Source of the DNA: Leucogyrophana mollusca
Taxonomy: Eukaryota > Basidiomycota > Agaricomycetes > Boletales
Length of the DNA stretch: 64,000 nucleotides
NCBI GenBank assembly: GCA_021014945.1
Contig: MU266444.1
Location: forward strand, 1-64,000
Direction: 5' to 3'
The notes beneath the pieces were generated by a model, which had not been told where the DNA came from, did not search any database, and worked only from the letters and a program-made list of their open reading frames with translations. Position 1 is the stretch's first letter. Every line of letters starts with the position of its first letter. Shown piece after piece: positions 1 through 64,000 of this stretch. The position numbers were made by a program, and so were the translations under genes.

Positions 1-1034
1 ATGGTGATTGGGGTGCGTGGTAGCGGAGTGTTGGGCTTATCGAGCGGTTTTTTGCACTTGTAGAATTATTAACACCGGTTTTGAGTATGTTAATAACGGT
101 TAATAACGTATCACGTGACACTGGTTATTAACAGTTATTATCTGCTAGTTAATAAGGCCCTCGACGTCCACTAGGTTAATAACTGGGCGAAAATTCGGCG
201 GGTAATTATTCACCGTACCCTACAGCGGAGCCGACATTTGTCGTGGTTACTGCCCCAGCGCCCTTCAATTTGACGCCCCGATGCCATTCTGCGGTTATCT
301 CGGACTCCCACTTGACCTCCTACCACCAGTGTCTGCACAGATTCGAGCTCGTGGATACCACCGGGATCCCGCCGTTTATCGGCGCACTTGTTGCCCCGCG
401 AGTTCAACCACTACGCGCAATCGAGCATGTAGCCAGGTCATGAATGACGCCAGCTAGTATCCATCTAATTTCGAATGGCATAGCCTATAGGACAGGCTCC
501 TGGTGATTCTTGAAACGTTCCCGTCTATGCTGCGCTCGCGGATGGATCATACCGCTGTGACAGTGGCAATATGATATGGACACTGCTCAACCTGACAGAT
601 CTGAGCTGGCTGCATTCTAATATCTCCCACTCTCTTCCGTGGCCTTCATCCGTTGGTGGCCACAGGCACGTTGGACCACAACCCCCTTAACCGCTTTCCA
701 CTCTATTGCCCGCCCAATGTGTAGACTGTCTTGTCATTGTCCGGAAGATAGAGCGGAAGAGCTTGCGACTCTCCAGGCATACTTGTCCATCCCGACAATA
801 TTCCTTCCTATGCGCATCCGTGCCTGAATGATCCATTTCACAATCAAAACCGCGCTAAAACGATTTTGAACAGGTTCCCCCTGATGATTCAACTGCATGC
901 AGAGCATCCAGACATTCGGACGTTGAAGTGATAACCGTTGTGCGTATAAGAGGCTCCTGAGTAGTGGTCAGCACAGATCATCTCCAAGTCAGTTACTCCT
1001 GCAACCGATTACTCGCTCTTTCGCAACAATCACG
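1..1034. other. Gene-poor left edge
   Basis: No convincing coding region was found on either strand. The only structure noted is the GTTAATAAC motif cluster at 65-183, listed separately. The short open frames here have no recognisable domain or splice-consistent continuation. Confidence 0.5.
65..183. repeat. Inverted cluster of GTTAATAAC motifs around TCACGTGA
   Basis: Forward copies GTTAATAAC lie at 89-97, 99-107 and 175-183, with a variant GTTAATAAG at 148-156. Inverted copies GTTATTAAC lie at 124-132, with variants at 65-73 and 134-141. The two forward copies at 89-107 and the two inverted copies at 124-141 are arranged around the 8 bp palindrome TCACGTGA at 111-118. The symmetry is directly visible. 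Function is unknown: it could be a regulator-binding array or the end of a mobile element. Confidence 0.7.
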
Positions 1035-1293
1035 ATGAAATTTATTGCATTTATAATTCTTTCTGTCGCGGTTTTGGGTGTCATGGCTACCCCCACTCTC
1101 GAGCAGCGCACCCCAGTCCGAGAGGTGAGTTACTTCTCGTTGTTTGGCTCTGTCTTCCTTGAGTAACATGATCTCCAGTCAGGGGCAAGTTGATTCCAGA
1201 TAATATCCTCGCCTTTGGGATGCTTATCTCGCTATTGTCCAGGTTCCGCCGCCCCCTTGTGTGGGGCCCAATCACGACATCTGCCCCGAATAA
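1035..1293 (+). CDS. Tiny putative secreted peptide (two exons)
   Basis: The first exon starts at ATG 1035 and encodes a basic-hydrophobic stretch, MKFIAFIILSVAVLGVMA, a good signal peptide with a likely cleavage site after VMA. A donor gtgagt follows at about 1124. Splicing to an acceptor at about 1242 (tgtccag) keeps the frame and adds a short tail with PPPPC and DIC before TAA at 1291-1293, about 46 residues in all. The mature peptide would be about 28 residues with two cysteines. No family is recognised. Fungal genomes carry many such small secreted proteins, and the acceptor is not the only possible one, so the tail is uncertain. Confidence 0.45.
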
Positions 1294-1884
1294 ATCATTG
1301 TTCGTGGTATGTCCTATGTGACGCTACTGACCTTCCGTCGTCTGATGACATCCATGCAGGAATAGCCCGCAGTTCGGACATTCATATCCGCAGCTGCAGA
1401 GCATGCTCTAGCATACCCGCCATAATTCAATAGATATCAGGTTTATTAAGTTGACGGTCAGGAAAGAAGGATCACTATAATTCAAGTATATAGCGACTCG
1501 TATCCAATGGAGATTCATTGGGATCCAGGGTTGGTGCTGGGCTTTACTGCTGACTACAGATCACAACAGGACATCTTGGACCGCTTTTCGGGGTCGCTAG
1601 GTGCGCAGCTCTGCATTTGTCAATCTTCTACCAGCTTTTGGTGTCTCGTGTCCACTTTTAAGAGCCGCACCGCTGGCGCGCCATTACATGGATCACCATG
1701 TGAGGGGGCCAAGTATGAAGTGAGGTTACTTGAAGTATCCATCGATCATTGCACAAATGGTAGGTATCTAAAATCTTAAACAAAGTGCGCTATGTACGGG
1801 CCACAGCACAGCACACCGCTCTACTAACTCTGCCGTCAGAGTCCCACTAGCCTAGGATACGACGCGCCTACTGAGATGGAAGTG
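1294..1884. other. Intergenic, no supported feature
   Basis: A 90-codon open frame at 1507-1779 (+) lacks a recognisable domain or fungal start context and is not called. This stretch probably includes the 3' UTRs of the convergent genes on either side. Confidence 0.4.
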
Positions 1885-2385
1885 CTAATTTGCGGCTATA
1901 ACGGTGAATTCACCGGTCGTCGCGTAAATAACGTCGATATCGCTGTGGGTGTTGTAGAGAGATCGAGATCAGATTTACACACTCAAAATCAGGGTATACA
2001 AAGTCACCTGATGTTGGTAGCTTCGAGTATGTACTCGTTCCTATCACAGATGACGGTTAGCGCACATCAGCAGTAGCACGATTCAATCACGTACCCGGAA
2101 GGTACTTCAGGCAACTCTAGTGTGATGGTTTCAAGGGAGGTTTGGACGTTGTCGGCGATCGCGAAGGTCGCATAGGACTTCAGCAACAAAGAGAAGGTGG
2201 AAGGGTCACCGGACTGGGATGTCCAGGTAATGGTAGCCTCTGCACCAGAAGTGAGCTCTGTGGGCGTGTTGAGCACGAGCGCGGAGACAGAATGAAGGGA
2301 AAGGGCGAAGGAGCTAGTATGGAGGTTAAGCTAAAATGGTACTGCACAGGGCTTTCGAGAGTACGTACATGAGCTTGATGAACAT
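1885..2385 (-). CDS. Small secreted Kre9/Knh1-like protein
   Basis: A four-exon model on the minus strand gives about 108 residues. Exon 1 is only 17 nt (2385-2369, MFIKL...), with donor gtacgt. Exon 2 starts at 2313 and completes a signal peptide (SFALSLHSVSA). It carries the family hallmarks: LNTPTELTSGAEATITW near the mature N-terminus, then a FSLLL strand and LELPEVPSG. After an intron (gtacgtgattg to gtgatag) comes NEYILEATNIS, and a last short exon supplies IYATTGEFTV before TAG at 1885-1887. This is the layout of the Kre9/Knh1-like N-terminal beta-sandwich found in fungal secreted, often Ser/Thr-rich GPI-anchored proteins. Here the Ser/Thr tail and GPI signal are absent, so the protein would be a free secreted single domain. 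Its molecular role is not known; a cell-wall link is inferred from the family. Confidence 0.72.
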
Positions 2386-3101
2386 TTCGAACTGCGGAAT
2401 GCGGTGGATAATATGCAGCGAGGGTGATAGTAGTTAATAAGGAGTGCTTGCAAAATCCTGGATGATGGTGACAATGTTTTATATCTTCGAAGAGTTCATG
2501 ACTCCCACACGGACTGTTTGTTCCATCGCCGGCATGAGACATGGAAAGTAATGTCGTCGATTGGGATGCGGGCAAGCCAAAAGGCTGGGACCGAGTAGAG
2601 TTCGAATACAGAAGGGCCAAATTTGTCACCGCAGTACAGCATGTTGTCTCACAATAGTACCAGAGACTGCTGAAGGTAACCGCATGGGATACATACAATG
2701 CGCAAAACTTAGCCGCAATCGAATGTCAAATTCCTCAGCTAAGAGGGAATGGGAGAAAAGATGTGCCTGGGTGTGGCACGTCATGATCATCAAACCCAGT
2801 GGTTGCTGCAGTGTAGGGGTTTGATGGTTCAGGCTGTGTGAGACCGCAGGTGTTGAGGAGATGGGTAGGTGACAGAAACCGTAGGAAAGGTCGCGTGTCT
2901 AACAGATCGTTAAAATATACTGCCTCAGGCAGTATTCCCCGTCACGTCGGTAGCCTGAGCGTCACCTGCAGTGGTGGATCGGTTTGGAGGTCAATTTAAG
3001 ATGTGACATGCATGGCTGTTACACAAATCACATGACGTGACGGTGCGCGTTTTCTGATCACTCGCGACGAAGGGTCGCAATTCCAGTCTTCCCCATCCAC
3101 C
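2386..3101. other. Divergent intergenic region
   Basis: It separates the minus-strand Kre9-like gene from the plus-strand Ctf4 gene and must hold both promoters. A 172-codon minus-strand open frame at 2180-2698 overlaps the Kre9-like exon in another frame and lacks domain features, so it is treated as a shadow. No TATA box is obvious near either start. Confidence 0.45.
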
Positions 3102-6100
3102 ATGTCCAAGCGTCTAATAAACGTAGCACATCAGCCAGGACCAACATGTATAGCCTTTTCGCGCGACGGAAAGTATGTCTGACCAATTGTGGAACAAGAT
3201 TGTTACTGACGCTTGCTGATCCCACTGCAGGTTGGCATACACGGGCGGCTCAGATTCCTTAGTGCGCATATGGCACACAGATGAAGGCGAAGACCAAGAA
3301 CCAGATATTGCTACTGAGGCAAATGAAGGTGTAACGACTGTTACTGCAGCCGTACGTCCTTGTTTATTCATCACCCGCTTCGGAGGTTGCGACTTAATGT
3401 CACACCTTAGAACGACTACTGGCTATCCGGAAGTGAGGACTCCGAAGTCCGCAGATATCCAACGGGGAAAAATGAACTCGATGGCCTCGTTACGAGCGCT
3501 GTAGGGGTAGCTGTACGGAGTCTGGCAGTTGATCCGCGTGGGCGTCGTGTCGCGGTTACATCAGAGTGCGTGTTGACCCCAAGTCCCTTTACAGCTGGGC
3601 GTCTGACCCGTCCGGTACCACAGCGAACTTTCAGTCAAACTTATAGACTTGGAGGAAGTTACCAAGGTGACCACGTTGAGCGCACACAAGAGAGGCGTTA
3701 GAAAGGTCACATGGCACCCGTCTGGCTCGCTACTGGTACGTGGGTTCTATGAGGCGTAAGTATACGAAGCCCCGCTTACATACGTCTTCAACCGTCCAAA
3801 GACAACCAGCGGCTCGGATGGCTCAATCATTGTTTGGGACGTATCTGAAGATGAAGCCAAAGTGGAGAAGACAATCGAAGGTGTTATACCTGCCGTCGCA
3901 GACACTCAGTGCGCAGCAACGACAATATTGTTGAGCATTCCATTAATAATTCTTATTCCGTAGATCGCCCGAATTTTTGCACGATTGTTCCGCAGTATGG
4001 CACACGTCAGGACAGTATTTTTTCGCTGCATCTCGCACACACGGTAGGGCTTTTGCAGCCTTTCCGTTCAGTCTCATCGAAACCTGTCCCAACAGAGATA
4101 GTGACGATATCGCGAGAAACTTGGAGCAAAACCTTTACCTACACGGACGCCAATGCTACAGGTCCCACCACTGCACTTGCTCTGTCAGCGAACGGCGTAT
4201 ACCTCGCCAGTTCATGTGGAGAAGAAATCCTAGTATGGAGCGTACAAACTAGGCGTGTTCTTTGGCGGTAAGCAGTTGACATTATGTCTGCCACCGGCCA
4301 CTAATCTCTTCTCAAATCCAGAAATACTGGGACGCCAAAAGCATCCACCATCCAAATCGCATTCTCCCCAACGCAGAACCTCCTTGCTTGGACAGACACG
4401 GATGGCATGCTCACTCGTTGGCCGGAGCCCATACCGGCGGGTTCACCTGATCCTGTGCGGCCGATTGCGGCCGCTGGCGCACAAGGTGCAGCAGTGAAGC
4501 GTGCTGGCACGCCAAACCTGTGGAACGACGGAGATGTTGCTGCCGGGGCGCCCGGGGATGAGGAGGATGAGTACGGTGGTGAAGATTGGATCATCGATGA
4601 TTTGGGAGGAGGAATGGAGGATGAGCCCGAACAGCCTGGCGTAGGGATGAGACCAGCAGGGGACGGATTTGTGAAGGAAATGGGTGAGTTGATCGCCAGG
4701 TCCTGCGTTCGAGATTCGCTGAGGTAGACCTCAATCAGTGAGTATTACGAAGGCGCAGCCAGCATTTCAACCGGGATCGACACCAATGGAGAACAAGAAA
4801 CGGTACCTTGGTTCGTCCGTTGTCCATTGCCCCCCTTCCTTGATTAAATATCCTCCCAAACAGCGTACAACATGGTTGGAGTCATTGAGGTGACCGACCA
4901 GGACACCCATCACATCGTCAATGTCGAATTCCACGACCGGTCAACACGGAAAGGATACCACTTCACGGACCACTTCAAGTATGATCTAGGATGTCTTGGT
5001 GGGGAATACCATACGATCTAGGCCCCTTTACCACCTCTGACTTTGATTATCAGGAGAGCGAGGCGCACTCTTTGGATGTCCCCCAGAGCTCGATCATCCA
5101 GCTCAGGTGATATACAAGCCCTATGGCACATGGTCCACGCAAGGTGATTGGACGTATGTCCTCCCAAGCGGACAGCGCGTCCTTGGCCTCGCGGCAGGTG
5201 GTGAAAGACCCATGCGCTCGCTGCGTGACCCCTCAGAATCCGGTGGAGACGCACAAGGTCACGGGAACGTCGTTATCGCGACAAGTGCGGGGGACTTGAC
5301 ATTTGTTAGCGGCTCCGGTGTAGAGCGTATTGTCCTCGGTCTTGAAGGTGAATATGTGACGATGGTGGCTGGTGAGGAATGTGTACTAGTTGTGCATCGG
5401 CCTGGGGCTACCACTATTGATGGTGAGCAGCAGTTCATAAGTTTTACAAAGACAAACCCCCGACCCCTGCACAGGATCCCAGAGCCTAGTCGCCACGTTG
5501 ATATCCTTCGAAGATTTCGAGGTGCTGCAAGAGAAGCCCCTGCCCATTCCCAAAGGGCAAGTCCTCAAATGGGTCGGCATGACAGATGAAGGCGTGCGTC
5601 CTCGCACTAGTCGCTGGTTTTAGTTTTCTGACGTTGAGCTGCAGGCTCCAGCAATCTACGACTCTGCCGGATATGTACACATTATGATCAACTTCCGGAG
5701 ACCAAATCGAGGCACATGGGCCCGACTACTCGACACGAACACGCTCGAGCGCAAGCAGGGCAAGGACGAATCGTATTGGGCTGTGGGATTGTCGCAGGAC
5801 ACGTTCATGTGCCTGATCCTGAAGGTGAGCCCGCCTGTTAGGGGTGTTCGCGATAGGGTTGATGTACCAGCACATAGGGTCGGCAAGAACACCCAGGCTT
5901 CCCCCGGCCACTAATACAGGAGCTGGCAGTGCGAATGCCTTTCCGAAACAAAGATCCTACAGATGCACCAATTGAGGAACGGTTCGTCACTCATTCTTTC
6001 ACATTTCCTGATTTTGATCCGAAGCCTGCAGCATCGCCCGAGAACGAGTGCATATTAACCTCGCACGCGATGCTCTCGGAGATGAGCTCACCTCACCAGA

Positions 6101-7270
6101 CCTCGACAAACGCGAAGTTGAGCTCGACAAGTCCCTCTTGAAGCTGATTCAGGCCGCTTGCAAAGCCGACAAGGCCCCACGAGTACTTGAACTCACAAAG
6201 CGTCTGCACTTTACTCATTCTATTGATGCAGCACGCCAAGTTGCAGGATTCTACCGCCTCATTGGACTGCAGGAGAAAATTGATGCGATCAAAGAGTGGA
6301 AAGCTGATAGCCTCAGTCCTGCCGAAGAAGCAAGGGAGAGAAGGCGAAACTTGGGAGAGGAGGACACGGCAATGGCGCGACCGAAGCCGTTTCAGGACTT
6401 TAAAGCGCCGAGAAAAGTTGAGCGGCCGGGACTAGCACGCTCGGCTGGAGTTGTGGAGCATACCGAGTTCACTGCGTCGAATGCTGCCGCAAGAGCGGTG
6501 CGAGCAAAGGCAGTAGAAAGGTCTGCTTCACGATCAACGTCTCCAGAAGGGAAGCGTAAACGAGATGAAGAAGAGGACTTTGCATCCAACGGCTTCGATG
6601 GGGAGGTCAAGAGGCGCGCTCTCGGAGAAGTGGACGCGGTCCTACCGCTAGCCAAGCCTAGTAAATCCCTTATCTATTCCTCAAGTCTTGCCGCTCATAT
6701 TTTTATCTTGTCAGGAGATAACCCGTTCGCTCGAAAGGCGGGACAAGAACCAAAACGCAACCCCTTTGCACGGAAGCCCGAGGTCAACAAACCTATCCAA
6801 AAGAGCGAGAGCTTCTTTAATAAAGTGGAAGCTGCCGAACTGGACAAAGGGAAGCGTGAGTGCCAGAGCTGTGTAGTGGATGACGCCATATGGTATCTAA
6901 CATTATTGTGTTACTAGGTCCTGCCAACGGAAAGGGAAAGGAGAAGGAGAAGGAGAAGAAAGATGCCAGCAAGCAGATGACGCTCTTTGGTTTAGCTCCT
7001 CGCCCTCCAACCGACAAGAAAAGCCGTAGCAAAAAGAAGGCCGGTGAAAGCGCAGAATCCCAGGAAGGCACAGACGGCACTCCGGTTCCTGAATCTCAAG
7101 CTACGGACGTCGACATGACGGACTCGCTACCACAGCCATCAGAAGACGCGACCTTAATAGAAACTCAAGAACCCTCTAAAACGCAAGTAGAGACGCAACC
7201 AGACGAGGAAGATGAGCCGATAGAGTGGCCGCCATCACCTCAGGCCGCTGCGATTGATGATGCAGAATAG
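3102..7270 (+). CDS. CTF4: Ctf4/Mcl1 (WDHD1/AND-1) replisome scaffold
   Basis: A multi-exon gene of roughly 1,100 codons. The N-terminus ([13 protein letters not shown]) leads into WD40 blades: [35 protein letters not shown] and [14 protein letters not shown] central acidic linker (about 4540-4640) precedes the second, SepB-type beta-propeller domain: [25 protein letters not shown], broken here by an intron, then [20 protein letters not shown] and FRRPNRGTW. Then comes the helical segment [20 protein letters not shown]. The tail is disordered, Lys/Glu-rich and ends [15 protein letters not shown]. No HMG box is seen, as in other fungi; the animal orthologue has one. The family couples the CMG helicase to DNA polymerase alpha and aids sister-chromatid cohesion. 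TAG at 7268-7270 ends the frame. Orthology rests on domain order and motif matches; internal exon ends are approximate. Confidence 0.93.
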
Positions 7271-7739
7271 ATTTCCCCTTCTGCGGCCGCTGATCTAGTG
7301 GACTTAGGACTGACACCATCGCCATTGTACTGATATTGCATGATCCATTGCTATTCCAATTTTTGCCTTTGATGACTGTGATACTCCAAGTTTTGTGAAC
7401 GTCAGAGCAATAGTCAGATTCAAGGCTTGCCTACCGAACAGTGCCAAGGATCGAACACCGGAAGGTACGACCTTCATAATCGTCGAGTTACCCCTTTCCA
7501 CCCCCACATTTGCTCAGTGCATACCACAAGCTCGATCGCGATTTCGGTACGTAGACGACACACCTTCCCAAAGTTACTTCAAACATCATGAAAGAGGGTG
7601 CGGTTGTCCCGATGGCGGATAAAAATACAAGCCACTCTCACACCATAGGCACATGACGTCTGCACAACGCCCTTCCCTTCCCCCATATATAACCTCGATG
7701 CACCAAAATTGCAGGGCGTGAAAGACAGTCACTGCCATC
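7271..7739. other. Intergenic with the aldo/keto reductase promoter
   Basis: This holds the Ctf4 3' UTR and the promoter of the next gene. Apart from the TATA box listed separately, nothing else is supported. Confidence 0.5.
7686..7692 (+). promoter_or_regulatory. TATA box of the aldo/keto reductase gene
   Basis: TATATAA lies 54 bp upstream of the ATG at 7740. This is a plausible distance for a fungal promoter with a short 5' leader. Confidence 0.55.
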
Positions 7740-9586
7740 ATGTCAGCCGTACAGAAGGGAATGCCTTACGGTGAGTCGCTCTGTCGGCGGCCATCCGCCC
7801 CCTAGCTCACGATTGGCTTGGACATCTAGTCCGCCTGGGTAACTCTGGGCTCAAAGTCTCCAAGATTATCTTGGGAACGATGCAGTATGGTGCGAGCGCT
7901 TCCTCTTTACCTCTGACAAGCGGTCTAAGTGCTTGGTGCGATGTCAGGAACAAGTGAATGGCAAGACTGGGTCCTCGGTGAAGACGAGGCACTGGTCCAT
8001 ATCAAGGCAGCGTGAGTCTTAGAAGATGAACGAACAACGACGATGCACATTGACCGCCCGGCCAGATATGATGCTGGTATCAATACCTTTGATACAGCGG
8101 ACGTACGACCCAGCCCCCTATTTGTCTGAAACCAGAGCTAAACCTGTGCACAGATGTACTCGAACGGGGAGTCAGAGGTCATTCTCGGGAATGCCATCAA
8201 GAAGCTCAACCTCCCTCGCGATGAGATCGTTGTTATGACCAAGGTAGAAATTGGCGCTACCACTTCGCATACCTCTAACCATCACATCACAAGCTCTACA
8301 ATGTTGTTGGACGAGCCCCTAGCGATAAAATTTTCAAGTCAACTGCAAACCCAGATGATATTGGGTATGTGAACCAAAGGGGATTGAGCAGGAAGGTGAT
8401 ATACTATTCCCTCATTCATGTCTCATCAAACTTGACGCCTTTTGCATCATCCAGCATATCTTCCAGGCCATCAAGCATAGCTTGGAGCGTCTACAACTTG
8501 ATTATGTTGATGTCCTGCAATGTGCGCCTTTCCATCGTCAGTAGTTGAGCTTTTCTAATGGATACTCGGATCCGTTGCCCGTTGTAGGCCATCGCTTCGA
8601 CAAGAACACCCCAATCGAAGAAACGGTGAGCCCATCGCAGTATGTCTTCCAATCCTAGAAATCAATTTTCTGGATAGATGCAAGCGCTGCACGATGTCGT
8701 ACAAGCCGGGTACGTGAGATACCTGGGAATGTCCTCTTGTTGGGCATATCAATGTGAGAGCCTTGATCAACAGCTGTATGATGTGCTGACCTTATTTCGT
8801 AGTCCACGCCATGCAGAGTAAAATTTCGGCCATTTGTCCTGACTGCGCAAGAGTTAATCCATTGGCACAGACTACGCGATTCAGAATCGCCTCACCCCTT
8901 TCATCTCCATGCAAAACCATCACAGTCTGATCTATCGGGAAGAAGAGCGTGAAATGTTCCCCACTCTCAAAGTCCGTGCAATACCCTTTATTTGCATCGC
9001 GATTTTGCTCATGATGTACAGTTGTTTGGAGTGGGTTCAATCCCATGGAGCCCCCTCGCGCGAGGACTGTTGACCCGTCCCCTTGGCGAGCAGACCATCC
9101 GTGGCAAAACTGACTTGTCAGTAGCCTTCCATCTGCTTGCATAATAGAACTCATCTTTACCCTAGGACGATCAATTCCTATGTACAGCACGAATCCGACA
9201 AAGTCATAGTGACCCGGTGAGTAACTCGCGCTCATCTATGTTCACCTATTCACGACCCAACTCAGTCTGGAGGAGGTCGCGAAGAAAAGGGGAGCTACAA
9301 TGGCACAAATTGCCCTTGCCTGGTCCATGGCCAAAGATGGTGAGTCGCGGCTGATGCTTGGATCATCAAAAAAGCTGAGGCGCTGTCATACAGGTGTCAC
9401 GGCGCCCATAGTCGGAACGACCTCTCTTGACAACCTGAAGGACTTACTAGGTACGTCAACCCACAAGCTCATCCTGGCCTTGCTTTTATCTCTTTGTCAG
9501 GCGCTATTCACATAAAACTTACCGATGAGGAGATCAAGTTCTTGGAAGAGCCCTACCAACCTAAATCTGTGATTGGGCACAGTTGA
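7740..9586 (+). CDS. Aldo/keto reductase
   Basis: A gene of about ten exons and about 345 codons. It starts MSAVQKGMPY, then an intron, then VRLGNSGLKVSKIILGTMQYG. The catalytic tetrad of the family is readable: Asp in INTFDTADMYS, Tyr in DMYSNGESEVILG, Lys in EIVVMTKVY and His in LDYVDVLQCHRFD. Later motifs are QAGYVRYLGMSSC, NHHSLIYREEEREM, IPWSPLARGLL and the cofactor-binding region GVTAPIVGTTSL, typical of NADPH-dependent members. It ends VIGHS at TGA 9584-9586. The family reduces aldehydes and ketones; the closest fungal relatives are aryl-alcohol-dehydrogenase-like AKRs, but the substrate cannot be told from sequence. Introns lie between nearly every motif. A 147-codon minus-strand open frame at 8792-9235 is a shadow. 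Confidence 0.9.
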
Positions 9587-10407
9587 TTGGAAACAAGATG
9601 AGAAGAGAGCCTTGAGAGAAACAACACGTTTGTATGAGTATTGATGGGCCTGCGCAGCCATGTTGGAGCGCACCCTACTGGGGAATGCAGAATCATGTCA
9701 CTGTCAAGCCTGGAGATGTCATTGACCGCTTCCCAGCGATGCTGACTGTTGATTACTGAAGACAAGCGAACAGTCAAAGATCACATGGTTTGCCACACAC
9801 ACGTCTTATCCTCACCTCCCATGTGTGCCTACAATTCAGCTGACTTGTCCCAGATGAGTTGTGACTTGCTGGCAACTGTTGAACGTTCGCCTTCCCAGTC
9901 CTTCCCAGTCCCGGTCTGAGTGCATCGCTTTTTTCGTGCTTGATGATCAACTGGAACGAGACAGCCAATAGCAACGGTAGTGATGGTGCGAACCAAACAA
10001 TCACGAAACCTGCCGTCGACATTTCACATCTATTACCGTTGATTAGTAGTGTCATTGACAGGACACCGCTGGGGATGCGGCCGGTCCAGCGGCCTGAAAG
10101 AAGGACCCATGATCAATCCAGGATCATTCTGGGTCAACTCCAAGATCACCCGAGCGTGTTCGTTGCTCCAAGCGAACGTGGTTGCGAATTCGAACCCGTG
10201 ACCGACTGCCAGCACAAAGGTAAGAGCCGATTTTACTGAGGCTGTTCGACATTTCCTACCCTGAACGGGCGATGCGAACAAACGCGATTTAGGGTATGTC
10301 CGAGTTCGCGCCCTCAAGTCTGTATCTCCATGCGCGTTCGAGCGCTGATATAAGATCATGGCGCCTCACTGAGTGTGTACTTTATTTCACCTTTCACTCA
10401 CCCCACA
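9587..10407. other. Intergenic region upstream of GH76
   Basis: No supported gene was found. There is a perfect tandem pair of the decamer cttcccagtc at 9891-9910 and a TATA-like box near 10349. Open frames of 90-108 codons on both strands overlap one another and have no domains. Confidence 0.45.
10349..10354 (+). promoter_or_regulatory. TATA-like box of the GH76 gene
   Basis: TATAAG lies 59 bp upstream of the ATG at 10408, a spacing close to that of the upstream aldo/keto reductase gene. Confidence 0.45.
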
Positions 10408-12294
10408 ATGACCTGGTTGTTACTCAAGCCCCTCGCGTTGTTGGCCGCCGTCTCCGTCAGCTCTCTTCAACACGGCGCAAACGCTGCTGCGCTCACCCGC
10501 CGCCAATGCTCATCAACTCTGGCTGAAGCTACCGTACGTCCTCGTCACGCTTTGAGATGATGTGCATGTTTGAATCGCGCACTAGGTTATAGCAAATGAA
10601 CTTCAGTCAAAGTACTATAATACTGGAACCGGACAATACAACGATGGCGAGCTCTGGACAGACGCAGTAAGTCCAAACTCTTCTTGTATACTGTTGTGTT
10701 ATTCTCTGACGCGTCTTTACGTTCCAGAACACTCTTGAGGATTTGCATAACCTCATGCTTGCGACTGGCAACAACGACTACGGCACTGTCGCTGACGGTT
10801 CTTACATCGGCAAAGCCGCGCTGAATCCGAACACTGACTGGGCAAGTTTCCTTGGTGGAAGCAATGATGATTCTCAGGTGATAATCACCCATGTTCATCT
10901 CCTTTATACATCTTATCGGGCCACCTACGGAACAGTGGGTCATTTTGGCTTTGTGGAAGATTGCCGACTACAAGGCAGCAAGAGGCCTGGACAACAGCGC
11001 ATACATGGTGAGCCGAAGCTACTATACATATACTTACGTTACTTAACTCACCGATCTTTGTTGGCAGTCCAGTGCGGCGAAGATCTACGACATCATCGCA
11101 GGGCAATGGGACGATACCTGCGGAGGCGGAGGCAAGTAGTAGTTTCTCTCGTTACAGTGCCCACCTTTTGACTAGCTGGCTCATCAGTGTGGTGGTCCAC
11201 TGCACACACCTACAAGAATGCGATAACCAATGAGCTGTTCCTCCTGACTTCGGCATCAGGCTACCTCAGAACCAAAAACCAAACCTACCTCGACAATGCT
11301 AACAAGGCGGGTCACATATCGTGAAAGTACCCTGTTATCATGGACTAATGACCTCATGACAGGAATGGGCTTGGTGTACGTTTTTCAGCTTCTGGTAGGG
11401 AAACAACAAAGCAGAACAACTCTTCCGTTTAGTGAGCGCCTCTGGTATGCGGGGCTCTAACGGTCTCTTCAACGATGGACTTGATTTGACAACTTGCAAG
11501 AACAACGGCGAGGCAAGTGAGAACATGTGTCTGACGCTCTCCCCGCTGACCCGTTATCTCAGACTGCGTGGACATACAACCAAGTAGGCATGATTTCATC
11601 GAGAAAGCACGGTATGGGACGAAGTTAACAAACCTGCGCTCACAAGGCTGTCGTTGCATCTGGCCTTGGAGCACTTTACAGCGCCACAGGGGATTCCAGT
11701 CTCTTAGATCAGGCTCAGATCAGCCTGGACGCGACAATCAGCAGCTCGCTCACTGACAACAACATTCTAAGGGAGTCTTGTGACAACGCAGCTGCGAACA
11801 CCACGGTTTGCGACCATGATCAGGTGCGCTAATCTCGCCTTCCCTCGAGGGCCCGTTCTTACATGCCGCATCAACAGCAAATTTTCAAGGGTAAATATCT
11901 TGTTCTACCCTCTCCTACCGTGACCACTGACACTCGTCTCAGGCATTTGGACCAAGCACATGCAATATTACCTTGACACTGCCAATGATGCCTCCCGAAC
12001 TTCACGATACAGTGGATTCCTGGACTCGCAGTACTCTGCTGTCATCCGTAGGCACTTCTTTCGGTCTGAACTTAGCTATTTCTCAAGTCGAGCCAAATAC
12101 AGACTATGGCAAGAACGCAGCAAACGATATAGGTTCGGTCTGGTATGCACCTGATGCAGGAGGTTCGCAATTCCAACCAGAGGCATCTACAAGCGGGTTA
12201 GCGGCCATCGTCGCCGCGGCCAAGGTGCGTCTCACAGAAAGTCACCAGAACCACTAGGCTGACTGGACGCATATATCAGTATGGATCGTGCTAA
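10408..12294 (+). CDS. Secreted GH76 family alpha-1,6-mannanase-like protein
   Basis: The ATG at 10408 opens a signal peptide (LLLKPLALLAAVSVSSL...ANAAA) followed by LTRRQCSS, a possible Kex2-type dibasic site. The mature part carries GH76 motifs: LQSKYYNTGTGQYNDGELW, DANTLEDLHNLML, WDDTCGGGVWWS, TYKNAITNELFLL and GLFNDGLDL. It also has WTYNQAVVASGLGAL and QQIFKGIWTKHM. The catalytic aspartate pair of GH76 normally lies in a DD motif after a Trp; WDD in IIAGQWDDTCGGG fits the conserved region. The final exon splices AAAK to YGSC, with TAA at 12292-12294. Family members cut alpha-1,6-mannan and include the yeast Dfg5/Dcw1 wall enzymes. No C-terminal GPI signal is seen, so secretion or wall release is more likely than membrane anchoring. 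Confidence 0.88.
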
Positions 12295-12463
12295 ATGGTC
12301 ATCATATATACCCATCGTCTGTCTTTACATATCTTGTCATACTTCGCAGGTACAACTGCGCAAAACATAGACGTCAAAAGATGTCATAAATATCCTCGTA
12401 CAAGCAGAGCGCAAGCACGTCTCATGAGAATAAACAAGCAATTAATGCACTATAATCTAAGCT

Positions 12464-15400
12464 TTACCCTCCTTCCGCCATCTCTCTGCGGTGAAGTCGT
12501 GATGGACCAGGGGAGTTAGGGGACGCTTCGTCAGCCTCGGGTATCGTTTCCTCTTCAAGATGACCTCTCCACCTTCCCTTCCCAGTACTGTTGTCTTCGT
12601 CTGGGCTTGAAACCACCAACGCGTGCTCTAGGGCCTTTTCGCCCCTCTTCTTCAACCTGAGAGTCATAGCAGCTTGAAGCGAGTCGATATAGGAGTCATA
12701 TTTCACGATCTCAGTCAAGAGATACTGCGATTTTTTCTCCCAATTGCTCTGGGCCTTGACTCCACTGGCCGACCGTGGTGGGTACTGAAGAGATTATATC
12801 AGTAGAGTGAAGCAAATGCAAGAATGGTCGTACCAATGTAGTCATTGGCTCGCGAAGTTCATTGTGACTCTTGAGATCTGTCTTCAACATTTTCACGTAC
12901 TTCTGAAGTGCTTCAAGCTGTGTTTCTTCGTCGTGAATGCTGGACACGGACGGAGGCGATGGGGGCTTCCACTCGTTAATGAACGTTCTATCGGTCCATG
13001 GCGAATGAGCCGCTCGCACGGTGGCAACTCCCTCCCGCCAGCCGAACTTGCTTCGGTTGCTACGTCCACTGCGCACACTCATCGAATCCGCACGGTCGTT
13101 GTCCCTCATCGACTCATTGTCCGAGACCGAACGCCCATGGGCCATCGCATCTACAATACGATTCCACCCATACTCCATGTTCGAGACTCCGCCAGCCAGT
13201 GGTTCTTTGCTGGTTCGAGCGGCCCAATAGTTGCAGGTAGAAACCCACTCATTCACAAGCTCTTCGGTCCCGGCCTGGAAGAAGTACACACCTCCATTGG
13301 ATAGCGTCAGCACCATGCAATGGGGGCGTTGTCGGTTATAACCGGGAGGAGGGAGGGAATGTGCCAACGAGTGCGCAAGTTGCACCGTTCCGACGGATTG
13401 TGCGTTTTCCTATAGAGGCGTCAAGACAAATCGTGGGTGGCAGTGAGCTGTCTACTCACCAGCCAATTACCGCCACCGACTACACTGGAAAACCCGCCGC
13501 CATGTTCCCCAAAGGTGAACATGTTCAACTCACCCCTCTGTATAACGACGAAAACATCCATCCAGTTCTTGGACTTTGCGCGCTTGCCAGCAGATTCCCA
13601 GTACTGTTTGCGACACAACATGCCTTCCTTAGCCCATGGGGCCCCCAGGAGTGCTAGTTCTTCATCGCTTATGCTGATGGTGGTTGAGCCCGATTCGTGG
13701 CTATGATAGCTGCGATCATCATCCTCTTGAGTCTCCCGGATAATAGTATGGGACAAGTTGGAAGCAAATCCAAGTGCTGGCGACAAGAAGGCCGCCATGG
13801 AGCTGTGCAGTCCCTGTTTTCCTGTCAGCAAAGTAGGTACGCCAGTCAACTATGATTCAAATTTACCTCGTGCGTGGATGTGGCGAAACTCGGAGAAGGG
13901 CTTACACGACCGTCCATGCTGCTGTGACTGCTATATGGACTGTATCCGGGCGCCCCAAGTATCGATTGCAACCCTCTGATACTGCCACGCTTGAGGGTAG
14001 TCAGTCGATCTGGTGGACCACGGTAGCTACGGTTCCGTCCCATGATGTTGTGCGCTGCTCCAGGACTGAGAGAAGACGTTGATGAACGAGCGATGAAATT
14101 GCTCCCCAAAGGTTGTAGGATTTGTTGACTCTTGACAGCGTTATACATTTCCTAGAAAAACAGTATCAGGATAAGATCGGGTGTCGGTAGCATGCTGTTT
14201 ACCTTCAGAAGGTTCTCCATATCGATCTCCCAATTCCTGTCGTATGTCACTGAAGATGGGCCTGTACTCGACTTGGATTCCTGGCCCGAGGAAAGCTGAA
14301 CTGATGTAGTGCTACTATTGAGGGAAGGCTGCACTGTGGACCCCGCATACGAAACGCCGGGAGATGACATAAAGGTCTCCTTTGATATGCTGTTCCAACT
14401 TGTGATGCTTCCGCTTCTCTTGGAGCGAGCGAGGGACATAGTCTCGGTTCCTTCCGAGCCCGTTCCAGGACCGCTGCTGTTGTCATCGTGATTGAGGTCC
14501 GTTGATGAAGCAAACATATTCGGTTGGAGTTGCATCTGTATGGCAGCCATCGTATTGCGAACAAATTGACTTCGAGACATTCGTGTCGCGATGTCCGCAA
14601 CATGGAGATCAGTGTTGAGTAACAAGAGTGAATAGGTGACGGAGTGGACGACGCCTTTCACGAAACTTCAGCAAAGTGGGCGAAGACGGAGCTAAAGAAA
14701 GTGACAAACTTGCGCTTCCGTACAGACGAGCAGGGTTACACTCCCAGAAACGTCTGCTGAATTCCTCGAGAATCCGATCCACTTGTTGCGTTTCGGCCTT
14801 GAGGAAAAGTTTGGCGCAGAGACCTCTGCATTTTCCTTCAATGTCGGTCCGTAAGAAAACGAGGATAAACCGACCTGAATGCGTTATCCAGACGCTGCTT
14901 CGAGAAATCAAAGTAGTCCATATAGTGATGCAGAGCAATCTTGTTGATTTGGCCACTGCAATGACATGTTCAGCAGGGACTTAACAGAAGACGATATGAG
15001 CACTGACTGTCCACCTAGCCACTCAGCAATTTTTTCTTTCGCCAAGAAATCCTCATCCTCTTCGTAACAGCGAGAGGCCAGCTCTTTACCTCTCTCCTCT
15101 GGGTCTTGCACATCTTCCGAACGAGAAAAGGAGGGGTTAGAAGCATATCGATTTAGGATCAAATCGTTAACGGTAAGATCTTGTTGTGAGCTAGCGCCAT
15201 GGGCTGTGGCAGAAAGGATTAATCAAGGGACATGCAGAGTGCCACTGCGACTTACTTGGGCGACCGTCATCACCGTTGGGTATGAGCGACGGTTCGGAGC
15301 TGCAAGCAGCTGAACGTGTCTGAACACGTAAGCGAGATGTGTCGCGATATGAAGAATGCATCTGGTTGCCATACCCTCGCGATCTCATAGGACTTGATCC

Positions 15401-17557
15401 ATGTTTGAGTGCCGCAACTCGAGGCGACCCGAGAGGGCCAGGGCCGGAACGAGAGCGGACAGGGGTCGTCAGGGAAGAAGTTCGAGGAGGCACAATAGGT
15501 TCAATATGCGAAGGATCTAGGGGAGATGAATGGCCAGATCCTGATCCCAGCGATGAGTCAGTCGGCAACGTAACTATAGGTGTAGACGGCGGAACGGGGG
15601 GAAGCGTTGGAGATTTGGAGTCCGCAGGGGCATCGAGATCAGAAGTTTTGACATCGCCAGCCTTGTGGCGACTATATGCAGCCCGCCTCGCCGGGGTCGA
15701 AGGATCCCGCAAATCAAGTAAAGAGCCGGAGTCTGGGTCAAGTTGAGAAAGGACACCCTGGAAGTCACTGAGTATGCCGTGCAGAGAAGATTCCCAAGTT
15801 TGAGATTCGCCGATTTCCTGGTGATCCTTGGGTGGTAAGACGGGTGGACCCGGAGATGATGGGCCCGCAGCCTGCTGTGCGTCCATTTCGCTTGCACTAA
15901 CGCTCCTTCGTTTTACGTGGCTAACGAACGTGCCTTCATCGCTTGATGACCTAGGGGCCTGTGTATCCGGAGATGGCGATCTATCACACGCAGAATTAAT
16001 ACGATCAACCACAACGATCGAACGTTCCTCGCTGTCATCATCACTGCCGTCCTCGCTGTGCATGACATGGATGGGAGGAAGAGGTTTGGTATCCATTGAG
16101 TTCAGGCGTGGACTCGTGAAGACATCCGCGATGGGCGACGTGACGGGAGGGGTACGCCAGGCATCGTCGGGTAAAGGAGGAACTGGGGGTGTAAAGGCAT
16201 CGACAAGTGATGGCCGTCCACGAGGTGATGAAGGTAATGAAGCGTCGGTACGCTGATGTATTAATGTATCAGGTCACATAAAGCGAGAGAACACAGGTCA
16301 CTCACTGAACGGTCACGAGTAGTTGATTGCCCCAGCATTTTACCAAGGAACGCGCTAGTTTTAGCTCGTACGGAGTTTTTAGGAGGCTCGAGGTACGTTG
16401 AGTCGACGTGTTCAACTGAATCATATGAACAAAGCGCATACCTTGTCCCCTTCGATCTCCCTAGGACCACTCCGAGACCTAGGGCTGGCCATGACCCACT
16501 CAGAACCATTCGGGCTGACTACGTCCCTCCTGGTTGGGCCTCTGACAGATTTCTGAGGAGCAGGCGTGATTTGTACATTTGGGAGAGCCGGTGGTGCCAC
16601 TCCCGATGATGTGGAAGAGCGTGGGCGCGTCGTGGATGGGCGCAGACCGGAAGGTGTGGAGTTAGGTATTGGTGGGGGAGGCTCAGGCTGTTTCTCTTTC
16701 TTGGCGTGCTGCGCTGGGACAACCCCACCCTTTTCTCTCGCCTTTCGGACAAGAGTGGCCAAGTCAGGGCTACTGGCTGTACCTGGGGATCGATACATGG
16801 AACGTCGTTTGGTTTGCATGTCAGGATCTTCAGCGTCATAGAACACTTCGTTAGAAGAAGATACAGATGAGATGGTTGCTGGGTATTTTGAAGATGAAGG
16901 ACCAGCGACTGGGGTGGGAGTTGGGGGTACGATTACAGGTGTTGTTGGTTGCTGGCCTATGCGAGGAGTTCTGGCCTCCCTCCCAGAAGGGGATGGCGAG
17001 GCAAACTCGTGTCCAGATGGTATCGGGCTGTCTACGCCCAGAGAACTGACGTCGAGACCTTCTCTAAGGACGACAGTTCCTCCAGCGCGTAAAGCCTGTT
17101 CGAAATCTAGTTCAGTGCGAGAAACCCGTCGGCCGTCTTTGTTGACGTCGTTTGAAGCTACAGGTTGCAAACTATTTGCAAACGAAGATGGCGGCACCGG
17201 TGATCGCGGTGGGGGCGCAGCATATTTGAAGAATGAGGCCAGGGTGGGATATTAATACGTTCTAGCGGTACAGAGACGAGCTGAGACTCGGAGACGGGTA
17301 CTGAGTCTAACAGAGCTTCAAAGGTCGCCAGAGTACAGCCGGTCAAGCGCGTGAGGCTGATGGATTGTTACAAGGCCAATTCTAGTGGCCCACGCCAAAA
17401 CCCGTATCAAGCAACGGGGTACAGAAAAGAAAGTAAAAATATACTATGGTGGACATACAATGGTGCAAGATAGCAGAGAGAATGTGTACATGTACGTCAG
17501 CGAGTAAGAGAGTGAAAGCAAAATGGAATAATCTATAGTCAATATCTACATGGCCAT
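12464..17557 (-). CDS. Sec7-PH domain Arf guanine-nucleotide exchange factor
   Basis: A large minus-strand gene of roughly 1,400 codons. The N-terminal half is low-complexity Ser/Pro (about 17.3-15.2 kb). The Sec7 domain runs from about 15.1 to 14.6 kb, read as KIAEWLGG, the helix LCAKLFLKAETQQVDRILEEF, SRRFWECNP and then VHSVTYSLLLLNTDLH, the catalytic-loop region. A Ser-rich linker leads to a PH domain (about 13.85-13.2 kb; NMFTFGE, MVLTLSNGGVYFFQAGTEEL, VNEWVSTCNYWAAR). The C-terminus has a conserved coiled segment (YPPRSASGVKAQ then NWEKKSQYLLTEIVKYDSYI) and ends EMAEGG at TAA 12464-12466. Such proteins activate Arf GTPases on Golgi or plasma membrane; the Sec7-PH order resembles fungal Syt1/Yel1-type factors. 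The 5' end is the weak point. An exon with LTRLTGCTLATFEALLDS ends at 17257 and splices in frame to SNDVNKDGRRVSRTELDFEQ. The ATG at 17557 reaches it through one intron but is only a candidate. Confidence 0.85.
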
Positions 17558-17682
17558 CCTGCGATCCAGCAAGAAAATATATCATGTGGTTACCGAAGGA
17601 GCATTACGCACAACAAAATACAATGTGGCACCGCGCGTTGCGGCGCCCATCCAAGCGCAACATTGCCAGGTGAACGTACTTC

Positions 17683-20600
17683 TCAAGCACCGGAGTCGTT
17701 CGCTCTCCGAGTCGTGGGAGTAGGCGGCATACCAGTCGACGTCCGTCGTTGCCGTTTCATCGCTAGTGTGCCACCAGGCGATGACCCCATCCCGGCTCGA
17801 TTCGTGGGGGCGCCGCGAGAAGCGCTGAATCCGGTCGGAACTGTGCTGGTCGTCGACGCACGTGGTCGAGTCGAAGAGGATGCAAGTTTGGGTAGGCCGC
17901 CAGCACCACCTTTGCGAGCAGTACCATTTGGTGTACCTGACGCACGATTCCTGTCAAGCATTGTCAATATTAGCTAGTGCTCACTGATGCGAGGGTCGGC
18001 TACTAACCTCTTCTTGATCACGTCCGTTTTTAGTGACAGTGGTCGGACCACACCGTGTAGTTTCTGCGGTCACCGGTTAGTCGGCCTATGATGAAAGACA
18101 TAGGCGCCACTCACATAAAACAGCCCACAAGCATTGCCTGTGAAAACGTATTGTTAGACAGGATCACTGACGGGGGTCGAACCAAACTTACACAATGGCT
18201 GTCCTTCAGGATCACGTCTCCAAAGTGGGGTGTTGGTTGTTTGACAATTAGTGCACGCGGTGGGCGTCTGATCGCCTTCATCACTCCCGCTTTTCCCAGG
18301 AAGGCTGCTATTCCCCTCTGCGGCAGTGAAATCGGGTGTACTCGTCGAGGACCTCAAGTCCTTGACGGCAGTAGCAGTAGTGTTGACCGATATTGACTTC
18401 TTCTTCGCATCCTGGACCACCCGCTTCGTGGAAGCGAATTTCCGCGGATGGTTGTGAGACGCCTGGCCGTTCGGCGCCCCCTCCACAGAAGGAGGCGATG
18501 AAGCATTTGATGTGATGTACGGCTCTGGAGAGGCAGTTGAGCTTGAATTTACGCCGTTACCCCAGCCATCACTTGATGGACTCGCATGATAGCTTGGTAA
18601 CAGCCCATCACCGTTCTCCACGGGCAGAATCTGGGTGGGATCGACATGTGTGTAGGGACCCTGTGCAAGGCCAACGCTCGAGTCAAGGGAGGCGTAAAAC
18701 GGGTTCAAGAGCTGATGGTAGTCGTCCGAGAAGCTCGCAGCATGGAGCTGAGCATAGCCCTCTTGAATGGCCGCATTCGCAGCTGCGGCGGCGGCGGACA
18801 GGCCCTCTGTTGGATTCGTCGGTGATCCGACTGTGGGTGAATATGTCGTTGATGAATGAGGACGGCGGAGTGGGTCGTGATAATGTAGGTCAGGAGGTCG
18901 AATGTCTTCGGGACCATGTAGCATTTGAGAAAACTCATTGTGCCCCATGGAAGACCCTGTGCCCAGAGCATCGAACATTGTGTCGTACGGCGGGAAACTG
19001 AAGTTGAAGGCAGTGGATGGGAAAGGACTACTGCTCACGAACTGTTCCGGCTCCTGCGGCTGAGGGTTGCCATCGACATTAGACGGGTCCGCGCGCAACA
19101 TACTCTCCGCATGCGGCGCATCGGCACGCCGTTTCTGTCCAACAAGGCTGTCCGGTGACAAGGGCTTGCCGTTCACTTGGTGTCGACCACTAACACCAGT
19201 GAATATGCCCTCCCTCTGCACCGTGTGGTCAAAGCTGGTTTTCCGCACATGTCTTGGAAATGCACGCTGGGGTGGAGACTGTTGGTCTGATGAGGTAAAC
19301 TTCGATGGGCCGTGGAAACCGAAGGAGGGAAGAGAAGACGGGTGGAAAGCGGGAGTGTTGAGAGCAGAAAGCGCATGTGGGTAATTACTGGCTTGAGCCT
19401 GGCGGTGAGACTGGCTTCCGTAGGTCACGTTTTCATCCCCCTGTCCTTCATAAACCGCTGCAAGTCCAGAGCGCAACGACGCAGACGATGGTCCAGAAAC
19501 ATGACGATCCGCGGATAGTGCGGAGGAACCAGGGATTGGTATGCTTGGCGATGCTGCGAGCCCCCTCAGCGCTGAATCTCCCGATGTATATCTGCCTCGT
19601 CTCTCTGGAGACTTCTCGATGTTAATGGGTTGAGCTTGCCCTGATGTAGGGAAAGGGTACCGCCCGTCGAATTGGGCGGACATCACACCATGTTGATCAA
19701 AGCTCGTTGCAGACTGCGGCGGCCGTGATCTTGAGCGACTCTGCGGCCTCCAGTCCATTGATATCCGAGACCGCGACCTGCTCATCGCTCGCCAGTCCAT
19801 AGGGACAACGCTGCGTGGAAAAGGTTAAGAGAGTGGAAATGGCGCCATATGTGAGCACTTACTCGTCATCCTCCGTGCCATCTTGATTTAGGCCATCGAA
19901 ACCAACAACTTGTACCTTCGCCTTACCCTTGTCAATTCTCCTCCCTCGCTCTTCACCATCTGCCTGAGATGTCGATGCATCGGGTTTGACGGAAGATACC
20001 TCTGGGGCCGAAGGAGAGGGCTCGTCTTTCACGTCCGACCGTTGGTTTGCAACGGTTTCAGCACGCTGAGCTTCTTCCTCTTCTTCCTTCTTCTTCTTGA
20101 GTTTCAAGGCCATCATTCGCCAGGTTATGTTCTCCATCCTCTGTGCATGAGGGAGGTTGGCTTTCGTTCTGGCGTACATCTTCCACACCTGCGTGGCCAA
20201 TGGGTCTTGCTGGGCGAGGGTTTCTGGGTCGTTATCGAGAGAGGGAAGCGCCGAGGCCTCAAGATCAGGCGAACCAGACAACCTTGGGGAAGTAAAATTA
20301 CTAGGTCCTGCATCTATGCTCGGCGTGCTAAATAGGTCATCAGAAAAGATGTCGCTCATAATCGCCGATTTGGAATCCATGGATAATGATCCTGTAGTTG
20401 AAGGAGAGGACTGCTTGTGAGCAGAAAGGGGTGATGGGTCTGGTTGCATGGAGCCAGAATGTGAAGGTATGGTCAACTGTGTCAGGGGAGAGTAGAGAGC
20501 TGGTGTCGACGGAGCGGTGGATGTCGGGGACATCCAAAGCGATGGCGGGACCCCGGTATTCGAACGTTCAGCTACAAGACCATAAGGAGGATAGTTCGTT

Positions 20601-21480
20601 GAAGAAGGTGATCGAAGCTCCGCATGCAAAGAAGCAGTGTACGAACCAGCACCTCCATCTGCCCTGCGAGGTACGTTCATATTCAACATGGGAGCTTCGT
20701 GATTCTGAAAAAATGATGAATATTATAAAACGAGCTGGAGGCTTGTGTGGAATAGCTCACTGGCATGTGTCTCCCATGAATAGCTTTAGAATGGCGGGAG
20801 GCCGAACTATCGTGCATATGGGTTTGCGGGTGAGCAAGACGAGACATCTCGCTGGTGGGCGATTTGCCTTTGTCAGTGGATATCGTAGTAGTGGACGAGT
20901 GGGCTCTCTGGAGGGAGGGTCTCTGCCCATGCGAGGTTGAGCCCAATTGTGATCCTCCATGAGACCAAGATGCAGTTTGATCGTGATGCTGATGGCTTTG
21001 AGGCAATCGATTCGCCAGATGCCGAGTATTCGCGGAGTTGTAGGGAAGGGAGTCGGCGTCAAGTCTGGGAGACTGACCAGCGGGGGGTATGTTGAAAACG
21101 CCGTTTGCGGCTAGAGTGGCGAATACAGCCGGATTGAGGGGAGCAGAGAATAAGCTGTTCCACTCGGGGCCAGACAATGACTGCATGCTGCCATGATGGT
21201 CGGAGACACCTCCTGAGAGCTGTGTTTGGGGGATCGATTGATGTAACATGTATGGAAAGGAGGTCTGCTGAACTGACGGCGCGAGAGGGATTTCGTGCGA
21301 CCAGGGAGAGGACTGAAGGGAGTTTGGAATGGAACCAGGGAGGGGGCTTGGTTCGGATGATTTGGAGGATGAAGCTAAGCTAGAGAACGAAGTGTTGACT
21401 GTTGGGTGTTCAGCTGACGACCACGAACGAGTACTGCTCCCTTCGAGGGATGTTCCAGCAGATGAGGACGATGGTCCCAT
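17683..21480 (-). CDS. GATA-type zinc-finger transcription factor
   Basis: About 1,150 codons in several exons. The start [16 protein letters not shown] lies at 21480. Long Ser/Pro/Gln-rich regions surround a conserved N-terminal block, [20 protein letters not shown], then [21 protein letters not shown] (about 20.2-20.05 kb). That block matches the motif typical of fungal nitrogen GATA factors of the AreA/NIT2/Gaf1 group. The zinc finger is split by introns: [39 protein letters not shown], then [14 protein letters not shown], giving the C-X2-C-X17-C-X2-C signature and the basic tail. The frame ends RRANDSGA at 17683. The C-terminus is short, about 80 residues after the finger. Orthologues switch on catabolic genes when preferred nitrogen is scarce or act as repressors; which role applies here cannot be read. 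A single finger is seen. Confidence 0.92.
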
Positions 21481-24317
21481 GTACCGCGACTGTGGACCAA
21501 TAAATCACTGGAAAAGGTGTTATGGGCGATGCATCTCAACAGAAAGTTTGAACGAAACGCACGTAATGAAGCCGCGGCCGGCTAATCGGTGTGCGGACGA
21601 ACGTGCACACTGAGGGCACTTGAGCCTGAAAGAAAAAATAGAAAGAGAGTGCCGGTCAACAGATTCTCCAAGTACTTTACGATATAACTTGGATTCTGGA
21701 GCAGTAAAATGAAGGCAAGCAGGAGCAGAACCGCCTGAGCGAAAAGGAAGAGCGAAGGAGAGGGACAAGCAAGGTACCCCTGCTTACGGTCCGTCCTCGC
21801 CAGGGACCCCGAATACCCCCATAACACACTCCATACCCAGTTATACCCTTTATTGCTTTGCCTTACTACATCCTTATGTACATTCATCACTCCACCGAAA
21901 CCTTGTCCATCCACCGAGACTGCTCTCGGTATGTCCTTCAGCGTTACCAGCGTCGTCGTCGCCTCCTCTTTTAATATCCTGGATATTTATTTCACATGTT
22001 TCGCCGCGGTGACGGAGGGCCACAACCTATGCCATCACCCTGAAACGGCCATGATCCAGCGCAATTAGACAAAAATCGCACACTGTACTGGGTCTGTTGC
22101 CCTTTTGCCAGGTTCGACTCGCTGCCTCATGGCGCCGAGAGTCTTCGGGTGGAAACATGGCTGACGACCATTTTCGTCAAAATGCGCACAAGGTGTCTCC
22201 CAGTCTTCGAATGCCTCATTTCGCGCTCACGGTCTGGACATCAGGAACCACTCCGGCAATTCCCACCTCCCATTTTGAGCCGCGGACCTGGAAAGCATCT
22301 CTCACTGACTGATCTTGACAATGCAAAAAGGTTGTGATCGCTTTACGATCACTCCTGCCACTGGCCAGTTGCTGCAAGGTCGTGTCGGCGGACGTCCCTA
22401 GACTTCCCCTTTCATCTGTTGTTAAAGGGTACCTGTCTTCATGACACCGCGTGGTTTTGTGTACTTGCAGTCTCACTGATCGGTCAAGTCCACCGCAGTG
22501 CCATCCCTTCGCACGCGCAGCATCTGCGCAAGACCGCATTTACTCTGGCACGTGTATGGCTAAACCCAACCTTGCGCCAAGGTCATTTTTAAAAGGTGTG
22601 TGCGATCTCTTCTGCCCAAACCGATGGGCTCGGGAACACAAGATTTGCCCGTTCATGCTTCTTCCAACCAGTCCCCGTTAATTGTTTGTGCCATCTTGGG
22701 ATCGCACATGGTGACATATTGCAGCTGCGTCGAGGACAAACTTGTGTCTCTTGACTCTTCCTGGGTAATGGGCATTTTGCACCCACAACGATCCCCCTCC
22801 TACAGAGACGCTGCCCCTAGATGAACTGTTAAAAACCATCACCATACGGCGCTCGAAGTTTCTCCGTCATCAGATCTCCTTCATATGATCTCGCCATACC
22901 TCTTTCTTTATTCTGCTTTGCGGCACTCGTATTTTTGGTCGTAGGGTGTATGACTTTCTAAAGGCCAAATCTCTCACCCTCGCGTGCCTTCCTGCTTCCA
23001 ACCCGGCCGGACCTTCTTCGATGTCGTACGTACGCGGACAGGTGCCGTAAACTCGATCATGAAAAGCGCCGCGCGGTCGTCATACATCAGTCATGGTCCT
23101 CCTGTCGCCGTCCCAAGAGCCACCTCAGGCCTGGGTGCGGCTCTCGGTGAGTGCTTTAAAATTGGGCGGCTACTCCATGAAGCTGTTCAAGCTTTGTTGC
23201 ATTAAGGTTATTTCCAGACTTCCACGGCAAGGCGTGTCACATGTGATGACGGAGGCCTCCTTCCCCAACAGGTGCCACTCGTTCCTTTGGTCGACTGATG
23301 GATCATGGAGCTCAGAATGGACTACCCCACTAAACCCTAGGCGCATCTGTGATCTGTCTCCTAGGCAGCCACCCCGTCTATGTACATCAGCCACGCTTGC
23401 CTGGGCGCTTGCATTCGGGAAGGGTCCCGTGGGCGATCCACCGTATGCTCACACTCACGTTAACCCCCTTTTGCCTAGGCCGCATTCATCGCAACAGCTG
23501 ACATCTTTGTTCACCGTCAGAAATGCGTTGTGCGAGCGCCTTGGGATCCCGTCGTTCCAATCTGCCCACGAAAGACGGGTCGCATCACTTGAGCAGTATT
23601 GCTCTGCCGGCACTGCGGGTTAACATTTTTCTCCTCTGTTGCCATTCTCGGCACTTGTCTTTTCGTATCCGTTGTATTTCCCCGCTCTTCGTTGCACATC
23701 AGACGAGCACTCAGGCCTCAGGTCCCGAAGGCACTCGGACCACCGGCCCTCCAGTAGCCAGCGTGAGAGGTTAGCTTGCTTTAACGCAGGTGTGCATAAG
23801 ATGATCATCAAGTCATTCGCAGCGCCACCATCAGACAAATAATGCTCGATCGATCCAACGCAATAGTTTCCGACAGCGAGGCCGTTGACTCGCAAGGAAC
23901 CTTCCGAGCTGCCAGCGAACCGCCACGCACATAATAATACACTGTCCCGACGAGGTCCCCGCCATCTTCGCCACCAACTTGGAGTATGTGGCCCAAAGAA
24001 CTCGCTTGACTCGTTAGGTTAAGGCGAACGTCTAACTACGTCTAAAAGGTTGAGGCGGTGGCACAGGGGAACTCGGGTGATTCACGTACGATTTACAGAA
24101 GAGGATCGACCATGTAAAGATTGATGCAAGTTGAGTTTGGCGTCGTTGAGAACGACCTTGCTTGCGTGCGAACCCGCTTTTCTATCTCTCACAGGTTAAC
24201 CGCTCATTTGCATTGAACCCACTGTTCATTTGACAGGCGTCTTGCTGGTGGCCTCCGGCGAACAGACCTGATGAAACACAAACAACAATCTAAGGGTATA
24301 CGTTAAATTTGGGGAAA
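21481..24317. other. Long gene-poor interval upstream of the GATA factor
   Basis: About 2.8 kb separate the GATA start from the 3' end of the signal peptide peptidase. The longest open frame (23093-23623, +, 176 codons) shows no domain, signal peptide or splice-consistent extension. The GATA-proximal part is pyrimidine-rich on the minus strand and may be a long 5' leader and promoter, as is common for regulators. No RNA gene was recognised. Confidence 0.45.
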
Positions 24318-25927
24318 TCATTGTGCCTTTTTCTTATTTTTTCTCTTCTTCGATGTCTGCGGTTCGCCCCCACCTTCTACCGGCTCCACTGCTTCCCCAT
24401 CGCTTGCCTCCACTGCACTGTTCACATGATCCTTGGCATCACCGTTCAGGCTCGGTGTAACATTGTTTTTGGCGCTCACTTCGACGGGCGCGGGAGTCCC
24501 GTCAGCTTTCTTCTCTTCTTTGCCTTCCTGTGAAATTTCAGGGTCGTCCGACCAGGTCCAAGCCTCGCTGAATTCTCCGCGGGCGACAGCTGTCAACAGG
24601 AAGGACAAGATGCAGGCAGGGCTAGAATTGGTTCGAGAAATCCTGAGCGTCACGGAGTTGAGAATCGGGAAAAGGCTTACCTCAGGTACAGTAAAGCGGG
24701 CTGAGCAGCCCCGAATATGTGCATCACAGTCATGGTGGTGACCAACCCAGCTACATAAGCGGTCAGAGCGGCGTAGAAATATGGTTTGCTGAAAGATCCC
24801 CGATCCTTGGCACTAGACCTCAGAGATCGAGCATAATCGTATCGCAATGCGAGCGCAATGAATGTTCCCGGGATAACGATGTCACCAAGACCAAGCATTG
24901 TAAAGCCTCTTGAAGTGGAGAATTCCAGTGACTTCGGCCATAGAAGCTTGATGGGCACATCTAGAGAAGTCGCAACCTTCACCATCTACGAGATCGAGGT
25001 CGTTCAGCGACAAAACTCTCAGAATGTGTTGCTCCTTACCACTTCAGTGCCAAAAACCCAGTAGATGTCATAGAAGAATAGACCAGACAAAAGAATGCAA
25101 CCGGTCTGGAAAGAGTCGATTTTGAGCAACGAGAGTGCGTTGTGTGAAAACGAAAGGGACAGTATGTCTGTCAAAAGTGCCGATTTGCGACTTGACAGAC
25201 TGTAAAGAATTGAAGGCAGGACGCCGAGGGGAAATAGCCATAGAGAAGGAGTTCGCAGCGAAAAGGAGGTCAACTCTGCAAAACACCGAGCGAATTAGCT
25301 CTTCCAAGGGGTCTGATAATGAGGACATTTTCATTACCTCTTGGACCTTTGAGCAATAAGATGCGATTTCTATCAAACTTCTTCCATTGCGCGTTGCCCA
25401 CTGTGAGCCTTGCGAGCGCAATAACGGACTGCGTTGAGGGTTAATAAGAGGGTGTATTGAAGAGAACAGAAAGCCACACCTTCCATACACTTCCCACCCC
25501 AGCTATCGTAAAGTACCATCCAAGAAGCCAATTAATCCACTCTTTACCAAAATACTTCACAATGGTATACATTCCGAACAGGGCGAGAGAGCCTATCTAG
25601 TGGGCTCAGATAAGCTCAGCCGGAGATAACAGGACCACAGCAAGGGAACTACGCACAATTGGGAAGAGCCACGCGTCGCCTGAGGACATACGATCAGGAA
25701 TGTCATCATCCTCGTCGTCTTCGTCATCTAACAAGCTCCGCGACGCGTCCGTAGCTTTCCGCGGAGGCTTTTTCAAGCGCCATAAGGTGTGAGACCATAA
25801 TGCATCATGAAAACAGAGGACCGGCACGTACAGGGAGAGAACCGAAGGCGCCCGCGTACACAGATATGCTGGCGAGGGTGAGCAGTCCAGCATACGAAGA
25901 TATGAGATCCCAGTCTATGTTATCCAT
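24318..25927 (-). CDS. Signal peptide peptidase (presenilin-type aspartyl protease)
   Basis: A multi-exon membrane protein starting MDNIDWDLISSYAGLLTLAS at 25927. Catalytic signatures are in place: YD in LLSGLFFYDIYWVFG and GLGD in FTMLGLGDIVIPGTFIALAL, followed by the PAL motif in AAQPALLYL. Several hydrophobic segments precede and separate these motifs. A charged Asp/Glu stretch encoded at about 25.70-25.74 kb (DDEDDEDDDIPDRMSSGD) follows the first membrane segments. The C-terminal tail is acidic then Lys-rich and ends KKAQ, a KKXX-type ER retrieval signal. The family cuts signal-peptide remnants and some tail-anchored proteins inside the ER membrane. The gene ends at TGA 24318-24320. Confidence is high from the two aspartate motifs together with PAL. 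Confidence 0.93.
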
Positions 25928-26442
25928 GACGGATGATATACACTCTCCAATTTCAAGTGAGCTGCGGAGGCGAGAAAATAAACCACCAGCTGCTCTTTTA
26001 TGTGTCGAAGGTTTCTGAAGGTTTTGCAAAGTTCTGCCTACGTGGAGAACTCGAGTCGTATAATGAGTTTGCGTATGTTTGGTCCTGTGGAATTCTAAGG
26101 TTGTTGCCAAACAAACGCCCTCGTATGTGGATCTTGGTACGTGGTGCTTCCTGCCAGTGCCTGCTTTCATTTAGTGACCAGCCTCAACTACACGCCAAAT
26201 TACGTTCGGCGCCGATCGTTTCATTTGTGTAGTTTGGGTTCCCGTCGTATATATGGTATGCATGTTACAGGTATTCATACTCCTTCCAATTCAATATACA
26301 AGAGGAACAAGTTAATCAGTGGCGTTCCCGGCCAAACACCAGATATGCTATCAAGATGTATCCACGATGGCACACGAGCGCGTGAACGCATGCGCACTTG
26401 GACTCAGCGATAAAGAAAGCAGCCGGGAACCGGGCCCGGACT
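25928..26442. other. Intergenic between two minus-strand genes
   Basis: It contains the promoter of the signal peptide peptidase gene and the 3' UTR of the gamma-glutamyltransferase gene. No other feature is supported. Confidence 0.45.
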
Positions 26443-28911
26443 TCAATATCCGGCGGCTATACCGTTCTTCCTAGAGTCACTTGCAGCTATACCCACGTTC
26501 AACACGGAAGATTCTGAGCAATGGAAGTGCAACGCACCATAGATCTTGCCATCTTTCTGTAAAACGACCTGCGCTATACCCGCTACGCGGTTGACATCGG
26601 AGACTGGGAACGTGGGCCTCAGTGAAACGTTCAGCAACATCGAATATCACAAATTACCGGTGACGTTGTGTCCCCGTGCTCTCAGAGCACCAATAAGGTC
26701 TGCTGGAAGTACGTCGTCGACGTCAACTTCAAGTGGGTAGAGCTGGTCGTGGACCCTGCCGGCCTCGATCGCTTGACTGGCGTCCATGCCCCAGTCGAGA
26801 TTTACCAGAACTTGGAAAAGGACCCCAAAGATGCGCGATCCACCCGAACCCCCGATAGCAAGGTAAAAGGATCCGTCCGCGTTCTCGATGATGGTCGGCG
26901 CGGTGGAAGAGAGAGGCCTTTTCCCGGGTTCCGGGTAGTTATCTAGAATTAAGATCCGATGGCACCGCGGTGAGTTTTATGGAGACAGTAAAGGTGACAA
27001 GACATACATGGAGAGGGCCAAAGGCCAAATCCGTTCGGAGAACCTGGAGTAGAAAAGTCGTCCATCTGAAAACAGTTTCAGGCAGATTGTACAGTCCAAT
27101 GGCACATAACGCTTACCTCGTCGTTGAGAATGATTCCCGTTTCGGGGTCAAGCACCATAGACCCGAACACCAAATTTACTGTGGACGTCAAGGAGACGGC
27201 CATGCCATCTTTATCGATCACGGATGTGTGGCTCTGCGAGATCCGAGCATTGGCGAATAGTTTCGACGGCTAAGATCCAGACGTACCGTCCCATGGTCGA
27301 TTTTGACATCAAATTCCGGGTTGTAGTATTCTGGAGGGTGAGTACGATCCTAAGATAAAGCTCGGGTCAGCTAGGTATTGACACGTTGACTCTCGCGCGT
27401 ACATCGGTGATGCGGGCTGCGATAGTATCCGAAAATGCCTTGGTAGATATTTCGCTAACACGGGCCGTAGCATTGTCAGAGAAGGGCAAGTCGCTGATTT
27501 TCGTCCTAAATGATAGGTGTTAATACCATCACAACTTTCGTGAAACACGAAACTTACCGAGCAGCAAAGCCAACTGGAAGACAACTCTTAACACAACAAA
27601 CCAGAGAAGGTACACTGAGGACTCACACTTCAGTATCTCCACGATTCGGTGCTCGTTCAGGCCAGTCTGGCCTTCACCAATGAAGTCAAAATGTTCTAAT
27701 AAATTCAACATGTGCAGAAGGACTGGGCCGGATGTGGGTGCATGGGATGTGTACACTTTCCTACCCCGATAGGTCCCTTCGAGCGCACGATCCACCTTTA
27801 CCGAATAAGTCTCAAGGTCTGCGTGAGTTAAGATGCCACCAGTCTCCTGGACCTTCCGCACAATAGAGTCCGCTATCGGGCCCTACACACATCGTCTCAT
27901 GACCTCAACGTAAGAGTACAATCAGAGTGAGCTCACCTTATAGAACGCGTCCGCGCCTTCGGATGCGATGGTGGCCAAGGTGCGTGAGTAGTTGGTGCGC
28001 CTGATTATTTCGCCTTTAAGAAGTATCTTGCCCTCGGGAGCGAAAACCGCCCTCCAATCCTCATTCTCGAGCATCCTATCTTTAAACCACTTGAACATGT
28101 TCAGCACTAAATTCCCTATACCAGAAGCAACGATGTTACCTGAAGTCGTCTGGCCAACTCAGGGTCGACAGTCCAATCATGTGCTAGATCCACACTAGGT
28201 TGGACGAGCCTGCTCCAAGGGAGTGTCCCCCAACGTCGATGGGCTTCTTCCAAGCCGCGCAGCTCTCCAGGTACACCAACCGATAGGCCGCCCCACCTTG
28301 CCGAGTCTGGATCGTCCAGGTACATCGTAGTATTGGCAAGTGCAGGGGCAGTTTCTCTGAAGTCTATGGTATACACCTCGGAGCTGCCATTGGGGAGAGC
28401 GGATGGAATCCGGACAGTCATGAAGCCACCACCGCCGATCCCAGAGCTGTTGCAAGGTGATTTCTCCATCTTTTACATCAGATACACGGACTCACGAGAA
28501 CATGTTTACAACTCCTACGCATAAAGCAGCACTTATAGCAGCATCCACGGCATTTCCCCCCTCTTGCAGGATCTCCACGCCTATATCTGAGCAGCGCAGA
28601 TTCTCTGTCGCAACGGCACCGTGTTGGGCTTCTATGAGGTATGCAGGATTGCGAAGCGGTGCACCAGAGTTGTGGGACCCAGATTGACGAAAACAAAAAC
28701 CAAATGCTTTTTTGCGAAGTAGAAAACTCACGGCGCATAAAGCGGTGAACACGAAGATGAAGGTAGTTCGAGATCTTGATGAGCGTTCACGGCCACGAGT
28801 GTAAAGAGGAAGCCCTGGTTGGGCATCGGATAAATCACTCTCTTTCGGTAAGATCAGGAGGGCTCGGTCATGAATCAAAGATGCACGATCTGCAAGGTCG
28901 CGGTTCTTCAT
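26443..28911 (-). CDS. Gamma-glutamyltransferase (glutathione hydrolase)
   Basis: Starts [17 protein letters not shown] at 28911. An N-terminal hydrophobic anchor ([16 protein letters not shown]) fits a type II membrane or vacuolar form. The core begins [20 protein letters not shown] and [20 protein letters not shown], then [13 protein letters not shown] and [13 protein letters not shown]. Next are [16 protein letters not shown] and a large alpha-subunit part. The autoprocessing site is clear: [20 protein letters not shown] at about 27.2 kb, where the Thr of HTS becomes the N-terminal nucleophile of the small subunit, followed by [20 protein letters not shown]. The last exon ends [13 protein letters not shown], at TGA 26443-26445. 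The enzyme cleaves the gamma-glutamyl bond of glutathione and conjugates. Whether it is vacuolar, as in yeast, or at the cell surface is an inference. Confidence 0.93.
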
Positions 28912-29924
28912 GGGGGACGGGAGAGTTTCTTAGATAGTAGATGTGTAATTCCGAGCACGGCGGTGTCAGCTGCATTTATCCCACAGAAAAGAGGTTCCGT
29001 CAGCTGCTGAGTAGACCGACAGGTGTGGGTCCGATTGTAAGCAGCTTACCAATCGGTGCAGTAAAACCGAGGATACTCGGTGCAGGACAGCTCGAGGTGT
29101 GGAAAACCGGATACCCTTGACGTGAGTGGGCAAAGCAGGTTGAAGCTGCCCATGAGTGTTTGTTACTCGGGCCTATCTTCGGCAGAGCAGACCATAGTTG
29201 TCGCCCTGAGACCGCATGGTCAACTGACAGATATGGGTGACACTGCCACCGGGCCCAGCGGGACAAACTGAACACGAGCCGCGCTCACATTATCTTATCG
29301 TTTCTCTTTGCAAAACCACCCGATCATCCTTAGCGAGATTTCGCAGTGTCAACTTGGCGTCGACCGTCCCAACGCCGAGACAAATCGCGTCTAGAGGGCC
29401 TCACATGCAAGCCGCCTCAAAGCCGAATGCCAGTGGTACAGAATGATTGATAAGCCGAGTCCGAGAGGCAGAGCGTCTGGCCAGCACTTGAGGGTACTGC
29501 ATGTATATTTGCAGGTTGAGCTTGCCGCGTTGTAAGTGTTTGGAGATGAGTGGAGGTTAAACGTTCACGGGAAGCCCCGATCGCGGAAATGACTCCATAA
29601 GGTCCAGAAAAGTCGCAATTCGAAGTCTATCGGGACAAGTTTGCTGTCGATCCTTAAGGAGCCACCGGTTCGTGCTGACAATGCCAGCTCGTCTGTCTCT
29701 TTTACCGACGCAGTTCGACGACGAATCTAACACTCGAGTGTTCAACAATGCCCGGTGAGCGACCTCGGTTTCCTCGTTCTTGTTGTCTGTCGCAAGAAAA
29801 GGCTCACATACCTCTGAATCTACAGCATATCTCCAACAGTCACTTTCAAGGGATCCGGTAACCCAGGTGCGCTCTTCCTTACATCACGCCGGGGGGATCA
29901 TCGGTACATACTTCGACCACAGTC
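28912..29924. other. Divergent intergenic region, no gene seen
   Basis: About 1 kb between two divergent genes. Open frames of 60-90 codons on both strands carry no recognisable domain. Promoters for both flanking genes must lie here, but no clear TATA element is seen close to either ATG. Confidence 0.45.
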
Positions 29925-31834
29925 ATGGCTGAAGCTCCTCCCCCAAAACGTCGCAAAACAAGTGGTCTCAACACTCGCTTTGACCGTATGCTCGACAAGG
30001 TCAACGTGATGCATACATATGCCCCAGGTTCCAGTACACCTCGTCCCCGAGCGCGCTCCGCAGGCTCTTCGTCGGTCAGCAGCTACGATGTCCCAAAGAC
30101 TCCAATCGACGCATATAGCGGCCTCAGTGAAGGCAGACTTGGTTCCGGATTTTCTGTTTTGAAAATGCGTGGTCAGCCGGACTTGATGCGCTCTCCTCAC
30201 ATCAATGGCTCCTCCGATGACGATATGCAACATTCGAAGCTCTCAGTGGTGCGACGCATTTTGACACTGAACACTCAGGCATTTTCATTCTTGAGTTAGG
30301 CTTCAACCACGAGGAAACCATTACCCGATTGGCTGGCTAGCACGTTTCAAACTCTCGGCTCTCAGCACCCCTTGCGGATACTGCTTCCTCCTTGGCAGGA
30401 CGTAAGTCGAGAATGGCCCTCTGAAACTGCGGAGCCTCCGACCGTGGATCAAGCTCCTCAAGTCGAAATCACAGAAAGTGCAGCACCGGAGCGGATTTTT
30501 GCTATAGATCCGGGGCTGGACTTTGATGCAGTTCCAGGGACATACCTTTCTCCCCCAAGGCCGCCCCCCTCCAGAAATAGCCCCGTCTCTCGTAGTATTG
30601 CACCGAATACCGTGAATGAAGTTAACGAAAAAGTCACCGCCCACTTCCCAGTTCCATCATATACTGCTTTATTCCAACCTCCGACTGTGGACACCGAGCT
30701 AAGTTCTCTTGAAGCGCACTGGCCGCCGTTTTCTAGACCCCATTACCCTGCACGCTCACCAGCAAAGTCCTCTTTGCTCCCCTTACCCCCTCCCGATCTT
30801 CCTGTTGATTCCTTTGAGAAGACTCCCTTTTCCATGTCTGACCACCCTCACGACGATCCACCTCACTTATACGTTCCAACTTCGCCATTACTTGCTGCTC
30901 AAGACCACATAAAACTATTTTCGACTCCTGGACCTACTTTTGCGCAATCGCGCGCCGTACATTTCGACTCTCCAACCGAAGACCCGTCCTTTTCCGATCC
31001 CCTAGAGCCAGAAAATTACGACCTTGATATTGGTAACCTTGACTTCCGTTGGGCTCCCTTCGATCGGGGAGACGTTCACGATCACGATCGAACTTCCTCC
31101 AAGGACGACGTAGCTTCCGATTTCGCTGAAGCTGATCCGCAAATCGACTTCCGCTTCGACGGAGGCGTGGCCGACGCTAACACTGCTCTGTGTTATGTTC
31201 CTCTACCCATGGGAGGTACCCCTGACTCCTCAGCCGTCGAGAAAGATTGCCTCCCGGTATCCGCTGAAGGGGAATCGGCGTACTCGTTTCCTCATCCTTT
31301 GGGCGTCGCATCCAATCCAGTGCAAGAGGCGAAGAAGGTGGAAACCTCCTTTGCGCCTGCGCCGGGAATTTTCATTTCTCCGCTACGCAACGCACCAGAG
31401 TCCCCCAATACTTCCTCTCCACAGAACCAACCAATAGAAAAAGCAGAAATACCACGTACCCCGGTTCGCTCTTGATTTACTGTTGCGACTCTTGCTTTTC
31501 ATATTGGCTTAACCTCGCTAATTTTCAGCCCCGGACTCCCAACAAAGAACCCGCGGTTCTTGCCCCAACATGCACGCAGACCCCTCCCCGTCAAAGTCAA
31601 ACTTCTCTGCCCGAAACACCTCGGAAAGATCGCTCCGCCATTGCTCGCAGTATATCGCGCTCATCCAATAACGATATGAATTGCCATCGATTGCTCCCTG
31701 TAGCGTGGAACCCGGCCTCGTCCAGGCACTTTGATAAACCGGAAGTGGACGAAGTCGAGGCAATCTCATCGCAGACCTCGCAGGGAAGTAATGACAGCAT
31801 AGAGTCTTGGAGTGGATTGAACGGTTGGTATTGA
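29925..31834 (+). CDS. Unknown Ser/Pro/Asp-rich protein
   Basis: Three exons, about 600 codons. It starts MAEAPPPKRRKTSGLNTRFD with a basic cluster (PKRRK) that could be a nuclear localisation signal. An intron at about 30250-30300 (gtgcga to gttag) leads to a long exon beginning ASTTRKPLPDWLASTFQTLG. A second intron at about 31,466 (gttcgc to ttttcag) leads to a last exon starting PRTPNKEPAVLAP and ending WSGLNGWY at 31834. Composition is rich in Pro, Ser, Asp and Glu, with recurring SP/TP dipeptides that suit proline-directed kinases. No folded domain is recognised. The even ORF length and clean in-frame introns support a real gene. A nuclear role is inferred only from the basic motif. Confidence 0.72.
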
Positions 31835-32032
31835 CTTTTGTGCTTAAAGTATGCACGAATTCATATTCTATTTGCTCGCCGACAAGTTTCCTATGGAAAA
31901 GTTAGTGTTATGAACACACAGGTATGTGGAAATAAAAAATAAGTGATGACGGAAAAATAAAGATATGCTTCCAAAATGTAAATGTGATCCAACCAACGCA
32001 ACCATGAGTGATCAGTCCGATGCTGGGTCCCA

Positions 32033-32932
32033 TCACCACCCCACCTCTGCACCATCAAAAGGCTCTATCGTAAGGCCGGCCTCGCCCTTTACTTTGGAGA
32101 GTTTATATCTTTCCAAGTGATACACTTCGTACGACGAGGCGGCAAGTTTCATCGCTCGGATGTGATGTGGTCGAGAGTTCGCGGCAATTGCATGTTTCCG
32201 CGACTGCCAGACACACGTTGCAAGGTTCATGCCCGTTTCTTCGTTTGGCACCCCATACCAATACATGATCAGCTGTGACCAATGTTTTTAATATAAAAGA
32301 AGAAAATCATTGCATATGAACTCACTCCACCGTTGAGCACGGCTTCTTCGTGGGCTTTCTTGTCAGCGTCGTAGAGAGCTTGAAGAGTAAAACCGTCAGT
32401 CAACAACCAATGGTTTTACTCGATGCAAGTCTGGATACTCACGACCACTATCGCTGCCTGGTTTTCGTTTACTCCGGAATACGACACAGTACCATTCACG
32501 CTCCTCGTCCAATGGGAGCTGAAGTGCTGACCAGTTGAAGGCTTCTGAATATGGAAGAGCGGCATAGTCCGATGTGATTGGATGGAAGTGATGTAATGCT
32601 TTATGCAGTGATAGTGAGACAGGATCGATGTCGGGAAGACGAGTTTCTGTGACTAGTGGTGGATGCTCAGCTGGCAGCTCGTGAGGGGGTAGCTTTTGTG
32701 GGAGCGATGATAGCAGAGGCGGCAAGTAAAGCACAGCAGAGGCAGGCTTTGTAAGACTATTGGAGTCGAAGGTAGGTAAGAGATGTGGATCTCTCTCTGC
32801 CTGAAGGGGTGACACCGACACAGTCGGCTCTTCGGCGGGGTGTGGGGAGAGAGTGAAACCCATTCCGAGACGGAAAGTGCGTAGTAAGGGGTCTGAGGAT
32901 GAGGGGAGAAAAAAGTTAAGGTAGTTCCACAA
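32033..32932 (-). CDS. Conserved fungal protein, UPF0643-like
   Basis: Starts MWNYLNFFLPSSSDP at 32932. A first exon of about 170 codons contains FRLGMGFTLSPHPAEEPT, DIDPVSLSLHKALHHFHPIT and EEREWYCVVFRSKRKPGSDS. Splicing leads to LYDADKKAHEEAVLNGG and then LIMYWYGVPNEETGMNLATC, with VWQSRKHAIAANSRPHHIRA and a C-terminus ending DGAEVGW (TGA at 32033). The order WY(C)VVFRS, LYDAD..AHEEAV, LIMYWYG, LATCVWxSR..A matches my recollection of the uncharacterised UPF0643 family of fungi. Biochemical function is unknown. The frame is intact and the gene is close to typical family length. A database profile search would settle the family. Confidence 0.75.
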
Positions 32933-33474
32933 ACTCCCGAGGCCTTTTATATTGAAGAACAGAACCGCTTTATCATCGATAATTCACGATGGCAGACTAG
33001 CGCAGCCACGCTAATGTTACACGCTAATCGGATGGCGTGTCAAGTCATCTTGTGGCGAGCCCCGGAGGTAGCGATGGCGTTATGTGCCATTGCGTGATTT
33101 TGCGTCGTCAGCTGGACGACAAATTGCCAAGTTCTGGCCAATTTCACGTTAGCACCATTGCCCAGCATTCAAATGCAAGTGGCCATAGCATGTTCGTGCC
33201 CTCTGTCGAGTGTATTGCGCTCGATAACTGTGGGATCGGAAGTCAAGCTTCACCTGAGAGAGTTGGTATAACCTTGTGAACAGCCGGAACACCAAGTTGG
33301 ATGGAGATTCGCCTCGGTTACGCGATATCTCACAAACTGGCAAACGTGGTGTAGTGGACTAGCATGCTTCAATTACTCTCCGTGGTGGAGCAAGATCTGC
33401 GTGAGTTTCGAAGAGAAGATCACCCTTGGGCGCCTGCTCGACCTGAACCTATAAATAATTTAATTTAATAATTA
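32933..33474. other. Intergenic, left flank of the transposon
   Basis: It contains the upstream region of the UPF0643-like gene and ends in a very AT-rich stretch (33451-33475) directly before the transposon's left TA. Such AT-rich sequence suits a TA-targeting element. A tRNA-like string at about 33343 was examined and rejected. Confidence 0.5.
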
Positions 33475-33572
33475 TTGTCCTTTTCAGGCAACTTGTCACA
33501 CGTGAAAAAATTGCCGAAAAACAACACCCTCACTCGCATCGACCATAGCGCTGCGACGATGGCCCGGAATTC
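33475..33572 (+). repeat. Left terminal inverted repeat
   Basis: It begins ttgtccttttcaggcaactt, directly after TA at 33473-33474. It pairs with 37795-37893 read on the minus strand at 23 of the outer 25 bases, with lower but clear similarity over the remaining 73. Confidence 0.8.
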
Positions 33573-33662
33573 ATCGGAAATGCTATCATTAGACTTGTAG
33601 GATTATGGTGAATGTATTCCGTGACGACCGACAATGAAAAAGGTAAGATTTTGAAAGTGTGA

Positions 33663-33693
33663 AATCCCGAGGCCAAAGCAGGGCTTCGGGATT
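33663..33693. repeat. Subterminal hairpin near the left end
   Basis: The arms aatcccgaggcc and ggcttcgggatt pair at 11 of 12 positions around a loop of about seven bases. The arm core aatcccga is the same sequence that is tandemly repeated near the right end (37676-37711), so it may be a subterminal transposase-binding or structural motif. Confidence 0.6.
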
Positions 33694-33816
33694 GGGTTCT
33701 CTTGCACATTTTCTCAAATTTGTGGATCGTCTTTGCTGAAAAACGCAACGGAATGGATTCTACGGGGTAGGAATAGTATGCGGTGTATACGATCAAAGAC
33801 AGAACCAGTGGTATAA

Positions 33817-35997
33817 CTAGAAAGGCCCTGACAAAATTCTCTTTCCCGCATTCACTGCCGCCAAGTCAAACTCTGCGTATTGCATGATAAGGATTGCAAT
33901 TCCGACCTCAATGCCAAGCCACGTCTGAAGGTCGCTGAGCTGGACATAGTTGCGGGTGAGCTGGGATATGCGGAGAAAACCCTTTTGCCTCAGTATAGGG
34001 CCATATGGTGCAAACACAATACCGTCCTTGTTTCGTTCTTCGTGCTCATCGAGGTATGCAAACCAGCGAACGATATCGGGAATATCAGCAACAGAAGGGG
34101 AGCCTGAATGCGGGGCGGGATGGTGGGATGGTGGTGTAAGATAAGTGCTTGATGGTCGCTGGTTTGATGGATAAGACAGTCCCTCACTTCCGTGGTAACC
34201 GGGCCCACCCCATGTTGGCGGTAAGACGATAACTGGAGGGGGGGGGTATGCGTAGCCACCAGGAGTGGCTGCGGGGGTCTCGGCTGCAGAAATGGAAGGT
34301 GCGTGTGGTGGGCGTGTGCGTGGTCTTGCATTCACGAAGGTAAGACCAGCTGGTTTATTGTCAACCGTGACAGCTGTTCCTGGTTCCATCTAGATTATGT
34401 CGTGTTAGCGTGTAAGCAAAGAACAATAATAAGTATTACCATCTCAAGCGCCCAGTACGAGATGTTACCATGCGTCAATGGCCAACAAACCTTGCTGCCA
34501 CCTGGACAATAGCAATACGTGGGGCTGTCAGGGCTCTTCGAGTGGCTTTTGCATGTCCAGCGCTCCTGAAGGCTCTTGACGTATTCTTGATGTTGTGTTG
34601 ATCCTTCAATCCGGCCACTTGGCGATACTGCTGGGGACTTCTCCTTGGTGGCAGCTGACGTTCTGGTATTATTGATCTGAAAAATAATCTACGAGTGATA
34701 TATACAGGATATAGGGACAAACGTACTGCCTTTTTTCCATTGCCAGCGGAGGAGGTGGTGGAGATATCCTTGGTACCTGCGTCTTCAAAGCGAACGGTGA
34801 CTGCTTTGATTGCACGCGTTGAAGGTTTTCCGTTAGCTAGGCGTGTAGGTACAACAAGCGCCCTTATTCGTCCGATGAAAATGTCAAGTTCTTCATCATT
34901 TTGAATCGAAGTCGCATTGGTCTTTGCTTTGTCGGAATCTAGACGGTATTGAAGTCTCACGTGAGCTGGAAAGCGCTCGATTTTCTCTGCAACAACGTTG
35001 CGAAGAGCATCGAGAGTGATGTCGGAGGATATCTTGAATGGTGCATTGCTGCCATCGGGTCGAGGTGCCGTGCATTCAATAGTGAAATCTGTAAGGTAGA
35101 CAGAATTGTCAGTTATTGTCGAAGCTGAAGATGCAAACTTACCACAGGTTTCAGGATCATACAGCTGGCTGGGTTGTGACGCTGAGGCCCGTTGCCCCTT
35201 CTTGATGGCCGGGGCCATCTTACGGCGCTGCTTGAGAACCTCGTGTGAGCCATTGTCAGACTCAGAGTCTGAGCCCGATACATCCATGTTGAAATCTTCG
35301 GGGCTGTAGCGGCTGTGGCTGCCATCACCGTTCACGTTGTTGTAATCACCGTCAACATTGTATTCCACGTGATTGCCGCTGAGAACGCTGATGAATGAAT
35401 TCATTTCGATGGACTGATCAATTTGCTCGAACGAAGGGTCAGCAGCAGGATCATTGAAGGAGGGGGGCGCTACGTCTTCCGACTCGTCCACCTCTGAGAT
35501 AGAATCAAGATGATGAGCGGAAGGGACATCTTGCTGAACGCTGACAGAAGGTCCCGGTGCAGCCGATTTACGCTGGCGCTTCGCCTTTGTTTCTGCATTG
35601 GGAGGAACAGAGCCTTGACGCTTTTGTGGTTGCTTTACGGTGGGTTGTGGACCACTTTGCGTGTTTCGTCGTCCACGGCGAGCTGGCTGACTGTTGACAA
35701 CTTCTTGACGATCAGGAGGTGGTGTGCTGAGCGCACGTGTCTGCCGCGTCTTGGTCTCTTGAGGTACACATGTTTGCGCTTGCCCCTTGGCAACACAACT
35801 TTGACATGCACTGGCTGTAGCGCTGAACGTGCAACGTATCTTGCGGCTGCGACAGTTCGAACACGCGCCAGCCTTCGTCTTGGTGCCTGAGTTGTCAGCA
35901 CGTGAAATCGTGAGCAATTGGATGTCCAATAGATCACACAAGACTGCTTACCTTGGTCTGAAGTGTGTGTCTGGGTGTTAGAGCTGTCGGAAGCCAT
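33817..35997 (-). CDS. Zn2Cys6-like cluster protein carried inside the transposon
   Basis: Starts MASDSSNTQTHTSDQ at 35997; an in-frame ATG at 36027 is possible. An intron with donor gtaagc leads to GTKTKAGACSNCRSRKIRC, then a second half SACQSCVAKGQAQTC. The cysteine spacing C-X2-C-X6-C-X8-C-X2-C-X8-C resembles a GAL4-type binuclear cluster. A long Gln/Ser/Arg and acidic region follows, then a predicted folded block: YLTDFTIECTAPRP, FKISSDITLDALRNVVAEKI, VRLQYRLDSDKAK and DELDIFIGRIRALVVPTRLA (the last with one residue skipped here). The 3' exons carry SPDSPTYCYCPGGSKVCWPL, THGNISYWALEM, VRWFAYLDEHEERNKDG and a C-terminal segment ending AGKRILSGPF. Similar proteins are repeated in mushroom genomes, to my knowledge without a known function. 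DNA binding is inferred from the cluster; its place inside the inverted repeats suggests a transposon accessory gene. Confidence 0.72.
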
Positions 35998-36414
35998 GAG
36001 ATCACGTTGTTCGATGTTCAAGCTCAAGCCCTAGGGCGAGCGGAAGCTGGACTAGTGAGTGGTCAAGCTCAAGATGTAAAGCAAGCGTAGCACCGAATTT
36101 TATTTGGGTCCAATATACACCACATGTCTAATGACATGTAGCCTGTGACACCGTCTGCAGTGTGCGTGATCAAAGTACCATTCAGCGGTAGATCAAAGTC
36201 GACCCAGCCTGCTGTGGATTTACGTTCCTCGGGAAAGCAACCCTTCAGCGGCGGATCAAGGTCAACCCAGCCTGCTGCGGATTTACGTTCCTCGGGAAAG
36301 ACAAGCTGGATGTAATTATTGCCTTCGGTGATCGAGATGTGAATGACAACAAGCAAATGCATGCGTAAAATTGCAAGAAAACAAGTACCACAATTCGTAA
36401 AGCAAACTTACAAA
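35998..36414. other. Spacer between the two transposon genes
   Basis: It holds a 63 bp tandem duplication (36181-36300), listed separately, and probably the promoter of the Zn-cluster gene together with the transposase terminator. Nothing else is supported. Confidence 0.5.
36181..36300. repeat. 63 bp tandem duplication inside the transposon
   Basis: Unit 1 (36181-36237) and unit 2 (36244-36300) both start ttcagcgg and end cctcgggaaag. They match at 52 of 57 positions, and all five differences are C/T or A/G transitions. The repeat lies in the spacer between the two genes of the element. Confidence 0.85.
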
Positions 36415-37614
36415 TCAGATATAGCCACAGTGCGAATACCAACCATAAGAGTCCTCTGGAGTGATGACATACAACGCTCGAAGCAGAGTGGTGTAGATCT
36501 CCTGATCTGACAAATGAGTCATCGCCATTCGGGTATAACTGCCGTTACGACGTAGGTGGTACTTCATGGCAGAAAACGCAAGTTCGATGGGGTTGAAGTC
36601 GGGGGAGTATGGCGGGAGAAATTCACAGCGCATTCCTCTGGATGGTGGTCAATCAATGGTTATGAAATCGAACACTGGAGATGACTTACCTGGCTTCAAT
36701 GAGCTCCTGGATCTCGGGATGCTTGTGAATCCTGCAATTGTCCATGACAATAACGGAATTGGGGGCGGGGAATGGTTGCATCTGGTCAAGTAAGCGCTCG
36801 ATGAACTGTTTGAACGTTTCTGTACAAAACGATCCCTCGACAACATCACAGTGTAAGATACCGTCATTGAGTGAGAGGGCAGGGAGAACCGAGAAACTAC
36901 AGAAGAATCAGAAAGAAAACTACGGAAAAAATAGCTACTTACCGCCGACCACGCACGAAGAAAGCTTTACGTTGTGCTTTGGTCCCACGAATTGACCAAG
37001 CACGCCCACGATAAGTTGTTCGACGATCCACAGAGCTCTCGTCGACGAAAACAAGCTGTTCAGCCATATATGTGCCTATCCTGGTCAGAAATTCGAGGCG
37101 TTTCTGCGCCGATCGTTCAGCCGCAACTCGTGTGATCTGTGAACATGAAATCATTGTCTATACATGAATATGTGAATAAAGACTTACCTTTTTCATTGAA
37201 AAACCAGCTCGTTGAAGTGTTCTCCAAACTGTCGAACGCGAGACCTCCACGCCACATGAAACTGCTAGCATTTCTTGGAGTTCATCTAGATAGAGATCGG
37301 GGGTATTTTGTACGGTTCCAAGGAGAAACTACCGTTGGTGTGTTAGTCGATAGCTTAGAGTGGTCATTGGAATCCATTACCTCTACATCAATGTCCCGAA
37401 GATGTCGATTAGTTCTTCGCTCTTGCGAAACCGTGTTTTCATCACCATCGCCAGGGTTAGGAACAGTTCCGTGAATTTGAAAGTGCGCGAGAATTCGTTG
37501 AACAGATCGAAGGGATAAATTGAGGCATGTAGCAATTTGGTCTTTTGCAAGGAGCCTGGATAGCCGTACAACAGCCCACTGTAATTCGGGGGTGGACTGC
37601 TGACCTTGCGGCAT
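36415..37614 (-). CDS. Tc1/mariner-type DDD transposase
   Basis: About 330 codons in several exons. An ATG at 37614 begins MPQGQQSTPELQWAVVRLSR, then an N-terminal helix-turn-helix (LLAKDQIATCLNLSLRSVQR), then LAHFQIHGTVPNPG. A second HTH-like segment follows (LYLDELQEMLAVSCGVEVSR, STVWRTLQRAGFSMKK). The catalytic domain shows all three acidic residues: LVFVDESSVDRRTTYRGRAW; VIVMDNCRIHKHPEIQELIE; and FLPPYSPDFNPIELAFSAMK. The third residue is Asp (PDFNPIE), so this is a DDD triad, not DDE. It ends at about 36415 after SYGWYSHCGYI. No stop or frameshift was found in the exons, so the enzyme may be functional. The reading frame is also open upstream of the ATG towards the right inverted repeat, and a donor-acceptor pair lies just before the ATG, so the start could be further upstream. 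The family cuts and pastes DNA at TA sites. Confidence 0.88.
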
Positions 37615-37675
37615 GTCTACATTGCATTTTGAGTGTGAAATCAACGCAAAGACCCAGAGCAACTCACCTGAGGAC

Positions 37676-37711
37676 GAAATCCCGAAATCCCGAAATCCCG
37701 AAATCCCGAAA
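37676..37711. repeat. Tandem 8-mer (gaaatccc) near the right end
   Basis: Four exact copies of gaaatccc plus gaaa. It lies 84 bp inside the right inverted repeat. The same core occurs in the hairpin near the left end. Confidence 0.9.
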
Positions 37712-37794
37712 ACACAAATACTCAATATCCCGCTATCGGTCGACTCGAAGGGTATTCGCGGGCGTCTTCCGATTCGAAAGGTATCGTTGATATC

Positions 37795-37893
37795 GAATTC
37801 CGGGCCAGCGTCGAGGAGGTACGGTCGATGGAAGTTTGGGTGCGTGTTTTCCAGCAGTTTTTCCTCACGTGACAAGTTGCCTGAAAAAGACAG
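37795..37893 (-). repeat. Right terminal inverted repeat
   Basis: Read on the minus strand it begins ctgtctttttcaggcaactt and is followed outward by TA at 37894-37895. It includes TCACGTGA at 37865-37872 and pairs with 33475-33572. Confidence 0.8.
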
Positions 37894-37956
37894 TAACCAG
37901 CCAAGGCCACGTGAGCACCTTTGTTCAGCCACCCGCAAAGCTTGTACGCTTCACAA

Positions 37957-38662
37957 ATGGCCACCAGGAAAGCAGCGGAATCGACGCTCTACCACGTTCA
38001 TCCAAAAGGTTTCTGGAAGAAATTCCGTGAGTTCAGCCAATACTTTTCAGCTTATCCTGTCTGGAACTACTATCTTCAGGTGATGCTGTTGTCGTAAATC
38101 CCGAAATCTCCAGCGGCATACCCATAGCAGGAATCAATAGGTGGCCGCAACCAGCTTCAAGGCCAGAGAAATACTCGACACCTGCGACGAAGGGTACGTC
38201 CACACGCTCGCTGGCTAAAAGTCTACCCTGATTGTAACCTTGTGAAGCTTCCGACCCGGCTCAAAATCCTTACTGGAAGAGAGATGTCCGACGTGCATAC
38301 CCTCAGCTTTCCGTGGTCACCCAACCCGATTTGTCTTCATTGCTCATCCAGCACTCCGAAGCGAAAGCGTACGTGTTCCGAACCCATGTTCCATGTGGTC
38401 CTGGGAATAGCTAACCGACATGCCCAGAATTCCTGCCCCGTCAGAAGGGAAAGAGGGCGAACAATCTTCCCTGCCCGCTAAAGCAGCGGAAATCATGGAT
38501 CTGGCCGGTGCTATAGCCACCATCACATCTACGCAGAAAGTGTATGACCAGGCTCGATTGCCTCCCAAGGTCCCCACGCCTTTCAAGAAGTGGAGAGCTG
38601 AGCGGGCTCCGGATGCTCCCCACGACCCCAACGCGTACTTCCCCATGTTGCTCTACAAGTAG
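37957..38662 (+). CDS. Complex I 21 kDa accessory subunit
   Basis: Starts MATRKAAESTLYHVHPKGFW at 37957. An intron with donor gtgagt (about 38028) leads to DAVVVNPEISSGIPIAGINR, then WPQPASRPEKYSTPATKAS. After further introns come DPAQNPYWKRDVRRAYPQLS, VVTQPDLSSLLIQHSEAKA and the C-terminal half IMDLAGAIATITSTQKVYDQ ... PPKVPTPFKKWRAERAPDAP, ending PMLLYK (TAG 38660-38662). Both halves match the fungal NADH-ubiquinone oxidoreductase 21 kDa subunit family (NUXM type), about 175 residues. It is a peripheral, non-catalytic subunit of mitochondrial complex I. The transposon ends 63 bases upstream of the ATG, so the core promoter overlaps or abuts the transposon end. Confidence 0.92.
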
Positions 38663-39663
38663 TCAGTCGCCATTGACGTGCCTATTCAATGGCGTTAGAA
38701 GAGTCAATGTATGCAGGAATCCACACTTTGGGGTTCAGAACGTTGTGAGACGTTAGCAATGTGGGTATGTCAGGTCAGATATCCCCAGTTGAGGTGATCG
38801 GTGTTGCAGCTGGACGACTATAATGATATACCTTTTCGAGATTTTTGCCACAGCTGCTTGCGGCCATGGTGCGGCGATTGTGAAGTTGTTAGGGAGAGAC
38901 TCAAACCTATTAATTCCAGGCTGAGTGCCTCAACGATCCGAGAGGCCAGGCCATGCAGTTTCCCAAGGATGGACGTCCACATGTTTCCCACTGAAGCGTC
39001 CACATCCAAGCCTCTCCAACCTCGCAGGCCGCAGGGACCACACCGCCTAAGTTCACAGAAGGAATCTCCACGACATTTTGCAGTACCGAGGGCACAACCC
39101 CTAAATATAAAACAAGGTGATTACAATCATGTTGTCTTTCTCATCGCCCCCCACAGTTTTTACTTCAACCGAGAGTATCGGTTCCGACAAGTAGATGTCC
39201 ATAACATCGACCATTATCCAGACGGTCTTCTCATCCTCTTTTGTTACCCTGGGCGGACATTTTCTGCTCGAGGGGTGTCCCAACAATAGGCATCACGTCC
39301 TACGAGGCAACATAGCCTCGAAAGCCCATAATGCGTAGACGTCGGCACCCCAGCGTGGACTTTCAGGGGCGCCAAGATGCCAGAAGCGAAGTGTCGATGG
39401 GAAACATGCGGAAAGTCATCCACCTGAGCAGACCGTTCCCAGCCGGAACTTTGCCCTCCGGTCCGTTCGACGAGCAGGAAACTAGGAACTATGGGACGGA
39501 AGCTGGCTGCTAACCATGCTGTCAATACGTAAGTCCCCACCTAGTGTGCTTAGACTGCTATTCATTGGGAGCTCACAATACATACATGATACCCATTTTG
39601 TCAGACAACCAATCACTCCAGCATAATAATGTACAAAAAATGAGCCGACTGGTCAACTAATGC
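38663..39663. other. Intergenic, no supported gene
   Basis: A 162-codon plus-strand frame at 38801-39289 has a cysteine-rich start (CHSCLRPWCGDC) but no domain or signal peptide, and overlapping minus-strand frames of similar size exist. It is not called. The region probably holds 3' UTRs of the convergent neighbours. Confidence 0.45.
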
Positions 39664-40969
39664 TTACACTGTCTCCCAAGGGCGAACGACCAGTTTCTTA
39701 GCACTAACTAGGTTGTTCTTTAGCCTCTCCAAACCAGAAGCTATGCCATTGAGTCCACCTGGCACAACCTCCACTGCATTCGGCTGCGATTCACAAACAA
39801 TACCGTTCATCAGCTTGGGATTGACACCAAGAAAATCAGCGGAGCGCACCACAATATCACCGTCAGCTAGCAATTTCGGCAATTGGTGTGCAACCGCTGC
39901 CCCAAGCGCCAAGTTTCCAGGAATGTGGAAGCTACCAAACACACCCACAATATTCTTGTTATCGCCTTCTGTTGTCTTGATGGTATTGCCAGCAACCACG
40001 ACATGTCCGCCAGGAGCTAGTAAGTCATAACCTGCTTGCGCTAGTTCTGGCAACATCATGGCGACATAGACTAAATCAATTGGCGAAGTGGTGATCCCCA
40101 AGATCTCATCGGAAAGGGCTGAGAAAGGGAGATTGCGGTCGATCACGTGAGTAGCACCAAGCGACTTCAGTAACGCGCTATTGTGTAGTGACGCAGTGGT
40201 GATAATTGGAGAAAATCCAGATAGCCTGGCGAACTGGATGACTGTATGCGGCGGGTAAGGATCGTAGAAGGCGAGATGGAACACACTGACCGTATTGTCC
40301 GAGAGAGGTAGCGCCTCCAAGAACCAAGATAGGCTGGCCACTGTACTTCGCGCGTCCTCCGTCCCAAGGCGCCTGATAGCCGAGACCTGTGGTAGGTTGC
40401 GAATACAGCGGGATGACTGCGGTCGCGATGCAGAGGGGCAATGAAGCGGCTTGATCAAAAGAGATGTTGTCCGGGATCTGTAGGTCGCCTTTAGTATGGG
40501 GACTCTCCAACTTGAACGTCCGTGGGTCCCCTTGCCTTTGAGGTTATGGACGCTGGGGCAATGGTAAACTGCTGAAACCCAGCTTTCCTGTTGTCCATTG
40601 TACCCTGGTGAAAACTGGTGAACGTGAGCATTTGTTTAACGAAGGTAAGGCCATGCCTTACACCTTGTCACCTTTAACAAATGTGGTGACGCCCTCGCCA
40701 AGGGCCTCGACAGTCCCGGCGACATCACCCCCGAATACAACTGGATATTCTTCAACCCGAAACCCTGTAGCTTGTCTTATCCAATCTGCAGGTGATGCAA
40801 ATGAATGAGAACACACAAGCCTAGGGCACCGACGCTTACCAACTGGGTTCAACGCAGCCGAATGTACTTTGACAAGGATCTCCCCAGGACCAGGAGTTGG
40901 GATGTCCTTGGGAGCAACCTTGAAGGGGCCCTGCTTTTCATTGAGCCATAACGCGATTTGTGAGGACAT
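39664..40969 (-). CDS. MDR-family zinc-type dehydrogenase/enoyl reductase, copy 1
   Basis: Starts MSSQIALWLNEKQGPFKVAP at 40969. The GroES-like N-terminal domain reads DIPTPGPGEILVKVHSAALN, then after an intron WIRQATGFRVEEYPVVFGGD and VAGTVEALGEGVTTFVKGDK. The next part has DNISFDQAASLPLCIATAVI. The Rossmann nucleotide-binding motif is QPILVLGGATSLGQY, followed by FARLSGFSPIITTASLHNSA, LKSLGATHVIDRN and LLAPGGHVVVAGNT. The C-terminus is ERLKNNLVSAKKLVVRPWET-V. Zinc-binding cysteines are not evident, so it fits the zinc-free quinone/enoyl reductase branch, which includes fungal ToxD-like proteins of unknown substrate. About 345 codons. Similar to the next gene in motif order and in the distinctive C-terminal motif VRPWET. 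Confidence 0.88.
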
Positions 40970-42029
40970 AGTGCTGGATTGTGAACAGGCGAAGTACGTG
41001 AGATGATGGAGGTGGGGACGGGATCATGCCATGATATATGTACTTCCTCCTCGTTCCTGGTATGTTTAGAAACAGCTCTGCTTGCTATTAGTCAGTCATG
41101 AGAACGCATGATTATAACACCGGCGACATGGCGTCACTAACCACTTGTCAAATGTATGGCTGTGAGTACTGTTGTGTAGGTACCACATCTGCGATGGTTT
41201 GCAAATTCAGTAACAGTTGAGGCTTATCACATATCTGCGACGAGCAAGATTTGTTGCGAAGAATCGCACACCCGATTGCGAAGACAGGCGGCTTGACATT
41301 AATCTGCCGTGACTGACGGAGATGGATACGCGTCCGCAGCTGCGCGCGGCACGTCGTTAGTATGTTGGAAGACGTACCTCATCGGCTTCACGGTGTCTCG
41401 TGGTAAGTCGAAAGCCCCTTTTCCCAGGTTGCTGGGTGTACGTCAACACGCTCACACATTCTACCATGTCACATCCATTCTCCAAAAGGCTCGATGTGAT
41501 CATAAGTTGATCGGTAGACCATCATGGCTGTAGTCAACTGCAGTGGGTGCACCTCGACAGAGACCGGCACCTGCTGGTAAGCCTTCGACAAAGGTGCGCC
41601 TAACCGATGGTGCTGGTAGCTGGCCACAAGCGTGAGCATTTTAGTAGCTTTCTGGATAGCAGATGTGGATGGCAACTGATTTTCTCGTAGGGACACACCA
41701 AGAGTACCATCCCTCGCCCGTCGCGAAATTTGGCCATGCATTGTATGTTGTGTAATGTGCACACTGGCGCACGATTCTATTAGTCTTCGAGTAAGTACTT
41801 TGGTGTGAATACCTTTAGATCAAACATGACCAAATACTTAAATGCCTTAGGAAAGACATGGGGAAGTCCGCATATTTGTTGCTGACCCTCACTATTGAGC
41901 ATGATGATATCGATGGCTGCGGCCCGGAGTACGACACCGCCCCCCTCGGTTTACGGCCAAACCGAATTGATTCGAAAACGTCTCTTGCATAAGCTTACAT
42001 GATCTACGCTCAAATCGACAACGTTCCTT
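40970..42029. other. Intergenic between paralogous dehydrogenases
   Basis: No supported gene. A minus-strand frame at 41469-41762 lacks dehydrogenase motifs, so it does not appear to be a third copy. A TATA-like tract lies at about 41032-41038, about 65 bp upstream of the copy 1 start on the minus strand. Confidence 0.45.
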
Positions 42030-43290
42030 CTAAGTCTCCCAAGGGCGAACAACCAACTTCTTCCCACTGACGGAATTACTCTTGAGTCTTTCCAATCCAA
42101 GTGCGACACCGTTCAAGCCATTGGGAATCACCTCTATAGTGGGCGTCTTTGAAAGGCAAAGAGTATTGTTAGTGGTGGAATGTGCGGATATGGTGAGTTA
42201 AAATGAACCTTGATCTCTCCCTCCGCAATCATGCGTGTCAGTGCACTCATCAAGCGAGATCCGAACTCCTTGTTCTCCGGTAAGAAGAAGGTCCCATTGA
42301 CGAAAAGGATAGTCTTCTTGTCATCTTCCGTCGGCGCCACCATTGGAGGCGTCGAAACTACCATCTTGCCTTCGGGAGCGAGAACGTCGTAAAGGGCTTG
42401 CTGGGTTTCTGGATAGGATACCGTGTCGAAACCTAATTCCACAGGCGTGGGGGTTATCTTTCTGACCTCCTCCTGGAATGTTGCAGGTGGAAGCTTGCGA
42501 TCGATAATGTGCGTGGCGCCGAGCGAGGTCAGTAAATCTGTGTTGTGCGGCGAAGCCGTTGCAATGATGGGAGAGAAGCCAGAGAGTCTCGCCAGTTGGA
42601 TCGCTAATGGATAGAAGATAGGTGACAACGCTCTTAAATTGACAACCGAATTCATACCGTATTGACCAAGCGAAGATGCACCGCCCATGATAATGATGGG
42701 CTGGCGACTGTACTTGTCCTTTCCACCATCCTCCCAAGGGGGGAGGTACTCAAACCCTTGAGGTTGTTGCCCATAGAACGCCAGGGCGGCGGGCGCGATG
42801 CCGACAGATATAGACGCTGCTTGCTCAAGTGAAATACCGTCTGGAATCTGGGAAGAGCGCCATATGTAAGTTGCTGCAACGAACTAAGCGTGGTTAATCG
42901 AATACCTACCTTGCCTGTGAGATCGGCAGGAATGATAGTGAACTGTTGGAAAGTTGCGGACCTGTTCGTCAGGGCAGACTGGAAGAATCTAACGTGATAT
43001 GAGAGGGAGCGTTCGGTGTTGATTGCTTGTTGTACTTACATTTTGTCCCCTTTAATAAGATTAGTAACGCCCTCGCCAATCTCTTCCACCACCCCAGCGC
43101 CCTCTTCCCCAATCACAGCAGGGTACTCTTTCACCATGAAAAATCCATCATCTCGAATCTTCCAGTCAAGCTGATTCAAACCCGCAGCGACGTTTCTGAT
43201 GAGGACCTCGCCGGGGTCGGGATGCTCGATGTCCTTGGGACCGACAGTGAACTTGCCATTGTCGAGCCAGAGTGCAGTCTGAGTAGTCAT
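42030..43290 (-). CDS. MDR-family zinc-type dehydrogenase/enoyl reductase, copy 2
   Basis: Starts MTTQTALWLDNGKFTVGPKD at 43290. Motifs run parallel to copy 1: IEHPDPGEVLIRNVAAGLNQ, LDWKIRDDGFFMVKEYPAVI, GEEGAGVVEEIGEGVTNLIK, PDGISLEQAASISVGIAPAA, then QPIIIMGGASSLGQY and IQLARLSGFSPIIATASPHN. These continue with LTSLGATHIIDRKLPPATFQ and VLAPEGKMVVSTPPM. The C-terminus is GVALGLERLKSNSVSGKKLV-VRPWET, at TAG 42030-42032. The intron after SLGQY is placed as in copy 1. The shared ARLSGFSPII(A/T)TAS and RLK.N.VS.KKLVVRPWET blocks show common descent. The substrate is unknown. The two copies have diverged in several loops, so recent duplication is unlikely. Confidence 0.88.
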
Positions 43291-43898
43291 TGTATCAGAG
43301 GGTGATGTGATGGGCTTATTGGAGGAGTGGGCATTTGTATTGCCTGGTTATATACCCCAAGAGTCCAAGTACCGACAACCTTGGGTTGCGCTCATGACAT
43401 AAAAGGGACCAGTCATCTGGGCAGCCATTGTAGACTCTGAGGGGGTATCAGCAGTGCGAGACAGATAATGCCCGTCCGACAGCGCGTGTCTGTCGTAGGA
43501 ATGTGTCCGATGGTCGGAAGCCCAGTCACGGAGAAAAACTGGAAGAAAAAGTTGTAGCTGACAGAAAGCAGCTGCGGGGGCATCTAGATGGCATTCTGAG
43601 AGCCATAAGTCATCAATCGCAATGGGGCCTATCAGTGCTTACAGAATACGCTGACATATATATGTTATGTCACATCGTTGTAAGAGTATTTATACACCAT
43701 CGTGGGAGCACTTCCGATAGAGACAAGGCATCAGGCCATCTGGGAGAGGTTTCGCGGTGGGCATGTCTATAATATGGCCACGAGCCTTCTGCGAATAACT
43801 TCAAGGAGCTTTCAAGCAAGTCCAAGAGAACGGCAGGTGTTTGATCATGTTTGTGATTACCTTTAGATTCAAACACAACCAAACAACCGCCTAGAGAA
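43291..43898. other. Divergent promoter region
   Basis: It separates dehydrogenase copy 2 (minus) from the CUS2-like gene (plus). TATATA at 43349-43354 fits the minus-strand gene. No other feature is supported. Confidence 0.5.
43349..43354 (-). promoter_or_regulatory. TATA box of dehydrogenase copy 2
   Basis: TATATA lies 59 bp upstream of the ATG at 43290. The motif reads the same on both strands; the minus-strand assignment is from spacing. Confidence 0.5.
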
Positions 43899-45357
43899 AT
43901 GTCGAGTGCACCACCATCTGCTGCAGCAGGCTCTTCTGCAGAAGCGCAAGCTGCCGCTTTTGCTGCCGACCCTCGCATTCACTTCTCCAAAGAGAGTGGA
44001 ACATGGAGACTCGAAGACGACGATGGCAGTGAACTGGAGTATGACGCCGCCAAGGGAAAGTGGGTGCCGCTAGTGAGTATATGGTCCTGCAGCTTTGAAT
44101 TCCTCGTGATTTGATTATTCTGTAGGTGGATGAAGACCTGTTGAGGAAACAGCAAGCAGCTTACTCCGTGGCAGGCGTAGACGAAGAGGTGAGTCCATGA
44201 ATTACGACTTAATTCCCTCCTGAATGAAAAATGCATAGGCACCAGCGGCCCCCGTCCTAGCTCGCGCTAACAAAAAGCGCAAAGAGCCAGAGGACTATAC
44301 ATCTGCTACCCCTGTCGCAGGGCCCTCCACCAAACGCGGTAAAAATGCAGACAAGCCAGCAAAATCCAAGAACACGGCTGTTTACGTCACCGGGTTGCCT
44401 CTTGACGCGGAAGTCGACGAAATTGCGGAGTGTTTTGGAAGGTTTGGTGTCATAGAGGAGGATGACGAGGGAGAACTCAAAATCAAACTGTACGCCAAAG
44501 ACAATGGCACGTTTAGTGGCGAGGCTTTGGTGGTCTACTTCAAAGAGGAGTCTGTACCGTTGGCGGTAAACCTTTTGGACGACTCCGAACTCCGGATTGG
44601 CGACTCCTCCACTGTGATGAGAGTGCAGAAGGCAGAATTTGGTCACAAGAACACGGGTCCGGAGACCAGTGGAGAGTCGAAACCTCGAAAGACGGTAGAC
44701 AAGAAGAAGGCGTCGAGACGAATAGGTAAAATGCAAAAGTACGTACTCTCATAATCTTATGCGAGGACTTACACATTGATACGATGTGTACACAGAAAAT
44801 TGCAAGAATGGGATGATGAGGATGGCTTCGGACCTGCGAAATCACCGGACGACGACAAGAACACTGCCAACAGGAACAGTCGAGTCGTGGTGCTGAAGCA
44901 CATGTTCTCTTTGAAGGATCTCGAAGAAGATGCAACGTTGCTTCTGGACTTGAAGGAAGATGTACGAGAGGAAGCATCATCGCTGGGTGAAGTCACGAAC
45001 GTGGTCCTTTATGATGTGAGTTCTCTTATTACTGTTTCTCCCGAGTCTCACCGAAAACACAACTTGCAGAGAGAGCCGGATGGCGTTATGACGATCAAGT
45101 TTAGGGACCCATTAAGCGCGCAAGCATGTGTACTCGTGAGTCTCACATCGCTCTTTTACCCGCTTCCATCCTCTAATCTTGTACAGAAAATGAATGGCCG
45201 GTTTTTCGACGGCAGACGTATAGAAGCCTCACTATATGCAGGGAAACAAAGGTTCCGGCGTAGTGGCGCGGGCGACGAAATTGAAGGTGATGGCGACGAC
45301 GCTGAAAAGAAGCGTCTGGACGACTTCGCTGCTTGGCTCATGACTGAAGGAGATTGA
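43899..45357 (+). CDS. CUS2: CUS2/TAT-SF1-like U2 snRNP-associated splicing factor
   Basis: Starts MSSAPPSAAAGSSAEAQAAA at 43899. The early part has the aromatic motif ESGTWRLEDDDGSELEYDAA ending GKWVPL, then VDEDLLRKQQAAYSVAGVDE and a basic linker. RRM1 reads NTAVYVTGLPLDAEVDEIAE, CFGRFGVIEEDDEGELKIKL, SGEALVVYFKEESVPLAVNL. After KKLQEWDDEDGFGP a second RRM follows (SRVVVLKHMFSLKDLEEDAT ... GEVTNVVLYD ... GVMTIKFRDPLSAQACV ... MNGRFFDGRRIEASLYAGKQ). Its RRFD-type position reads RFFDGRRIEA, typical of a U2AF-homology motif. The C-terminus is KRLDDFAAWLMTEGD. Orthologues assist U2 snRNP in prespliceosome assembly. Introns split VPL/VDEDLL, MQ/KKLQE, LYD/REPD and ACVL/KMNG. The gene is convergent with the PI 4-kinase gene, about 134 bp apart. 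Confidence 0.93.
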
Positions 45358-45491
45358 CGACACCTCATCACATGCTGCTGCAATCTAAGCAAAGCAATTT
45401 ATATGCGACCATATATCTCATAAGCGTCCAATACCAGAAAGCAAAGTTGACTACAAAGCAAAACAGTCCAATGAAGTCTGACACCCGTGCA

Positions 45492-48400
45492 TCACCAGCA
45501 GCTTAGCAGTGGTTTTGCCTCTACCATCTCCAAGTGCTATGTCATTGCAGATCAGCATCAATTAGCAATAAGAGACAGGTGACCACTAACCTCTACAATG
45601 ACAGTTCGTTTTTGTTGCTCAGCATCGTCAACGTTCATCCAATCGAGGCTCCGGTCTGGTTGGCGAGTGCGGCCGTTTTGGCTGTTCCACCGCGTGTGAT
45701 TTCTAGGGGAAATAACATCAACATGGGACATGGATTTTGACATAGCTGCTAGATCCTCTTCTGTTACTGAATTTGCCAGCGAGTAATCCTCAGGGACGGA
45801 CACGAGCCCACCGGGGCTTCCGGGTAGTGTGAACTGTTGCGACGAAGACAAGTCTAGTCCGGTCGCAGACTCGGAGTTAGGAATGAGCAATGGCTGCGGC
45901 GCTGACTCCGCAACATCCACTTCCTCTTCTTCTTCCTCGATGACGGGCTCTTCTACCCCTAGACGCTGCAAACTGGCTTCTACGGCATCCAGACGCTCGA
46001 GGTGCTCGAGGACAGTGACCCCTGTGGTGCCAGGGTGCACCTTCTGGAATTTGGCCGAGAAGGGGACAGGGCGAGAAGCTTCTGACGATCTCCGGCGGAC
46101 AGGTGGTGGGAATTCGCTAGAGTAGCTGTGACTACGTGCACGGCGTGGAAGTGGCATAGTGCTGATTGAGGGACGAGGAGAGGCTGTCAATGGTCCTACC
46201 CCAGGAGGACGTGGTGCTTCTTCCATGATCTCCATTTCGTCATCCCATACGAGGGCCTTCGTTCTCCGGGTCAGTTCAAGAGGTCCTGCAATAAATGAGA
46301 GGCTGTCTACTGTGAGGTCAGTTCACCAAGCTTACCTTCATCCTAGAAGACAGCGAATCGTGGTAAGTACTGAACAACAGGAGCAAAATAGTGGACGAGT
46401 AGTGGCTTACCGCATGTTTGAGCGACTCGACAATGTTGTAGGCCTGACCTTTGATGACAGCCAGTTGTCTCTGAAAGGGTATCTTCAGTAACCCCCGAAT
46501 GTCACCTGATTAGCACGTACTCTGAACATTTTTGGATGATAATCCGGGTCGACGGCAAAGAGCTTGCGAAGCTGGAAAGTTGTCTCCTCCCACCAGGCTT
46601 TCGAAGTAAGAAGGGGTAAAAAGTGATTGCGGGTTTTCTCGCTGAACGGTCGACCGATGAGACTAACGGGTAAATACAGCCATCCATATGTATACGAACG
46701 CCATCCTTGTGGGTGTTCGTGGGGGAACGAGAGTGAGTTGTCTATGGCGGCAATGTGGATATGTGGTTGCCGGGTGTAGTCGGATTGAGGTGAGTTGTTC
46801 TGTTGCGACGGTGGGACCGCGTTTACGAAAGTGACACTGGACTGGGAGGTACTAGCCGTAGCGTCAGGTCGACGAAGTTCGCTCATCAGCGGCATTTGTG
46901 GGCGTGCCGACGGGCTGGGTGCGATGTCTACCAGAGACTTCTCGTGGTCGCCTTCGCAATACTTGATCATATAGTTGTCGGCTCCGCGGTCAGTGTTCAG
47001 CATAAGATAATCTGAAAAGAACGTCAACAAATCTGAAACCCACGTTGTAGAAAAGCGTGATACCTAGTATGACAAGCCTAAAAGGTTGTTAGCATCTACG
47101 CGACCCAAATCGTCCCGAACTGTACGCACTTCTCTAATTCCTCGCGGAAACTCTGCTGCAATGTACGAGACCAATAGAAAGGTCGACCGGACTCGCTTTC
47201 TTCGGTGGCATCAAAGAGGGCTCTCTCTTCTTCTGGGTCTTCTTCGTTTTCGTCTTCGTCGCCTGTCCTGCCACATATGATTTTGAGGGCTCCTAGAAAC
47301 TTCTTGGTAGGTAAGCCTTTCCGATGAGTGGAGTCGTCAAATGTGTCTGTTATGGAGCGACCGGGCCATGGGTGCTTGCGGAGGAAATCAGAGGCATCTG
47401 AAACCAATATTCGATACTTCACGGCAAACGATTTCAAAGGTGTATCTACCAGTGTAACCGTGCAAGAAGTATTGCATACTGCCTATTTTATCAGGTAGTG
47501 GCTTTCCCTTCTTCGCAGCGTTCCTGTCAAGCCAGTCATAAAAGAATGCCTAGCGAGTCATCTGTAAGTAGAGGTCTTAGAAGAATTAAGGAAACTTAGG
47601 CACTGGACTGGACAGGGAAACGAGCTGTGTACGAGGCACGATATTCAGGCCTAGTCGTTCGTCTAGTAGAGACCCGGCAGCTTCGGATATGTAGCTGGAA
47701 GATCATCGTCATATGAAGAAGCCCTGGACGATGACGTAAAATGATTACCTGAGATTGGGTATGAGGCAACTTCGACCAAAGGGTATAATCCAGCGGAATT
47801 GTCGATGTATCCACTTCGTCGTCTGTTTAGGTATGAGACATTTGGCCTCAGACAACCAGGGATCAGGTGAAAGGTCGTACCTTTGGATTAAGTCGGCCGT
47901 ATGGTTCTTCGTCCTTGGGCTTGAATACTCTGCAGGACATCTTGAGCTTGGACTCCTTGTAGATGTACATTTCTGACTCACGCAACGGTTTGCACCCGAC
48001 CGTCAACCTTTGCTCTGGCAAAGTAGGACCCAGAAGAGCCTTTCGTGATCATCTTCGGATGAATACCAGCTGAAATTGCATTCCGGACTGATTGCGAGAG
48101 GCTTGTGGGTATTAGTACGGATATCGGGGAAGTGGTACGCCAAAGCTTACTTGTCAAACGTCGCCTGGGTCATGGGAGGTTTATGGTCGAGAGTCTTCGC
48201 CTGATTAATCAGCATGAATGAGTCGGAGTGGCCTGTGGTATGTTGTAGTGAGCTCACCATTGGCACAATGGAATCTCCAGCAGCAATAAGTCCTGGAGGC
48301 GGTTCGAAGACGCTCTGCCAGATTTCCTTCCGCGAATGATCTTCCACCTTTTTCTTCCTCTTCACCTTCTGGGCGATAGATTCGGTCCACCTGGCGAACG

Positions 48401-48607
48401 GTTCTGCAATCGAGGAAATACCACTGGGGTTGGAACTCACCTCTTGAAAGCATTATCAAGCTTGCTCAAGTCAATATGACCGGGCTTGTGAGCACGACGT
48501 AAACTGCGTCCTCGTGCAGGCTTAATGGACGACTCTTGCTCGCCGACGTCCGTCTCCTCCTCCTCCAGGGTTTGTGGTAGAGGCTCGTATCCGGCAGTAC
48601 TTGGCAT
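45492..48607 (-). CDS. LSB6: Type II phosphatidylinositol 4-kinase (LSB6 type)
   Basis: Starts MPSTAGYEPLPQTLEEEETD at 48607. About 800 codons after removing introns. The N-terminal part has FKRWTESIAQKVKRKKK with a small insert, then the kinase: MITKGSSGSYFARAKVDGRV, the nucleotide-binding loop, and VFKPKDEEPYGRLNPKTTKW. Next are YISEAAASLLDERLGLNIVP, TQLVSLSSPAFFYDW, DASDFLRKHPWPGRS, LDYLMLNTDRGADNYMIKYC with the catalytic D....N, and IHIAAIDNSLSFPHEHPQGW, where the metal-binding Asp is IDN. The tail is Ser/Pro-rich with a coiled stretch, and the last exon splices VIVE to HLEMVEAKPLLSCW, with TGA at 45492-45494. The Cys-rich CCPCC palmitoylation motif of animal enzymes is not obvious. It makes PI4P on endomembranes; in yeast Lsb6 also affects endosome movement. 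Confidence 0.9.
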
Positions 48608-48958
48608 GTTGGAGTTCCAGAGCTGGTAAAGTGTCCGAGACTAGTAAAGTATGAAAGCAGCACAAGGTTTCTGGTGATTGGGATGAGTTTAGCCCCTTGT
48701 GAGCGTGGTGAAGCCCTTAGCCGAGTTGCATTTCACAGCCAGGCTGCGTGTCCGCGCCACGCCCAAATGAGCACGTGTAGCGGGTACAGTCGCATTCATC
48801 GAGCGATATATTGGTTCCGATTCGACACATTATGATGCATTGCAAAATGAGTAAATGTAAGGTAAGAAGCGAGACCATCGGGGTCCCGAGTGAAGTGAAT
48901 GTAGCGGAAGGGTTTGCAATGTGAAAATACCGATATATCATGAACGGGATTTAACTAT

Positions 48959-50473
48959 TTATTCGCGTTTAGCAAGCGGAGGTGTTTGAGAACCATCTGA
49001 ACCCGTCGTGCTGCTATTGCTGTCAGTTTGTCTTTGCGCAAACGGCAGGAGAGAAGGCACTGCAGCGAGATATGGTGCGTTGAAGATAGATCTATCGAGA
49101 ACGGCGGGAATGGTTCTGATAGATATACTCAGCCAGAGGATGAACACGATGACTTATGGTGGTGTCAGAAAGCCTCGGAATTAAGGACGGAGAAAGGCTC
49201 GTACCAGACCAAATTGCGCCAAACACACGGAAGAAACCACTATTCAACACGGCACCCAGCTGCACGGAAAGCAGTGCGTAGACCCCGTTTGGGAAGACCA
49301 ATCCCCAGTACGCCAGGGAAAATGGAATGTTGCCCTCCTTGCGAAAAACGTTGTATATAGAGCATAGCGCAACCAGAATCCAACAGATTCCCATCGACCA
49401 CAAGGCGTAGGCACCGCAGAAACAAGCAGTGTACAAGACCTGGCCGGTGACGTCGGACGTTGGGAAATTGCCCTGGACGTGTAGCGGAAGAAGCTCAGAA
49501 AGATTCTGACCATTCACAAGGAGGGAGAATCCTCCCTGGCCCAAGGGTCCGAGGACCACGAATGCCGACAGGATGAGATCTGCGTCAGGGGGACCGTGCA
49601 AAATGAGCCGCGCCAGATACACCGTGATCATCATCAGAGCCAAGGTGAGTCCAATGATCACCATAGTGAGGGAAAACCCGGTCGTAAGAAGAGCGATGGT
49701 GGTAGAATGAGACTTGAGCTCGGCGGATAGTAGACCGCCTGTAGATGACGCGACAATAAGGGTGACAACCGGCAGTAGCCAAACTGCAGCCATCTTTGAG
49801 AGCGTGTGCTTCTGTTTTATCATCCTAGAAACCCTGTCACTCGAAAGGCGCAGTAAAGACCGGAAGCCAGACGTACATTGCATAAAGCATCCCAAATGCG
49901 ACCGCATATGACACAAGGGAGTCCAGCCACCAGAAACCCCACAGAGTATACAGAAATCTGGTCCCACCAAAGCCCCATTCCTGGTTAGCAACCTGAAAGG
50001 AATAAGATGAGGATCAAATCAAGTCACACGTCCGAGCAACGCACCAGGGCTATGTTTATGAGGGTGGCCGCACCCATCGGAAAGGCCCCGATGAAAAGAC
50101 TCTGCGCAGGATGTTGCAACATAACTGACCATACCTGATACCACGAGGAATTCAACGATACATCTCTCCATGCGCAATAACGACTCACCTCCGGAAACAT
50201 CGCGTACCGGGCGATCGTCGCGGAGCTGATTACCACGAACAGAAGCAGATTCAAGAAAAACATGATCAGAGTGATGGCCTTAATGGCAAGACTTCCGTGG
50301 CCGTAAGGAAAAGAGTGGACCAGAGCAGATGTAGCACCGGTTCCCATTATAACAGTGTGCCATGCCCAAGTGAAGTGGCTGGCGAGCAAAGTCAGAAGTT
50401 TCAGTGCAAAAAGGTTCACGGTTACATACCGAATGCACTCTCTCCACGTCTTCCTGGTAAGCGCTGTAGTCAT
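48959..50473 (-). CDS. SSU1-like sulfite/anion efflux transporter, copy 1
   Basis: Starts MTTALTRKTWRECIR at 50473. A short intron (gtatgt to cgccag) joins ECIR to HFTWAWHTVIMGTGATSALV. About ten hydrophobic segments follow, such as AIKAITLIMFFLNLLLFVVI, HPAQSLFIGAFPMGAATLIN, LWGFWWLDSLVSYAVAFGML, MAAVWLLPVVTLIVASSTGG and VFPNGVYALLSVQLGAVLNS. These are hallmarks of the tellurite-resistance/dicarboxylate (TDT) family that contains yeast Ssu1 and Mae1: FTxxWxxxxMGTG and FPMGAATLIN. The C-terminus is cytosolic and ends PPLAKRE at TAA 48959-48961. Ssu1 exports sulfite. Substrate assignment here is inferred from closeness to Ssu1 motifs and is not proven. A paralogue with the same first intron follows. 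Confidence 0.87.
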
Positions 50474-51281
50474 ATCCTAGTCCAAACGTTGGGGTCCGCG
50501 TTCTTGAAAGGTCACAAGAGGCTTCCACGGTCGTAGAAGATGTTGGGGAGTCGGTTCGGAGGGTAGAAATATTAGTGGGAACGAATGCCCCCCACGACTC
50601 TATATAGTAAATATGCAGACATGAATTCCGAATTGACGTTTGGCTAGTGTGGTCTGCTGAGTTTCGTGCAAGTTTCACCCGGAAACGCACCCAGGATGTG
50701 ATGCCCGATTACGACCCGCGTCCCCGACGTACCTCGTGAATTCTCGCCAGCCCTTGTCTTGATCAGGCCACATAATACTGGTTTCCGTTCTGACCAGCGC
50801 GGGATATGACCGTGATGAAAGGTCCGGGATGCAGCGGCTCAATAAGCGAATTCGGAATTGTGACACGCTGTGACCGGCTTGTGACCTGAATTCCGAATGG
50901 CATTCGCCATTGTCACGCCGCGATATCAGATATGCGCGTCATCATTGTGCATGCTTAATTTAAGTATACGGTCGACCTGCATATGGTTCTATGAGCTGAG
51001 ACCAGTGTCACTTGAGCTTGAGCAGCTTGAACCGACCTTGCCAGGGCAAATGATCCTCACTGAAAGGATGTCATGATCGAATGGCGGGCGTTCCGTTAAA
51101 CATGGGTACCATAGCCCGTGAACATGTTCGACGAACGGAGCTGATCCGAGTCACGCATCGGTTGCAATAATATATACATGCCTCCGAGTAGCTCTATCGC
51201 TATGTATTATCTGCGTGACGCGAGATGAGCACACTGAAGGAACGGTCTGCTTTTGACACACCCATTCCATCCGCTCGCGGC
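50474..51281. other. Intergenic between sulfite pump paralogues
   Basis: No gene is supported. A TATATA at 50601-50606 lies about 130 bp upstream of the copy 1 start and may be its TATA box. The rest holds the copy 2 3' UTR. Confidence 0.45.
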
Positions 51282-52857
51282 TCAACATCGCGAGCTCTCG
51301 TTGGACTCTTCTTTTCGTGACATTGCTATTGCCTCTTCTTCTAAACACGGTGCATCGAAAATCACTCCGCTCGGAACAAGGCGGGCAGTCGGAACAGCGA
51401 TGCATATCCAGAGCACCAATGTGGCCGCACCGTAAATAGCTCCCCACACGCGGAAGAAATGCGAGTCAAATGTGCGGTATAGTTGGATGGTTAAATTCGC
51501 ATAGACACCCTATATTCAGGCATATCGTTCTGGTGAGTTCTCATAACTTGTAGCGAAGACTCACGTTGGGGAAGATCATCGACCAAAACGATAGTTTGAA
51601 CGGGATGCGGTTGTGTCGCGCGGCATCTTGCAAGCCGAGTAATGCAAATAACAACCACATCGTCGCAAACGCCCAAAGTGCAACAGAAATGGCGGTACAG
51701 AGCACATAAAGTGAATCTGCTGTAGTCTGCGCGCGCAGAATAGCGGAGTCACCGTAGTGTAGGGGCAAGATAGATTTGAAAGATTGTCCGATAAGCAAGA
51801 TAGAATAGCCCGCTTGACCACATGGACCAAGGGGAAAGAAGGCAGACAGGATGGATAAACCTAGAGGATACCCGTGAATCATGAGCCGAAGGATGTAGAT
51901 CGTGAGCATCATCAGGGAAAGGGAGAGACCGATGGTGACCATGCAGGCAGAGAACACGGTGGTGAGTAGCGCATGAGATGGCGAGAATTCCACTAGCGCG
52001 GAGGCCAGCACACCCCCCGATGACGAACCAACGATCAAGGTAACCACTGGAAGCAGCCAAGCGGTAGTCATCGACTTTAGTGAGTGCTCTTGTCGCGTCA
52101 CCCTAGCAATCCAATGAGCAATCCGATGACGGGAATGGATCTTACGGCACGAACATGACATGCATCATACCCCAGCAACAAATAAAGGATATTGCAACAT
52201 CAAGCCACCACACTCCCCATATGAAATAGACAAACGTATCTCCTCCAAAGTTGTAAGTCTGGAAGATAGCGCCTATTGCGACGTTGATTAGAGTGGTGGC
52301 GCCCATGGGAAAGGTGCCTAGGTAGAGGCTCTGGACAGGGTGTCGAATCATCCGAGGCCAAATGTCAGGGAACAATATGTATCGAGCAGCACTGATGGCC
52401 GTAAATAGCATGAAGAGGCCCAGGTTGAAGAAGAAGAATATCATCGTCAGCGCCTTCATTGCTGTTGAGTCGTTTGCATATGGGTAGTTGTGAAAGAGGA
52501 TTGATATTGCGCCAGTCCCTGTTGAGACCATGGAGTCAGCTCTGGACAGGACAATACGATGCAAGGAAAATTCGCGGGTGACAGGTCACGAAGATCTTCG
52601 AGCTCGTTTGAATCTGTTTCACCAAGAGGGACGGGAGAAGGGCTTTTTGGATGGTATGGGCTTGTAAATGCCAGTGCTCCTACTGAAGGACATAAAAAAT
52701 GGGTGACGGGTCTACACACCCATTGTGACAGCGAACCATGCTGGAGTGAAATGGCTAGGAAACAATGGGTTCTTTAGGTTCACTTTGAAGCTAGCGCGGG
52801 TACCTACCGAACAATATCACTTAGAGACTTCTTCCGCAGGGTATTGTTTGCGCTCAT
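51282..52857 (-). CDS. SSU1-like sulfite/anion efflux transporter, copy 2
   Basis: Starts MSANNTLRKKSLSDIVR at 52857. A 50 nt intron (gtaggt to tcctag) splices DIVR to HFTPAWFAVTMG, and the next intron (donor gtgtgt) leads to TGAISILFHNYPYANDSTAM. The first intron is at the same codon phase and motif position as in copy 1. Membrane segments include MIFFFFNLGLFMLFTAISAA, HPVQSLYLGTFPMGATTLIN, WGVWWLDVAISFICCWGMMH, TTAWLLPVVTLIVGSSSGGV and FWSMIFPNG. After the FPNG exon end come VYANLTIQLYRTFDSHFFRV and WGAIYGAATLVLWICIAVPT, and the C-terminus ends SNESSRC at TGA 51282-51284. TDT family, like copy 1. Sequence has diverged substantially from copy 1, so the duplication is not recent. The reading frame is intact. 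Confidence 0.85.
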
Positions 52858-53358
52858 TGCAGAGGGGTAACTCGGCGCAAACGAGGCTCTGTATCAGTGT
52901 ATGGCCGAAGAAGGATGTCTACGAACTGATCATCCAGACACCTGGGAGAGCAAGCGGTTTTTAGGGTGTGGGAGGATGTTTCGAAGACCTCGCGGCGAGA
53001 AGCAAGGCGGGCACACGAGCACTGAGCGATTGCGCCATTTTTGGGCGAGAATCATGAACATGGGGCTTGTGATTTCTCAATGCAGATAGAGCGCTTTCGC
53101 TGGCAGGTCATTCATAAAGCACAAGAACGCAATAACTGGTTTTTGTACTTGTAAAGGCGGTGGCCTATGAGCCAGCCAGCAGAAACATACTGGACGGGCT
53201 AAGTACAGTTGGGACGCCTCGAGTCCTCGGTCCTCGGTCTAATTCTCACGAAGAAGCCTGGTGTGTCAATTATAAGGTCTCCGTTACTGAACCCTGGACG
53301 CTTTTTATTCTCTACCTTCAAGCCTTTCTCCTCTTCCTCGCCAACTACGCGACGCGAC
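52858..53358. other. Divergent intergenic region
   Basis: Promoters of SSU1 copy 2 (minus) and the following plus-strand gene lie here. An ATG at 53209 in frame with the next gene is possible, but the 50 codons it would add look like leader sequence. No other feature is supported. Confidence 0.45.
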
Positions 53359-55162
53359 ATGCTCAGCTTTTTGAAGTCCAGCTCTGCAAAGTCAAAGGCG
53401 ACCTTGGCGTCTGCCTCGGAGAAGCAGGCCGAGCAAGCGCCCGCGCCTGCTTCGATGTCAGAAGTGCCCAAATCCGAGTCGGAGTCGGCGTCTTCACGTA
53501 CTTCGCATGGAGATGCTGACGCATCTGCGGCCAATACTCCGTTGAGCCCCAGAAATATACCTTTACCCCCGGACTCTGATGCTCATACGACCCTCTCCCC
53601 CGACCCGAAGGACTCACCGAGCCAAAGTCCGTACGGCAAACAATCAAATACCGACGCCCGTCGGTTTTCCTTCCGCTCTTTTACTTTCTTGTATAGCCGG
53701 GGTGACCAGAAGCCTGACCACAAGCATGTCTTGACCGCTGATCAGGAGCACGAGAAGAAAGCTCGTGCAACTGCTGCCTATCAAGCTAAGCGCATCGGGA
53801 GACCTGTCTTCGCCAGCTCAGATAAGCGGGCCAAAGAGTCTGCTTTGATCGTGCGCTCGCTCATCGTCGGCGGCGCAACTCCAGCAGCTGCCAGAATCAC
53901 CAAGGCCGTCTCAAAACCAGAGATAGGCCGGGTGAAATCGCAGCTCATGCAGCCCAAGTCGGCCAACAAGGTCATCGCTCACTTACGTACGCTTTCGCTG
54001 TCGGAGGACGAGGCTTCTAAGAAGGTCGAACGTACGACCGAACCAACATTCCAGGCACCTATTCATGGCGTTTGTCTCGACGCTACCGATGCTGAAGCAC
54101 ATGATCGTCATTTCCGTTTCCTTTCGAGCATCGGAGTCACAGAAGATGTGTCGTCCAGCTTCCCTAGCGTTGCAACCGCGTCAATCAACTCGTTGTCCAT
54201 GATGTTCGAGGGCATGCATCTTGTGAACCTCGTCACTGCCACCGATCTAGGCCTCGGACAGCCCGGAGATGGCGAAGGAATATTGGCGGGAGCCGTTCCA
54301 ACCGCGGAGACCGTTATAAATGGGATAGAGCAGATTACGCCGCAGCTCATGGCGCTAGGATTTGCTACTGGCAAGGCTGTTCTACCTGATCACACGGGTG
54401 TTTATCCCCCCAATGACAGGATATCGGTTCTCACCTGTAAGTCGAGGTCCGCTGGTCGTACGCTCAGTCCTAATTTTTTATTTTTTTATTTTAATAGATT
54501 GGTGGGGTCTCGAGGTGGTCCTTCCGCCGTCCACACTGTCGTACCTCAACGTATGCCACATCTTGGGCGTCATATCTTCTTACTAATTCATCCCTGTTAT
54601 CAGAGTGCAAGCTCCATCTCAAATGCTGTCATTAATTTCTTGACTGCACTGTCTGTCATTAACAATGGCGTCCGCGAGGTTCTTCCTTTCGTGCGGTACA
54701 TCGGTCAATTCATAGATTTTGAATTTGACTCGATCAAGAAAGAAAACAAGGGTAAGGGGGTAGTCTGTGCTGCAACATGGTATGTCCCAAACATGCCTTG
54801 CCGTCTTCTTCGTACTAATCTTGGTCCTTAGGATCATGCCAGCTGCTATGGTACCACTTTCAACCACTGTCCATTAACATGTGCTGACAGCAATTTTGCA
54901 GGTGCCTCGCCCTTGGGACTTCCCGCCTCCACCCCCGCCGAAGGTCGTCATTCACGAGTCTCCTACTGAAGAGAACGAAACCGCCCCTGCAGGCCCAACC
55001 TCTGATACCCCGCGTCCTTCGTCCACATATTCCAACGAGACCGATGAGGAATCCGACCTTCCTAATCCGATACCATCTTCGCCCCCTGTGCTGCCAGAGC
55101 TCGTTGTCGGCTCACCCCCATCAGGGTCCGCCGAATTACACACAGAACCTGAGGTTCTCTGA
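53359..55162 (+). CDS. Uncharacterised, probably basidiomycete-restricted protein
   Basis: Best start MLSFLKSSSAKSKATLASAS at 53359. The N-terminal 170 residues are low-complexity Ser/Pro/Glu. A helical, likely folded core follows: HEKKARATAAYQAKRIGRPV, AKESALIVRSLIVGGATPAA, ARITKAVSKPEIGRVKSQLM, NKVIAHLRTLSLSEDEASKK, then FQAPIHGVCLDATDAEAHDR, MMFEGMHLVNLVTATDLGLG and GIEQITPQLMALGFATGKAV. Further exons give VYPPNDRISVLTYWWGLEVV, LPPSTLSYLN, ASSISNAVINFLTALSVINN, GVREVLPFVRYIGQFIDFEF and CAATWIMPAAMVPRPWDFPP. The tail is Pro/Ser/Glu-rich and ends ELHTEPEVL. Four or more introns are needed and all keep frame. No known domain is recognised. Hydrophobic patches around VVLPPSTLSYL and NFLTALSVI could be membrane-associated, but no clear transmembrane helix is seen. 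Confidence 0.78.
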
Positions 55163-55433
55163 TTAAGGCTCGATATTGTGTTTAGTGCTCGTATCTCATT
55201 CTCATCACGCTCGTTTTGCTTATTGCTTTCGTTTCCCTTACGACTCGTCACGCTGCTCAGTTACTCATCTTCTCGGAACATACTTCGGACTCAATTACTC
55301 CATCCCATCATCAATCGTCAGCTGCGTTACTCCCTCGTTGCATATTCCTCATACATAGGTCCGACCCGCTATTCATACATACTATAAGCCTCGTATACTC
55401 GGTAATTGACGGGCGCTCTCTATCCTGGGCAGT

Positions 55434-55885
55434 CTATTGGATCGAGACGACTGAGTCTGGTTCTGTGCAAAGGTAAGTTTTAAAATGCCGATGGAAACGC
55501 CGGGACATACCGATTGTCTCAATGATACCGCCTTGCAAGGATTGCAGGGAGGTGAGATACTGGTCTGGTATGGTCGCAGAGAAGCCCTAATGACGATCCT
55601 GTAAGCGATTGTCAGGATTACCGGAAGCACGGGTAAATCAGACCTTGAGATCCCCGTAACTCCCAAATTCTGTCTTGATAACTCCTCCTGTAATCGCAAA
55701 TATATGGTAGGGTAATCAGCTGAAACAAAACACTTCCACTGACCGGCCGCTTCGAGCTGATCCTTGGCCTTCTGATATTCGCTGTCGCTTGCCGCCTTGT
55801 CGAAGATCACGTTGTACTCTTTCGTCGGGTGTGAGCGATCGCATCAGCGGAACACGAAACTCTGGCACATACGTCTTCCTGCCAT
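55434..55885 (-). CDS. Peptidase inhibitor I9-like (subtilisin propeptide-type) small protein
   Basis: A four-exon gene with short exons that gives about 76 residues. ATG 55885 (MAGR) has a 13 nt first exon with donor gtatgt; exon 2 begins at 55818 and continues QYNVIFDKAASDSEYQKAKD and QLEAAG. Exon 3 supplies GVIKTEFGSYGDLK; exon 4 reads GFSATIPDQYLTSLQSLQGG, IIETI; a final short exon ends EPDSVVSIQ at TAG 55434-55436. All junctions keep frame and all use gt...ag. The pattern (YNVIFDK, KAKDQLEAAGGxI, GFSATIPD, IEPDSVVSIQ) is that of stand-alone I9 domains such as yeast Pbi2 and the mushroom inhibitor POIA1, which is also 76 residues. Such proteins inhibit subtilisin-like proteases or act as intramolecular chaperones. 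No signal peptide, so it is cytosolic or vacuolar by inference. Confidence 0.83.
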
Positions 55886-56211
55886 TTCTCTGGATTTTAC
55901 AAGTATAATTCAAGGTAAGATGATGATGGTAGGTAGAAAGGTTAGAGCTATCCCAGACTCGTCCGCAGTGCCCTTGCTTTTAAGTTGGCGCTCTCCCGGA
56001 TCCGTATTCGGGGTGACGCCATCGCATCTGGAGCTTGGAGTCCCAAAAGGGGATGCAGGCTGCGGGACCGTGTGTCGGCCATTGCCGTCCCCACCCTGAG
56101 CCACCTGGCAACAAGGTCGGTGACTCAGCAGCTCCGAGCTGTCGAAGTAAAGCGAAACTCGCGCCAGAGTCGCGAGCTTGAATGCGACGTGCTTTTCTCA
56201 GAATTATCAGC
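55886..56211. other. Divergent intergenic region
   Basis: A short region between the I9 inhibitor gene (minus) and the glycosylase gene (plus). Nothing further is supported. Confidence 0.5.
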
Positions 56212-58017
56212 ATGCGTCTTACAAGGTCGGCAAGTCGCGCTGCAACAGCTTCGGCCCCGCCAGCTATCAGCAACAGCATCCCCGAATCACCTTCTGTCGC
56301 GGTGACTGCCACAAAGAGCAAGAGGAAAGCGCCCGCAGTTCCTGCGTCACCCCAGAAAACACGCAGACAAAAGAAAGCGAAGACAGAAGACACCTTGCCC
56401 GTTGCTCCTGTTCTACCGGCGCCTGTGGCGCCCGTGTCCGATAGCGACGCGGAGGAAGTGCTTGTTCCAGCTGTTCTCAGCTTCTCGTTCGAGGAAGCAA
56501 AGCGTCATCTTATAAGTGTCGATAATCGTTTTGAAGATATTTTCGCCAGGCTCAAATGCAAGCCATATCAATACCTGGAGCAAGTCCACCCCTTTCGGTA
56601 AGCTTGGTTTATAATTGTAACCCTTCTGTGAAAACCTCACGAGATTCTAGCGCGCTGGTTCAGTCTATCTTGTATGATTTCAGTTGACTGTTCAATGCGC
56701 TGAGAGTGATGCATGATTCTCAGAGGGCAACAGATATCATGGTTGGCTGCCCGCTCCATTAACCACAAGTTTATACGGCTTTATGACCCGTCCCTGCCTG
56801 AAAAACCTGATCATTCGTCAGTGGACATGTTTCACTGCGGCTCTGCCTCTGCTGTATTTTTGACATACCCCCAAGAATCCCCAAGTCCCCCACATCTTTC
56901 TTCCCAAGCCCACAACAAGTCGCAAATACGGATATACCCACTCTTCGTACCGCTGGATTAAGTCAGCGCAAAGCCGAGTATGGTCAGTGAGCATCTAGAG
57001 TATTCATTGTTCGTAAAGGTTGAAATATTGCCTTGCAGTGAAGGACCTGGCAACTAGATTTGCCGATGGTCGTCTATCCACCGAAAAACTACTAGAGGCC
57101 GACGACGAGGAGCTGGCCAATATGCTCATCGAAGTTCGAGGCATTGGTAGAGTGCGTCCCACCACTTGCACACGTGAATGACATCCCTGACGCCACCCTT
57201 TACTTGCTAGTGGACCGGTAAGTCCCCTAGTATCTGCTTTTCCACTGATTTACTCATGATGTATAAGTCGACATGTTTGCAATTTTTTCCTTGCGTCGCC
57301 CCAATATTTTACCCGTTGGTAAGTGCGATTGGTCAACCAATACCCCATCGACTGATCGCCTTCGGAAAGGTGACCTTGGTATCCAGCGCGGCATGCTCCG
57401 GTGGTTCTTGTCACTCCATTCTCCTTCTCACTCTTTCACACTCTCCCCCGAGAAACTGAGTGGTAACGACGCAGAATTCGGTGAAAAGAAAACTCAAGTA
57501 TCTTCTCAGGGTGATGAGGACGTCCTGCCAGTTTTTGGCAAAACGCCACAGGGCGAGGCATCACAGGATGAGGCTACCGCTGCCGGTCCGTCCGACGTGT
57601 CTTCCGTTCCTCCGGCTCCGGTGTCCGCCACGCCGTTCAAGAGCGATAGTACCCAAGCAAGCATACCCTCTCTCCCTCCGCTATTCACGCCATCCATCAA
57701 CAAAACCCTCAACGATAACACTTCTTCCGCCGTGCCATTACCTGAGGGATTGACTGTGGCCGTCCTCAAGAACAGACTGAATAGCAAAAACAAAGTCAAG
57801 TAAGTTAATCTCTCCGGCTTTCACGGGATGCTTACGCTAGCGCTCATCTGTTCCTAGAGGGGCTTTTTTAACGCCCAAGGAAATGGAAGATTTGACGGAA
57901 CCTTGGAAGCCTTACAGAAGCTTAGGTGAGCTCGGACACGAGTTGATGGCTCTTGCACGATTTTCATAATTTCCACCAGGCGTCTACTACATGTGGGCAC
58001 TCGCCGAAGATAAGTAG
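56212..58017 (+). CDS. MAG1: DNA-3-methyladenine glycosylase (MAG1/AlkA type)
   Basis: Starts MRLTRSASRAATASAPPAIS at 56212, with a basic, Pro/Ala-rich N-terminus (KSKRKAPAVP, KTRRQKKAK) that may be nuclear targeting. The core has FEEAKRHLISVDNRFEDIFA, then RGQQISWLAARSINHKFIRL. The helix-hairpin-helix is LLEADDEELANMLIEVRGIG, then WTVDMFAIFSLRRPNILPVG and DLGIQRGM; the Asp of DLGIQ is at the catalytic position of the superfamily. A Ser/Pro/Gln-rich insert of about 130 residues (57.42-57.73 kb) follows, and the C-terminal helix region reads LPEGLTVAVLKNRLNSKNKV, GAFLTPKEMEDLTEPWKPYR, SLGVYYMWALAEDK. TAG at 58015-58017. Base-excision enzyme that removes alkylated purines. The WKPYR.....YYMW motif is typical. 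The long insert between catalytic Asp and C-terminal helix is unusual. Confidence 0.92.
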
Positions 58018-59429
58018 ACGGTACTTGTTGAGGGGAGGCGGTCTGTAATATAAACAAACGCGCTTATCGTGTACCATAAATCATATGCTAAGTCTTTAAA
58101 CTCTGGGGTATGCTGGATGGTTTGCGCGGCATGCTGCTTCATACTTAATGAACACGTCACTGACGATCCTCGCTCCCCTACACCTAACTGACAAGTTTGG
58201 GATAGATATGGTGACTATGATACTGTTCGCTGAAGCAGGAGGTGAATATACCACACCCACCTTCTATCGATCTCGCCGAGATACGCGAAGAATAAACTTA
58301 GGGAGCTGCTGCGAACGTCAATTTGACTATAAGCTCTTCCGCCGGCCCCATGTGCTCAAGATCGTCATCGATGTAGCCCAATGTAATAAATTCCGATCGA
58401 TTAACCCAGCGCGAGGCAGATGCGCCCAAGCTCTTCTCCAAAGACCGGTGGTAGTAATGTCTTCTGTAACACATCCCTGTGAGCTGACCGCAACCGGGTA
58501 GTCTGACGTAGGAAACGGAGGCCGAGTCAAGTCACCGTGGCCTTCTTCTCCCATTGGGGCAGGCAGGAGCGGCGTACGCATGTGGCCTGTTGAAATTTCT
58601 GGGCGACTGCTGGCTACTGCTTACAGTAGGGGTCATAATGCGGTCGGTCCCGTTCGAGCGAGACAAGTTCCACCTGAAGAAGTTTCATGTGTCTTCATTT
58701 CAGCTTGTTTAACCAATCAAGCACCAGCACCAAAGGCTAAAACGTGTATCGAGTGTTCCACAGGACTCTGAGTCTGAAGGATGAAAGCACTGATCAGGTA
58801 TGGGGCCAAGTTATTTCTCGTGTCCACTGCATACGAGATCGTAAGAATCGGGTGTGCGTGCAGCAGCGATGAATGCTGGTGAGACCAATCCGGGATGCTA
58901 TGGTGCTGCTGGCAGACTGATTGTCCTGATAAAAGGAGTGGGAATTGACAAAGGATGAGCGGGACGAACGATTTGCACAAGGGATTATAACCCCGCGACG
59001 ATGGTCCGGTGTCCCCACGTTGTGAAACTGCGGTGTCCGGGCGCTTTCAAGCTTCTTGTGGTCTTCTGTCAAAGGGCCATATTTATCTTGTTGTCTCAGT
59101 ACTTGCGGCGCTCCCTTTCTGGAGTGACTCCACCGGATCGACTACGGCTGCCCTTGTGTGTGCAAAAATGGCATCCTCGGATTGGTTGCCAGTATGGCGC
59201 ACGGATCGATCGCCTCGGCGCTATTGGACCTTTGCATTCCATCAATCACAAAAACACACTTATAATGTCGGAAACCTCCCTAACTGGTTCATCTTTGCTT
59301 TGACTGTCACGCCAAAGCGTCCGTTCTCCATCCTTACAAAAGGATCCCCGGGTGTGGCTTTCCCCCATTGCCCATCCCCGTTTTAACCCACTCCATACCG
59401 CCCTGGCTCACTGAACTCTAAGTGAAGCG
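58018..59429. other. Intergenic, no supported gene
   Basis: About 1.4 kb upstream of the kinase gene. Open frames of 117 codons or fewer on both strands show no domain or signal peptide. This may include a long promoter or leader. No RNA gene was recognised. Confidence 0.45.
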
Positions 59430-61183
59430 ATGAACACAGACTTTGGCTACCCAGGCTTACCCGCCGACGACAATCTTATAGTTTCGTCGCATCTTGAACA
59501 CGCCGAATTCCGGCCCCTTCTAGGAGCGCCCCAGTCCCGCCACCCATCCAACCATGCCTCCGGTCTTCAGAGCTATGCCTCGTTCAGGACTCCGTTGGAC
59601 GAACTTGAACCTCTCTCGCCTCTGCCTCGCCTCTCCCAGTCCCCACCACCCCATCGCCACACCCTAGTTCTACCTCCGGCTGGTACATCCGGTGAAGTCG
59701 ACCTCTTTTCAGCAGCACTCGAGGCACGGCATAACGATAGGTCTCCGGGTTCGCCTTGCGAACTATCTTCGTACGACACTGAATCGCACTCGCTGTTGCT
59801 TTCCTACGAGGACGACTACCCATCTCCGTCCCTGATGAGCCAAAGCTCACGCTGTCCGAGCGCTTCCGCGGAACCCTGCTCCGCGAGTCTCTGTGCGCGC
59901 GACTATTCTCCGCGTTTCCCTATTGGACACACCCTCCATCCCACATTCGTACACACATACCATCTCTGCGATGAATTAGGATCTGGCGGCTACGGGTTTG
60001 TCATGACGGCGCTTCATCGTATAGAAGATGTGGAGGTCGCTGTCAAGTTCATCATCAAAGAAAAGGTCCCGGAACAAGCATGGGTGGAAGACGAAACTTA
60101 CGGCAGGCTACCTATGGAAGTCATGCTACTCAGCATGATCGACCATGAGAACATCGTCAGATGTCTCGATATTTTCGAGGATGAGCTCTTTTTCTACTTG
60201 GTATGTTGATGCTGTCTACCTTTTCCATCTGAGCTGATTTGGACCACATCTTTCCAAGGTCCAAGAGCTTCATGGTTCCCCTTGGTGCAAGCGAGTTAAA
60301 TCTCGCGCAGCCCACAAGCATCCTTCACCCGAGATTTCCATACCGCAACCCTCGTCATCGCCTCCATTATTATCGCCTTCTGCCTCGGAAGTATCCATGG
60401 CCGACTCCGAACCAGATACCCCGCCACAAACATCCGATCAGCTTTGTTCTCCATCAATCCATGTTCAAATTACTGAAATATCACTCAACGATAATCGAAT
60501 CCATCCCGGCACTTCTAGTTCTGACGAGAAGTCTCATCCGTCGTTAGAACTGCCGGCTCGCCCATATTATTCCCGTCGACCCTCTTATGACCTTTTCGAA
60601 TGCATTGAACAAACAAAGCATAAACGTCTCTCTGAAAAACTTGCTCGATATATCATGGCACAGGTCGTCGACGCCGTTTACTATCTCGACAGTCACGGTA
60701 TTTCCCATCGAGACATCAAAGATGAGAATCTGGTCATCGACACGAACTTTAAGGTGTGTTCGCCCTCGTATCTGATGCAACGTGTGAAGTTAACAGCCAT
60801 TTGGGCAGGTCAAACTAATTGACTTTGGAAGTGCCACAATTGTGAGCACGAGCGAACCTCGGCCCTACTACAAGCTCTTCTTTGGGACTTCGGCGTACGC
60901 CGCTGCGGAGGTTCTACTCAAGAAACCTTATCAGGCTGCGCCCGCAGAAGTGTGGACCCTTGGTATCCTGATGTCTTACCTATTGACCGGGATGTCGCCG
61001 TTTCCCATGGAGAAGGACGCCATTGAAGGACGAGTGGTTCTATCAGAGGTCCCTGGGAAGAACCTCAGCCACGCCTGTTTACACCTCATGAGCAGGTGCT
61101 TGGAGCCCGATCCGACGCTGCGAGCCGACATCAAGGAGGTCAGAGACCATTGCTGGCTGCAGGGGGCACTAGACGACCTATGA
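59430..61183 (+). CDS. Ser/Thr protein kinase, PAS-kinase-like catalytic domain
   Basis: Starts MNTDFGYPGLPADDNLIVSS at 59430. A Ser/Pro-rich N-terminus of about 170 residues has no PAS domain. The kinase begins TYHLCDELGSGGYGFVMTAL (Gly loop), VEVAVKFIIKEKVPEQAWVE (VAIK-like Lys), LPMEVMLLSMIDHENIVRCL and DELFFYLVQELHG. A low-complexity insert of about 100 residues (60.3-60.57 kb) splits the N- and C-lobes, then YDLFECIEQTKHKRLSEKLA, RYIMAQVVDAVYYLDSHGIS, HRDIKDENLVIDTNFKVKLI and DFGSATIV. The activation segment is YKLFFGTSAYAAAEVLLKKP, with AAE for the usual APE, and AEVWTLGILMSYLLTGMSPF, with Glu for the usual Asp of D-W. C-terminus WLQGALDDL. The HRDIKDEN and LIDFGSA motifs and the Y..Y.A.EV region place it near yeast PSK/PAS kinases, which act in sugar flux control. 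All catalytic residues are present. Confidence 0.88.
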
Positions 61184-61591
61184 CGACATCTGCGATCCGA
61201 TTGTTATTTTGGTTTTTACTCTTCTCCATTGTTCGCGGAAAACACGGGACTCTTCACAAGCATGTTCTGAATCGTTTGGTCATTTGTATCGTGGATTTCA
61301 ATTTCTGTCATCGTCGCCTTCAGCCTCCTGCATCCACCATGTATCATGTTTGTAGCATACCTCGATCTGTCTCGCATGTGTATTGTACATATGCCTTATC
61401 ACATAATGTCTTACTAGTTGACAAGTAACCTCTTGGAGTCGTCAGTGCGTTTGAGCTGACTAATGCACCCCCCTTGGAGGGGTGCTCAGAACTTCCCGAT
61501 CCGGGAAAAATCGGGCTTTGTGGCTCATCGCAAACCATTGGAGGCAGCATCAACCAGAGCCTTGCGTCCGAACGTCTTCATCTCGAACGAC
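61184..61591. other. Intergenic
   Basis: A short region between the kinase and the NDUFS7 gene, with the 3' UTR of the first and the promoter of the second. It contains no supported feature. The minus-strand frame at 61344-61553 is not convincing. Confidence 0.5.
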
Positions 61592-62651
<1,060 letters not shown>

Positions 62652-63157
62652 AGGGTTGATGGAACACAATTTGAATCAAAGACATTGTCCATTAGACTCG
62701 AGTATCTTTGCTTTATGCATATATTGACTCTCGTTGGCGTTTTTGTGCCCCTGGCTCCCCTCTCTGGCTACTGGTTTTCTATGCGTGCCGTCAGCCCTGC
62801 TGTCAATTTCAGGTCTCATCGGATCACACTGCGAGCACGGATGTTTTATTTGACGCTCTCCCCAACCCGACTTGTCCCGGTGTACTTATTCTGCCTTTGC
62901 AATATCCCCCGGGAGATTATCCTATTCCCCTTTTCTCGGGTGCGCTCTCGCACAACAGGGGTCGTCCACGATACTTGCGTGGAGCTTCAAATGCACGCAA
63001 GACGGTGTTACTGAGACCTCTGCCACGACTCTACACTGGTAAGTTAATCCTCTTTTCCAGAAGGGCACATTCAGCCGTCCCCTTTAGCACCTGCCATGCA
63101 CGTGAATTCATCGATGCCGCCTGTATGTACTTAAGTCACCGAGAAGTGTAGTGCAAC
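62652..63157. other. Spacer between the NDUFS7 gene and its damaged copy
   Basis: No match to the N-terminal presequence exons of copy 1 was seen here, so the second copy lacks its 5' part. Open frames at 62708-63151 and 62685-63014 have no domain. Confidence 0.5.
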
Positions 63158-63950
63158 TAGGCTCGAACCAGCTTAGCCTGCTGCAGCAGCCGCAGAACAA
63201 AGCTGGTACACGTTCATGACCTAGCAAGCTCTGCGCCGCAGTCCGATTGTTCTGTGCTTCACCCGCAGAGTACGTATGTCCTGTCGTCGATGGACAAGTT
63301 GGCGAATTGGGCGAGAAAAGGCTCCATGTGGCCTTTGACTTTTGGTACGCCCAACCAATCACCGCTCAACTGAGCAGCCCTGACCCGGATTTTGCAAGGC
63401 CTGCATGTTGCGGCATTGGAATGATGCATCTGGTAGCATCTCGTTACGGCCAAGACCGTCTTGGGACCATCTTCCGAGCAACTCGCCAAAGCGATATGAT
63501 GATTGTTGCTGGTACGCTCACCAATAAGATGGCAGTTGGGCTGAGGAAGCTTTATGCCAACCAGATGCATGAGTCCCGTGAGTAGTCTAGATCGAGTATC
63601 GTCAATACGCCAGATCACTGGTTTGCGGCCAGGTCGGGTTATATCTCTGGGGTCCTGTGCAAACGGCGGTGGTTATCATCACTATTCCTCTTCTGTTGTT
63701 CGAGGTTGACCTCCAGGCACACCATGAGTATTGCCGCATGAAAGATCGCTGATAGCACTGCGCAGGCATCGTGCCGGTTGGTATCTATGTCCCCGGTTGT
63801 CCCCCTACCACCGAAGCGCTCCTGTATGGGATGCTTCAGCTTCAGGGCAAGATGGGGAGAAGCAGGAAGAACGTAATATGGTCAGCAGTTATATCTGATT
63901 GGGAGTGATGCTTATATTTATTTCGTTTTAATTATAGGTATCGCAAATGA
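63158..63950 (+). pseudogene. Truncated, damaged tandem copy of NDUFS7
   Basis: From 63158 the sequence is alignable to copy 1 from the pre-EYVL exon onward, including introns at the same places. It lacks the presequence exons. Compared with copy 1, four extra bases follow the exon start at about 63269, shifting frame through the EYVL-to-TFG segment. One base is missing just after the acceptor at about 63399, which returns the frame, so LACCAVEMM becomes PACCGIGMM (the Glu of VEMM is lost). Later exons are close: [60 protein letters not shown], then G-stop, where copy 1 has GCDR and its intron donor. The final exons ([41 protein letters not shown]) end at TGA 63948-63950. A cryptic donor (CGAG|gttgac) would remove the stop in frame, so expression cannot be excluded. 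Confidence 0.8.
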
Positions 63951-64000
63951 GGCCACCGCCCCGATCTGAAGGAGGTATGCGTGTATGAATCCGAGGATGC
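63951..64000. other. Window end
   Basis: Fifty bases after the NDUFS7-like pseudogene, with no feature. Confidence 0.5.

What the first reader, a model, noticed from the sequence alone, without database searches (positions are those of the whole stretch)
33475..37893. A 4.4 kb two-gene Tc1/mariner element with matching ends and TA target sites
Both ends are present: about 98-99 bp inverted repeats, with 23 of the outer 25 bases matching, and TA immediately outside each. Between them lie an apparently intact DDD transposase and a second full gene. Most Tc1/mariner elements carry a single gene and are about half this size. This could be an autonomous element with an accessory gene, or a captured host gene.
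Basis: partly seen in the sequence, partly recalled or inferred. Interest (0 to 1): 0.85.

Follow-up and report, generated by a model that had tools for sequence, protein, structure and literature searches.

The report
Two-gene Tc1 transposon in a fungus
This is a jumping gene of a well-known kind that usually carries one gene, but here, and in most of its relatives in the same wood-rotting fungus, it carries a second related gene that may help or control its movement.

Summary
The element at 33475-37893 is real: ~100-bp inverted ends (23 of the outer 25 bases match), TA outside both. The window is from Leucogyrophana mollusca (Boletales). The transposase is Tc1-type DD34E, not DDD. The second gene (653 aa) encodes Zn2Cys6, a PB1-like domain, a small Cys/His module (CH) and a SAM-like domain. 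It does not look like a lone captured host gene: of 12 other contigs with related transposases, 10 have a CH hit beside and convergent with the transposase; 5 of these are bracketed by long TIRs with both genes inside. A Melanogaster broomeanus gene model joins this transposase to this second gene in the same order. The window differs in its tandem order and Zn2Cys6 domain. A 400-bp TA-flanked relative keeps both distinct ends. Best reading: a fungal Tc1 lineage with an inherited accessory gene, perhaps a DNA-binding, self-assembling transposition factor or regulator. Function, activity and empty sites are untested. Ten PMC searches listed no report of this in fungi.

The parts
33473..33474 (.). 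TA outside the left end (target-site duplication, with 37894-37895)
   Evidence: sequence
33475..33574 (+). left terminal inverted repeat, about 100 bp, on the second-gene side
   Evidence: 80 of 103 columns match the right TIR, z 14.0
33575..33684 (.). left subterminal stretch kept by the C1 deletion derivative
   Evidence: inner left 100 bp 82% to the derivative's left, z 15.9
33663..33693 (.). two AATCCCGA copies facing each other (33663+, 33686-)
33817..35997 (-). second gene, 653 aa; exons 35997-35952, 35886-35143, 35088-34727, 34676-34440, 34389-33817; Zn2Cys6 (Cys 24, 27, 34, 43, 46, 55), PB1-like about 255-370, CH module about 408-480, SAM-like 567-645
   Evidence: identical to L. mollusca BV22DRAFT_1130419 (P0001)
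36177..36300 (.). two tandem copies of a 61-nt unit (90%) between the two genes
36415..37614 (-). Tc1-like DD34E transposase, 332 aa; exons 37614-37381, 37328-37188, 37136-36943, 36896-36690, 36637-36415
37675..37711 (.). array of the 8-bp unit CGAAATCC (4.6 copies; four AATCCCGA), 61-97 bp before the transposase start
37699..37793 (.). right subterminal stretch kept by the C1 deletion derivative
   Evidence: inner right 100 bp 75% to the derivative's right, z 12.1
37794..37893 (-). right terminal inverted repeat, about 100 bp, on the transposase side
37894..37895 (.). TA outside the right end
   Evidence: sequence

Best explanation
One DNA transposon of the Tc1 (DD34E) kind whose lineage inherited an accessory gene before most Tc1-like elements of this genome diverged. 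Shown by sequence: both genes lie inside one TIR/TA unit; relatives of the accessory gene recur, convergent with the transposase, at 10 of 12 other transposase contigs; in the window the gene is in tandem and has a Zn2Cys6 domain. Inferred: the transposase cuts and pastes at TA; the accessory protein binds the element's own DNA through Zn2Cys6 (candidate sites: AATCCCGA repeats inside both ends and in front of the transposase gene), self-assembles through PB1 and SAM, and either helps bring the ends together or sets transposase expression. My odds: accessory gene is an integral, inherited part of the element about 0.9; its product acts on the element's own ends or transposase promoter about 0.5.
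For: CH profile: the top 10 of 3030 six-frame ORFs are one each at ten transposase loci, all within 2 kb past the transposase 3' end on the opposite strand, a zone with 273 of 3030 ORFs. Five long-TIR elements with the CH hit inside the TIRs. CH module homologous between the two best-studied accessory types (probability 95.8%, E 6.6e-9); same PB1-like then SAM-like order in both models. M. broomeanus P0023 joins the two genes in the window's order. The C1 derivative keeps both distinct ends. Six of 24 relatives come from one species, Boletus coccyginus, as for a multicopy gene. AATCCCGA: 7 in the window against 2.2 expected, 0 of 100 shuffles reach 7.
Against: One full-length copy of this family in one genome; no empty site. 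C404 and C77 have no CH hit; C77 has a 25-nt inverted repeat around a very divergent DDE_3-like gene and may lack this gene. PB1-to-PB1 and SAM-to-SAM profile links between types are weak (3.9%, 2.7%). The weaker CH hits are only suggestive one by one (E 0.013 and 0.075). P0023's model lacks the stretches with the first D and the E, so it may be decayed or misannotated. Four of the six AATCCCGA sites are one tandem array and one more lies 204 bp outside the element. No activity, expression or binding data.
Confidence: 0.78

Rival explanations
1. The accessory gene is integral but acts as a transcriptional or anti-silencing regulator only, with no role in the cut-and-paste step.
For: Zn2Cys6 proteins are usually transcription factors (recalled); the AATCCCGA array lies 61-97 bp before the transposase start; profile match to chromatin-remodelling RSC3 and to HAP1.
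Against: The other accessory types show no Zn2Cys6 match, so a promoter-reading role would not explain why they are kept; two inverted copies of the motif sit at the other end.
Confidence: 0.35
2. A host regulatory gene was captured once by this element and is a passenger.
For: Zn2Cys6 is a common fungal host domain (recalled); the domain was found only in the window type; typical Tc1 elements have a single ORF (PMC7325037 passage).
Against: CH relatives beside the transposase at 10 of 12 other contigs; same gene pair in another species; no relative found away from transposase contigs. The Zn2Cys6 domain alone could still have been gained from a host gene.
Confidence: 0.06
3. Composite or nested insertion: two unrelated elements, one inside the other, so the outer TIRs do not define one unit.
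For: Gene order differs from the relatives; only one full copy.
Against: Five other long-TIR elements hold the same pair; the C1 derivative has the second-gene-side and the transposase-side end together; none of the 3 inverted pairs brackets one gene alone.
Confidence: 0.03

Closest known systems
Tc1 family (DD34E) of the IS630-Tc1-mariner group
   Same: DD34E triad, DDE_3 and paired HTH domains, TIRs, TA target
   Different: 4.4 kb with a second conserved gene, against a single ORF and about 1.3 kb (PMC7325037 passage)
TBE and Tec elements of ciliates
   Same: DD34E Tc1/mariner elements with extra ORFs; TBE carries a zinc-finger protein (PMC7325037 and PMC12242761 passages)
   Different: Three ORFs, ciliate hosts, other accessory proteins as described there; no ciliate sequence was compared here
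TIR_1 of Pleurotus ostreatus
   Same: Basidiomycete Tc1-mariner, DDE_3, long TIRs (214 nt), TA (PMC4905642 passages)
   Different: Listed at 1.6 (kb, as I read the table row); only a transposase is mentioned in the passages seen
En/Spm (CACTA) TnpA-TnpD and Harbinger Myb-like helper (recalled, no call)
   Same: DNA transposons with a second DNA-binding protein acting on subterminal repeats or on the transposase; an analogy of working only
   Different: Other superfamilies; no homology claimed or tested
Ant1 of Aspergillus niger (recalled; one search listed no paper on it that I opened)
   Same: Fungal Tc1/mariner-type element with extra sequence
   Different: Recalled as a captured host amylase fragment, not a conserved accessory gene

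Membership tests
Tc1 family of Tc1/mariner | DD34E catalytic triad in a DDE_3 domain | tested here: met
   D157, D242, E277, spacing 34; DDE_3 103.8 bits, cut-off 28.6
Tc1 family of Tc1/mariner | N-terminal HTH DNA-binding domains | tested here: met
   HTH_23, HTH_33, HTH_Tnp_Tc3_2 over cut-off
Tc1 family of Tc1/mariner | TIRs with TA target-site duplication | tested here: met
   TA both sides also in C533, C216, C416, C122 and the C1 derivative, one side only in C460
Tc1 family of Tc1/mariner | single ORF, about 1.3 kb (typical, not defining) | tested here: not met
   two genes, 4419 bp
Tc1 family of Tc1/mariner | active cut-and-paste transposition; empty site with one TA | not testable with these tools
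   one genome; flanks occur once
Zn2Cys6 proteins | six-cysteine binuclear cluster | tested here: met
   CX2CX6CX8CX2CX8C at 24-55; Pfam 20.1 bits, just under its cut-off 21; 11 of 24 relatives at E 0.1 or better; profile hits RSC3, CYP1/HAP1
PB1 domain proteins | PB1 fold | tested here: met
SAM domain proteins | SAM fold at the C-terminus | tested here: inconclusive
ciliate TBE/Tec | homologous accessory ORFs | not tested
   no ciliate sequence was compared

The most novel reading that the evidence does not exclude
Mushroom-forming fungi host a lineage of Tc1/mariner transposons that are two-component elements: a PB1-CH-SAM accessory protein, older than the split of most elements seen here, is needed for or controls transposition, and in one Boletales branch it was inverted within the element and carries a Zn2Cys6 domain that reads subterminal repeats.
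Probability: 0.4. Interest if true: 0.8.

Novelty: new variant of a known kind. Interest (0 to 1): 0.62.

Why it matters
[quoted passage not shown] A fungal lineage in which a second gene is inherited with the transposase would be a further case beside the ciliate TBE/Tec elements, in hosts that can be handled genetically, and would make it testable why a superfamily able to move with one protein would keep a helper. It would also explain at least 42 database proteins (24, 18), mostly named 'hypothetical protein', as likely transposon genes.

Full report
WHAT WAS CHECKED. The element spans 33475-37893 (4419 bp) with TA at 33473-33474 and 37894-37895. Its ends match over about 100 bp: 23 of the outer 25 bases and 80 of 103 alignment columns (z 14.0 against shuffles), while the next 100 bp inward are at background (z 1.3). 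A 24-nt TIR probe with up to 3 mismatches hits 5 places in the 32.3-Mb assembly: both ends here, both ends of a 400-bp element on contig C1, and one on C52; the reversed control hits none.

WHERE IT IS FROM. The window is contig C118 of a 32.3-Mb, 545-contig genome; C118 is 84,384 bases long. The protein database holds the second gene, identical to my spliced model letter for letter, as Leucogyrophana mollusca BV22DRAFT_1130419 on a contig of 84,384 bases. A relative on C216 (48,670 bases) returns BV22DRAFT_1039024 on a contig of that length. L. mollusca is a basidiomycete of the Boletales.

THE TRANSPOSASE. Five exons on the minus strand give 332 aa. Pfam: DDE_3 (103.8 bits), HTH_33, HTH_Tnp_Tc3_2 and HTH_23, all over cut-off. 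The triad is D157, D242, E277 with spacing 34: DD34E, not DDD.

IT IS A FAMILY TRAIT. A protein search with the transposase found pieces on 12 other contigs; I fetched all 12, plus the three places with TIR-like DNA only. Long inverted repeats bracket five: C533 (176 bp, 97%), C216 (98 bp, 93%), C416 (45 bp, 84%), C122 (78 bp, 88%), C460 (83 bp, 92%), elements of 2.9-3.5 kb. TA abuts both ends in C533, C216, C416 and C122; in C460 one side only. In each, the transposase lies towards one end and a second gene, convergent with it, towards the other. A CH profile of 40 database sequences, run over 3030 six-frame ORFs of the 15 fetched loci, puts on top ten ORFs (E 3.1e-23 to 0.075), one in each of C216, C357, C323, C416, C514, C102, C533, C460, C122 and C89. 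All ten lie within 2 kb past the transposase 3' end on the opposite strand, a zone holding 273 of 3030 ORFs. The zone was defined for 11 loci; C77 was left out. The profile contains the C216 protein itself, so nine of the ten are independent (naive odds 3.9e-10). In the five bracketed elements the CH hit is inside the TIRs. C404 and C77 have no CH hit; C404 has a convergent ORF that by eye holds another SAM-like stretch, and C77 has a 25-nt inverted repeat around a much more divergent DDE_3-like gene. Whole-genome protein searches with four second genes matched only contigs that carry these transposases; they score best candidates only.

WHAT IS SPECIAL HERE. In the window the second gene is in tandem with the transposase; in the ten loci with a CH hit it is convergent. 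An unrooted FastTree of query-anchored transposase pieces joins the window with M. broomeanus P0023 (0.992), next to C102 and C533 (0.997), apart from the other loci, so the tandem order looks derived. P0023 is a 755-aa gene model in which this transposase runs into this Zn gene in the same order; it lacks the stretches with the first D and the E, so the copy may be decayed or misannotated, but it shows adjacency in a second species. The Zn2Cys6 profile matched no ORF of the other loci better than E 0.8.

ONE MOBILE UNIT. The C1 element (288920-289319, 400 bp, TA on both sides) looks like an internal-deletion derivative. Its inner left 100 bp match the window's inner left (82%, z 15.9) and its inner right 100 bp the inner right (75%, z 12.1); crossed pairs are at 51-53% (z 2.0-2.3). 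The end beside the second gene and the end beside the transposase have thus travelled together.

HOW IT MAY WORK. Shown: the anatomy above. Inferred: the transposase cuts and pastes at TA as Tc1 elements do; the second protein, with a DNA-binding domain and two likely assembly domains, holds or marks the ends, or sets transposase expression. A candidate site is AATCCCGA, which bears the CCG triplet typical of Zn2Cys6 sites (recalled): 7 in the window, 2.2 expected, 0 of 100 shuffles reach 7. Six are inside the element: two in the left subterminal stretch, four in one array 61-97 bp before the transposase start. Because four are one array and a seventh lies 204 bp outside, this is a lead, not a proof.

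COMPARISON. By triad, domains, TIRs and TA it is a Tc1-family element. It departs from the usual single ORF and about 1.3 kb (PMC7325037, passages). Extra genes in Tc1/mariner are described for ciliate TBE and Tec (PMC7325037, PMC12242761, passages). The basidiomycete TIR_1 of Pleurotus is described with a transposase only in the passages seen (PMC4905642). Ten PMC searches listed no report of a conserved second gene in fungal Tc1 elements; the library is incomplete.

LIMITS. One genome, one full copy of this family, no empty site, no expression or activity data. Genome searches score only the best candidates, so counts are lower bounds.

Noticed in passing
window 38097-38104: A seventh AATCCCGA lies 204 bp outside the right end of the element; none elsewhere in the window outside the element.
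   Followed up: partly
window 36177-36300: Two tandem copies of a 61-nt unit (90%) between the transposase stop and the second gene's start, perhaps part of the second gene's promoter.
   Followed up: no
window 33632-33652 and 37178-37198: A 21-nt inverted match (90%) between the left subterminal stretch and the transposase exon 2/intron 2 junction; chance or an old rearrangement.
   Followed up: no
L057 5632-6306 (C404), minus strand: The divergent Tc1-like locus without a CH hit has a convergent ORF with what looks by eye like another SAM-like stretch, perhaps a second kind of accessory gene.
   Followed up: no
L060 1846-5227 (C77): 25-nt inverted repeats (92%) around long ORFs with a sub-threshold DDE_3 match: probably another transposon type.
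   Followed up: no
L046 6503-7177 and L058 6698-7291: C102 and C89 share another repeat, with the same ORF stretch beside two different Tc1-like loci.
   Followed up: no
window 18154-19800, minus strand: 548-aa ORF with a GATA zinc finger near its end: an ordinary host regulator.
   Followed up: partly
window 49092-49907 and 51541-52161, minus strand: Two similar ORFs; the first matches SLAC1 (PF03595), the second looks like a neighbouring paralogue by eye.
   Followed up: no
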